Positions 1 to 43,683 of a stretch of 43,683 nucleotides of DNA are shown piece after piece. Both the position numbers and the translations under genes were made by a program. Origin of the DNA: an uncultured Lachnospiraceae bacterium (lineage in GTDB: Bacteria > Bacillota > Clostridia > Lachnospirales > Lachnospiraceae). The first letter of the stretch is position 1, and every line of letters starts with the position of its first letter. Where the stretch lies: the NCBI GenBank assembly GCA_944381535.1, contig CALWLN010000202.1:1-43683 (forward strand), written 5' to 3'. The notes beneath the pieces were generated by a model. That model made no database searches and was not told the origin of the DNA. It saw only the letters and a program-made list of their open reading frames with translations.

Positions 1-458
1 ACTTTGTCACCTGCTACACCCCAAACTCCCAGCGGGAGCTTTTAAGGCTTTCCTACCGGATGGAGTGGGAGGACGCTTTCCTGGCCTATCTGGACGGCTT
101 AAAGGAGAAGAAGCCTGTGGTTTTCTGCGGCGACTTAAACGTTGCCCACCAGGAAATCGACTTGAAGAACCCAAAGACCAACCGCAAGAACGCAGGCTTC
201 ACTGATGAGGAGCGGGAAAAATTCACCGTCCTGCTGACCCACGGCTACATCGACACCTTCCGCTATTTTTATCCGGACGTTACGGGCGTCTACTCCTGGT
301 GGTCCTACCAGTTCAAAGCCCGGGAGAAGAACGCCGGGTGGCGTATCGACTACTTCGTGGTTTCCCACGATCTGGAGGACAAGCTTGAGGACGCGAAAAT
401 ACATACCAAGGTTCTGGGCTCTGACCATTGCCCGGTAGAGCTCACCATAGACCTGTAA
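1..458 (+). CDS. xth: Exodeoxyribonuclease III, 3' part only
   Basis: Apurinic/apyrimidinic endonuclease and 3'-5' exonuclease of base-excision repair, cytoplasmic. The gene enters from the left edge. The frame is open from base 3, and the residues before the first internal ATG ([21 protein letters not shown]) already match the family, so the ATG at 60 is not the start. Visible signatures are [13 protein letters not shown] (Asp/Asn catalytic block), the [20 protein letters not shown] block, and the C-terminal GSDHCPV with the catalytic Asp-His pair. About 150 residues of a usual 250 are present. It ends 62 bases before the convergent maturase gene. Identification is secure; only the 5' end is missing. 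Confidence 0.95.
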
Positions 459-520
459 AAGGACAAGCCGAAAAGACAGGACGGCTGACATCCGCCGCTG
501 AAACCGGACAGCCACATACA

Positions 521-1621
521 TTACTTTCCGATCTGCTCTGCGATTTCCGCCAGCCTGTCATAATTTTTCTCAAAAAACATCTGATAGCCCCGGCAGAAAT
601 AATTGTCAGCCTCTCCCTCCCGGCTGCGGTAACAACCGCCCCGGCAGAGGGAAAACCAGGGGCAGGCCCGGCACCGGGGCGAATGGTTCCGGGACCGGTT
701 CACAAAACCGATTTCCCCTCTTTTTTCCTCCATCTGCGCCACCCCGGTCTCGTTGATGTTGCCGAGACAGTATTCATCCAGAGCATAGAAATCGCAGGGA
801 TAGACGCTTCCGTCGGCCTCCACCACGTTCTGTATCCCGCAGATTCCCCGCTGTTCACAGGATTCCGGCATACGCCCCACAAGAATTCCCACATAATTCT
901 CAAACTGGCGGATGTAGGGCTGCCTTCCATTTTTCCAATCTCTGTACCACAATTCAAACAACTCGTTCAAAAAGTTCCCATACTCCTCCGGCAGGAGAGA
1001 ATAGGGCTGCTGCCCGCGGACTTCTCCCAGGGGGTCCAGACAGGTGATAAACTGAAGGTAATGCCATCCTCTCCTTTGATACTCCCGGTAAATCTCCCCG
1101 ATGGCCGCCGCCGTCTGCTTATGAACCACCGTCAGAATGTTATACTCCACCCCGTATGCGTCAAAAAGCCCGGTGGCCTTAAGCACCCTGTCGTAGCTGC
1201 CCCCTTTGTCCTTTCCGTGACGGTACCGGTCATGAAGCTCCCTGGTGCCGTCCACCGACACGCCCACAAGAAACCGGTGCTCCCGGAAAAATTCACACCA
1301 CTCTTCGGTGATATGGTAGCCGTTTGTCTGTAGGGCATACTGGATACGGATATGATTTTTATTATACTGATTTACATAATCTATAACCTTCCGAAAGAAT
1401 GCAAGGCCACGCAGAGTAGGCTCCCCGCCCTGAAAGGCGATGGTGCAGCTTCCCTCCGCAGCCAGGACAAATTTGCGGATCACATTTTTTAAGGTTTTCT
1501 CCTCCATAAATCCGAAGGACGCTGTGGTTCTCTTGCTGGCCTCATCGCAGTAAAAGCAATAGTCGCAGTACATATTGCAGTTCCCCGAGGCCGGTTTTAT
1601 CAAAAGGCTTACCGGCGGCAT
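521..1621 (-). CDS. Anaerobic sulfatase-maturating enzyme type radical SAM/SPASM protein
   Basis: Radical SAM enzyme predicted to oxidise a Cys or Ser of a client sulfatase to formylglycine. The N-terminus MPPVSLLIKPASGNC is followed by the CxxxCxxC cluster motif (Cys15, 19, 22) and a FYCDEA block. The GGEPTLRG block is the SAM-binding glycine-rich motif. The C-terminal third is a Cys-rich SPASM region (CEQRGICGI, YPCDFYALDEYCLGNI, CRACPWFSLCRGGCYR) for auxiliary Fe-S clusters. I start at the ATG at 1621 because AAAGGAG lies seven bases upstream. An in-frame GTG at 1639 would put that Shine-Dalgarno inside the gene. It lies 65 bases downstream of hisC in the same direction. No sulfatase is in the window, so the client is either elsewhere or not a sulfatase. 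Confidence 0.85.
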   Translation of the reverse strand: MPPVSLLIKPASGNCNMYCDYCFYCDEASKRTTASFGFMEEKTLKNVIRKFVLAAEGSCTIAFQGGEPTLRGLAFFRKVIDYVNQYNKNHIRIQYALQTNGYHITEEWCEFFREHRFLVGVSVDGTRELHDRYRHGKDKGGSYDRVLKATGLFDAYGVEYNILTVVHKQTAAAIGEIYREYQRRGWHYLQFITCLDPLGEVRGQQPYSLLPEEYGNFLNELFELWYRDWKNGRQPYIRQFENYVGILVGRMPESCEQRGICGIQNVVEADGSVYPCDFYALDEYCLGNINETGVAQMEEKRGEIGFVNRSRNHSPRCRACPWFSLCRGGCYRSREGEADNYFCRGYQMFFEKNYDRLAEIAEQIGK

Positions 1622-1686
1622 AGCTCTGCTCCTTTCCACACACCAAAATCCGGGCCGGGCATGTAATGGCCAAATACCATGTAGCT

Positions 1687-2751
1687 TTATCCCTGTGTAC
1701 GCACATACTCCTCAAGAAACGAAAGCAGCTCATCCATCTCTTCATCCGTCCCAATGGTAATACGCAGATAATTATCAATCCGGGGCTTGGGAAAATAGCG
1801 CACATAAATTTTGCGCTCCTTTAAGGCCTCAAACAAATCCTTTGCCTTGATATCCGGGTGGGTGGCAAAAATAAAATTACTCTGAGAATCCGGAAATACA
1901 AACCCCAGCTTTCTTAATTCTCCTTTCACCCGCTCCCTGGTGGCGATAATTTTCCCTGTGGTTTCCTTAAAATACGCCTCGTCCTTCACCGCCTCCACGC
2001 CCAGAACCAGAGCCGTCAAATCCATCGTGTAGGAATTAAAGGAATATTTCACATCATTTAAATATTTTATCAGCTCAGGCTGCCCAAAAGCAGCGCCAAT
2101 GCGCATTCCCGCCATACTCCGGGACTTGGAAAAGGTCTGAACCACCAGAAGATTGTCATATTCCGGGATTAACGACAGGGCCGAGGTCCCACCGAAATCA
2201 ATATAAGCTTCATCGATGATCACAATTACATCGGGATTTCTATCGAGAATCTCGCGAATCCCGGAGAGGCTCTCCGCCACTCCGGTAGGCGCATTGGGGT
2301 TAGCCAGCACAATTCCGCCGTTTTCCTTGAAATAGTCCTCCCGGCGAATCCGGAAATTTTCATCCAGAGGCTGGCAGGCATAGGGAATCCGGAACAGATC
2401 CGCCCACACATCATAAAAGGAATAGGTGATATCCGGGAACAGGACAGGCTTTCCGCTGTTAAAAAAGGTCAAAAAAGCCATGGCCAGCACATCATCCGAC
2501 CCCACCCCCACAAAGACCTGCTCCGGTTTCAGACCGTACCGGTCTGCCAGAGCCTTCACCAGCACCGAAGCCGTGGGATCCGGGTACAGCCGGAGCCTGT
2601 CCGAAGAAATCTCCTTTAACGCCCGGGCCACTCCCGGCGCCGGGGGATACGGATTCTCGTTGGTATTTAACTTAATCATCCCCGGCTGGTTGGGCTGCTC
2701 TCCCGGCACATAAGGGACAACCTTTCTTACATTCTGTTCCCAAGTAAACAT
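1687..2751 (-). CDS. hisC: Histidinol-phosphate aminotransferase
   Basis: PLP enzyme that converts imidazole-acetol phosphate to L-histidinol phosphate in histidine synthesis. At 354 aa it has the family's usual length. It begins MFTWEQNVRKVVPYVPG and carries the KLNTNENPYPPAP substrate block near residue 30. It also has NPNAPTG, the VIIDEAYIDF strand, and the PLP lysine in TFSKSRSMAGMRIG. The start is supported by TTTGGAGGAAATCAT just upstream. It is not inside a his operon here, and the downstream neighbour is the radical SAM maturase. Isolated hisC copies sometimes act on other aromatic or phosphorylated substrates; histidine is the default reading. Confidence 0.92.
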   Translation of the reverse strand: MFTWEQNVRKVVPYVPGEQPNQPGMIKLNTNENPYPPAPGVARALKEISSDRLRLYPDPTASVLVKALADRYGLKPEQVFVGVGSDDVLAMAFLTFFNSGKPVLFPDITYSFYDVWADLFRIPYACQPLDENFRIRREDYFKENGGIVLANPNAPTGVAESLSGIREILDRNPDVIVIIDEAYIDFGGTSALSLIPEYDNLLVVQTFSKSRSMAGMRIGAAFGQPELIKYLNDVKYSFNSYTMDLTALVLGVEAVKDEAYFKETTGKIIATRERVKGELRKLGFVFPDSQSNFIFATHPDIKAKDLFEALKERKIYVRYFPKPRIDNYLRITIGTDEEMDELLSFLEEYVRTQG

Positions 2752-2902
2752 ATGATTTCCTCCAAATTCTGTTCCTTTTCTTCCGTCCTGCTTCCCGAAG
2801 TCGTTCGGGCGGAATGCGCAGGTTTTCTCTTCTATACTTTACAATGTTCCCTCATAAAAGTATAGTATTTTTTGATTTTTTCTATATTTTTTACTGATTT
2901 TG

Positions 2903-2911
2903 TGTTATAAT
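2903..2911 (+). promoter_or_regulatory. Extended -10 promoter of the PocR-AraC gene
   Basis: TGTTATAAT is an extended -10 element (TGn plus TATAAT) in very AT-rich DNA, 48 bases upstream of the start codon. AAGGAGG at 2945-2951 is the ribosome site. No good -35 hexamer is seen at the usual spacing. Confidence 0.6.
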
Positions 2912-2958
2912 TTATTTTAGTCATTTCGGAATAATTTTGGATTTAAGGAGGATTTTTC

Positions 2959-4209
2959 ATGGAATCCGGTTTATATCAGATCGTAGAAAAGCAAAAATTA
3001 TGTGAGATACTGGAATCCTTTCACGCCTGCATCGGCCTGCCCACCCAGTTGATCGACTCCAACGGTATTATTTTGGAATCCTTCGGCCAGACCTCCCACT
3101 ATTGCAGGATCATCAAAAAATTTCTGCCCAAGGAGGATTCCTGCGAGCGGGTACATATCCGGGCCAGCCAGAAGGCCATGGACCTGGGAGAAACATACAT
3201 CTTCTCCTGCCACGCCAACTTAAACCACATGGTGTTTCCGCTGATGAACAAGAATGTCCTCTACGGCTCCGTGCTGGTGGGGCCTTTTTTGATGGATGAA
3301 CCTGACTCCACCCTGGTGCTGGGTATCGACAAGCGCTACAACCTGTCCACCACGGCCCTTCTGGACCTTTACGAGGAACTGGACTCCATCAAAATCGTCC
3401 CCTCCTCCACGGTCACCCACATCAGCCGCCTTTTGTACTATCTCTTTGTGGATCTGATTTCCGAGAGCAAACAGCAGCTGATCATGAACCAGAACAAGCT
3501 GACCCAGCAGTCCAGGATCAATGAATCCATCCAGATGTACAAGTCCGGCTCCCTGCCCAACCGCTCCACCTACCCCATTGACCTGGAAAACGAACTGATC
3601 ACCAAGGTCAAAACCGGAAACGTGGAGGCGGCCAAGGCCATTTTAAACGAGCTTCTGGGCTATGTATTTTTTGCCGAGGGCAACAGCCTGGACATTGTCA
3701 AGACACGCTCTATCGAGCTGTGCTCCCTGCTCTCCCGGGCGGCCATCGAGGGAGGCGCCACCTCGGACAGCATTTTAAAGATCAACAACCTGTACTTAAA
3801 ATCCTTACAGTCCATGCGCTCCCTGGACGACGTATGCTTCAAGCTCCAGGAGACCCTGGAGACCTTCACGGAATGTATCTTCAACTACATTCCAAACAAA
3901 AACAGTGAACTGATCAAGAAGGCCGTCCAGTACATCGCCCAGAATTTCTCCTCCCCCATCGCCCTGGAGGATGTGGCGAACCATGTCCATCTGAATCCCG
4001 CCTACTTCTCCACGGTATTCAAGCAGTCCACGGGCTCCTCCTTCAAGGAATACTTAAACATGGTGCGCATTGAGGAGAGCAAGCGGCTTTTGACCAACAC
4101 CAACTACTCTGTCATTGATATCGCCGTGGCCACCGGCTTTGAGGACCAGAGTTACTTTTCCAAGGTCTTTAAGAAGTATACCGGCCTGACACCAAAACAG
4201 TACCGGTAG
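2959..4209 (+). CDS. AraC-family regulator with PocR sensory domain
   Basis: One-component transcription regulator of 416 aa. Residues about 8-165 match a PocR-type ligand-sensing domain: KLCEILESFHACIGLPTQLID at the start, then conserved Cys and His residues (YCRII, EDSCERVH, FSCHANLNHMVFPL). The middle is helical. Residues about 310-416 are a double helix-turn-helix AraC domain (IALEDVANHVHLNPAYFSTVFKQSTGSSFKEYLNMVRIEESKRLL, then VIDIAVATGFEDQSYFSKVFKKYTGLTPKQYR; the two parts are separate HTHs). In PocR itself the domain senses a small diol and controls the pdu/cob genes, but no such genes are here, so the ligand is unknown. It is divergent from hisC across 207 bases and convergent with the transpeptidase gene, 19 bases away. 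Confidence 0.9.
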   Translation: MESGLYQIVEKQKLCEILESFHACIGLPTQLIDSNGIILESFGQTSHYCRIIKKFLPKEDSCERVHIRASQKAMDLGETYIFSCHANLNHMVFPLMNKNVLYGSVLVGPFLMDEPDSTLVLGIDKRYNLSTTALLDLYEELDSIKIVPSSTVTHISRLLYYLFVDLISESKQQLIMNQNKLTQQSRINESIQMYKSGSLPNRSTYPIDLENELITKVKTGNVEAAKAILNELLGYVFFAEGNSLDIVKTRSIELCSLLSRAAIEGGATSDSILKINNLYLKSLQSMRSLDDVCFKLQETLETFTECIFNYIPNKNSELIKKAVQYIAQNFSSPIALEDVANHVHLNPAYFSTVFKQSTGSSFKEYLNMVRIEESKRLLTNTNYSVIDIAVATGFEDQSYFSKVFKKYTGLTPKQYR

Positions 4210-4228
4210 CAATTTTATCAGTGCCTGC

Positions 4229-6079
4229 TCACTGGGCCGCCGACAGTTCCTGAAGTCTGGCCTCCGCTGCCGTCAGCACATTCAGGTTGGTCACATAGCC
4301 CTTCGCCGCCTCGGACAGCCCGTTGTACTGTTTCCGGGCCGCTTCTATGGCCGCTTTCTTCTCCAGGGTGACCTCCCCGATGGCGTTGATGGCATCAATC
4401 ACCGGCTGGGCCTGGCTCTTTGCCTGGGCCGCCGCCTCCTGGGCCACCAGATTGGCGTAGGCTGCCTCCGCTGCCACCAGCGTGTCATAATTCTTCACGT
4501 ACCCCTTGCCCATGTCGCTTAAGCCGTCGTAGGCCGCCCTGGCCGCCTCGATGGCGCTCTTGCTGTCTAAGGTCACCGTCCCGATGGCCTTGATGGCGTC
4601 CGTCACCTGGGCCGCCGCATCCTGCGCCTTGGCCTTCTCGCTCTCCGTGCCGGCCAGCTCATAGACAAACACGGCATCCCCGGCCTGAATATTTTCAAAA
4701 ATCTTCTTTGCCGCGCTGTAGGGCAGATTGATACAACCGTGGGAGCCGTCGTTCTTGTAATTGTTTCCGCCAAAATCATCTCTCCAGGTGGCATCATGAA
4801 GTCCGATACCGCCATCAAAGGGCATCCAGAAATCCACCGGCGTCCGGTAAGTTCTTCCTTTTAAAACAGCGTCCCGCTCTTTATAGTACAGACTGAAGGC
4901 ACCAATTCTGGTTCCGTTTCCCTCGGAAATATCTCCGGACACAAAGTCCGTCTCCACAACCAGACTTCCGTTTTTGTAAAAATACAAATGCTGGGCCGTC
5001 AGATTAATCTCCACATAGGTGCCGCCATAGTCCTCGCTGCCATGGCTCCTGGCAGTCTTGGCATAAGCCGGCTCTCTTGTCACTGTATTTCCCTCCCGGA
5101 TATCCGCAAGAAGCTTAGCCGTTTCCTCTTCCCGATCCAGACGCCATCCATACTCGTTTCGGGACAGAGTGACGGTGGCCCCATAGCTGGTGGCAAATTT
5201 TCTGGTTTTTCCGTAGGTATCGTATTTCTCCGCCAGGCCGTCTATATACTCCGCAGCCTGCTCCTCGTCAATGACTACCTGCTGGTCCTGGGAAACACTG
5301 AGCCACTGCTGAATCAAGGTATCGTCCACCACCTCGGTGGAATCTCCGAATTGATATGTAATCTCTGCCGACACATAAGTGTTCATTTCATCCTTTAGCG
5401 CCACAAGTCCGGAGTCCTCCTGTCGGACCTTCGGCTCCTCATAGCAGCCGCCATCTTCCAGGGAAACGCTCTGTTGAAGATTGGTGACGGCTTCGCCTAC
5501 CAGTTTTTCCACAAGCGTCTCATTCAATAGAGTTCCCTCCACCTCCGGCACAATCTCGTAGCCGGTATCCGGCCGATACTCGGACAGATAAGCGTCCTGG
5601 GGATTCACAACATTCACCGGCTGAAAACAGGCAAGGCCAGCAAGAGTTTCCCGGAAACTTTCCTCGTCGTAAGCCACCATGGTTTCAAGCTCTATGCTGG
5701 TATTCCGAAACAACGAAACAATCCACGCAAAACCGCTGCGGGCCTCAAGGCTCTCCTGAAGGCTTCCATCAAACACGGGCTTTAAGCCGATTTCAGGTCC
5801 TTCTATCGTCTCCGTCTCCCCGCCGCGTTCTGAAATCTCCAGCTGATATTCATCAATCTCAGCCGTTATGATCTGTTCCACCTCCTCCACAGTCATACCG
5901 GAGCAGTCCACACCGTTGATGGTGGTCCGAAACCAAAAATGGCCGCGAAAGTAAAATCCGATGGCCAGATACACAATGGCCAGCACCGTCACCACTCCGG
6001 CTGCTATGAGAAGAGCTATTTTTATCTTTCTTGATTTTTTCGATGTATTCATACCATAAATCCTTTCCAAAATTTTCAC
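4229..6079 (-). CDS. Membrane-anchored L,D-transpeptidase with two C-terminal helical repeats
   Basis: Wall cross-linking enzyme of 616 aa. A short basic N-terminus is followed by one membrane helix (IKIALLIAAGVVTVLAIVYL, about residues 18-38). A long extracellular region of the peptidoglycan-binding type found before YkuD domains follows. The YkuD domain has IGLHDATW and SHGCINLP, the latter with the catalytic Cys and His of the HGCxN motif. After it come two copies of a roughly 55-residue unit of the form AIxAIGxVTLxxKxAIEAAR then YxxLSxxxKGYVxN. Such units occur on surface proteins of Lachnospiraceae; their role is not known to me. An alternative start is the ATG at 6052 with AAAGGA upstream. 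A near-consensus promoter lies 12 bases before the chosen start. Confidence 0.9.
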   Translation of the reverse strand: MKILERIYGMNTSKKSRKIKIALLIAAGVVTVLAIVYLAIGFYFRGHFWFRTTINGVDCSGMTVEEVEQIITAEIDEYQLEISERGGETETIEGPEIGLKPVFDGSLQESLEARSGFAWIVSLFRNTSIELETMVAYDEESFRETLAGLACFQPVNVVNPQDAYLSEYRPDTGYEIVPEVEGTLLNETLVEKLVGEAVTNLQQSVSLEDGGCYEEPKVRQEDSGLVALKDEMNTYVSAEITYQFGDSTEVVDDTLIQQWLSVSQDQQVVIDEEQAAEYIDGLAEKYDTYGKTRKFATSYGATVTLSRNEYGWRLDREEETAKLLADIREGNTVTREPAYAKTARSHGSEDYGGTYVEINLTAQHLYFYKNGSLVVETDFVSGDISEGNGTRIGAFSLYYKERDAVLKGRTYRTPVDFWMPFDGGIGLHDATWRDDFGGNNYKNDGSHGCINLPYSAAKKIFENIQAGDAVFVYELAGTESEKAKAQDAAAQVTDAIKAIGTVTLDSKSAIEAARAAYDGLSDMGKGYVKNYDTLVAAEAAYANLVAQEAAAQAKSQAQPVIDAINAIGEVTLEKKAAIEAARKQYNGLSEAAKGYVTNLNVLTAAEARLQELSAAQ

Positions 6080-6090
6080 TCTTTTCTAAC

Positions 6091-6118
6091 ATTATATAAA
6101 CTCTTGCCCACTTGTCAA
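6091..6118 (-). promoter_or_regulatory. Sigma-A promoter of the L,D-transpeptidase gene
   Basis: On the minus strand TTGACA (6118-6113), a 16-base spacer and TATAAT (6096-6091). Both hexamers are perfect. With only about 12 bases to the 6079 ATG the leader would be very short, which makes the start at 6052 worth considering. Confidence 0.8.
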
Positions 6119-6264
6119 CAAATCCGCAGTTTTTTAATATTTCTGTAAGATTCTTGCCATAAGTTTTGTCTCCTACAATAGGGAGGTCCGGAGAGCTTTT
6201 CTAAAAAATAGAAAATAGCCGCTTATATGCGACCATGCACCTGCCCATCGGAGAGTTCGTTACT

Positions 6265-6569
6265 GTTCATGGGATGGGGAAATTACAGCCGCTGAAGCTG
6301 CTTGCCACAGGAGATTTGAATTTTTCACTTTTGAATGGAACGTTGCCCTGTGTGGCGCATTTGTTATAAGCAGACCATTGAAAGACGCCGGCACTTAGCG
6401 AACCGACCATTTACGGGCGGTGAGCTTAGTACCGCTGCGTCTTGATTTGAGCGGAAGCGCGTCTGCGTTAATAAATGCGCCACACAGGGCAACCTCCAGA
6501 TCAAACCTCAAAATTCAAATCTCCTGTGGCAAGCGGCATTACCAGTTGTGCATTCCCCATCCCATGAAC
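6265..6569. repeat. 305-base near-palindromic element
   Basis: Three pairs of long perfect inverted arms nest around a central core. They are 6265-6281 with 6553-6569 (17 bp), 6300-6324 with 6510-6534 (25 bp) and 6342-6362 with 6473-6493 (21 bp). Inside these, AAGACGC (6382-6388) pairs with GCGTCTT (6437-6443). The core (about 6389-6436) holds CACTTAGCG and GAGCTTAGTACC, two CTTAG-containing blocks. Mismatched bulges separate the arms. No reading frame of note runs through it. The left flank 6232-6245 (ACCATGCACCTGCC) recurs exactly at 31545-31558, which suggests a dispersed element. It could be a MITE-like repeat or a structured RNA; the sequence alone does not decide. Confidence 0.8.
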
Positions 6570-6614
6570 ATTAACGAGAGTTCTTGAAAAATCCAAAAAA
6601 TTTTAAAAAAACAG

Positions 6615-6643
6615 TTGCATTCTGCCGCAACATGTGCTAGTAT
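6615..6643 (+). promoter_or_regulatory. Promoter of tRNA-Pro
   Basis: TTGCAT (6615-6620), a 17-base spacer and TAGTAT (6638-6643), ten bases before the mature tRNA 5' end. Position and spacing fit a tRNA promoter. Confidence 0.65.
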
Positions 6644-6653
6644 ATTTTTTGCG

Positions 6654-6728
<75 letters not shown>

Positions 6729-6747
6729 TTTATCATACCGCGTAAGG

Positions 6748-6773
6748 GAAGAACGCGTTGCGTTCTTCTTTTT
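6748..6773 (+). terminator. Intrinsic terminator of tRNA-Pro
   Basis: A nine-base-pair perfect stem, GAAGAACGC (6748-6756) with GCGTTCTTC (6760-6768), three-base loop GTT, followed by five T residues. It ends the tRNA transcript 20 bases after the gene. Confidence 0.92.
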
Positions 6774-6878
6774 GTTGCGGTTTCCGGCTATCCTTGCGGT
6801 TTTTCTGCAAAAATAGATAGAAAAACGGTATGGAATCCTAAATATTTTTAAAGATTTTCTTAATTGTCAAAATTCCCA

Positions 6879-6907
6879 TTGTTACGCCGTTTTTGCTGTG
6901 GTATAAT
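6879..6907 (+). promoter_or_regulatory. Promoter of the PAP2-family gene
   Basis: TTGTTA (6879-6884), a 17-base spacer and a perfect TATAAT (6902-6907), giving a leader of roughly 60 bases before the ATG at 6976. Confidence 0.75.
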
Positions 6908-6975
6908 ATCGTCAGATATCATACAGGTGTTGTCGAGCCTGGAGCGAGTAAGAATTTTTTGAAGGACGTGTCATT

Positions 6976-7638
6976 ATGAAAGCATTTTTGAAAAAATATA
7001 AGCATGCCTGGATATTATCCTATCTGGTCGTATATCTGGCCGGGTTCGCTATTCTGGAGAAAACCGTGACCACCCGGTTTCATGTAGTACACATGGCAAT
7101 CGACGACTATATACCGTTTATTGAGTATTTTATCATACCCTATATGCTGTGGTTCCTCTATGTGGCCGTGGCGATCGTGTATTTCTTTTTTACCAATGTA
7201 TCGGATTACTATAAGCTGTGCTGCTTTTTGTTTGTGGGAATGACGGTCTTTCTTATCGTATCCGCCGTCTACCCCAACGGCCATTATCTGCGGCCCAGCG
7301 TATTTAAGAACGATACGATTTTTACGGACCTGGTGCAGTGGCTGTACGCTACGGATACCTCCACCAACCTGTTCCCCAGCATTCATGTGTACAACTCGCT
7401 GGCCGTTCATTTCTCCGTCATGAAAAGTGAGAAACTCCGGCAGTACAAATGGGTGCAGATCGGCTCCGGCATACTGATGACCAGCATTATCCTGGCCACC
7501 ATGTTTTTAAAACAACATTCGGTATTTGACGTGATTACCGCCTTCCTTCTGGCCACCGTGATGTATCCTCTGGTGTACGGCCGGGAATGGCAGCAGAACC
7601 GCAAGAAAATTTTCCGGGGAGAACTACAGAAAATCTGA
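6976..7638 (+). CDS. PAP2-superfamily membrane phosphatase/transferase
   Basis: Integral membrane protein of 220 aa with about six hydrophobic helices (for example ILSYLVVYLAGFAIL, MLWFLYVAVAIVYFFF, LCCFLFVGMTVFLIVSAVYP). The lipid-phosphatase signature is in the second half: FPSIHVYNSLA carries the SxH motif and LKQHSVFDVI carries the His-Asp of the last motif. A likely substrate is a polyprenyl or phospholipid phosphate; inositol-phosphorylceramide-synthase-like relatives transfer head groups instead. It is a single-gene unit with its own promoter and a strong terminator. The ribosome site GAAGGA is modest. Confidence 0.85.
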   Translation: MKAFLKKYKHAWILSYLVVYLAGFAILEKTVTTRFHVVHMAIDDYIPFIEYFIIPYMLWFLYVAVAIVYFFFTNVSDYYKLCCFLFVGMTVFLIVSAVYPNGHYLRPSVFKNDTIFTDLVQWLYATDTSTNLFPSIHVYNSLAVHFSVMKSEKLRQYKWVQIGSGILMTSIILATMFLKQHSVFDVITAFLLATVMYPLVYGREWQQNRKKIFRGELQKI

Positions 7639-7675
7639 TTTTCCTTTGAACGAAAACTTCCCCGAACACTATATG

Positions 7676-7711
7676 GACATCCGCTTATTATAAAGGCGGA
7701 TGTCTTTTTTT
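7676..7711 (+). terminator. Intrinsic terminator of the PAP2-family gene
   Basis: GACATCCGC (7676-7684) pairs perfectly with GCGGATGTC (7696-7704), followed by seven T residues. Confidence 0.93.
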
Positions 7712-7758
7712 GTGTCATTGGCGGCTTCGTATCGGAGACCTTAATTATTTGTCTTACG

Positions 7759-7872
7759 GTTCTTTTTATATAAGAACTATAAAGAAATTATTAAAAATAT
7801 CATTTCCTCTTGACTATTAAAAAAATATGTATAAAATAGTTTATTGTAATAACAGTTCTTTTATATAACAGT
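7759..7872 (+). promoter_or_regulatory. marR promoter between two operator-like repeats
   Basis: The core promoter is TTGACT (7810-7815), a 16-base spacer and TAAAAT (7832-7837). Site 1 (7759-7777) is a palindrome, GTTCTT-TTTATAT-AAGAAC. Site 2 (from 7855) repeats GTTCTTTTATATAA with a degraded right half. The pair flanks the promoter and lies upstream of the MarR gene, so autoregulation is the simplest reading (inference). Confidence 0.6.
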
Positions 7873-7907
7873 TATTTTAAGTAACCATTATAGAGGAGGA
7901 TTTCCGC

Positions 7908-8369
7908 ATGGCCAGAGCCACTATACTACTGGGGAACATTCGACGGATTATCAAATTGTATGACAGTATGTTGAAGCCCATTTGCGACCGTTACGAACTT
8001 TCCCCCATCGAGACTACCATTATCAGTTTCCTTTATAACAATCCGGGCAAGGACACCGCAGCCGATATTGTGGAACTGCGTATGCTCTCCAAAAGCAACG
8101 TATCCCCGGCCGTAGAGAGCCTGATTCAGAAATCCCTGCTGTTCCGCCGGCAGGACACTGCGGACAGAAGGCGGATCCATCTGTCTCTCACTCCCAAGGC
8201 AGAGCCCATTACCCGGGAAATCGAACAGGTCCGCAAAAGCTTTCACGAACAAATCTTCCGGGGTTTTAGTTCGGAAGAAGAAAGCATACTCGCACAGTTT
8301 CATAAACGGATCGAAGAAAACACAAAATTTCGCCTTCCAATTCAAAAAGGCGCTCCGGCAGATGTCTGA
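7908..8369 (+). CDS. MarR-family transcriptional regulator
   Basis: Winged-helix regulator of 153 aa, of usual family length. A dimerisation helix comes first (residues 1-30). Then LSPIETTIISFLYNN and the recognition segment AADIVELRMLSKSNVSPAVESLIQKSLL, with the wing RRQDTADRRRIHLSLTPKAE. The DxRR-x-x-LxLT wing is typical of MarR. AGAGGAGG precedes the ATG. It stands alone, with a bidirectional terminator after it, so its regulon is not evident beyond its own promoter. Confidence 0.9.
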   Translation: MARATILLGNIRRIIKLYDSMLKPICDRYELSPIETTIISFLYNNPGKDTAADIVELRMLSKSNVSPAVESLIQKSLLFRRQDTADRRRIHLSLTPKAEPITREIEQVRKSFHEQIFRGFSSEEESILAQFHKRIEENTKFRLPIQKGAPADV

Positions 8370-8407
8370 AAAATAAAAGAACAACGCCGAACATATACGA
8401 GAAAAAA

Positions 8408-8463
8408 CAGGTCGCCGCAAAACGGATGATCTCTCATCTGTTTCGTGACGACCTGCTCTTTTA
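8408..8463 (+). terminator. Bidirectional terminator between marR and the HAD remnant
   Basis: CAGGTCG (8408-8414) pairs with CGACCTG (8449-8455), with an inner stem AAACGGATGA/TCATCTGTTT. CTCTTTT follows on the plus strand and CGACCTGTTTTTTC on the minus strand, so it can serve both convergent units. Confidence 0.75.
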
Positions 8464-8493
8464 TACTTGTATTTTTACTTTTTTGGCTCTGTC

Positions 8494-8703
8494 TCAAATA
8501 TCGTCTCCACCAGCCCGGATATTTTCGCCCTTGGGCTTTCCGGTGGCGCCGAAGCTCTCAAAATCCTCAAAGTAGCGCTCCAGCTTATTCACAGGAAAAT
8601 GTACCTGGGGAAGGTCCTTTATGGCCATCATCCAGGAGACAGCCACTTCCTTTGAGGCATCCCACAAGGTTCCGTCCAAATCGAACAGTATTCCTTTTTT
8701 CAT
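8494..8703 (-). pseudogene. HAD-superfamily phosphatase, internally deleted and truncated
   Basis: Only 69 codons remain of a phosphatase normally over 200 aa. The start MKKGILFDLDGTLWDASKEV carries HAD motif I (DxDGT). After about 38 residues the frame jumps to KLERYFEDFESFGATGKPKGENIR, which resembles the segment before motif IV in related HAD proteins. It then ends in AGGDDI and a stop. Motifs II, III and IV are absent, so it cannot be active. It begins 16 bases after the CoA-transferase beta gene, as a former last gene of that operon. Confidence 0.75.
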
Positions 8704-8719
8704 CACACAACTCTTTTCT

Positions 8720-9388
8720 TTACGCAAAACGGGGATTTACGCGCATTTCCTTTAAATCCTCGGAGATGATCAGCGTGGCCTCCGTGGCTGCCTGAATCTC
8801 CTCAACCGTATATTCCGGATTGTACTCGGTGAGCACAAGCCCCTTTGGCGTTACCTCTATCACGGCCATATCGGTGATGATGGTGTTCACCTGACCCGCA
8901 GCAGTTAGAGGCAACGTGCATTTCTTCAAAATCTTTGGCTTCCCCTTGTTGGTGTGCTCCATGGCCACGATCACACGCTTGGCGCCTACCACCAGGTCCA
9001 TGGCTCCGCCCATGCCGGCTACGATCTTCCCGGGGATGATCCAGTTGGCAATATTCCCCTTCTCATCCACCTGCAGGGCGCCCAGCACCGTGGTATCCAC
9101 ATGGCCGCCCCGGATAATGGTAAAGGAGTCCGCGCTGTTGAAAAATGCTCCTGTGGGCTCGATTCCCGCCGGCGCGCCGCCGGCATTGGTGATGTAGGGC
9201 GCATCCTCCGGGTCATCCGCCACAGCTTTCAATCCCACAAAGCCGTTCTCCGACTGTAAAATAAGAGAGACGGAAGGATCCACATAGCTGGGCACCAGCG
9301 TGGGAAGACCGATTCCCAGATTGATCACGTCGCCGTCCTTTAATTCCCGCGCCACCCGGGCGGCAATATACTGCTTCTTCTCTTCCAT
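8720..9388 (-). CDS. atoA: CoA-transferase subunit B (acetoacetate/butyrate type)
   Basis: Beta subunit of a family I CoA-transferase that moves CoA between acyl-CoA and acetate, butyrate or acetoacetate. At 222 aa it has the usual length. The catalytic Glu lies in the SENGFVG motif near residue 51. The glycine-rich NLGIGLPTLVPSYV and the GGAMDLVVGAKRVIVAMEH blocks are characteristic. Its ATG shares one base with the stop of the alpha gene, so translation is coupled. It could equally be called ctfB. The exact acid specificity cannot be read from the sequence. Confidence 0.9.
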   Translation of the reverse strand: MEEKKQYIAARVARELKDGDVINLGIGLPTLVPSYVDPSVSLILQSENGFVGLKAVADDPEDAPYITNAGGAPAGIEPTGAFFNSADSFTIIRGGHVDTTVLGALQVDEKGNIANWIIPGKIVAGMGGAMDLVVGAKRVIVAMEHTNKGKPKILKKCTLPLTAAGQVNTIITDMAVIEVTPKGLVLTEYNPEYTVEEIQAATEATLIISEDLKEMRVNPRFA

Positions 9389-10050
9389 CAGTTGGCACCT
9401 CCCTCTAAAATATGGGTCACATAGATTCCCGGTGTATGTACATTTTCCGGTCCGATGGCTCCAGCCTTCACATGCTCGTCAGCCTCCACGATCACCATAT
9501 CCGCCGCCGTAGCCATCAAAGGATTAAAATTCCGTGTAGAACCCCGGTAACGGACATTTCCCACCTCGTCCACCTGGTAGGCCTTGATAATAGCCACATC
9601 TGCCTTTAAGGGCTTCTCCAGAAGGTACTCCACGCCGTCCACCTCGATGACTTGTTTTCCCTCCTGGACAACGGTCCCCACTCCCGTGGGGGTCAAAAAT
9701 CCGCCTAAGCCTGCGCCGCCGCTTCGGATCCGCTCCGCCAGGGTACCTTGGGGCGTAAACACAATCTCAAGTTCTCCGTCGCTGTACTGCTGGCCGCAGA
9801 CTTTATTTAAGCCCACATGGCTGGCGATCAGCGTCTTGATCTGATGGGTATCTATCAGTTTTCCAATGCCCTGCCCAGGACGGCCCGCGTCATCACAGAT
9901 GGCAGTCAGATTCTTCGCTCCGCTCTCCACGATGGCGTCCACCAACCGCTCAGCGGTTCCGTTTGTCATAAAACCGCCGATCATGATGGTCATGCCATCC
10001 TTGAAAAGACCGGCCGCTTCGCTCTGGGTAATTCTCTTTACCTTTGACAT
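9388..10050 (-). CDS. atoD: CoA-transferase subunit A (acetoacetate/butyrate type)
   Basis: Alpha subunit partner of the preceding gene, 220 aa. It has the family N-terminus with FKDGMTIMIGGFMTNGTAERL, the CoA-binding GIGKLI and GTLAERIRSGGAGLGGFLTPTG block, and the ADVAIIKAYQVDEVGNVRYRGSTRNFNP stretch (family-conserved). GAAAGGAGACAGAT gives a strong ribosome site. The organisation alpha-beta is the one seen in ctfAB and atoDA. The unusual 5' leader (10061-10192) may control it. A role in fermentative acetate/butyrate exchange is likely. Confidence 0.92.
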   Translation of the reverse strand: MSKVKRITQSEAAGLFKDGMTIMIGGFMTNGTAERLVDAIVESGAKNLTAICDDAGRPGQGIGKLIDTHQIKTLIASHVGLNKVCGQQYSDGELEIVFTPQGTLAERIRSGGAGLGGFLTPTGVGTVVQEGKQVIEVDGVEYLLEKPLKADVAIIKAYQVDEVGNVRYRGSTRNFNPLMATAADMVIVEADEHVKAGAIGPENVHTPGIYVTHILEGGAN

Positions 10051-10060
10051 ATCTGTCTCC

Positions 10061-10192
10061 TTTCATTGTTACTGTCCAGCTTTTTGGACATAAAGGTACA
10101 TCCCCCAGGGGACCTTCTCTTCGCCTATCGGCGAATTCACCTTGCCCGAAGGGTGTTTCATTATTACTGTCCAGCTTTTTGGACATAAAGGG
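10061..10192 (-). promoter_or_regulatory. Leader with duplicated 36-base palindromic repeats
   Basis: Two copies of a 36-base sequence lie at 10061-10096 and 10157-10192, differing at one position. Each contains TGTCCA-GCTTTT-TGGACA. Between them are three short dyads: GGT...CCCC/GGGG...ACC, TTCGCC/GGCGAA and CACCTT/AAGGGTG. The copy nearer the gene runs directly into the ribosome site of the CoA-transferase alpha gene. This may be a pair of operators or a folded mRNA leader. The repeat also reads as a short peptide (MSKKLDSNNE) on the minus strand, so a local duplication of a gene start is another option. Confidence 0.6.
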
Positions 10193-10232
10193 TTTGTTAA
10201 TATTATAACAAACTTTTCCAGAAAAAGATAGC

Positions 10233-12047
10233 CTAAGCTTCTATATTTTTTTCTTTATTTTCGTCATTTTTCGCAATGGAAAGAGACAGCTCCTCTAACT
10301 GTTTGTCACTGACCATACTGGGGGCGTCCGTCATGAGACAGGAGGCGTCCTTCACCTTGGGGAAGGCGATAACGTCCCGGATGGAATCCGCCTGTACCAT
10401 CAGCATCACCATGCGGTCCAGACCGTAGGCCAGTCCTGCGTGTGGGGGAACACCGTATTTGAAGGCGTTTAGCAAAAATCCGAACTGCTCATAGGCGCTC
10501 TCTCTGGTGAACCCTAATACCTCCAGCATTTTTTCCTGAATGTGGTTCTGGTGGATACGGACGGAGCCGCCGCCCAGCTCGGTGCCGTTTAACACAATGT
10601 CATAGGCCTTGGCCCGGACAGCGCCTGGGTCGGTGTCAATCTTGTCCCAGTCCTCCTCCATGGGCATGGTAAAGGGATGGTGCATGGCCATAAAACGGTT
10701 CTCCTCCTCAGACCACTCCAGCAGGGGAAATTCGGTCACCCAGAGGAAGTTGTACTGATTCTTGTCAAGAAGGCCAAGTTCCCTGGCCAGTTCCAGACGC
10801 AGGGCTCCAAGCACATCCCATACGACCTTATTTCTATCCGCCGCAAAGAGCAGTAAATCGCCGGGCTCTCCGCCCATGGCCGCAACCAGAGCCTGAAGCT
10901 GCTCCTGGCTCATAAATTTCGCGAAGGAGGACTTGTAGGTACCGTCGGCGTTTACGGAAAGGTAAGCCAGTCCCTTAGCGCCGTAACCCTTGGCAAATTC
11001 CACCAGCTTGTCGATTTTCTTTCGGGGCATGTCGCCCTGGCCCTTGGCGTTGATACCCCGGACAGAGCCGCCGTTTTCCAAAGCTCCGGTAAACACGCCG
11101 AAGCCGCAGCCTTCCACCACCTTGGACACATCCGTAAGCTCCATGCCAAAGCGGGTGTCCGGTTTGTCGGAGCCGTACCGGTCCATGGCCTCCTGCCAGG
11201 TCATCCGTGGGATGGGCAGGGAAACCTCCACACCGATGGCCTCCTTAAATACATACTGCAGCAGACGCTCGTTGACCTCGATCACATCATCCACGTCCAC
11301 AAAGGACAGCTCCATATCCGCCTGGGTAAATTCCGGCTGTCGGTCCGCCCGCAGATCCTCATCCCGGAAGCACCGGGCGATCTGAAAATACCGGTCGTAA
11401 CCGGAGCACATCAGAAGCTGCTTAAAAAGCTGGGGCGACTGGGGCAGTGCATAAAAGCTGCCGGGATGGACACGGCTTGGAACCAGATAATCCCTGGCCC
11501 CCTCGGGGGTGGATTTTGTGAGCATGGGCGTCTCGATCTCCAGAAAGCCCTCTTTTTCCATAAAATTGCGAAGCAGCATGGAAACCCTGCTCTTCATCAT
11601 CAGATTCCGCTGTAGATCCGGCCGCCGCAGATCCAGATACCGATATCTCAGGCGCACGTCCTCTTTGGTCTGGCTGTTCTCCTCGATGGGGAAAGGCGGC
11701 GTTTCGGATTCGGATAAAATACGGACATCCTCAGCAATCACCTCGATATCGCCGGTTTTTAAGTTCTCGTTGACTGCGGCGGAACGCTTCTCAATGGTTC
11801 CGGTCACCGCAATCACAAACTCGTTTCGTAAGGTTTCCGCCTTGGCGAAGCCCTCCGCTCCTACCTTGGGCTCATCAAAGACGATCTGCAAAAGCCCGGA
11901 ACGGTCCCGCAAATCAATAAAAATCAAACTTCCTAAATTTCTTCTTCTCTGAACCCAGCCCATCACGGTCACTTCCTGGCCGATATTGGCACCGGACACC
12001 TCCGTACATCTGTGGGTTCTCTTTAATCCCTTCATGGATTCTGCCAT
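10233..12047 (-). CDS. aspS: Aspartate--tRNA ligase
   Basis: Class II aminoacyl-tRNA synthetase of 604 aa, the bacterial long form. The N-terminal OB fold (residues about 10-110) reads RTHRCTEVSGANIGQEVTVMGW then RRNLGSLIFIDLRDRSGLLQIV. Class II motif 2 is FRDEDLRADRQPEFTQ and motif 3 is GLAYGLDRMVML. The bacterial GAD insertion lies between. It is the last gene of the rel-hisS-aspS operon, 55 bases after hisS. GAGGAAATACC precedes the start. Confidence 0.97.
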   Translation of the reverse strand: MAESMKGLKRTHRCTEVSGANIGQEVTVMGWVQRRRNLGSLIFIDLRDRSGLLQIVFDEPKVGAEGFAKAETLRNEFVIAVTGTIEKRSAAVNENLKTGDIEVIAEDVRILSESETPPFPIEENSQTKEDVRLRYRYLDLRRPDLQRNLMMKSRVSMLLRNFMEKEGFLEIETPMLTKSTPEGARDYLVPSRVHPGSFYALPQSPQLFKQLLMCSGYDRYFQIARCFRDEDLRADRQPEFTQADMELSFVDVDDVIEVNERLLQYVFKEAIGVEVSLPIPRMTWQEAMDRYGSDKPDTRFGMELTDVSKVVEGCGFGVFTGALENGGSVRGINAKGQGDMPRKKIDKLVEFAKGYGAKGLAYLSVNADGTYKSSFAKFMSQEQLQALVAAMGGEPGDLLLFAADRNKVVWDVLGALRLELARELGLLDKNQYNFLWVTEFPLLEWSEEENRFMAMHHPFTMPMEEDWDKIDTDPGAVRAKAYDIVLNGTELGGGSVRIHQNHIQEKMLEVLGFTRESAYEQFGFLLNAFKYGVPPHAGLAYGLDRMVMLMVQADSIRDVIAFPKVKDASCLMTDAPSMVSDKQLEELSLSIAKNDENKEKNIEA

Positions 12048-12102
12048 GGTATTTCCTCCCTGTTTTTCCTATCTAAAATAAAATTTTGCCGGATATCGTT
12101 TC

Positions 12103-13362
12103 CTACTCTGCTTCTCTGGCATAAAATTCCAGGAACTCCGTGTAGCCCTCTTTTGCAAGCTGCTCTTTCTGGAACTTTTTATTTTTGTTCATCCGCACCA
12201 CCAGCACCTGGCAGCCTGCCGCCCGCTCCTCCTGGGCTTTGGCAATCACCCCGGTCAGCTTCTCCCCGGGATAGCCCTTCTCAATCAGGTAAGCCTTCTT
12301 CCGGGACTGACCGGGAATCTTGAAACCATTTTCCATCATCAGCAGTATGATTCGCTCAAAACCGATGGAAAAGCCGCAGGCCGGCACATCCCTGCCGGTG
12401 AAATTGCCGATCATCTTGTCATACCGTCCGCCGCCGCCGCAGCTTCCGCCAAACTGAGGCATGGCAATCTCAAAAATCGTCCCGGTGTAGTAGGACATCC
12501 CCCGCACCAGGGTGGGGTCGAACACCAGCTCAAATTTGGCGTTCTTGGTGGCATTGACGGTGGAGACGATTTCCGAAAGGCTCTGCTCCACCTCCGGCTC
12601 CAGGAATCCTTTCAGTGTTTCCGCCAGGTAAGCGATTCCGTCCTCCGCAGCCTCCACTCCCTGAAACAGAGCGAGATATCTGTCAATGCTCTCTTTGGAA
12701 AAGCCGTTCTCGGAAAGCTCTTTCTCCACGCCCTCCAGGCCGATCTTATCCATCTTATCCAAAATGATAAATACGGTATCGTAATCCTCCTCTGCAAAGC
12801 CGCTGTAGGCCGCCATGGCCTTCAGGATCCTCCGCTCATTGAGGCGGATCTCAAAGCCCTCAAATCCCAGCCTCCCCAGGGTGGTGGTGGTGGCCAGGAT
12901 CAGTTCTATCTCCGCCAGGTTGCTGGGTTCGCCCAAAATATCGATGTCGCACTGCATAAACTGCCGGTAACGTCCCCGCTGGGGCCGGTCCGCCCGCCAC
13001 ACATTGCCCATCTGCAACGCCTTGAAGGGGGAGGGCAGATTGTTGGCATTGTTGGAATAAAACCGGGCCAGAGGCACGGTCAGATCGTAACGCATACCGA
13101 AATCCACCACATCTGCCTCAGTCTTTGCCGTCTCTAAATTCAGCTTCTCTCCCCGCTTCAATACCTTAAAAATCAGTTTCTCATTTTCACCGCCCTGCTT
13201 GTTGCTGAGATTTCCGATGTTCTCCATACAGGGTGTCTCGATGGGCGTAAATCCAAAGCTCCGGTAAGTGTCCTTGATGACCCCCATCACGTAATCCCGA
13301 AGCTGCATTTCCTCCGGTAAAATATCCTTCATCCCGTTGACCGGTTTCTTTGCCAGTGCCAT
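12103..13362 (-). CDS. hisS: Histidine--tRNA ligase
   Basis: Class II synthetase, 419 aa, of usual length. It starts with KPVNGMKDILPEEMQLRDYV. The motif 2 region is GNVWRADRPQRGRYRQFMQCDID. The His-specific block is LVRGMSYYTGTIFEI and motif 3 is PACGFSIGFERIILLM. A C-terminal anticodon-binding domain follows (QVLVVRMNKN). The hisS-aspS pairing is common in Firmicutes and supports one transcript with hemZ, 77 bases upstream. Confidence 0.97.
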   Translation of the reverse strand: MALAKKPVNGMKDILPEEMQLRDYVMGVIKDTYRSFGFTPIETPCMENIGNLSNKQGGENEKLIFKVLKRGEKLNLETAKTEADVVDFGMRYDLTVPLARFYSNNANNLPSPFKALQMGNVWRADRPQRGRYRQFMQCDIDILGEPSNLAEIELILATTTTLGRLGFEGFEIRLNERRILKAMAAYSGFAEEDYDTVFIILDKMDKIGLEGVEKELSENGFSKESIDRYLALFQGVEAAEDGIAYLAETLKGFLEPEVEQSLSEIVSTVNATKNAKFELVFDPTLVRGMSYYTGTIFEIAMPQFGGSCGGGGRYDKMIGNFTGRDVPACGFSIGFERIILLMMENGFKIPGQSRKKAYLIEKGYPGEKLTGVIAKAQEERAAGCQVLVVRMNKNKKFQKEQLAKEGYTEFLEFYAREAE

Positions 13363-13439
13363 AACTTCATTTCCTTTCTCTGGTTTTGTTTTCAGCGATA
13401 CTTATTTTCAGCAAGCCCCGCCATTCCTGTTTCCCGCCG

Positions 13440-14885
13440 TCACATGTATTTTGCAATGGCTTCCCGCTTGCGCTCTATCATCTCGTCAATTCTGCCAAGA
13501 TAATTTTCAATATCCTTGACATTGTCCGTCCGCTCAATCCGGCGGCCCCCGTCAAAGACGAATTTCGTGGTGGCTCCCGCCCCCAGGGCAAGAATGGATT
13601 GCTTTTCTTCCATAATTAATATGTTATAAAGCCCCGCTTTGCCCTCTTTTGCGTATCCCACATTCTCAAAATTGCCCGCCATATTTTTCTGCCGATACAG
13701 ATAATAAGGCACCATTCCCATCCCTCTGGCGTACCGGGCCGTCAAGTCGATGATCTCCCAGGTATTGGTGATGGTAAGGTCCTGATATTCCTCCTTAAAC
13801 ATCCGAAGTCTTGCCGCTCGCTTGATGGCCAGGGAATGGACCGTGATACTGTCCGGACTCAATTCCTTCAACCGCTCCATGGTATGTTGCACGTCCTCTA
13901 TGGTTTCCTCCGGCAGTCCCACGATCAGATCCATATTGATATTGTCAAAGCCCAGGCTTCTTGCCAGATGAAAGCTCTCCACCGTCTGCTCCACCGTGTG
14001 GCGGCGTCCAATGAGATCCAGGGTAGCCTGCTTCATGGTCTGGGGGTTAATGGAAATGCGGGAAATGTGATGTTTCCTTAAAACCTGAAGCTTCTCGGCC
14101 GTGATACTGTCCGGCCGCCCGGCCTCCACCGTGTACTCCAGCAAATGGGAAAAATCAAAGGACTGCTCCACCTTCGTCAACAGCCGGTCCAGCTGCTCCG
14201 CCGTCAAAGTGGTGGGAGTTCCGCCCCCGATGTAGACGGTGTTCAGCTTCCAATCCCGAAGCGCCCGGGCCGTGAAGTCGATTTCTTTTTCCAGCGCGGC
14301 AAGGTACTCCTCCATCCGCGCCGCCCATTTTCCAAGGGGATAGGAGGTAAAGGAGCAGTACAGGCAGGTGCTGGGACAGAAGGGAATCCCGATATACAGG
14401 CTGTAGCCGTTTTGGTAATCCGCCTGTCTTAACAGGGCCAGCTCCCGCCCGGCGATCTCAATGCTCAGATCAATCTTCTCGTCGCTGGCAAAATAGGTGT
14501 TTTTCATGTAGTCCCGAATCCACCCGGCGTCCCGGCCCTCCTCCAGAAAGGCCATGGGGATCTTGGTGGGCCGGATCCCCGTCAGGGTCCCCCAGGGCAG
14601 TGTGGTATGGGTGTAATCGCAAAGCAGCCGGTACAGGGCCTGCTTCAAGCGGTTCTTGGTCTGGGTCCGGTCCGCGTAATTCACCGGGATTCGCAAAAGC
14701 TCCTGCCCATCTATGGCAAAGGAGATGGCGTCCGGCTCGTAGCGGATAGCCATAGAAAACAAAGGCGCCTCCGAGAGGACCTTTGTCTCTGATGTCACAC
14801 TCACATCCTCTTTTGGGAAAAAAGCCTTCACCAGAGAGTGAATGTCGTATTCAAAATTTGCGATATTTAAGGTTACTAAAATCAT
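13440..14885 (-). CDS. hemZ: HemZ-type radical SAM coproporphyrinogen dehydrogenase-like protein
   Basis: Radical SAM protein of 481 aa. An N-terminal roughly 160-residue domain typical of HemZ precedes the SAM core. The cluster motif is IPFCPSTCLYCSFTSYP (CxxxCxxC). YIGGGTPTTL is the glycine-rich SAM site and RISINPQTMKQ and DLIVGLPEET follow in HemN order. The family is named for anaerobic coproporphyrinogen oxidation, but many HemN/HemW/HemZ relatives have other or unproven roles. No other haem genes are nearby, so the reaction is uncertain while the family call is firm. AAAAAGGAAG is the ribosome site. Confidence 0.9.
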   Translation of the reverse strand: MILVTLNIANFEYDIHSLVKAFFPKEDVSVTSETKVLSEAPLFSMAIRYEPDAISFAIDGQELLRIPVNYADRTQTKNRLKQALYRLLCDYTHTTLPWGTLTGIRPTKIPMAFLEEGRDAGWIRDYMKNTYFASDEKIDLSIEIAGRELALLRQADYQNGYSLYIGIPFCPSTCLYCSFTSYPLGKWAARMEEYLAALEKEIDFTARALRDWKLNTVYIGGGTPTTLTAEQLDRLLTKVEQSFDFSHLLEYTVEAGRPDSITAEKLQVLRKHHISRISINPQTMKQATLDLIGRRHTVEQTVESFHLARSLGFDNINMDLIVGLPEETIEDVQHTMERLKELSPDSITVHSLAIKRAARLRMFKEEYQDLTITNTWEIIDLTARYARGMGMVPYYLYRQKNMAGNFENVGYAKEGKAGLYNILIMEEKQSILALGAGATTKFVFDGGRRIERTDNVKDIENYLGRIDEMIERKREAIAKYM

Positions 14886-14927
14886 AATACTTCCTTTTTA
14901 GAGAGTTTATAAAAAATGCTTGCTTTT

Positions 14928-15560
14928 TTATAAATACGGATTCCACATCCGCTCCTGGCCGATGGTGGTGCTGTCCATATGGCCCGGATACACCTCCGTG
15001 TTCTCCGGCAGCACCAAAAGCTTCTCCTGGATGGCCCGCACAAGCTGGCTCATGCTGCCTCCCGGGAAATCCGTCCGTCCGATGGACTGGCAAAACAGCG
15101 TGTCTCCGGAAAAAAGAACATCCTCTCTGGGAATATAATAGCAGCAACCGCCCGGGGTGTGTCCCGGCGTGTGGAATACCTGTATGTCAAAGCCTGCCAG
15201 ATCTAACTGCTGGCCCTCCTTCACATACACATCCGCATGGTATCTTTCCCCTTGCCCCGTCATCATGCCGGAAAGGTTGCAGCGGGGGTCCTCCAGGGTG
15301 GCCTGCTCGGCCTGGTGAGCGTAAATCCGCGCATTCAGAAGCTTAGACAGTTCCTCCGCCCCTCCCGCATGGTCAAAATGACCGTGGGTCAGCAAAATTG
15401 CCACCGGCTTTACGCCAAGCTCCCTCACCCGCTCCGCCAGCATTTTGGCGGAAGCTCCCGGGTCTATCACAAGAGCCTCCTTCGTAGCGGTATTGATCGC
15501 GATATAACAGTTGGTCTGCGCCGCGCTGACGCAATATTCCTCTATTTTTAGACTTATCAT
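14928..15560 (-). CDS. MBL-fold metallo-hydrolase, glyoxalase II-like
   Basis: Metallo-beta-lactamase-fold hydrolase of 210 aa. The metal-binding motif THGHFDHAGG (HxHxDH) is near residue 60. HTPGHTPGGCCYYI and the late GDTLFCQSIGRTDFPGG and YPGHMDSTTIG supply the remaining ligands. The N-terminus ends in ALVIDPGASAKML, typical of hydroxyacylglutathione-hydrolase-like proteins. It lies between rel and hemZ, an arrangement seen in clostridial rel operons. It may hydrolyse a thioester such as a bacillithiol- or CoA-linked one; the substrate is not shown. Confidence 0.88.
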   Translation of the reverse strand: MISLKIEEYCVSAAQTNCYIAINTATKEALVIDPGASAKMLAERVRELGVKPVAILLTHGHFDHAGGAEELSKLLNARIYAHQAEQATLEDPRCNLSGMMTGQGERYHADVYVKEGQQLDLAGFDIQVFHTPGHTPGGCCYYIPREDVLFSGDTLFCQSIGRTDFPGGSMSQLVRAIQEKLLVLPENTEVYPGHMDSTTIGQERMWNPYL

Positions 15561-15652
15561 AGCTGCCTCTTCTTTCTATGCTTTCACAAGTCGCATGCAT
15601 TCTCTCCGATGTCTGCCGCACCCGTGGGAATCCCCGGCCGTTTCACGCCTTG

Positions 15653-17968
<2,316 letters not shown>

Positions 17969-18010
17969 ATTACTCTCCCGTCTTTTGTCCACTTGGTGAT
18001 TATTCTTCCT

Positions 18011-18039
18011 ATTATAAGGAATTTTTAATAAAAATGCAA
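18011..18039 (-). promoter_or_regulatory. Promoter of the rel operon
   Basis: Minus strand TTGCAT (18039-18034), 17-base spacer, TATAAT (18016-18011). It fixes the rel start downstream of it. Confidence 0.8.
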
Positions 18040-18158
18040 GATTTTCGTGCAAAACACTCACAGACGCCCTCTATTCAACAGTTTTGAGATGCAATGCCAA
18101 TTTTCGCAACCCTTTTTTACAATAACTGAATTACGATAATTATAGCATAAACAATCTA

Positions 18159-18275
18159 CTAAGAGAAGCATGACTTTTGAAGACGTTCGCACGTATTCAT
18201 GGAATTAATCAGAGCCAGCCGCAGACCCTCGCCGCTCGTGGGCTTATCAAGTGCCGCCAGGATGTTAAGCAGCGA
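18159..18275 (-). pseudogene. ABC-transporter ATPase remnant
   Basis: A 38-codon fragment reads SLLNILAALDKPTSGE, the conserved stretch directly after Walker A in MacB/LolD-type export ATPases. It then runs into an unrelated tail (GLRLALINSMNTCERL) and a stop. Walker A itself is lost just upstream, where a stop precedes the fragment. This is debris, not a gene. Confidence 0.6.
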
Positions 18276-18372
18276 TCATCCTGCGAGAAAAGTGTTAAAA
18301 AGTTCAAAGTCTGATAAAATTAATAGTTGTAGCATCCTGTGAACAATGGTAAACTTGTATCAGATGAGTTAG

Positions 18373-18456
18373 ATCAATCCCTATACCTGTGAAGGAACAG
18401 ATTTTCTGGGAAATGAAGTCCGGCTGTATGAGATTTTTGACGGCGAGGGGCAATAA
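18373..18456 (+). pseudogene. 3' coding remnant of unknown gene
   Basis: Twenty-seven codons (INPYTCEGTDFLGNEVRLYE and seven more) end in TAA and are followed 25 bases later by a strong terminator. The composition looks like a protein C-terminus and no start or ribosome site precedes it. I do not recognise the family. The rest of 17969-18577 holds only the rel promoter and the ABC remnant. Confidence 0.4.
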
Positions 18457-18481
18457 AGACCAGCATAAATATACGGATAGC

Positions 18482-18516
18482 AAAAAATCGGGCAGGGTTC
18501 TCTTGCCCGATTTTTT
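18482..18516. terminator. Bidirectional intrinsic terminator
   Basis: AAAAAATCGGGCA (18482-18494) pairs with TGCCCGATTTTTT (18504-18516). The A and T runs let it act on both strands: for the plus-strand remnant and for the minus-strand GNAT gene that ends at 18578. Confidence 0.88.
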
Positions 18517-18577
18517 ACCGCAATGCCGCAATCACACTTTTTAAGCATCGTATTTTTGTAGTTCCCCATGCGCAAAA

Positions 18578-19600
18578 TCAAATTTGCAAGATTTTCAAGT
18601 ATCTTTGCATGTCTTTTCCTCGATAAATTATACTTTTTTCGAATCGAAACCCTAATTTCTCCGCAAGATGAATGGAACCATGGTTCTCTTTTTGAATGAG
18701 ACAGTAGATTTTGGGGACGTTAAGGTTCTCCCCGGCATAGGCGAGAATCCCCTGGCATACCTCGGTGGCGTAGCCCCGGTTCTGATAGGGAAGGCCTATC
18801 ACATACCCCAGCTGCAGGGGAGGACCGGCCTCCGGCAAAACCGCGTCTTTGGGCGTACCGTCCCCGTTCCGTGATGGCAGAGTCTCCTGCAAAGTTATAG
18901 CTCCCGGCGCCAATGTCTCCTGAGGTGACAATACCTCCGATGGCAGATGCGTCAGCCCGGCCCGTCCGATGAGCCTGCCGGATTTCTTTTCAATCACCGC
19001 CCACAACCCGTAACCGTAAAAGCGGTACATGTAATCAATATAGGCTCTGGTATATTCCTCCTGCTTCGCCCGGTCCTCAGAGGGGCCCCTTACATAGCGG
19101 GTAATTTCCGCCGGACGGTACAGTTCGTAGAGGGCGTCCAGATCCTCCAGGGTAATCTCCCGCAGATAGCAGCGCTCAGTCTCCAGGACGGTCCAGGGCA
19201 GATGGTGGTGACGCCGGTAGACCAGGTCCAGAAAATGAAAATCTACCTCCTCAAATCCCTCCACCAGATATTCCAGGTGGGAATGGATGCGGCGGCTTAT
19301 GTCCTCCGGGATATTGTCAGACCCTGCGTTCCTGTTATCTGCCGCAGTTGACCGCAAACCTGCCGGAACAGGCCGTTCATATCCTAAAACAGCGGCATTT
19401 ACGGCTTGGGCCCAGGCAACGGTGGATTCGCAGTCCGCAATAACAAGACAGTCTCTGAAAAGAACGCTCTGATTTGTCCTGATATCTACCGTAGCCGCCT
19501 TATACTTATGTAAACTTAACAGAAGTTCCCTCAAAGCCTCTGTCCAGTTGCCGTGCTCGATTAACTTTTTCTTGTCGAATAAAACCGCGTTTAATGGCAT
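18578..19600 (-). CDS. GNAT acetyltransferase with HAD-like N-terminal region
   Basis: About 340 aa in two parts. Residues about 1-140 begin MPLNAVLFDKKKLIEHGNWT and include CLVIADCESTVAWAQAVNAA and VEGFEEVDFHFLD. This resembles the late part of HAD phosphatases but lacks the DxD nucleophile, so it is probably a non-catalytic domain. Residues about 150-340 are a GNAT fold of the RimJ/RimL kind (TERCYLREITLEDLDALYEL; GYVIGLPYQNRGYATEVC with the acetyl-CoA loop; NHGSIHLAEKLGFRFEKS). A Pro/Thr-rich insertion sits before the CoA loop. I start at 19600, where AAAGAGGG is upstream; the ATG at 19636 has no ribosome site. The substrate is unknown. Confidence 0.82.
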   Translation of the reverse strand: MPLNAVLFDKKKLIEHGNWTEALRELLLSLHKYKAATVDIRTNQSVLFRDCLVIADCESTVAWAQAVNAAVLGYERPVPAGLRSTAADNRNAGSDNIPEDISRRIHSHLEYLVEGFEEVDFHFLDLVYRRHHHLPWTVLETERCYLREITLEDLDALYELYRPAEITRYVRGPSEDRAKQEEYTRAYIDYMYRFYGYGLWAVIEKKSGRLIGRAGLTHLPSEVLSPQETLAPGAITLQETLPSRNGDGTPKDAVLPEAGPPLQLGYVIGLPYQNRGYATEVCQGILAYAGENLNVPKIYCLIQKENHGSIHLAEKLGFRFEKSIIYRGKDMQRYLKILQI

Positions 19601-19624
19601 GGGCCAAACCCTCTTTTCTGTTAG

Positions 19625-19653
19625 AAAACGGCGCATTCTTTTTTGAATACGCC
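19625..19653 (-). terminator. Terminator of the padR-pspC operon
   Basis: GGCGCATTC (19630-19638) and GAATACGCC (19645-19653) form a stem with one mismatch and a six-base loop. On the minus strand the stem is followed by GTTTTC. It lies 45 bases past the pspC stop. Confidence 0.65.
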
Positions 19654-19697
19654 GCCTGCCTGCTTCCTGTCACCGTCTTCTCCACCGGACAGTTTCC

Positions 19698-19880
19698 TTA
19701 CCGCTCCGGTATAATGATCGCCGCCACAATATAGGCCAGTATCCCCGTGCCGGTGCAGCCTAACAACACCAGCAGTAAACGGATGATGGTGGGGTCCACA
19801 TTGAAATATTCCCCGATACCGCCGCACACACCAAAGAGAATGCGGTTGGTTCTTGATTTATAAAGTCGTTTTGGTTCCAT
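19698..19880 (-). CDS. PspC-domain membrane protein
   Basis: Small 60-aa protein that is one PspC domain: KRLYKSRTNRILFGVCGGIGEYFNVDPTIIRL followed by a membrane helix (LLVLLGCTGTGILAYIVAAIIIP); the segments are contiguous. Such proteins are envelope-stress partners. AGGAGGG six bases before the ATG at 19880 fixes the start; an upstream ATG at 19898 would include the ribosome site. Last gene of the padR-DUF1700-DUF4097-pspC unit, 36 bases after DUF4097. Confidence 0.9.
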   Translation of the reverse strand: MEPKRLYKSRTNRILFGVCGGIGEYFNVDPTIIRLLLVLLGCTGTGILAYIVAAIIIPER

Positions 19881-19916
19881 AAAAATCCCTCCTGTCATAC
19901 GTCTGATATCATCATA

Positions 19917-20876
19917 TTATTCCATAAATGAAATGTCAATACTTCCGACGCCGCAATCTATTTTTATAAAATTCACCGCGCCGTTATCCACCTTCTGGCT
20001 GGTTCCAAGACCGTTGTATTCGGATTCTCCCACCGACACACTGCCGACGCCGGTGTCCACCTCATAGTCGTAATCCCCCTGCCGCCCGGTCATGGACATG
20101 AGAATCTCGCCCACGCCGCAGTCCAGGGCAGTATCCACAGCGGTTACCTTTCCCAGTTCCATCTGGCCCACGCCACAGGTGGCTTCCAGCTTATGGGTCC
20201 ATACCTCGCTTAGTGACATCGCGCCTGCGCCCACCTCCAGCTTCATCTCCTCCGCCCGGAGAGCAGCAGTACCCTCGCCGCTGTCGGAAAACGCTCCGGC
20301 GCCTATCTCTAAATCCAGTTTTTCACAGGACAGCACAGTGGAAAGTTCCACCTCGGCGGCGTCCACATCCAGCTTCACATCATCAAAGGCCATCTCCGCC
20401 GGTATCCGGAGGGTCAGCGTCGCATCATCCCCATTCGGACGCAATATCCAGAAATTTTTCTTCGTAAAGTCATCGGTCACTTTCAGGGTATCCCCCTCCA
20501 GTTCCAGCTTAATGGCGCGTTCAAAGCCTTCCCCTTCCTTCCGGTAGGAAACCTCCGCCTCAATCGCGTTGCTCTCGGAGGGCTCTATCACCAGCGTGCC
20601 CCACCTATATTCGATGTCCAGATTCCGCGCCTCTGCCTTTTCCCATGTCTCCTGAAACCGCGTCCATTCACCTTCCCGATATTCGTTTCCTTCTTCCACA
20701 TCGTTTCCCCAATGCAGTCCGGAATCCGTCCAGATAAGACTGAACGCTCCGTCACCTACCAAATCCGCAAACTGTCCGAATCCAAATCCGAGACTCATGC
20801 TGACGATACAAAACAAAATCCCCGCGCCCGCCAAAACCGCGCACAAAATCAAGCTGATTTTTGTAAATTTCTTCAT
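19917..20876 (-). CDS. DUF4097-family surface beta-repeat protein
   Basis: About 319 aa. It starts MKKFTKISLILCAVLAGAGI, a signal-anchor helix. The extracellular part has the repeated short strands of DUF4097 (LDVDAAEVELSTVLSCEKLD, LEIGAGAFSDS, LEVGAGAMSLSE, LDCGVGEILMS, VDTGVGSVSVG, IDCGVGSIDISF), which predict a right-handed beta-solenoid. The start at 20876 overlaps the stop of DUF1700 as ATGA, so the pair is translationally coupled. The function of the family is not established; its placement with PadR and PspC suggests envelope sensing. Confidence 0.88.
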   Translation of the reverse strand: MKKFTKISLILCAVLAGAGILFCIVSMSLGFGFGQFADLVGDGAFSLIWTDSGLHWGNDVEEGNEYREGEWTRFQETWEKAEARNLDIEYRWGTLVIEPSESNAIEAEVSYRKEGEGFERAIKLELEGDTLKVTDDFTKKNFWILRPNGDDATLTLRIPAEMAFDDVKLDVDAAEVELSTVLSCEKLDLEIGAGAFSDSGEGTAALRAEEMKLEVGAGAMSLSEVWTHKLEATCGVGQMELGKVTAVDTALDCGVGEILMSMTGRQGDYDYEVDTGVGSVSVGESEYNGLGTSQKVDNGAVNFIKIDCGVGSIDISFME

Positions 20877-21484
20877 GCCGCTCTCCTCCTTCCCTGAACC
20901 AGACGGCTGCACAAGGATATGATTCCCCGAAACATCCAGGGTAAAAATTTGCCATACAGCCACACACATCCGACCGTTCCCACCAGGGCCAAAGCCAGCA
21001 GAATCAATCCGCTGCCAAGAAGCCCCATGCCGGAAGCGATTCCACCCGCCACAAGAATACTGATCCCGATTCCCGCAAACAGAAAGCCAAGGATATAAAA
21101 GGCCAGCACTGCCAGGGTCAAAGCCAGCAAAAAGCCCAGCACCGTTCCTATCACGCCCAGGAGAACGCCTGCCACCGCGCCCAGGGCACCCAGCCAGAGA
21201 GGGCTGGTCAGAACCGCTACAATCACCAACAGGACAATTTTCAAAGTTCTATTGGGGTCCTCGTTGCTGCCAGCTGCTTCCTTCTCTTCCTCCACGCCGA
21301 TATCCGCCTTGATGATCGCCGCAACCGCTTCCGGAGATTCCAGTTCCCGGATAATACGCTCCTCATTTTCCACTCCGGCGTCCTCAAAATATCCGTTGTA
21401 ATAGGCCAGGGCTTCTATTCGTTCTTCCTGTGGAATATCCATCAGCAGCTGTTCCAGCCGCTCCATAAATTCTTTCCTGTTCAT
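20873..21484 (-). CDS. DUF1700-family membrane protein
   Basis: About 203 aa. The cytosolic N-terminus MNRKEFMERLEQLLMDIPQE, EALAYYNGYFEDAG and IIRELESPEAVA is the signature of DUF1700 (HAAS-like). Several glycine-rich membrane helices follow from about residue 85 (LKIVLLVIVAVLTSPLWLG, VIGTVLGFLLALTLAVLAF). I use the ATG at 21484, which overlaps the padR stop by four bases and has GAGAGGAG upstream; the longer frame to 21613 runs inside padR. It is probably an adaptor working with DUF4097 under PadR control. Confidence 0.9.
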   Translation of the reverse strand: MNRKEFMERLEQLLMDIPQEERIEALAYYNGYFEDAGVENEERIIRELESPEAVAAIIKADIGVEEEKEAAGSNEDPNRTLKIVLLVIVAVLTSPLWLGALGAVAGVLLGVIGTVLGFLLALTLAVLAFYILGFLFAGIGISILVAGGIASGMGLLGSGLILLALALVGTVGCVWLYGKFLPWMFRGIISLCSRLVQGRRRAA

Positions 21485-21804
21485 ATAATCTCCTCTCCCG
21501 AAAACAGCAATGATATCTTTGAAGAATAATTCTCCCATTCCGTTTTGTACAGATTCAACTGCACACTGCCTTTTTCCGTAATCTTGTAATACCGGCGGTT
21601 CCGGCCGCCGCATTCCAGGTCGTAAACCTCCAGGCAGCCATCCTTCTGCAGCCGCCGCAATACGGGGTACAGCGTGGATTCCGAGACCTCTATGGCCTTC
21701 CGCACATCCTGGGTGATCTTATAACCATATGTGCCATCCTCTTCTTTGTTGACGACTGCCAGAACAATCGCGTCCAGAAGAGCCGCACCTGTATTAAATA
21801 CCAT
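21481..21804 (-). CDS. PadR-family transcriptional regulator
   Basis: Winged-helix repressor, 107 aa. Core: LDAIVLAVVNKEEDGTYGYK, then VSESTLYPVLRRLQKDGCLE (recognition helix) and GGRNRRYYKITEKG (wing). The C-terminal helix for dimerisation is short. First gene of the operon and preceded by a consensus promoter and an inverted repeat, so it probably represses itself and the three envelope genes downstream. The ligand is unknown. Confidence 0.93.
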   Translation of the reverse strand: MVFNTGAALLDAIVLAVVNKEEDGTYGYKITQDVRKAIEVSESTLYPVLRRLQKDGCLEVYDLECGGRNRRYYKITEKGSVQLNLYKTEWENYSSKISLLFSGEEII

Positions 21805-21898
21805 GCAATCACTCCTTCTCTGTTTTCAAAAATACACTCCTTTGCAAACGCCCTGACACTGGGAACAATACGCTCTCTCGCTGACGTTATTCACAATC

Positions 21899-21940
21899 TA
21901 GTATTATTTTTTGTACATTACTGTTTTAACAATAATACTA
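21899..21940 (-). promoter_or_regulatory. Inverted repeat, likely PadR operator
   Basis: TAGTATTATT (21899-21908) and AATAATACTA (21931-21940) are perfect 10-base inverted repeats. One half overlaps the -10 box of the padR promoter and the other lies just downstream, a position that would block transcription when bound. Assignment to PadR is inferred from location. Confidence 0.55.
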
Positions 21941-21965
21941 TATATCGTATAATATTATTTGTCAA
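21937..21965 (-). promoter_or_regulatory. Promoter of the padR operon
   Basis: Minus strand TTGACA (21965-21960), 17-base spacer, TATAGT (21942-21937), 132 bases upstream of the padR ATG. The rest of the 306-base gap to the next gene is AT-rich and holds no gene. Confidence 0.75.
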
Positions 21966-22110
21966 TATATATTATGATCTTTTTTCGATTTGCTTGAAAA
22001 AAATACCACCTGTAATTTAAACTATCTTTTTAAAATATTTGTATTGAATATCAGCGCATTTTGAAATATGATTAGATTCATAGACTTGACCCTAAGGAGG
22101 AACCATCATC

Positions 22111-22442
22111 ATGAGTATGAGAGAAAAATTACACACCGGCGAGCTTTATCTGCCGGATGATGAAGAAATTATGAAAGAACAATTCAAGAAGCTGGACCGT
22201 CTGTATGATTTCAACCAGACCTCGGCAGAAACTGCTGGATCGGCGCCGGCGCAATCATTCTCCCGGGCATCACCATCGGCGACAATGTGGTGGTGGGGGC
22301 CGGGAGCGTCGTGACAAAGGATCTTCCCTCTAATGTGGTGGCTGTGGGAAATCCCTGTAAAGTATTGCGTGAAGTAAACGAACACGACAGGGAATATTAT
22401 TTTAAAGGCAGGCGGATTGAGTACGACCAGTTAACGCGCTGA
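22111..22442 (+). pseudogene. Maltose/galactoside O-acetyltransferase with central deletion
   Basis: AAGGAGG and an ATG open a good N-terminus (MSMREKLHTGELYLPDDEEI, through YDFNQT at about residue 37) of a LacA/Maa-type acetyltransferase. The frame then breaks at about 22224. In a shifted frame the C-terminal part follows at once: [38 protein letters not shown], and a tail to TGA at 22440-22442. About 95-100 residues of the left-handed beta-helix, including the catalytic His region, are missing. The join is one clean deletion that also shifts the frame, so no active enzyme can be made. Confidence 0.85.
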
Positions 22443-22454
22443 ATGTATACGCAA

Positions 22455-22500
22455 TCAGCCGGCTGACTTTTTCCAAAAGGATATACCATCAGCCGGCTGA
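22455..22500. terminator. Bidirectional terminator from a repeated 12-base palindrome
   Basis: TCAGCCGGCTGA occurs at 22455-22466 and 22489-22500. Each copy is self-complementary, so the two can pair as a 12-bp stem around a 22-base loop that contains CTTTTTCC and AAAAGG. It sits between the convergent acetyltransferase remnant and the MATE gene. Confidence 0.6.
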
Positions 22501-22520
22501 TCTCTCCAAAAAACGCGCCA

Positions 22521-23906
22521 TTAAGCGGTAACCCTTCCGCTGCCGTAGGCTCTCTCCAGTCTTCGCAATACCACGCCAAAACAGATGAAATGCACCGCAA
22601 AGGTGATGGCCCAGGTCACCGGATAGGACAAAAACAACACTTCCAGGCTGGGAGATACCGCAAACACCGTATAAATCCACAGAATACGCAGACCACAGGC
22701 GCCTAGCATAGACACCACCATGGCCAGCACGGAGTGTCCCACTCCCCTTAAACAACCGCTCATGACGTCCATGATGCCGCATAGAAAATAGGGAGCGCAG
22801 ACAAGGCTCATGCGCAAAAGCCCGTAAGAAATCACCTCCGGGTCCGAGTTGTAGATCCGAAGCAGCACTCCTCCGGCCAGATAGGCCCCGACTCCCAACA
22901 CCAGTCCCGTTCCCGTCACCAGGCCGAGACAAAGCCACATCACCTTTTTGATACGCTTGAAATTATAGGAGCCAAAGTTCTGGCTGGTAAAGCTTAAAGC
23001 CGACTGGTGAAACGTATTCATGGCCGTGTACACAAAGCCCTCAATGTTGGAAGCCGCCGTATTTCCGGCCATGGCAATGGAGCCAAAGGTATTGAGGGAG
23101 GACTGGATCAGCACATTGGAGATGGAAAACAGCATTCCCTGCATGCCTGCCGGAACGCCGATTCCCGCCATCTCCTTTAATTTTTTCCAGTCAATACCAA
23201 GCTGGCGCCACTGGAAGCGGTAGCTGGAATAGGAATTGGCCAGGCAATAGAGGATCAGCCCTGCGGACATAAACTGGGAAACTGCCGTGGCAATAGCCAC
23301 TCCGGCCACCCCCAGATGAAAACCGATCACAAACACCAGGTTCAGGATAACGTTGACGACCCCCGCCGCAAACAAGATAAAGAGGGGCCGCCTGGTATCG
23401 CCCACTCCCCTTAAGACCGCGCCACCGAAATTATACACCAGCGTTCCGATCATACCACAGAAATAAATACGCATGTACAGCACCGAATCCGCGATAACAT
23501 CATCCGGAGTTCCCATCAATTCCAACATGGGATGGGCAGCCACAATTCCAATGACGGTCAACACAGCCCCGGCCAGTATTGCAACCAGCACCGCCGTATG
23601 TACCGTAGCCTGAATCTCGCGCTCCTGTCTGGCGCCGTAATATTTCGCGATCATCACGTTGACGCCTACGGACAGACCCACAAACAAATTCACCAGAAGG
23701 TTGATCAGGGAACTGGTAGCCCCTACAGCCGCCATAGCCTGATGTCCGGTGAAATTTCCCACCACTACAATATCCGCTGCGTTGAACAGAAGCTGCAGCA
23801 TTCCTGACAGCATCAGTGGGATAGAAAACAATAAAATCTTCGATAACAGCGGCCCGTTACACATATCTATCTCGTAACTCTTGCGGTCGCTCTTTTGTTT
23901 TCTCAC
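22521..23906 (-). CDS. MATE-family efflux protein
   Basis: Cation-coupled multidrug/metabolite exporter, 461 aa with twelve predicted membrane helices in two halves. The first half begins after MCNGPLLSKILLFSIPLMLS and has GMLQLLFNAADIVVVGNFTG and AAVGATSSLINLLVNLFVGLSVG, the DinF/NorM-like core. The second half repeats the pattern (GIGVPAGMQGMLFSISNVLI, FGSIAMAGNTAASNIEGF). The start codon is GTG, with GGAAGGAGAG upstream. It follows the J-domain gene by 24 bases, so all three minus-strand genes from 25621 may be one transcript. Substrate unknown. Confidence 0.93.
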   Translation of the reverse strand: MRKQKSDRKSYEIDMCNGPLLSKILLFSIPLMLSGMLQLLFNAADIVVVGNFTGHQAMAAVGATSSLINLLVNLFVGLSVGVNVMIAKYYGARQEREIQATVHTAVLVAILAGAVLTVIGIVAAHPMLELMGTPDDVIADSVLYMRIYFCGMIGTLVYNFGGAVLRGVGDTRRPLFILFAAGVVNVILNLVFVIGFHLGVAGVAIATAVSQFMSAGLILYCLANSYSSYRFQWRQLGIDWKKLKEMAGIGVPAGMQGMLFSISNVLIQSSLNTFGSIAMAGNTAASNIEGFVYTAMNTFHQSALSFTSQNFGSYNFKRIKKVMWLCLGLVTGTGLVLGVGAYLAGGVLLRIYNSDPEVISYGLLRMSLVCAPYFLCGIMDVMSGCLRGVGHSVLAMVVSMLGACGLRILWIYTVFAVSPSLEVLFLSYPVTWAITFAVHFICFGVVLRRLERAYGSGRVTA

Positions 23907-23930
23907 AACTCTCTCTCCTTCCGTATTATT

Positions 23931-24707
23931 TTAAAAGTACATGTAGGGCATTCCTCTGCCACAGCAAAGGCCTCCTCCTCCGCAGCACAGATTACATATC
24001 AGATATGTAATGCAAATCTTACTGCACAAACCGCTTCCTCCCGCGCTGCCGGAGCCATAGAATTCCCGGCGGCTGTCATACCAGCTTCCACCGCCCTCCA
24101 GCTGGGATAAAAGCTGCCGGTATTCCGGATTTCCCGGTTCCATGTTCACAGCCTGTCTGGCATGCTCCAAGGCCGTTAAATTGTTGCCGGAGCCGGAGTT
24201 CGCAATGGCGCTCAGATAGTACCATTGAGCGTCCTTTCTTCTGATATTGTTCAGCACGTTCAACGCTTCCCTGTAGTGGCCGCTTCGAATATAATTCACT
24301 GCCGCCTGCTTGTAGGCGGTCTCCTCGTCGGTACCTGCCCCGCTTCTCTGCTGACCGCCGGCGTTTCCGCCAAAACCGCCAAAGTCAAAACCGCCAAAAC
24401 CGCCGTAACCACCGCCACTGCCATAGCCGCCATAACCGCCACTGCCGTAGCCACCGTTGCCATAACCGCCGCTGCCGCCATAGCCGCCTGCGCTGTCATA
24501 ACCGCCGGAGGTCCCACGCTCCCGCTCATCCATGATCTGCTGATAAGCCTGCTGTATCTCTTTGAATTTCTCTTCTGCCTGTTTTTTATTGGGATTGTTC
24601 ACGTTGGCATCCGGGTGGTATTTTCGGCTCAACGCACGGTAAGCTTTCTTTATCTCATCATCCGTTGCGTTTCTGGATACACCCAGCACCGCATATGGGT
24701 CACACAT
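23931..24707 (-). CDS. J-domain protein with Gly-rich linker and Cys-rich C-terminus
   Basis: 258 aa. Residues 1-68 are a J domain ([20 protein letters not shown] and the KYHPD motif that stimulates Hsp70). Residues about 75-125 are almost only Gly, Tyr and Ser ([20 protein letters not shown] and more). Residues about 130-205 are TPR-like helices ([40 protein letters not shown]). The end is hydrophobic and Cys-rich ([15 protein letters not shown], then [13 protein letters not shown]), a possible metal site or membrane-associated tail. It lacks the DnaJ zinc repeats, so it is not DnaJ proper. It is 14 bases after DUF5685 and probably acts with that protein. Confidence 0.88.
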
Positions 24708-24721
24708 ATTTTTGTCCTCTC

Positions 24722-25621
24722 TTATCGCTGCTCGCTCTTCTTCGCCGTCTGCTCCGCCGCCCTGGCCCGCTTTTCCTTCACCATCTCATAGCGGCACCAG
24801 ACGCCGGAGTATAAAATATTCCGCAAAATCTCAGTATATTCGATCAATGGCAATTTTTCAAAGGCCTTGGAGCACTCTGCCATCATCATAGTGAGAATAC
24901 CCTCACAGCTCTGCTCGAACTGTTCTGTGTGAAACAGGGGCAGAAGGGGATTAAAGTTTCCTTCCTTCTCATCCTTCTCCACATCCTCGTAGGCGTCCAT
25001 CAGATAAATGAATTTTCCAAGGATAAATCCCATCCGCCTAAGTTCCTGCTCCCACTCGTCCTGCCGCCAGGCAAAAATCTCCGCCATGATATCTCCGAAA
25101 TAGCCGGCGATCTCATCCACCCTGTCGGTGTATGCCGGATAACCGCCATCCTCTGTGGTACTGCCGATACCGTTTTTCTCACATTGGTGTATCTTGTTCA
25201 GCCGGTCCGCCATCAGTTCCGCCTTGACGGGATACCGCTCCCGCACTGCCGCTACCTTCTTCTTCAGCAACCCGGCCATGGCCCGTTTGCTCACCTTCTT
25301 CTCGTCCAGCCAGTCGTCCTGACATTTATAGTAGGACAGCAGCAGATTCATCTCCGCCGCGTACCGGGAAAATTCATTGCTTCTGGCCAGGTGCTTCTCA
25401 AAGGGATGGGCAATGCATTTGACCAGTTCCTCTGTGGTCTCCGGCTCGTAGAGACTGGTCAAAAGTAAGATCAAAAAGGTCAGATCATAGCTTAAGGTCA
25501 TCTGCCCCCGCTTGCCAAAATCCTGCTTCAACGCCTGACAAAACCCGCAGTAATAAGACTTATACAGGTCAAACTCCTTGAATTTCATTTCCTGTTTATT
25601 GATGATAATATAGCCAAACAT
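24722..25621 (-). CDS. DUF5685-family protein with isoprenoid-synthase-like Asp motifs
   Basis: All-helical protein of 299 aa that I place in DUF5685 from its start ([20 protein letters not shown]) and [18 protein letters not shown]. Its function is not established. Two acidic motifs stand out: DDWLD at residues 102-106 and DAYEDVEKD at 209-217. They are about 105 residues apart, as in the DDxxD and DxxED pairs of trans-isoprenyl/phytoene synthase folds, and GNFNPLLPL follows the second, much like the stretch after the second motif in squalene/phytoene synthases. This is motif similarity only. AAGGAGG precedes the ATG. First gene of the DUF5685-J protein-MATE row. Confidence 0.8.
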
Positions 25622-25846
25622 GAAGGAACCTCCTTATTTCCAGCGCCGCCGGCACGCAGCAAAAATGAAAAGCCAAAGCTTCGGATTTTAGCATGATAAA
25701 CTATATCTATTCTAAACTTTTCCATGAAAAATACAAGCAAGAAAAGCGGAAATATCTATTAAATTTTTCTAAAACCGACTTCGACCGGTCCTTCCGGCCA
25801 TGATGCCCCTTAAGGCACGGTAAATCCATGTCCGATGAGCATACGT

Positions 25847-27772
25847 TTATGGTAAGGTCTTCGAAATTTCATCCAGCTCCTTAAGCCAGATATCCGCGCA
25901 GGCATCGCTGGGCATACGAAGATCCCCCCTGGGAGAGAGGGCCACGGATCCCACCTTGGGGCCGTCCGGGAGGCAGGAGCGCTTAAACTGCTGACTGAAA
26001 AACCGCCGGTAAAAGGTCTTCATCCATTTTAGTATGGTTTCCCTGTCGTAGGTATCCTCAAAGGCGATGCCCGCAAGCCGGAAAATCTTGGAGGGCGAAA
26101 AGCCGGACCGGACCACATGGTAGAGGAAGAAATCGTGCAGTTCATAGGGCCCCACAATGTCCTCGGTCTTCTGGGCAATCTCCCCGTCCTTGGGCGGAAG
26201 CAGCTCCGGGCTTACCGGGGTGTCCAGAACATCCAGCAGTACCTCCCGCAGTCCGGGCTCCTTGACGGTATCCGCATAGTAACGCACCAGATGGCGCACC
26301 AGGGTCTTGGGCACCGAGGCGTTGACCCCGTACATGGACATGTGGTCACCGTTGTAGGTGGCCCAACCCAGGGCCAGCTCCGACATATCTCCGGTTCCGA
26401 TGACCAGGCCGCCCTGCTGATTGGCAATGTCCATCAATATCTGGGTGCGCTCTCTTGCCTGGCTGTTCTCGTAGGTCACATCATGATTTTGCTCATCCTG
26501 GCCAATGTCCTTAAAATGCTGCCGCACCGCCTCCCGAATGTTGATTTCCTGGAAGGTGGCGCCAATGCTCTTTATCATCTTTACCGCATTGTCATAGGTC
26601 CGGTCGGTGGTGCCAAAACCAGGCATGGTGACACCGTAGATGCCCTTCCGGTCAAGGCCCAGCAGGTCGAAAGCACGCACCGTCACCAGCAGCGCCAGGG
26701 TGGAGTCCAGTCCTCCGGAAATCCCCACCACCGCGCGCTTGCAGCCCGTGTGCGAAAGACGCTTTTTCAATCCCATGGCCTGGATGGAGAGAATCTCCTC
26801 ACAGCGCTTCTGCCGCTGGGCTTTGTCCTTCGGCACAAAGGGAGCCGGATCCACAAAGCGGGTCAGTGTGGTCTCCGCAGGCGTCAATGAAAAATCAACG
26901 CAGGTATAGCCGTTCCCGTCGGTGAGGAAGGTTCCCATCCGCCGGCGGTCGCTGTTCAGCTTCAGAATGTCCACCTCGCCGTAAATAATCCCGTTTACAA
27001 ACCGCGGCGCCTCCGCCAGGGTCTGCCCGTTCTCCGCGATGAGATTGTGGCCGGAATAGACCACATCCTGGGTGGATTCCCCCTCTCCGGCGCTGGCGTA
27101 CACATAGCCGCAGATAAGCCGCGCGGACTGGCTCTCCACCAGGGATTTCCGGTAAATATCCTTGCCGGTGTTCTCATCGCTGGCGGAAAGGTTCACAATT
27201 AGATTCGCCCCCGCCAGAGCATGGTCGATGCTTGGGGGCTTTGGTGTCCACAAATCCTCACAGATTTCCGCGGCGATCTGAAGCTTCGGCATGGCTTCCG
27301 CGCCGAAAAGCAACCGGGTCCCCATGGGGACAGTCTGATTCTCCGCAAGCCGGACTAAAACCGGTTCGGCCATCCCCGGTACGAAATGCCGGGCCTCGTA
27401 AAATTCGTTGTAGTTGGGGATGCAGGTCTTGGGCACGAATCCCAGCACCCGCCCGTCGCTTAAGGCCGCCGCCACATTATATAATTTTCCGTTGTGATTC
27501 AAGGGCAGTCCCAAAAACACAATGCCGCTTTTTCCCGCCGTGTGGTCCGCAATGTATAAAAGCTGTTCCCTTGCTTTTTCAATCAACAGGTCCTGCCAGA
27601 ACAAATCCCCGCAGGTGTAGCCGGTAATACAAAGTTCCGGGAACACGATAACCGCAGCCCCCCCGGCCATGGCCTCGTCTATTTTTTCACAGATTTGATT
27701 ACTGTTATATACCGGGTCCGCAACCCGTACCCTGGGCGTTACCGCCGCTACTTTGATATATCCGTGTCTCAA
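25847..27772 (-). CDS. nadE: Glutamine-dependent NAD+ synthetase
   Basis: 641 aa, two enzymes in one chain. The N-terminal nitrilase-type glutaminase has the Glu-Lys-Cys triad in VIVFPELCITGYTCGD, FVPKTCIPNYNEFYEARHF and AAEICEDLW. The C-terminal ATP-dependent synthetase has VVGISGGLDSTLALL (P-loop) and GTGDMSELALGWATYNGDHM. It amidates deamido-NAD with glutamine nitrogen. The start is TTG at 27772 with AAAGGAGAC eight bases upstream. hslO ends 17 bases upstream in the same direction, so nadE is the last gene of the methyltransferase-hslO-nadE unit. Confidence 0.96.
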   Translation of the reverse strand: MRHGYIKVAAVTPRVRVADPVYNSNQICEKIDEAMAGGAAVIVFPELCITGYTCGDLFWQDLLIEKAREQLLYIADHTAGKSGIVFLGLPLNHNGKLYNVAAALSDGRVLGFVPKTCIPNYNEFYEARHFVPGMAEPVLVRLAENQTVPMGTRLLFGAEAMPKLQIAAEICEDLWTPKPPSIDHALAGANLIVNLSASDENTGKDIYRKSLVESQSARLICGYVYASAGEGESTQDVVYSGHNLIAENGQTLAEAPRFVNGIIYGEVDILKLNSDRRRMGTFLTDGNGYTCVDFSLTPAETTLTRFVDPAPFVPKDKAQRQKRCEEILSIQAMGLKKRLSHTGCKRAVVGISGGLDSTLALLVTVRAFDLLGLDRKGIYGVTMPGFGTTDRTYDNAVKMIKSIGATFQEINIREAVRQHFKDIGQDEQNHDVTYENSQARERTQILMDIANQQGGLVIGTGDMSELALGWATYNGDHMSMYGVNASVPKTLVRHLVRYYADTVKEPGLREVLLDVLDTPVSPELLPPKDGEIAQKTEDIVGPYELHDFFLYHVVRSGFSPSKIFRLAGIAFEDTYDRETILKWMKTFYRRFFSQQFKRSCLPDGPKVGSVALSPRGDLRMPSDACADIWLKELDEISKTLP

Positions 27773-27789
27773 CGCTAAGTCTCCTTTTT

Positions 27790-28680
27790 CTAGATCCCGC
27801 TGTGGGCTCCATTTTCCAGTAATGCCTTTAATTCCTCCGGCGTAAATTCGTAGGCGGTATTGCAGAAATGGCAGTTCACCTCAATGGGCTCGCCCTCGTC
27901 TATCATTTCCCGCAAATCCTTTTTCCCAATGCTGATAAGGGCTTTTGACACCCGCTCCCTGGAGCAGTTGCAGTAAAACCGGGCGGGCATTTTGTCCGTA
28001 ATCTCCAGCCCAAATTCGCCCAGCATATATTCCAGAAGCTTCTCGGGAGTATACCCCTGCTCCAGAAGGTCCGTAACAGAGGTCACGGTGGCAACCTTTT
28101 CCTCCAGGCGGGCAATGACCTGTTCGCAGGTATTGGGCATAAGCTGAATGATAAAGCCTCCGGCCTGCTTCACCGTGTTATTTTTTTCCATGAGAACCCC
28201 CAGGCCCACCGCGGAGGGCACCTGCTCGGAAGTAGCAAAATAGTAGGTCAGATCCTCGGCAATCTCGCCGGTCTGCAGGGCCACCTGGCCCACATAGGGT
28301 TCTTTTAAGCCCATATCCTTGATGACATTTAAAATGCCGCCGCCCACAGCCCCCGCCACGTCCAGCTTTCCTCTGTGGTTGGCCGGCAGGATCACATCCG
28401 GCACCTCCGGATAGCCCTTGACATTGCCCTTGGAGTCCGCAGTGACCGTAAGTCCCTTCAGGGGGCCGTCTCCCTTGACCTGAAGGGTTAAGAGGTCCTT
28501 ATCCCCCTTCATCATCACGCCCATCATGGCGCCGCCGGATAAAAGGCGGCCCAGGGCCGCAGTAACCACCGGACTTGAATTATGCCGGGTTCTGGCTTCC
28601 TCCACCAGTTCCCGGGAGGTGATGGCAAAGGCCCGAATCTGGCCTTCCGCCGCTGTTGCTCTTACAATATAGTCTGTCAT
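27790..28680 (-). CDS. hslO: Redox-regulated chaperone Hsp33
   Basis: 296 aa cytosolic holdase switched on by oxidative unfolding. The N-terminus MTDYIVRATAAEGQIRAFAI and the GPLKGLTVTADSKGNVKGY block are typical. The C-terminal zinc switch is intact: FYCNCSRERV (CxC) and then VNCHFCNTAYEF (CxxC). It sits three bases after the methyltransferase gene and before nadE. Confidence 0.96.
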   Translation of the reverse strand: MTDYIVRATAAEGQIRAFAITSRELVEEARTRHNSSPVVTAALGRLLSGGAMMGVMMKGDKDLLTLQVKGDGPLKGLTVTADSKGNVKGYPEVPDVILPANHRGKLDVAGAVGGGILNVIKDMGLKEPYVGQVALQTGEIAEDLTYYFATSEQVPSAVGLGVLMEKNNTVKQAGGFIIQLMPNTCEQVIARLEEKVATVTSVTDLLEQGYTPEKLLEYMLGEFGLEITDKMPARFYCNCSRERVSKALISIGKKDLREMIDEGEPIEVNCHFCNTAYEFTPEELKALLENGAHSGI

Positions 28681-28683
28681 GTT

Positions 28684-29436
28684 TCATTCACTCCTCTTCC
28701 CATGCTCCCGGGCGATTATATAGATACGCTCGCTGTCCGGCCGGGGCGGCTCTCTGGTGAAAGCGTCATAGGCCGCGACAAATTCCATGCCTGCCTCCCA
28801 GATAAGTCCTATGACGGTTTCCAGCTCATACCCTCGCTGGGCGTGGGTCTCCTCAAATTTTCGATACAATCCGGAGGGCTCCCGGACGAAGAGGGTCAAA
28901 TCGTACTCGTTGATTCCGGTCTCCTCATCATAATAATTTTCCCAGATGAAACTGCCCTCTTCCCGGTTCTCACAGATGGCGCTCTCCCCCAGCAGTTCCC
29001 GGTATTTATATAAAGTGTTCAAATCAAAAATAAATACTCCGCCCGGGTCAAGATAATTGTTGACCAACCGAAACACCTGAAGGAGTTCTCCCTCTTCCAA
29101 AATATAATTGATGGAATCACAGATACTGATCACCGCCGCCACCGTACCGTAGAGTTCAAACTCCCGCATGTCCTGGCACAGATAGAGAATCGTTTCGTGC
29201 TCCTGCTCCAGGGCCTGCTGCAGCATTTCTTCGGAATTGTCCACGCCTATCATGTCGTAGCCGGCCTCAGACAGCAGACGGGTGATTTTACCCGTACCGC
29301 AGCCCAGGTCCAGGACGAGGCCGTCACGGATATTGTGTTCTTTTAATAGGGAAATAATGTATCGGCTCCACTGCTCATAGGGGACATTGTCCATGAACAG
29401 ATCGTAAACTTGCGCAAAACCGGTGTATGCTTCCAT
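28684..29436 (-). CDS. Class I SAM-dependent methyltransferase
   Basis: About 250 aa with a Rossmann methyltransferase core. Motif I is LVLDLGCGTGKITRLLSEAG near residue 40, followed by DMIGVDNSEEMLQQA (acidic end of strand 2) and VAAVISICDSINYIL (motif IV region). The early MEAYTGFAQVYDLFMDNVPY is typical of a widespread Firmicute family of unknown substrate. I start at the ATG at 29436, six bases after AGGAGG; an in-frame ATG at 29466 lacks a ribosome site. Transcribed with hslO. Confidence 0.9.
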   Translation of the reverse strand: MEAYTGFAQVYDLFMDNVPYEQWSRYIISLLKEHNIRDGLVLDLGCGTGKITRLLSEAGYDMIGVDNSEEMLQQALEQEHETILYLCQDMREFELYGTVAAVISICDSINYILEEGELLQVFRLVNNYLDPGGVFIFDLNTLYKYRELLGESAICENREEGSFIWENYYDEETGINEYDLTLFVREPSGLYRKFEETHAQRGYELETVIGLIWEAGMEFVAAYDAFTREPPRPDSERIYIIAREHGKRSE

Positions 29437-29708
29437 GGATACCTCCTGTTCGGTGAACAGCGTCATAATCTGTTCAGTAATAATATTTCTTAAAATTGTG
29501 CTATCACGACAATCCCATGTGTTTCCAGTTTACCACAGGCTGTTTTTGATGGCAAGGTGAAGTGTCCACAATTTTAGAAAACGGTTTGATGAAAATTGAA
29601 AATCAATGGAATCTATAAAGAGAACAGATAAAAATAGCATTTGAATATCTGCAAGCAAAACCTGCTTACAAACATTGATAGAAATGTCAAAAAGCGGAGG
29701 GTTAATGG

Positions 29709-29728
29709 GGGGTGACACCGTCACCCCT
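29709..29728 (-). terminator. Hairpin, probable former terminator of the LCP gene
   Basis: GGGGTGAC (29709-29716) pairs with GTCACCCC (29721-29728) around ACC. The right arm lies inside the left copy of the 16-base repeat. If the ATPase/RloB insert were removed, the LCP stop codon would fall in this stem, a usual place for a terminator. No strong T run follows; CTTTTT appears about 20 bases on. Confidence 0.5.
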
Positions 29729-29736
29729 CCACATCA
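29721..29736. repeat. Left copy of 16-base direct repeat flanking the ATPase/RloB pair
   Basis: TCACCCCTCCACATCA, identical to 31578-31593. This copy includes the stop codon of the RloB-like gene (29734-29736). Confidence 0.85.
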
Positions 29737-30255
29737 TTCTTTTAGTAAATCATATAATGCATATTCATTTCTTTTAATATTGGACACCCTTCGATATTCT
29801 TTAATTGCTGCAATAAGGCAGTCAATGTCATGAAAATATTCTTTTACAAAACTGACACTTTTCACATTTGACATTTTTAAATCTGTTTTGCAAAAATCGC
29901 TTGGCTTCTTTCCAGATTTCTTGTACTCGTTGTACTTTCCCTCATTGAAAATTACCAACATCTCGATTTCCGGAGCCGTAATTACATTAACGACATCAAT
30001 TTTATGTTTGTATGCCTTACTCAGTTTAAAATTTTCTCTTCTGGAATCCAGAATCCGTAATACTGTAATTTTCTCTTTAAAACCCTTTCTCAAATATCTG
30101 GTTTCAAATGATTTTGCATCACGACAGCAAATAATTTCTCCTTCTAACAGCGCCTCTCTGCTAAAAATCAAGCGTTCCGCATCCAACAACAGATTAATTA
30201 TTGCCTGTTCTGCACCGCCTTCGCAGATACAAGCTATATATCCTTCCAGTTCCAT
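29734..30255 (-). CDS. RloB/TOPRIM-like putative defence nuclease
   Basis: 173 aa. CICEGGAEQAIINLL at residues 9-23 resembles the EGxxE first motif of TOPRIM/RloB proteins. Near residue 70 comes LRILDSRRE, and then TAPEIEMLVIF and KYNEYKKSGKKPSDFCK, like the conserved middle of RloB-type partners of ABC-like ATPases. The DxD of classic TOPRIM is not clear, so the family call is tentative. The gene follows the ATPase by two bases. Both are markedly more AT-rich than the neighbours, which points to recent transfer. Expected role: effector of a two-gene anti-phage system (as in AbiL or PARIS, by analogy). Confidence 0.55.
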   Translation of the reverse strand: MELEGYIACICEGGAEQAIINLLLDAERLIFSREALLEGEIICCRDAKSFETRYLRKGFKEKITVLRILDSRRENFKLSKAYKHKIDVVNVITAPEIEMLVIFNEGKYNEYKKSGKKPSDFCKTDLKMSNVKSVSFVKEYFHDIDCLIAAIKEYRRVSNIKRNEYALYDLLKE

Positions 30256-30257
30256 AA

Positions 30258-31409
30258 TTAAGCCCCCCTGCTTCGTGCCAGGAGTACCTTTTTCAAATCC
30301 ATATAGGATTCATACATCGGAACCGTTCCTTCTAAAAATCCACTCTGATATGCTTCACTTTTTTTAATATCATTCCTGTTGAGTATTTTGCTCAAATTCT
30401 GTACGGTGATTCCATTTCGATTTCTGGTAATAAAAATATTATCGTTTCTTTCAAATTCATCCAACAGTTCCGCATAATGTGTGGAGAAAACCAATACTGC
30501 CCCTTTGGAGTTCACCCTGGAATCCCGGTAGAAACGAATTAATATGGAAACTATCTCCTTATTGAAATGGTTTTCCAATTCATCCACTAAAAGATATCCA
30601 CCTTTTTCAAAAGTACGCATTGCATAGACGAACGTATTAATTCCTTTGATTGTACCGGAAGAAAGGTATCTATTCAGTTCTGTTGGATGATTCAAAACAA
30701 TTTCTTCTTTATCTCTAAACTTCAATCGAATATCTGCATCCTTCTTCATTTCTTTTATTCTCAGATATTCAATACTTGGATCAAAAAACGCAATCAGCTC
30801 TGGAGGAAATGTCTCTAAAACACTCAAAAGATTGGTATTCGTGTATTGTAGCATATCCGCCACATAAAGACTGCTTCTATTCTGCTTATTAAATGCCACC
30901 ATAATACTTACATCATCTAATAGAAAGGCTTCCGTTCCATCTCTGACTATAGATGCCTTTATAGATGCAAAATCATAAAGTCGCTTTTTACTCTTTACCT
31001 TTGAAACATCTTTTGTTTTTAGTTCCTCTTCACAAATATAGTATCTATCTGCTTTCTTTCCAACATTCGTTTTGAGATAATGAACCTGTTCTGTATCGGT
31101 ATAAAAATAAATTTCAAATACAACTTCTTCCCCTTCTGCTATTCCATCCAGAATTTCATTGCATGCAATGGTGTTAATAGGCTCATTGTTCAGCATGCGT
31201 ATGACAAAAGATAATACTTTTAACAATGTAGTTTTACCAGAAGCATTAATACCAACAATGGAAAGTACATTGTTCTGATAGATATTGCCAAAAATGCAAT
31301 ACATATTCTCTGCATTTTCTTCACTGACTCTCTGCATTGCCGCAAAATCAATTTCTAATGTCTCACGAAATAAAGCTAAACCATTCACAGTTATTTTAAG
31401 CAACTTCAT
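30258..31409 (-). CDS. AAA/ABC-like ATPase of the putative defence pair
   Basis: About 383 aa OLD/AAA_15-type ATPase. It begins MKLLKITVNGLALFRETLEI, the usual start of this class. Walker A is VGINASGKTTLLKVL near residue 55. The signature-like LSSGTIKGINTF, Walker B GGYLLVDELENHF and the switch His in FSTHYAELLDEF follow in order. The middle is a variable helical insertion. Start at 31409 chosen from the family N-terminus; an ATG at 31421 directly abuts GAGG and is less likely. With its partner it forms a compact pair of 1.7 kb with no regulator or integrase. It is not RecF, since that family lacks such a partner. Confidence 0.8.
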   Translation of the reverse strand: MKLLKITVNGLALFRETLEIDFAAMQRVSEENAENMYCIFGNIYQNNVLSIVGINASGKTTLLKVLSFVIRMLNNEPINTIACNEILDGIAEGEEVVFEIYFYTDTEQVHYLKTNVGKKADRYYICEEELKTKDVSKVKSKKRLYDFASIKASIVRDGTEAFLLDDVSIMVAFNKQNRSSLYVADMLQYTNTNLLSVLETFPPELIAFFDPSIEYLRIKEMKKDADIRLKFRDKEEIVLNHPTELNRYLSSGTIKGINTFVYAMRTFEKGGYLLVDELENHFNKEIVSILIRFYRDSRVNSKGAVLVFSTHYAELLDEFERNDNIFITRNRNGITVQNLSKILNRNDIKKSEAYQSGFLEGTVPMYESYMDLKKVLLARSRGA

Positions 31410-31544
31410 TTCATTCACCATCCTCGCATTATTTGTTATTATATTATTGATTTTACCTTTTTATATTCAAAAAGTCAATTTCAAAAACGCAATTACCGTT
31501 TTTATTTTTCATCTCTTCTTTTAAGCATATCCATTTTTTTAATA

Positions 31545-31571
31545 ACCATGCACCTGCCGAACAGTAAAACG
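31545..31571. repeat. Short remnant of the 6.2-6.6 kb palindromic element
   Basis: ACCATGCACCTGCC (31545-31558) is identical to 6232-6245, the left flank of the large palindrome. It is followed directly by GAACAGTAAAACG, close to the reverse complement of CGTTACTGTTC at 6258-6268. This looks like both ends of that element joined after loss of the middle. It lies just inside the right border of the ATPase/RloB insert. Confidence 0.5.
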
Positions 31572-31577
31572 CACACA

Positions 31578-31593
31578 TCACCCCTCCACATCA
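31578..31593. repeat. Right copy of 16-base direct repeat
   Basis: Same 16 bases as 29721-29736. Here the repeat encodes the last four residues and stop of the LCP protein (DVEG, TGA). Confidence 0.85.
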
Positions 31594-33074
31594 ATGACTT
31601 CCCCCGCCAATATCCCTTGGAGCAGATCGCTGGCCTTCGCCACGTCCTCCTCATAGGGAATCATCACATAATTGGGTTTGCTCAAAGAGAACATACTCTT
31701 ATTCGCGTCCGAACCACTGACGCTGAAACTCTGCACATCCCAGCTTCCCCCATTGGTCAGCTGAAACCTGACCAGCTGGGTGATCTCGTCCGTGGTCATA
31801 TTGGTGGCAAAGGTTCCCTCCACCTCCTGCATGATCTCCGCGTAATTGGTAAGAAGGGTTGTAGAGGTCAGCTTGTCAATCACGCCCTCTATGACGCGCA
31901 TCTGGTTTTTCCCCCGCTGGCGGTCTCCCGAGGCGAAGGCGTGGCGCTCCCGGGCAAAATCCAGCGCCTGGGAACCGTTCAAATAGTTTGCTCCCTTGAC
32001 ATAATGGGTGGAGCCCACGGTAAAATCATAATCCGATTGGACGGTAACCCCGCCCAGAGCGTCGATCAGTCCTTCAAATCCGGTAAAATTCACCTTGAAA
32101 TAATAATCAATGTCCACGCCATAGAGCATTTCCAGGGTTCCCATGGACACATCAATCCCATAGATTCCCGCATGGGTCAGCTTGTCCTTCTGGCCGTTTG
32201 AAATGGGCAGCTCCACGTAGTAGTCTCTCGGAGTGGAAACCATCAGGATCTGCCTTGTCTGGGGATTGACGGCCACCAGAATGTTCACGTCCGAACGGCT
32301 TGTGGTGGTTACAGCGCCCCAGGTATCCAACCCGCTGACATAAACCAGAAACGGATCGCCCGGTTCCACAGGCTCCGCCGGTTCTTCCTCCGTCGGCTCC
32401 TCGGTCGTCTGGTCCTCCTGGGGAACCTCCACATAGGTGACGATCTCATAGGAAGCGATCTGCTTGATTCTGGCATCCAGATTCTCGTAGCCCTCCACTT
32501 CCTTTAATGGCTCTAAGTACCCTTCATTTAAGAGGATCACATCGCAATCCTGAAACAGCAGTCCATTTATCAGCAGAATCACATCGGAATATTCCTGGGG
32601 CTCTATGGTCTCTCCCAGGTCCTGCTCCGCCATCCCAAGGGCCTGGTCCGTGCGTTCCCGTTCCAGCTCGCCGATAATGCCGAAGGTCATCCCTGCGCAC
32701 TGCTCCACACTGGTAATGTCCTCCTCCGCCCGGACATAAACCCCCATCACCGTTCTCTGTTCGGCCTGATTGGCCACTACCCCAAGGGCAGAAATGCTGT
32801 GATACAGATAATAATTGGCAACAGACGTCAAGATAACACTCAAAAGCGCCAGAAAGGCTCCGACGGCATACCAGAATTTTCTTTTTTTCTTTGGGAACAG
32901 CAGCAATGCCGACCCGGCTGTCAGCAGGAGCAGCACTCCATAGATTCCTGCCAGGTAGAGTCCCGGCAGTACCGACAGCTTACTTAAAAAGACTGTCAGC
33001 AGGACGATTCCCGCAATGTTGATCAGTTCTAAAATGCTTCCCAATATAACGCATACTTTTTTTCCTGTTTTCAT
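31578..33074 (-). CDS. LytR-CpsA-Psr family glycopolymer ligase
   Basis: 498 aa membrane enzyme that transfers lipid-linked wall polymers to peptidoglycan. Three or more N-terminal membrane helices lie in residues about 8-95 (VILGSILELINIAGIVLLTV, LAGIYGVLLLLTAGSALLLF, FLALLSVILTSVANYYLYH). Residues about 105-215 resemble a periplasmic binding-protein-like insert (AGMTFGIIGELERERTDQAL, DVILLINGLLFQDCDVILLN). A Glu/Pro-rich spacer follows. The LCP core has RSDVNILVAVNPQTRQILMV, STPRDYYVELP, and QRGKNQMRVIEGVIDKLTS, with the conserved Arg and Asp residues. Neighbours glmS, wecB and capF supply the polymer precursors. The 3' end is the site of the 16-base repeat. Confidence 0.92.
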   Translation of the reverse strand: MKTGKKVCVILGSILELINIAGIVLLTVFLSKLSVLPGLYLAGIYGVLLLLTAGSALLLFPKKKRKFWYAVGAFLALLSVILTSVANYYLYHSISALGVVANQAEQRTVMGVYVRAEEDITSVEQCAGMTFGIIGELERERTDQALGMAEQDLGETIEPQEYSDVILLINGLLFQDCDVILLNEGYLEPLKEVEGYENLDARIKQIASYEIVTYVEVPQEDQTTEEPTEEEPAEPVEPGDPFLVYVSGLDTWGAVTTTSRSDVNILVAVNPQTRQILMVSTPRDYYVELPISNGQKDKLTHAGIYGIDVSMGTLEMLYGVDIDYYFKVNFTGFEGLIDALGGVTVQSDYDFTVGSTHYVKGANYLNGSQALDFARERHAFASGDRQRGKNQMRVIEGVIDKLTSTTLLTNYAEIMQEVEGTFATNMTTDEITQLVRFQLTNGGSWDVQSFSVSGSDANKSMFSLSKPNYVMIPYEEDVAKASDLLQGILAGEVIDVEG

Positions 33075-33147
33075 GCCCTTTTATCCCTTTCCTGCCTCTG
33101 CTGCCGCCTTGTAAACAATGGGGCCCGTTCCTCATTTCAGAAAAACA

Positions 33148-34986
33148 CTACTCTACCGTAACACTCTTGGCCAGATTTCTCGGCTTATCTACATCCAGCC
33201 CCCTGGCGACACTGATGTAATACCCCAGAAGCTGCAGCGGTACTACTGCCAGGGAAGTCGCGAAGAGCGGATCTGTTTTGGGAACATATACGGTAAAATC
33301 AGCGGTGTCTTCTATATTGTACTGGCCGTAAAAAGTCAGTCCCATAAGGTAGGCTCCCCGGCTCTTACACTCTACCATGTTAGAAATGGTTTTTTCGTAT
33401 AACTCCGGCTGTGTCAGAACACCTACCACCAGAATATTATCCTCAATCAGAGAAATTGTTCCATGCTTCAGTTCGCCGGCCGCATACGCCTCCGAATGGA
33501 TATAGCTGATTTCCTTCATTTTTAAGCTGCCTTCCATGCAGACCACATAATCAATGCCCCGGCCAATAAAGAAAACATCTTTTGCGTTGGCCTGTTTTGA
33601 GGCGAACCATTGGATACGTTCCTTGTCATCGAGAATTTTTGTAATCTTCCCCGGCAATGTCTGCATCTCACAAATAAGCTCTTTATATCTTTCTTCACTG
33701 ATCGTTTCCCGTATCTTTGCGAACTGAATTGCCAGGGCATAACCTGCAACCAGCTGGGTGCTGAAGGCTTTTGTGGTTGCCACAGAGATTTCCGGCCCGG
33801 CAAGGGTGTAAAAGACGGCATCTGCCTCCCTTGCAATGGAAGAGCCCACCACATTCACAATACCAATCGTCCGAATCCCTTTGTCCTTTGCTTCCCTAAG
33901 CGCCGCCAGACTATCCGCCGTTTCGCCCGACTGGCTGATTATGATCACCAGGCCATTTTTGTCCAACAGCGGTTTTCGATAGCGAAATTCCGAAGCCAGC
34001 TCCACACGCACAGGAATTTTAGCAAGGTCTTCCATCACATATTGAACCGCCATTCCCACATGGTACGCTGAGCCACAGGCTACGATGTAAATCTGACTTA
34101 TTTCCCGGATCGTATCGTCATCCAGACCAAGTTCGGACAGATCGATCTTATCCTCTTTCAAAAATGAGTGAATGGTATCTTCCACTACTTTGGGCTGTTC
34201 GTGGATTTCCTTTAACATAAAATGCTCATAGCCGGCTTTTTCCGCAGCCTCCGCATTCCAATCAATGGTTTTCGGATTTTTCCGGATTTCATCCCCGTCA
34301 AGATTATAAAAGGTAATTTCTCCCTTGCGTACACGGGCCATCTCCATATTTCCGATATAGTATACGTTTCTGGTGTATTTCAAAATCGCCGGCACATCCG
34401 ACGCAATATAGGATTCCCCGTTCTCCACTCCAAGGATCATCGGGCTGTCCTTTCTCGCGACATAGATTTCTTCCGGGTAATCTCGGAACATGACTGCGAG
34501 AGCATAAGAACCACGGATACGCACCATAGAGTGATTAATCGCGTCCACCGGCGTGCCTTCATACTTTTTATAATAATAGTCAATCAGCTTCACCGCCACT
34601 TCCGTGTCTGTGCCAGAATAAAAAGAATATCCTTTCCTTAACAGTTTGTCCTTTAACTCCTGATAATTTTCAATAATGCCATTATGTACCGCAATTACAT
34701 TCCCGTCATCGCTTCGATGGGGATGGGCATTCTTCTCGGACGGCTCCCCATGGGTGGCCCATCTGGTATGGCCAATGCCGCAGGTTCCTGAAATCGCTGT
34801 TCCATCATTCGTCTTCTCTTTCAGAATCATCAGACGCCCTTTTGCTTTCACGATTTCCGCAGGATTACTGCCATCACGAACTGCCACGCCGGCAGAATCA
34901 TAACCGCGGTATTCCAGTTTTGACAGACCATCCAGCAAAATAGGCGCTGCCTGTTCTACTCCATTAAATCCCATAATTCCACACAT
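33148..34986 (-). CDS. glmS: Glutamine--fructose-6-phosphate aminotransferase
   Basis: 612 aa, makes glucosamine-6-phosphate from fructose-6-phosphate and glutamine, first step of UDP-GlcNAc synthesis. The mature N-terminus is MCGIMGFNG with Cys2 as glutaminase nucleophile, which fixes the start at 34986; a longer frame to 35025 would mask it. GHTRWATHGEPSEKNAHPH and YRGYDSAGVAV belong to the glutaminase half. Two SIS domains follow (ACGSAYHVGMAVQY, IIISQSGETADSLAALREA), then the C-terminal KPRNLAKSVTVE. It overlaps the 3' end of the kinase gene by 23 bases. No glmS ribozyme is seen, as there is no free leader. Confidence 0.97.
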   Translation of the reverse strand: MCGIMGFNGVEQAAPILLDGLSKLEYRGYDSAGVAVRDGSNPAEIVKAKGRLMILKEKTNDGTAISGTCGIGHTRWATHGEPSEKNAHPHRSDDGNVIAVHNGIIENYQELKDKLLRKGYSFYSGTDTEVAVKLIDYYYKKYEGTPVDAINHSMVRIRGSYALAVMFRDYPEEIYVARKDSPMILGVENGESYIASDVPAILKYTRNVYYIGNMEMARVRKGEITFYNLDGDEIRKNPKTIDWNAEAAEKAGYEHFMLKEIHEQPKVVEDTIHSFLKEDKIDLSELGLDDDTIREISQIYIVACGSAYHVGMAVQYVMEDLAKIPVRVELASEFRYRKPLLDKNGLVIIISQSGETADSLAALREAKDKGIRTIGIVNVVGSSIAREADAVFYTLAGPEISVATTKAFSTQLVAGYALAIQFAKIRETISEERYKELICEMQTLPGKITKILDDKERIQWFASKQANAKDVFFIGRGIDYVVCMEGSLKMKEISYIHSEAYAAGELKHGTISLIEDNILVVGVLTQPELYEKTISNMVECKSRGAYLMGLTFYGQYNIEDTADFTVYVPKTDPLFATSLAVVPLQLLGYYISVARGLDVDKPRNLAKSVTVE

Positions 34987-36136
34987 GTTCGTTTTCTCCC
35001 TTCTTTGCCTCCGCCGCAACCTCATGCACTATGCGGTCCATCTCCTCATACTTCTCCATCATATCCGCAAACAGCGCCAGCTGGCATCTGGTTCTCACCA
35101 GGTTATGCCCCGGATAGTTGGTCTTAAAATATTTATCCCCGGTGATGTAATCGTCCAGGAAGCGGCTTGCCTGCTCCAAAGTGATGGTCGCCGCTCCCAG
35201 CGCCATGGAATCCAGCTCCGCTTCCGTCAGAAAGCCGGCGGTCTCCCCTATGTATCCCTCCGCAAATGCCCGGAACAGATCCAGGTCCAGGCTGACCTTG
35301 CTCAGATCCGCCTCATCTTCTTCGGCGGTGTTGGCCGCAAACCGCACCGTATCGCCAAAGTCATGGGCCGCCAGGCCCGGCATGACGGTGTCAAGGTCGA
35401 TGACGTTCACCGGCTCCAGTGTGTCCTTGTCAAACAGCACGTTGTTGGTCTTGGTATCGTTGTGGGTCACACGGTAAAACAACTCTCCTCGGTCCAGCTT
35501 TTCGTTGAGCTGGCAGGCAAAGTCCCTGGCCTTGGCGATGGCATTGATTTCCTCCTGTACTTCCGCGCATCTCTGGCAGGGGTCCTCCTGTACATGGCCG
35601 AAGAGGGTTTCCAGACGGAGACGTGTATTGTGGAAATTGGGAATGACTTCGAATAGCTGAGCCGCGTCAAAATCGCTCAGCTGTGCTTCAAACCGCCCAA
35701 AAGCCTTTCCCGCCATACGTAAGACTCTGGGGTCATCGGAACTGTCAAAGGAGAGGGCATCCTCCACGTAATTGCTGAGTCTCCAGAATTCCTGCTCCCC
35801 TTCTTCCCCTAGAAAGATATAGTTGTCCCCCTCTTCGGTATGATGAAAATGGAGACGGCTTCTCCGGTCCGTGATGCCGGCCGCCTCGTTCTTTTTCATG
35901 AGGTGGGAGGTGATCAGATCGATGTTGCGCATCATCTGAACCGGGTCTTTGAACACATAGGTATTCACCCTCTGCACCAGGTATGCGGTTTGCTGTCCCT
36001 CATGGACGCAGTTCACCTTGTAAGTGGTATTGATGTTGCCGCTGGTCAGCTGTTTCCAGTCTGTCAAGGTTCCGGGAATCCGGAACCGGCGGCATACTTC
36101 CTGTAATTGTGCTTGTATTGTGTTTTTTTCTTCCAT
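34964..36136 (-). CDS. Phosphotransferase, N-acetylhexosamine kinase-like
   Basis: 390 aa aminoglycoside-phosphotransferase-fold sugar kinase. It has TSGNINTTYKVNC (glycine loop), YLVQRVNTYVFKDPVQMM, the catalytic THNDTKTNNVLFD and the metal site NVIDLDTVMPGLAAHDFGD. The pattern is like N-acetylhexosamine 1-kinase (NahK/LnpB) of bifidobacteria, which phosphorylates GlcNAc or GalNAc at C1. Homoserine-kinase-like proteins share the fold but not the context. It lies between wecB and glmS in the same operon, so salvage of an aminosugar into UDP-sugars is the natural role. AGGAGAATAAAAC is the ribosome site. Substrate is inferred. Confidence 0.78.
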   Translation of the reverse strand: MEEKNTIQAQLQEVCRRFRIPGTLTDWKQLTSGNINTTYKVNCVHEGQQTAYLVQRVNTYVFKDPVQMMRNIDLITSHLMKKNEAAGITDRRSRLHFHHTEEGDNYIFLGEEGEQEFWRLSNYVEDALSFDSSDDPRVLRMAGKAFGRFEAQLSDFDAAQLFEVIPNFHNTRLRLETLFGHVQEDPCQRCAEVQEEINAIAKARDFACQLNEKLDRGELFYRVTHNDTKTNNVLFDKDTLEPVNVIDLDTVMPGLAAHDFGDTVRFAANTAEEDEADLSKVSLDLDLFRAFAEGYIGETAGFLTEAELDSMALGAATITLEQASRFLDDYITGDKYFKTNYPGHNLVRTRCQLALFADMMEKYEEMDRIVHEVAAEAKKGENEHVWNYGI

Positions 36137-36162
36137 GTTTTATTCTCCTGTTGCTGTTTTTA

Positions 36163-37356
36163 TTAGAATTTCCGCCACACCATCTTATTGACCACACCGG
36201 TATAGCTCTGAATGATTTTTACCACCTTGTCGGACACATTTTCATCCGTATAATCCGGTACAGGAATCCCATTATCCCCATTTTTCACCATCTCCACAGC
36301 CGTATCTACCGCCTGCAGGAGAGATTTTTCATCAATTCCCGCAAGAATGAAACATGCCTTGTCCAACGCTTCCGGCCGCTCCGTACTTGTGCGGATGCAC
36401 ACGGCTGGGAAGGGGCGTCCCAGGCTGGTGAAAAAGCTGCTCTCCTCCGGCAGAGTCCCGGAATCCGAAACCACGGCAAAGGCATTCATCTGCAAATGAT
36501 TATAATCATGAAAGCCCAGGGGCTCATGCTGAATCACCCGCTTGTCCAGTTCAAAGCCTGAAGATGCCAGACGGTTACGGGAGCGGGGATGGCAGGAGTA
36601 TAAAACTGGCATATCATATTTCGCCGCCATCTTGTTAATGGCGGTAAACAACGAGAGGAAATTTTTCTCCGTATCAATGTTTTCCTCTCTGTGAGCGGAC
36701 AGCAAAATATATCTGTGAGGCTGAAGTCCAAGCTTATCCAGAATATCGGACTGTTCGATCTCCGCCAGGTTCTGACGCAGCACCTCCGCCATGGGAGAAC
36801 CGGTCACATAGACACGCTCCTTGGGCAGCCCACACTCATGGAGATATTTTCGCGCATGCTCACTATAGGCCAGATTCACATCGGAAATAATGTCCACAAT
36901 CCGGCGGTTGGTCTCCTCCGGCAGACACTCATCCTTGCAGCGGTTTCCGGCCTCCATATGGAAAATGGGGATATGCAGACGTTTCGCCCCAATGGCAGAC
37001 AGGCAAGAGTTGGTATCTCCCAGAATCAGCAGAGCGTCCGGCTTTATCTGATTCATCAGTTTATAGGAGCAGTTGATGATATTTCCAATGGTCGCTCCCA
37101 AATCGTCGCCCACTGCGTTCATATAGACTTCCGGGTTGTCTATTTTCAGATTTTCAAAGAAAATGCCGTTGAGGTTGTAGTCGTAGTTCTGGCCGGTATG
37201 GGCAAGAATGACATCAAAATATTTGCGGCACTTGTTGATGACCGCCGCCAGGCGGATAATCTCCGGGCGGGTGCCTACGATGATCAGAAGCTTCAGCTTC
37301 CCGTTTTCTTTAAAACAGACGTCTTTGTAATCCGTCTTAATATCTGCACTCTGCAT
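36163..37356 (-). CDS. wecB: UDP-N-acetylglucosamine/FucNAc 2-epimerase (WecB/CapG type)
   Basis: 397 aa non-hydrolysing 2-epimerase. IIVGTRPEIIRLAAVINKC, ALLILGDTNSCLSAIGAKRL, HMEAGNRCKDECLPEETNRR and SAHREENIDTEKNF carry the usual active-site residues. The form HMEAGNRC and its neighbour CapF resemble the CapG/FnlC/WbjD branch, which makes UDP-N-acetyl-L-fucosamine in the last step. It starts 18 bases after capF. The last residues MVWRKF also appear as a short repeat at 43383-43400. Confidence 0.9.
   Translation of the reverse strand: MQSADIKTDYKDVCFKENGKLKLLIIVGTRPEIIRLAAVINKCRKYFDVILAHTGQNYDYNLNGIFFENLKIDNPEVYMNAVGDDLGATIGNIINCSYKLMNQIKPDALLILGDTNSCLSAIGAKRLHIPIFHMEAGNRCKDECLPEETNRRIVDIISDVNLAYSEHARKYLHECGLPKERVYVTGSPMAEVLRQNLAEIEQSDILDKLGLQPHRYILLSAHREENIDTEKNFLSLFTAINKMAAKYDMPVLYSCHPRSRNRLASSGFELDKRVIQHEPLGFHDYNHLQMNAFAVVSDSGTLPEESSFFTSLGRPFPAVCIRTSTERPEALDKACFILAGIDEKSLLQAVDTAVEMVKNGDNGIPVPDYTDENVSDKVVKIIQSYTGVVNKMVWRKF
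36167..36184. repeat. 18-base repeat shared with 43383-43400
   Basis: AATTTCCGCCACACCATC, the 3' end of the wecB-type gene (encoding MVWRKF), is found again 7.2 kb away near the right edge in the same orientation. Confidence 0.7.
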
Positions 37357-37374
37357 AACTTTCTCCCTCCACTG

Positions 37375-38598
37375 CTATTCTTCCACAATTTCAAAAAAGG
37401 TATCCGGGCGCGCCGGGTCAAAGGACTCGTTTGCCCACATCACCGTCACCAGATTTTCCGTTTCGGAAAGATTGATGATATTGTGGGTATAGCCCGGCAG
37501 CATATGGACTGCCTCTATTTTATCCCCGGACACCTCAAAGTTCAAGACCGGATAGGGCTGTCCGTTTTCATCCAGTCCGATTTTGCGCTCCTGAATCAGG
37601 CCGTGTCCGGACACCACAATGAAAAATTCCCACTTGCTGTGGTGCCAGTGCTGGCCTTTGGTAATGCCGGGCTTGCTGATATTTACGGAAAATTGTCCGC
37701 AGCCGGCAGTCTTTAAAAGTTCCGTAAAACTGCCCCGGTCATCGCAGTTCATTTTCAAAGCAAACTTTGCTTTCCGCTCCGGCAAATAGGAAAGATAGGT
37801 GGAATACAATTTCTTGGCAAAGGAATTGTCCGGAATCTCCGGCATTATCAGAGTTTCCGGCTGTTTCTTAAATAACTCCAGTAAATCCACGATTTCACCC
37901 AATGTAACTTTATGGGTGATGGGAACATAGCAGAAACGTCCCGCCTCCCGAGGGACTGCTTCTACGCCCTCAAATTCGCAGTGATGCTCCTTTCCCTCCA
38001 GGGCAGAGAGCAGTTCCTTTACAAGGTCGTCAATATAGAGCAGTTCCAGTTCCACGGCCGGGTCATTGACCTGGATGGGCAGATCGCTGGCAATATTGTT
38101 GCAGAAGGTGGCTACCGCAGAATTATAGTTAGGCCGGCACCATTTCCCGAAAAGGTTGGGAAACCGGTACACCAGCACCCTGGCGCCGGTTTCTTCGCCG
38201 TAATCAAAAAATAGTTCCTCGCCTGCCAGTTTGGATCTGCCATATTCGGAACCGGCAAAACGGCCAAGGAGAGTTGCCTGGATGGAGGAAGAAAGCATGA
38301 CCGGGCAGTGGTTGTTATGCTTTTTCAAGGTATCAAGCAGGGTGCTTGAAAAGCCAAAATTGCCGGTCATGAACTCCGCAGTATCCTTGGGGCGGTTTAC
38401 GCCTGCCAGATGGAATACGAAATCTGCCTGCCGGCAGTAGGTATCCAGCAGTTCTGGTGCTGTCTGGATGTCGTATTCATAGACTTCATCAATTTGGAGA
38501 CCCGGATGGGTACGGTCTTTGTTCTGTTGTATGTTTTTCAGTGACTGGCAGAGGTTTTTCCCTACAAAACCTGCTGCGCCGGTGACTAGTATGTTCAT
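37375..38598 (-). CDS. capF: CapF-type bifunctional epimerase/reductase with cupin domain
   Basis: 407 aa. Residues 1-about 270 are a short-chain dehydrogenase/epimerase: MNILVTGAAGFVGKNL (NAD(P) site), FVFHLAGVNRP, and YGRSKLAGEELFFDYG with the Tyr-Lys pair. The remainder is a cupin (GITKGQHWHHSKWEFFIVVS, metal-binding His cluster). This fusion is that of S. aureus CapF, which acts with CapE and CapG in UDP-L-FucNAc synthesis. CapE, expected next to it, is absent from the window. It leads the minus-strand capF-wecB-kinase-glmS-LCP row. Confidence 0.9.
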   Translation of the reverse strand: MNILVTGAAGFVGKNLCQSLKNIQQNKDRTHPGLQIDEVYEYDIQTAPELLDTYCRQADFVFHLAGVNRPKDTAEFMTGNFGFSSTLLDTLKKHNNHCPVMLSSSIQATLLGRFAGSEYGRSKLAGEELFFDYGEETGARVLVYRFPNLFGKWCRPNYNSAVATFCNNIASDLPIQVNDPAVELELLYIDDLVKELLSALEGKEHHCEFEGVEAVPREAGRFCYVPITHKVTLGEIVDLLELFKKQPETLIMPEIPDNSFAKKLYSTYLSYLPERKAKFALKMNCDDRGSFTELLKTAGCGQFSVNISKPGITKGQHWHHSKWEFFIVVSGHGLIQERKIGLDENGQPYPVLNFEVSGDKIEAVHMLPGYTHNIINLSETENLVTVMWANESFDPARPDTFFEIVEE

Positions 38599-38698
38599 TT
38601 TCTTCCCTCGCTTCTTAAATTGTTTTATCCTTGCATCATAATTTTAAAGACCATATCTGAACCAATGCCAAATACGGTCTCTAGAGTATTTTTATATT

Positions 38699-38716
38699 TC
38701 GTGACTTGTAATCACA
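38699..38716. repeat. Left 18-base repeat flanking the AAA-ATPase-like gene
   Basis: TCGTGACTTGTAATCACA. Sixteen of 18 bases match 40592-40609. It contains an imperfect dyad GTGAC/ATCAC. Confidence 0.6.
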
Positions 38717-38827
38717 AGCTCCTAATTCCTAATATACTTTTGGCAGATAGGAATGTCTCTGGCAAACTCGTGGCCAAATCTTATGATGTTCACACATTAC
38801 CATACATGGAAAACCAGAAACGTTATT

Positions 38828-40522
38828 TCATGCCATTACAACCATGCACTCTTTCTCACAAAACGCGATACCATACTTGATGATTTTCTTCATGCCCCAT
38901 CGTTTCAGGCCTTCCGCGTATTTCCTCTCCTCAATCTGTCTAAGTGCCTCTGCACAGGCTGCCTCCAGGTTCCCATCATCCGCATACTTCAGTTCGATCA
39001 CAATCCCTGAGCGTTCCGGTGTCTGGATGGAAATATCACTGTAGCCTTCCCCAGTCTCCGCATTGGACTTTACCAACCAGCTGTCCCGACTCCGCAAAAG
39101 CCCAAGCAGCATCCCATGATAAAAGTTTTCTTTCATGTTCCTTCGTACCGCCGTATCCCTCACACTAATGGAATCCCACAGGTACTCACCGAGCATATCC
39201 TGAATCGCTGCCACATCCCCGGCCGGAAATGCCGCGCAAAATCGGTTGATCCGCGCTGCGTCTGCCTGGGTCGTTTCTTCAAACCAGTCCTTTACCAGAT
39301 CAATAAACAGTTCTCTTACCTCCCTGTTCGGCAATGCCAACTCCATTTTCTTTCCCTGCACCCTCTTTCGACAGGTCAGGTACCCTTTGGAATAAAGGAC
39401 ACTCCAGATATTATCAATGGAATCCTCCACCTCCCTGTAGGTCAGTTCCTGACGAATGGATTTTGTGATGGTTCCGCCGTTGATCAGCTGCTCAACCTCA
39501 TTTCTCGTGCTTTGATTCGCTTTCTTCATCAGACGTCGAATCAGATCGTTTCCGCTGGTGTTGGCCCAGTAGTTTTCCGGTTCTACACATGGATTTGCCA
39601 ACAGCTCATCGCAGTAATTGATCACATCCCAGGGACAATATACGTCTGTATCCCCAAAACGATACCCATCATACCAGTCACGGATCACATCTTTATAAGA
39701 GGACAGCCCATAGAACTTAAGGATTTCATCCACATCTGCATTGGTAAAGCCGAAGTACTCATCATACCTGAAATCCGAAATCGTGTGTACCTTCGGATTG
39801 TTCAGTCCAGTAAATATGCTCTCCTTGGAAATCCGCAGACACCCGGTAAGCACTGCAAAGTACAGACTGTCATTTGTTTTCAGCGCGTTGCCAAGCAGGT
39901 TTCGAATGAGATTTACCATCTTATCATAGTATCCTCCCTGAAATGCCTTATCCAATGGAACATCATACTCATCAATCAGCAGGATAACCTTCTGACCATA
40001 GTGCTTGGATAAAAGACGAGAGAGCGTTTTTAAACTTGCGACCGCAACTTTTTCTGACATTGTATAAATCCCGCCCTGCGATGAACCAACCTCTGTCAAC
40101 TGAGCGTAAGCTTCCTTTTCATCATTCGTCAGCCTGTCGCTGAAACCTAAAAAATGGAATCTTACGGCTTCATCTCCAATCACGGTCCGCAGCGCATCCA
40201 ACGCTGTTTGAAAATCCAGACCATCAACACTTTTCAGACTTATGGAGATTACAGGGAACTTCCCCATGTATTCTTCACACAGATTCTTTTCCTGCATGAT
40301 CTTTAGCCCGTCAAAAACTGATGGGTCGCTCCCTATCTCAAAAAAGTTCTTCAGCATGCTCATGTTCAATGTTTTGCCAAAACGCCTGGGGCGTGTAAAC
40401 AGGTTTACTTCACCCCAGTTTTGTAACAGTTCCTTAATGAACAGCGTTTTATCCGCATAATAAAAATCATTCACTCTGATTTTTTCAAATCCATCAATGC
40501 CGATGGGAAGCTTCTTCCTCAC
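38828..40522 (-). CDS. AAA-ATPase-like protein with C-terminal PD-(D/E)XK nuclease domain
   Basis: About 564 aa of the widespread AAA-ATPase_like plus PDDEXK_9 family (often called DUF1703). The start RKKLPIGIDGFEKIRVNDFY is the family N-terminus. Walker-A-like RPRRFGKT is at residues 44-51 and Walker-B-like KVILLIDEYDVPLDKAF near 180. The C-terminus has YSDISIQTPERSGIVIELKY, the D...ExK nuclease core. I prefer the GTG at 40522, ten bases after AAGGAG, over a GTG at 40630 that lacks a ribosome site. Function in vivo is not established; such genes are numerous in gut Firmicutes and Bacteroidetes. It lies upstream of capF and is flanked by near-identical 18-base repeats. Confidence 0.85.
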   Translation of the reverse strand: MRKKLPIGIDGFEKIRVNDFYYADKTLFIKELLQNWGEVNLFTRPRRFGKTLNMSMLKNFFEIGSDPSVFDGLKIMQEKNLCEEYMGKFPVISISLKSVDGLDFQTALDALRTVIGDEAVRFHFLGFSDRLTNDEKEAYAQLTEVGSSQGGIYTMSEKVAVASLKTLSRLLSKHYGQKVILLIDEYDVPLDKAFQGGYYDKMVNLIRNLLGNALKTNDSLYFAVLTGCLRISKESIFTGLNNPKVHTISDFRYDEYFGFTNADVDEILKFYGLSSYKDVIRDWYDGYRFGDTDVYCPWDVINYCDELLANPCVEPENYWANTSGNDLIRRLMKKANQSTRNEVEQLINGGTITKSIRQELTYREVEDSIDNIWSVLYSKGYLTCRKRVQGKKMELALPNREVRELFIDLVKDWFEETTQADAARINRFCAAFPAGDVAAIQDMLGEYLWDSISVRDTAVRRNMKENFYHGMLLGLLRSRDSWLVKSNAETGEGYSDISIQTPERSGIVIELKYADDGNLEAACAEALRQIEERKYAEGLKRWGMKKIIKYGIAFCEKECMVVMA

Positions 40523-40591
40523 TTTCCACACACTCCTTTCCATGTCTGCGGCATGGAACATGCCGGTAAATCCTCTTGCATGAAACCCTCT

Positions 40592-40609
40592 TCGTGATCT
40601 GTAATCACA
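40592..40609. repeat. Right 18-base repeat flanking the AAA-ATPase-like gene
   Basis: TCGTGATCTGTAATCACA, with a perfect GTGAT/ATCAC dyad. Pairs with 38699-38716. Confidence 0.6.
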
Positions 40610-40616
40610 CCTAAAC

Positions 40617-40674
40617 TGTGACTTGTCCACGACTTGAGTACTGACTTGGGTACTACTTGGGTACTGACTTGGAT
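40617..40674. repeat. Imperfect tandem repeat of a GACTTGGGTACT unit
   Basis: Four to five degenerate 11- to 13-base units (TGACTTG, ACTTGAGTACT, ACTTGGGTACT, ACTTGGGTACT, ACTTGGATACC). On the minus strand in the frame of the downstream gene they read YPSQYPSSTQVSTQVVDK, so the repeat may be the tail of a lost coding sequence. Confidence 0.6.
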
Positions 40675-40726
40675 ACCTCTTACAATCTATAATACTAGTT
40701 CATCTCACTCTATCCCAAAAATCTCC

Positions 40727-41653
40727 TCATCTTTTCACATATTTCTGATTACTGCTTGTAGGCTTATCTGGAATTGTCATTACAAGTTTTCCTGCTTTTA
40801 ACAGAGGACTAAGAAAACGTTTCGTAAAAGTTTTTCGATTTACCAAACCCATATAATCCATCAGCTCTTTTCTAGTTCTAGGTATAGTACAAAATTCCAA
40901 TAACTTATCTTCATCATAAGAGGCACCATAGGTGATTTCCCCCCATGATGCTTCTTCCTTCCTCCAGTTTTTATTTTTCAATGTCGCATAGAGCATAAAT
41001 TCTGACTGACGATATACAGGTTCCGGCAGGCCAGCCTCTTCCATATCTCTGTATATCCGATCAACGCCTTCTCCAAACTCTTTCACAAGATCATACTCAT
41101 TGAGCAGCTCAACAATCTTCGGATTTCGCGAGAAATGAAACTCCCGGATGTTGCTCACCCGGACAAGACCCGGAAGCTGGTCGAGAATCCGTCCTGTAAA
41201 TTTTACGTCTTTAATCACATTCATACGGTCGCCTACCTCAGCATTTTTCCCTTCATAACGGACGAAACGGATACGTGCCCGTGGAAAAAACCGTTGGGGA
41301 TTGATTCCAAAAAGAAGAACAGCCGCCCCACTTACTACCTCGTCATCGCCATGTAACGTTACAAAGTCATGATTATGCCGGAGATAATGTTTGTTGGCAT
41401 ACACAAGTTGAAGCCTTTGCTCAAAATTCAGTCTTTTGCTTTTATCTCCGACACGAAGAAAACCTGTAATTGTTCCATCATCTTCAATTCCAATGGCGAG
41501 ATAACCCCCATCTGTATTAGCCATCGCCACAATAGGTATAGCAAGGTCAACTGCCTTAATCCGGGCAGACTTTCTATCCATAATCTGCTTTTCTGTGGAA
41601 AATTGCAAATCTTCAATTCTATCAGGATCAAACACAGCCGCACCTTCTTTCAT
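40727..41653 (-). CDS. AlbA_2-domain protein, probably shortened by internal losses
   Basis: About 308 aa. The N-terminal AlbA_2 (Schlafen-like) domain reads DRKSARIKAVDLAIPIVAMA, NTDGGYLAIGIEDDGTITGF. Further on, VGDKSKRLNFEQR, VSGAAVLLFGINPQRFFPRA, LVRVSNIREFHFSRNPKIVE and VKEFGEGVDRIYRDMEEAGL are blocks of the usual AlbA_2/HATPase_c_4 proteins. Those are typically near 480-500 aa. Three joins look abrupt: after TITGF, around ANKHYLRHNHDF, and after FTGRILDQ where the ATP-binding N-box (HRDY-like) should be. All stay in frame. The C-terminus is a winged helix. Start at 41653 with GGAG seven bases upstream. Confidence 0.75.
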   Translation of the reverse strand: MKEGAAVFDPDRIEDLQFSTEKQIMDRKSARIKAVDLAIPIVAMANTDGGYLAIGIEDDGTITGFLRVGDKSKRLNFEQRLQLVYANKHYLRHNHDFVTLHGDDEVVSGAAVLLFGINPQRFFPRARIRFVRYEGKNAEVGDRMNVIKDVKFTGRILDQLPGLVRVSNIREFHFSRNPKIVELLNEYDLVKEFGEGVDRIYRDMEEAGLPEPVYRQSEFMLYATLKNKNWRKEEASWGEITYGASYDEDKLLEFCTIPRTRKELMDYMGLVNRKTFTKRFLSPLLKAGKLVMTIPDKPTSSNQKYVKR

Positions 41654-42021
41654 AAATTTCTCCACTAGGTATAATTAATATAATACCCCAGATTCTGACT
41701 CATATCAATGGTTTCAATCGTAAAATTTTATCTACCATCATTCATTACTGATATCATTATTAACCTCTAAATTTAGAGACAACATATCTTTTAACCGTAA
41801 ACGGTAGATAGTGCGTACCTTGTGCGCTATTGCCTTTTATGCGAAAATACTATCAGCAATAGCGGATATCTCGTAATGCGCTATCAATTATTGTTTGTAT
41901 TGCTAAAACAGATATGTTTGCCTCTCGGTACAGCCATCCGGCAAGGCGGTACTCTTACAGCCACACCTGTGCAGTGCCGGTCCCATGATCATGTATATTT
42001 CCGTTGTTCAGCCATATTCTT
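41654..42021. other. Intergenic stretch without a gene
   Basis: AT-rich. It contains a short palindrome ACCGT-AA-ACGGT near 41795, an inverted repeat CGCTATTGC (41825-41833) with GCAATAGCG (41856-41864), and a CCGGCA/TGCCGG dyad near 41938-41984. None is followed by a T run. Reading frames here show no recognisable protein. Confidence 0.5.
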
Positions 42022-42840
42022 TCACTCAAGCTCATACATCTTTTTTATCCGCTCCAATTTTTGCCAATCACTTTTCAGCCGGCTCTGCGGTAAGGATTCT
42101 TGCTCTGTATTTACCGTAAGATTTTCCAGAAGGCTGCCAAATTTTACGTACCCTGACGGAATCATATCCCAACGCTTCGCCTTATCTGTAATTCTCATTC
42201 TTTTTTGTATTACAGCAAACGGAATATCTATCATCTTCCTGGCCTGGGAATCTGATATCATCTGTTCTTCCAACAAGCGCAGAACCATGGCTTTATATGG
42301 AGTAGCAAAAATTTCCATAAGACTAAGGACATCATCAACTTCTATGGATGTTTTATCGATCTGGTAAATCCGGATCTGCTGTTCAAGAGCCTCTACAGGT
42401 ACTAACAAAATTCCCGCAAACGCATTTGCTTCCATTTCCTCTTGTTCTGTCGTTCCCGTTTCGATCGTTGTGGAGTTTAAAATAGAACCGCTTCTGGCTA
42501 ATTCCCGATCGTCATCTTCCAGAAAACACCGGATGTGGTATAACTCATGGGCAGCCGCAAAAATCTGCTTTGACATAGGTATTCCGGAATTAAGCATGAC
42601 AAAGATACGCCCGCCACGAATAAAAGTGCAGGCACACAATTCCTTGTCCTCAATAGGAAAACGCAGCCATTCCAAAGGCATTTCCTTCGTTCTTGCATAA
42701 TTCTCAATCACGGTAAAGATATCGTCCTGAATAATATTCTGTCCAATATAAAAACAGGAAAAACCCGTAGCAATTTCCCTAATTTGCTCAAATCGTTTTG
42801 GATCTCTCTTATATAAAATCCCATCAAAAATTGATGCCAT
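42022..42840 (-). CDS. ImmA/IrrE-family metallopeptidase
   Basis: 272 aa. Zinc motif HELYH at residues 98-102 within IFAAAHELYHIRCF, and the third ligand region EEMEANAFAGILLVP near 136-147. This is the COG2856 protease type that cleaves or inactivates a partner repressor (as ImmA does with ImmR). Its ATG lies two bases after the stop of the XRE gene, and GGGAGATG is the ribosome site, so the two are co-translated. The pair may be a mobile-element switch or a toxin-antitoxin-like unit; no phage genes are nearby. Confidence 0.9.
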   Translation of the reverse strand: MASIFDGILYKRDPKRFEQIREIATGFSCFYIGQNIIQDDIFTVIENYARTKEMPLEWLRFPIEDKELCACTFIRGGRIFVMLNSGIPMSKQIFAAAHELYHIRCFLEDDDRELARSGSILNSTTIETGTTEQEEMEANAFAGILLVPVEALEQQIRIYQIDKTSIEVDDVLSLMEIFATPYKAMVLRLLEEQMISDSQARKMIDIPFAVIQKRMRITDKAKRWDMIPSGYVKFGSLLENLTVNTEQESLPQSRLKSDWQKLERIKKMYELE

Positions 42841-42842
42841 AA

Positions 42843-43217
42843 TTACATCTCCCAGGTTTCAGACATAACTTTCGCATTTTCACGGACATTCGCATGAAAA
42901 ATAATCATATCAGCCAGTTCATCCGCTGTATGCAAAGCCTCTCTGGCCGCCTCCGATCCCACTTTCCCCATGAAAGCTCTCATAACATCCATTTCATAGG
43001 ACTCTGCAGGAACTTTCATTAAATCATCCATCCGGATACGAAAATAGTCTGCAATTTTATGAAGTTCCGCAACGCTGATCAGCCTGGTGCCATTCAACAT
43101 TTTACTCATTATCTGCTTTGATACACCAATAGCATTTGCCAAGTCAATCTGTTTCATATGATGTTTTTTCATCTGATCCATGATGTTATTGATAACTACA
43201 ATATTAATATCAACCAT
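42843..43217 (-). CDS. XRE-family helix-turn-helix regulator
   Basis: 124 aa. Residues about 15-70 are a Cro/C1 helix-turn-helix (MKQIDLANAIGVSKQIMSKM, LISVAELHKIADYFRIRMDD). The C-terminal part (VMRAFMGKVGSEAAREALHT, ADELADMIIFHANV) is helical and probably dimerises or binds the ImmA-like protease. GGAGGTGACATA precedes the ATG. Expected to repress its own two-gene operon and to be the substrate of the protease next door. Confidence 0.92.
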   Translation of the reverse strand: MVDINIVVINNIMDQMKKHHMKQIDLANAIGVSKQIMSKMLNGTRLISVAELHKIADYFRIRMDDLMKVPAESYEMDVMRAFMGKVGSEAAREALHTADELADMIIFHANVRENAKVMSETWEM

Positions 43218-43382
43218 TATGTCACCTCCATAGTTCTTTCTTTCATTATTATATGCCGAAACTTTCTGTTCGTCAATATTTTCGAGATTATTATGTGAGT
43301 TTTATTTCGATTTTACGCACTAATATCTCTATTAAAGAGACCATATGGTACAATCTGGCTAATCGTAAACAATGCAAGTCAA
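43218..43382. other. Region upstream of the XRE gene
   Basis: AT-rich sequence that should contain the promoter of the XRE/ImmA operon. I cannot pick one convincing -35/-10 pair. No gene is visible. Confidence 0.4.
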
Positions 43383-43400
43383 AATTTCCGCCACACCATC
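43383..43400. repeat. 18-base repeat shared with wecB 3' end
   Basis: Identical to 36167-36184. On the minus strand it reads MVWRKF and a stop, preceded by NGGVSVM after an upstream stop. Confidence 0.7.
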
Positions 43401-43530
43401 ATGACAGATACTCCACCGTTTCAATATGAATATCCCTTTTCTTTTGCATTATAATATCTGCAATTTCCGTATAATCATTATTGGCTCTTACAAACCTAAA
43501 AGTAGGATATAACGAACAACGCAGGACACC
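43399..43530 (-). pseudogene. 3' remnant of an unidentified gene
   Basis: Open for 43 codons after an upstream stop, with protein-like content (SLYPTFRFVRANNDYTEIAD, IIMQKKRDIHIETVEYLS) and no start codon or ribosome site. It points in the same direction as capF and wecB, and may be the end of another polysaccharide gene. I do not recognise the family. Confidence 0.45.
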
Positions 43531-43556
43531 TCATGCCGAGAGCCTGCGTCTCTTTT
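43519..43556 (+). terminator. Possible intrinsic terminator
   Basis: ACGCAGG (43519-43525) pairs with CCTGCGT (43543-43549); a smaller CTC/GAG stem sits inside. CTCTTTT follows on the plus strand. The transcript it would end is not visible. Confidence 0.4.
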
Positions 43557-43604
43557 AAAGCCTACTTGTTCCTTATTTAAGCTGTAACGATTTAAAAATT
43601 AGGT

Positions 43605-43640
43605 ATGCTATAGAAGCGGCTCTGTCCGCTCCTATAGCAT
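43605..43640. repeat. Strong hairpin at the right edge
   Basis: ATGCTATAG-A-AGCGG (43605-43619) and CCGCT-C-CTATAGCAT (43626-43640) form a 14-bp stem with a single A.C mismatch around a six-base loop. No T run follows directly; GAGCCCCGTTAGG comes next. It could be a terminator, a transposon end hairpin or part of a structured RNA that continues beyond the window. Confidence 0.6.
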
Positions 43641-43683
43641 GAGCCCCGTTAGGTCATTAGGGTTAAACTGCATTTTTTCGCAT

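Follow-up and report, generated by a model that had tools for sequence, protein, structure and literature searches.

An unusual AbiL-like gene cassette inserted behind an LCP gene of a Lachnospiraceae bacterium and probably self-regulated

In an uncultured Lachnospiraceae bacterium, a pair of genes lies directly behind the stop codon of a LytR-CpsA-Psr (LCP) gene, at a place where a sister species carries no such pair. The stretch of DNA analysed here is the whole of contig CALWLN010000202.1 (assembly GCA_944381535.1; 43,683 nucleotides) and is referred to below as the window. The locus is most likely the result of an ordinary insertion, in which an unusual, probably self-regulated AbiL-like cassette was gained. 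Stated in full, and with somewhat better than even confidence, the pair is interpreted as a complete two-gene immunity cassette of the AbiL kind that was horizontally acquired, was inserted by illegitimate recombination, and probably represses its own expression. In such a cassette, of the abortive-infection or toxin-antitoxin type, an ABC ATPase would act as sensor and keeper, and its partner, translated directly behind it, would be a small nuclease-like effector. Observed directly are the absence of the pair from the sister-species site, the repeat, the similarity borders, and the conserved palindromes; a role in defense, nuclease activity, self-repression, and the route of recombination are inferred. 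On the minus strand the LCP gene is followed by a spacer, a palindrome, a promoter-like site, the genes for the ATPase and the partner, the second copy of a 16-base repeat, and the remainder of a hairpin:

31578..33074, minus strand: LCP gene, the insertion target, intact
31578..31593: right copy of the 16-base repeat, holding the last codons and stop of the LCP gene
29737..31577, minus strand: inserted DNA between the repeats, 1,841 bp (1,857 bp with one repeat copy), 34% GC
31505..31577, minus strand: spacer of 73 bp from the LCP stop to O1
31482..31504, minus strand: proposed operator O1, the palindrome TAAAAACG-GTAATTG-CGTTTTTG on that strand
31450..31478, minus strand: promoter-like TTGACT-N17-TAAAAT, directly behind O1
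31419..31441, minus strand: proposed operator O2, degenerate, TAATAACA-AATAATG-CGAGGATG, 63 bp from O1
30258..31421, minus strand: AbiLi-like ABC ATPase (GINASGKTT, LSSGT, LLVDELEN, STHY)
29734..30255, minus strand: small partner protein of 173 aa with conserved CEGxxE, ILDSRRE and TAPEIE motifs
29721..29736: left copy of the 16-base repeat, with the partner stop codon and the 5' arm of the terminator-like hairpin inside
29689..29732, minus strand: terminator-like hairpin 3' of the partner gene, GTGGAGGG ... CCCTCCGC TTTTT, with an inner hairpin

The two genes are adjacent and co-directional, with the ATPase first (its end is at 30258 and the partner starts at 30255). For the ATPase, the ATG at 31409 is a likelier start than 31421, and it aligns with the starts of the relatives. 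O2 was assigned by eye against the family consensus, the automatic palindrome scan having passed over it.

The insertion and its junctions

The original prediction, that the pair is bracketed by exact 16-base direct repeats, holds: TCACCCCTCCACATCA occurs at 29721-29736 and 31578-31593, a search of the window that tolerates two mismatches still returns only these two copies (0.06 expected), and the two exact copies found in the bacterium's own genome (4.3 Mb, 93% complete) are both those of the window. As had been described, the LCP gene ends within the right copy, which supplies its last codons and stop (...GAT GTG GAG GGG TGA on the minus strand), and the left copy, which starts with the stop codon of the partner gene, contains one arm of the hairpin. 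The longest word common to the two 600-bp flanks is 16 bases; in 2,000 Markov-resampled pairs of flanks the longest reached 14. By flank alignment score the repeat reaches 25.4 bits, which is only the 99th percentile of mismatched flank pairs; its weight therefore comes from its being exact and touching both gene ends.

Since the 5' arm of the hairpin lies inside the 16-mer, the partner gene is followed, as a result of the duplication, by a terminator-like hairpin. The hairpin has a folding z of -2.45; an alternative fold of nearly the same energy (-18.1 vs -19.3 kcal/mol) joins GTGGAGGG to CCCTCCGC immediately 5' of TTTTT. The hairpin is absent from the list returned by a terminator pattern scan of the window.

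That the pair is an insertion is supported by the pair-free sister species, by a deviating base composition (34% GC compared to 50% in the rest of the window, in agreement with the predicted AT-richness), and by relatives at other sites. In the sister species (G005), the LCP protein is 85% identical to that of the window, the end of the LCP gene continues into downstream DNA without the pair between, and the partner has no match in the genome. The alignment with related genomes that had been proposed as a check accordingly yielded a pair-free site with a single 16-mer-like copy, but that copy is not a clean one: 13 of 16 positions are identical in a by-eye count on the alignment. Because the intergenic DNA has diverged, the precise insertion junction is not readable there. 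In a survey of the genus, the partner was matched in 3 of 6 genomes, namely the window genome, G001, and G003; in G001 (locus L068) the partner gene is apparently interrupted, and in G003 (L069) it is a fragment, each at another site. Such interrupted and fragmentary partners in the genus of the window suggest repeated gain and decay.

The two proteins and their likeness to known systems

The ATPase of the window is matched best, among 37 families, by the PADLOC profile AbiLi (E 5.3e-37), with weaker matches to AriA (2e-14) and GajA (9e-5). All 18 members of ATPase set A2, the window protein included, match AbiLi. Its GINASGKTT, LSSGT, LLVDELEN, and STHY segments are taken here to be ABC motifs. 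The affiliation of the ATPase with the AbiL theme, as originally proposed, is upheld by this profile comparison.

The partner is a different case. It belongs to no family in the libraries searched: Pfam (limit 1e-3), NCBIfam (1), and PADLOC (0.1) gave no match, and a comparison with PDB sequences gave no significant one. Nor is it among the PF13707 (RloB) matches of its own genome, which are two other proteins. In that genome a second pair is seen, composed of a PF13707 match at C97:4807-5325 and an ATPase-like frame at C97:5441-5806 with 29% identity to the window ATPase; the other of the two PF13707 proteins is at C70:55133-55492. Among relatives of the partner, 1 of 17 matches PF13707 (E 0.0095). 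An hhalign comparison of the partner with twelve PF13707 proteins gave E 0.031 at a probability of 1.6%, with two other comparisons weaker still; in that same alignment CEG..E, the first D, and TAPEIE (opposite SNxCFELW) stand in register. The TOPRIM motif comprises the residues E and DxD. In an alignment of 55 partner sequences, E12, E16, and D70 are invariant and E74 nearly so, and the second acid of DxD is not conserved. In the absence of a profile match the name RloB is remote and unproven for this protein; the partner is, at best, possibly a remote RloB/TOPRIM-like relative, and the RloB/TOPRIM label that it had been given is weak, as none of the profile searches assigns that name to the window protein. 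The profile comparison that had been suggested favors an AbiLi-like ATPase but leaves the partner without a match to an AbiLii, RloB, or AriB model at the limits used. No match of the partner to AriB, which is presumably a DUF4435 TOPRIM effector, or to another PADLOC or Pfam family was obtained, and the pair is not assigned to PARIS.

The nearest known system is AbiL of Lactococcus lactis (AbiLi ATPase and AbiLii), which likewise has two genes, the ATPase of the window fitting its AbiLi profile. The genes of both are adjacent and co-directional with the ATPase first, the order in AbiL being taken from the name order abiLi/abiLii (PMC3985639). The two differ in that the partner of the window matches no AbiLii or RloB (PF13707) model at the limits used, and in that AbiL is described as plasmid-encoded in L. 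lactis (PMC10440598) whereas the pair of the window is on a contig with chromosomal genes. It should be noted that L. lactis AbiLii is reported as not toxic in Escherichia coli and that the AbiLi of Fusobacterium nucleatum failed to counter its toxic AbiLii (PMC3985639), so, as far as these reports go, a keeper function is not general. Additionally, the AAA(D29):TOPRIM_OLD(D44, RloB) pair of Clostridium algidicarnis from the NetFlax study resembles the pair of the window in having two genes, for an ATPase and a small protein that in the window is at best remotely RloB-like; this AAA:RloB-type pair was validated by toxicity neutralization (PMC10440598). Operators are not mentioned for it in the available portion of that source. 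PARIS (AriA and AriB; PMC12409363) and Gabija (GajA) also join an ABC ATPase to a TOPRIM nuclease, and GajA, an ATPase-TOPRIM protein, is reported to recognize and nick an AT-winged palindrome, AATAACCNGGTTATT (PMC8136825). The AriA and GajA profiles, however, fit the ATPase of the window far worse than AbiLi does.

Relatives of the pair and the mode of insertion

One scan of named genomes confirmed a total of 203 relatives, of which 80 were taken further; both ends were present in 73 of these, and with ten further loci, the window included, they form a set of 83 loci. Near-duplicates were left out as each comparison required: 5, along with 11 short-flank loci, from the sets for flanking repeats and gene-matched units (67 loci remaining), 9 from the set for upstream open reading frames (74 loci, with a frame called in 62), and 8 from the palindrome set (75 loci). 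Open reading frames at the loci of relatives come from a simple ORF finder, and profile scans of neighbors covered 90 of 96 upstream and 101 of 113 downstream frames.

By their records, the hosts are mostly Clostridia, with others assigned to Psychromonas, Sulfurovum, Campylobacteraceae, Fusobacteriaceae, and Spirochaetaceae; all of the non-Clostridia records except Psychromonas are metagenome-derived and possibly contaminated. In a tree of 44 pairs, Psychromonas groups with Sulfurovum and host families are intermixed. A search for the pair at other loci, as had been recommended, thus found relatives at many unrelated sites, next to genes that range from ribosomal protein S9 to transporters, and the claim that the pair behaves as a self-contained unit is sustained. 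Relatives are rare on known plasmid and viral carriers, with matches on 3 of 72,556 plasmids, none of 50,697 phage records (E 1e-5), and 4 viral contigs. Among the neighbor families listed, the 90 upstream frames gave four matches to the serine Recombinase domain and one to an IS66 transposase, and the 101 downstream frames gave two to a PDDEXK transposase family; the 25 families listed per side (of 164 upstream and 177 downstream) include no tyrosine integrase. Copies at L110, L117, and L172 lie beside TraG-like or recombinase genes.

The borders of similarity were tabulated for the 263 of 3,390 pairwise alignments that have at least 72% identity and span the cassette. In the 37 alignments at 80-84% identity, the borders of similarity have medians of -106 (before the ATPase) and +4 (after the partner stop), and the other identity bands below 88% lie near these values. 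The left border coincides with O1, and no common sequence was found by eye behind the right border. Tight borders at 72-88% identity are partly expected, since neutral flanks would have decayed; a handful of alignments between unlike contexts at 88-91% identity, for example L099 and L106, is better evidence. Of the 26 alignments in the 88-100% band only 19% show tight borders, since larger flanks are shared in many of the 26. Loci L126, L131, L143, and L150 form one sub-lineage whose flanks, near-identical over several kilobases across genera, look like part of a larger mobile element.

A preference for gene ends was considered and rejected: the cassette is co-oriented with the upstream frame at 47 of 62 loci, compared to a background of 206 of 293 neighboring frames (p = 0.44). 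Two candidates for a recurrent target, the end of rpsI (L144 by Pfam and L084 by the look of its last residues) and the end of a CspB-like protease gene (L161 by Pfam and L068 by the look of its last residues), were not counted, since about 0.8 such coincidences are expected (estimated for 70 insertions and 3,000 genes).

Strong direct repeats beside the cassette occur at 7 of 67 loci (0.015 expected from mismatched flanks). They are 38-224 bp long, 82-97% identical, and different in length and sequence each time. The remaining 60 loci have no strong repeat in the tested windows, and by score the 16-mer of the window is outside the seven. Gene-matched units of the same loci have such repeats in 5 of 315 cases (p = 0.0015 by unit), and a comparison with shifted intervals gave 5 of 68 pairs against 14 of 3,432; counted by locus, the comparison is 7 of 67 cassettes to 4 of 59 gene-matched loci (p = 0.34), a weak excess. 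A search of 3-kb flanks listed repeats at 13 of 83 loci, where those at L095, L127, L068, L107, L166, and L080 were outside the test windows of the 67 loci or weak there. Local gene families seem to account for the repeats at L095 and L068, and IS66 remnants, judging by the translation of the upstream frame, for that at L127; none of the three is regarded as a cassette duplication. L164, too, lies beside what its translation suggests are transposase-like remnants, but it was kept among the seven.

Several flanking repeats contain a hairpin, among them those of L108 (behind dnaJ), G293, and G312. The hairpin at L108 (796-859 and 2801-2865) measures 37 bp, has perfect arms of 16 bases, and lies on either side of the cassette, between dnaJ and a convergent frame. 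The tightest duplication seen is a 108-bp direct repeat of 94% identity at L118 (4619-4726 and 6513-6620), with one copy overlapping the partner stop and the other ending some 7 bp short of O1. An integron-like or terminator-seeking carrier was entertained for the hairpins and rejected: the G293 sequence occurs twice in its genome, both times at the cassette, the G312 pattern missed the upstream copy, whose loop differs in length, and matched the downstream one alone, and in the other two genomes searched neither pattern had a match. Empty-site comparisons for G293 and G254 met with relatives that were too distant or lacked the gene.

Repeats that are so unlike in length and sequence are a poor fit to a transposase or an integrase. 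In three species, 10-18% of small variable segments have been reported to be flanked by direct repeats, mostly shorter than 30 bp; illegitimate recombination was favored for such segments, and the repeats were read largely as deletion sites (PMC2884548). The small insertion of the window and its 16-bp repeat fit this ordinary class, as far as the source describes it, with the difference that the published census counts repeats of at least 5 bp within three species and the cassette repeats, of 16-224 bp, are compared across species. The site-specific carrier that had been envisaged is unsupported, since the repeats differ, the co-orientation is that of the background, and the published base rate is similar. 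Specifically, the 16-mer is absent from all 230 other loci, which speaks against site-specific insertion, and with 60 of 67 loci free of a strong repeat the idea of a new carrier that targets a gene end plus terminator is not sustained either. Illegitimate recombination that forms a duplication is likelier than a site-specific carrier.

An exact 16-bp repeat that rebuilds a gene end is the usual footprint of a tyrosine integrase. A site-specific recombinase encoded elsewhere in the cell could therefore have inserted the cassette, with the 16-mer as attachment core, and such an enzyme would be compatible with an insert that has no recombinase among its open reading frames of 80 aa and more, as had been noted originally. 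This explanation is nevertheless considered unlikely: an integrase-carried element would differ from the insert of the window, which has neither a recombinase frame nor a core shared with the 230 other loci, the strong repeats at the seven loci are diverged by 3-18% and mutually unlike, and recombinases and transposases are few among the neighbor families listed. It is similarly improbable that the cassette is a remnant of a larger element that lost its other genes and to which the repeat belonged. The kilobases of flank shared across genera in one sub-lineage and the copies that adjoin TraG-like or recombinase genes would fit such an origin, but most alignments below 88% identity share only the 1.8-kb unit (neutral flanks may have decayed), and the spacers to the repeats in the window are short (73 bp on one side and none on the other).

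Much less probable still is a pair that moves itself, the ATPase and a TOPRIM-like protein cutting DNA at or near the palindromes and so promoting their own insertion. The coincidence of the left border with O1 and the nicking of AATAACCNGGTTATT by GajA (PMC8136825) are in its favor, but inspection by eye showed no common sequence behind the right border, and borders of functional DNA would be expected to match the borders of similarity anyway. A chance repeat, the pair having come by another route, is about the least probable reading; the alignment score, no higher than the 99th percentile of mismatched flanks, speaks for it, yet an exact 16-mer that touches both gene ends exceeds anything in the 2,000 resamplings. 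Under the preferred explanation, an ordinary insertion by illegitimate recombination, the cassette would have arrived by horizontal transfer and been joined behind the LCP stop codon in a duplication-forming event aided by short homology, and the 16-bp duplication would have preserved both the end of the LCP gene and the terminator-like hairpin.

Palindromes at the promoter and probable self-regulation

Operator-like sites are found at the promoter and are conserved in relatives. Two 23-bp palindromes with the consensus TAAAAACG-N7-CGTTTTTA lie upstream of the ATPase, one on each side of the promoter, and in 60 of 75 non-redundant loci they are spaced 61-63 bp apart; in shuffled upstream DNA the two best sites are 60-64 bp apart in 5% of cases. 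The 130-bp upstream windows hold 39 instances of the pattern AAAACG-N7-CGTT, spread over 33 of 75 loci, compared to a single one in the rest of the 777 kb. Copies from Psychromonas, Sulfurovum, Campylobacteraceae, and Spirochaetaceae share the two-site layout; in that from Fusobacteriaceae the spacing is 83, and the more distant relatives in Ligilactobacillus and Bifidobacterium are without the layout. In the window, O1 is near-perfect and O2 degenerate; a search of the window with three mismatches returned O1 and one other site, at 40010 (0.22 expected). Across 8 whole genomes (7 of them pair-bearing) the strict motif was found at 5 places in 4 genomes, all at the cassette, with no match in the pair-bearing window genome (G000), G198, and G254. 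A reversed control pattern matched as often in the same genomes (7 matches compared to 6 strand-wise matches of the real motif), and the support for an operator thus comes from the location of the sites, not from their number.

The paired palindromes suggest self-repression of the cassette. The position of the two palindromes, some six helical turns from each other on either side of the promoter, makes repression of the cassette by its own pair of proteins, or by one of them, most likely; and since the palindromes accompany the gene pair in several phyla, the regulator would most simply be the pair itself. A precedent is AbiE, also a two-gene system, in which AbiEi is reported to repress via inverted repeats at its own promoter (PMC3985639). 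AbiEi is a winged-helix protein, whereas profile searches named no DNA-binding domain in the ATPase or the partner, and the family of the window has two palindromes 61-63 bp apart. The recognition of AATAACCNGGTTATT by GajA (PMC8136825) indicates, by analogy only, that such DNA recognition is possible in the wider class. A literature search, with preprints and most subscription journals outside its scope, gave no work on operators of AbiL or RloB pairs among the matches listed. A more specific and tentative possibility, to which well under even confidence is attached, is that the ATPase-effector complex itself is the repressor and bridges the palindromes, such that the phage signal that releases the effector also frees the promoter. 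Under self-repression of either form, a phage trigger would free effector and promoter together.

The tempting insertion footprint of the window, once checked with controls, need not imply a new carrier. The locus and its relatives point to compact immune cassettes that form a family, with a second protein outside the libraries searched and a conserved control element that is directly testable. If the complex is the repressor, a unit of 1.8 kb would hold sensor, effector, and switch and need no third gene, and its ability to function in distant phyla after transfer on its own would be explained. Should the pair bind its own palindromes, ATPase-nuclease immunity would gain a built-in transcription switch.
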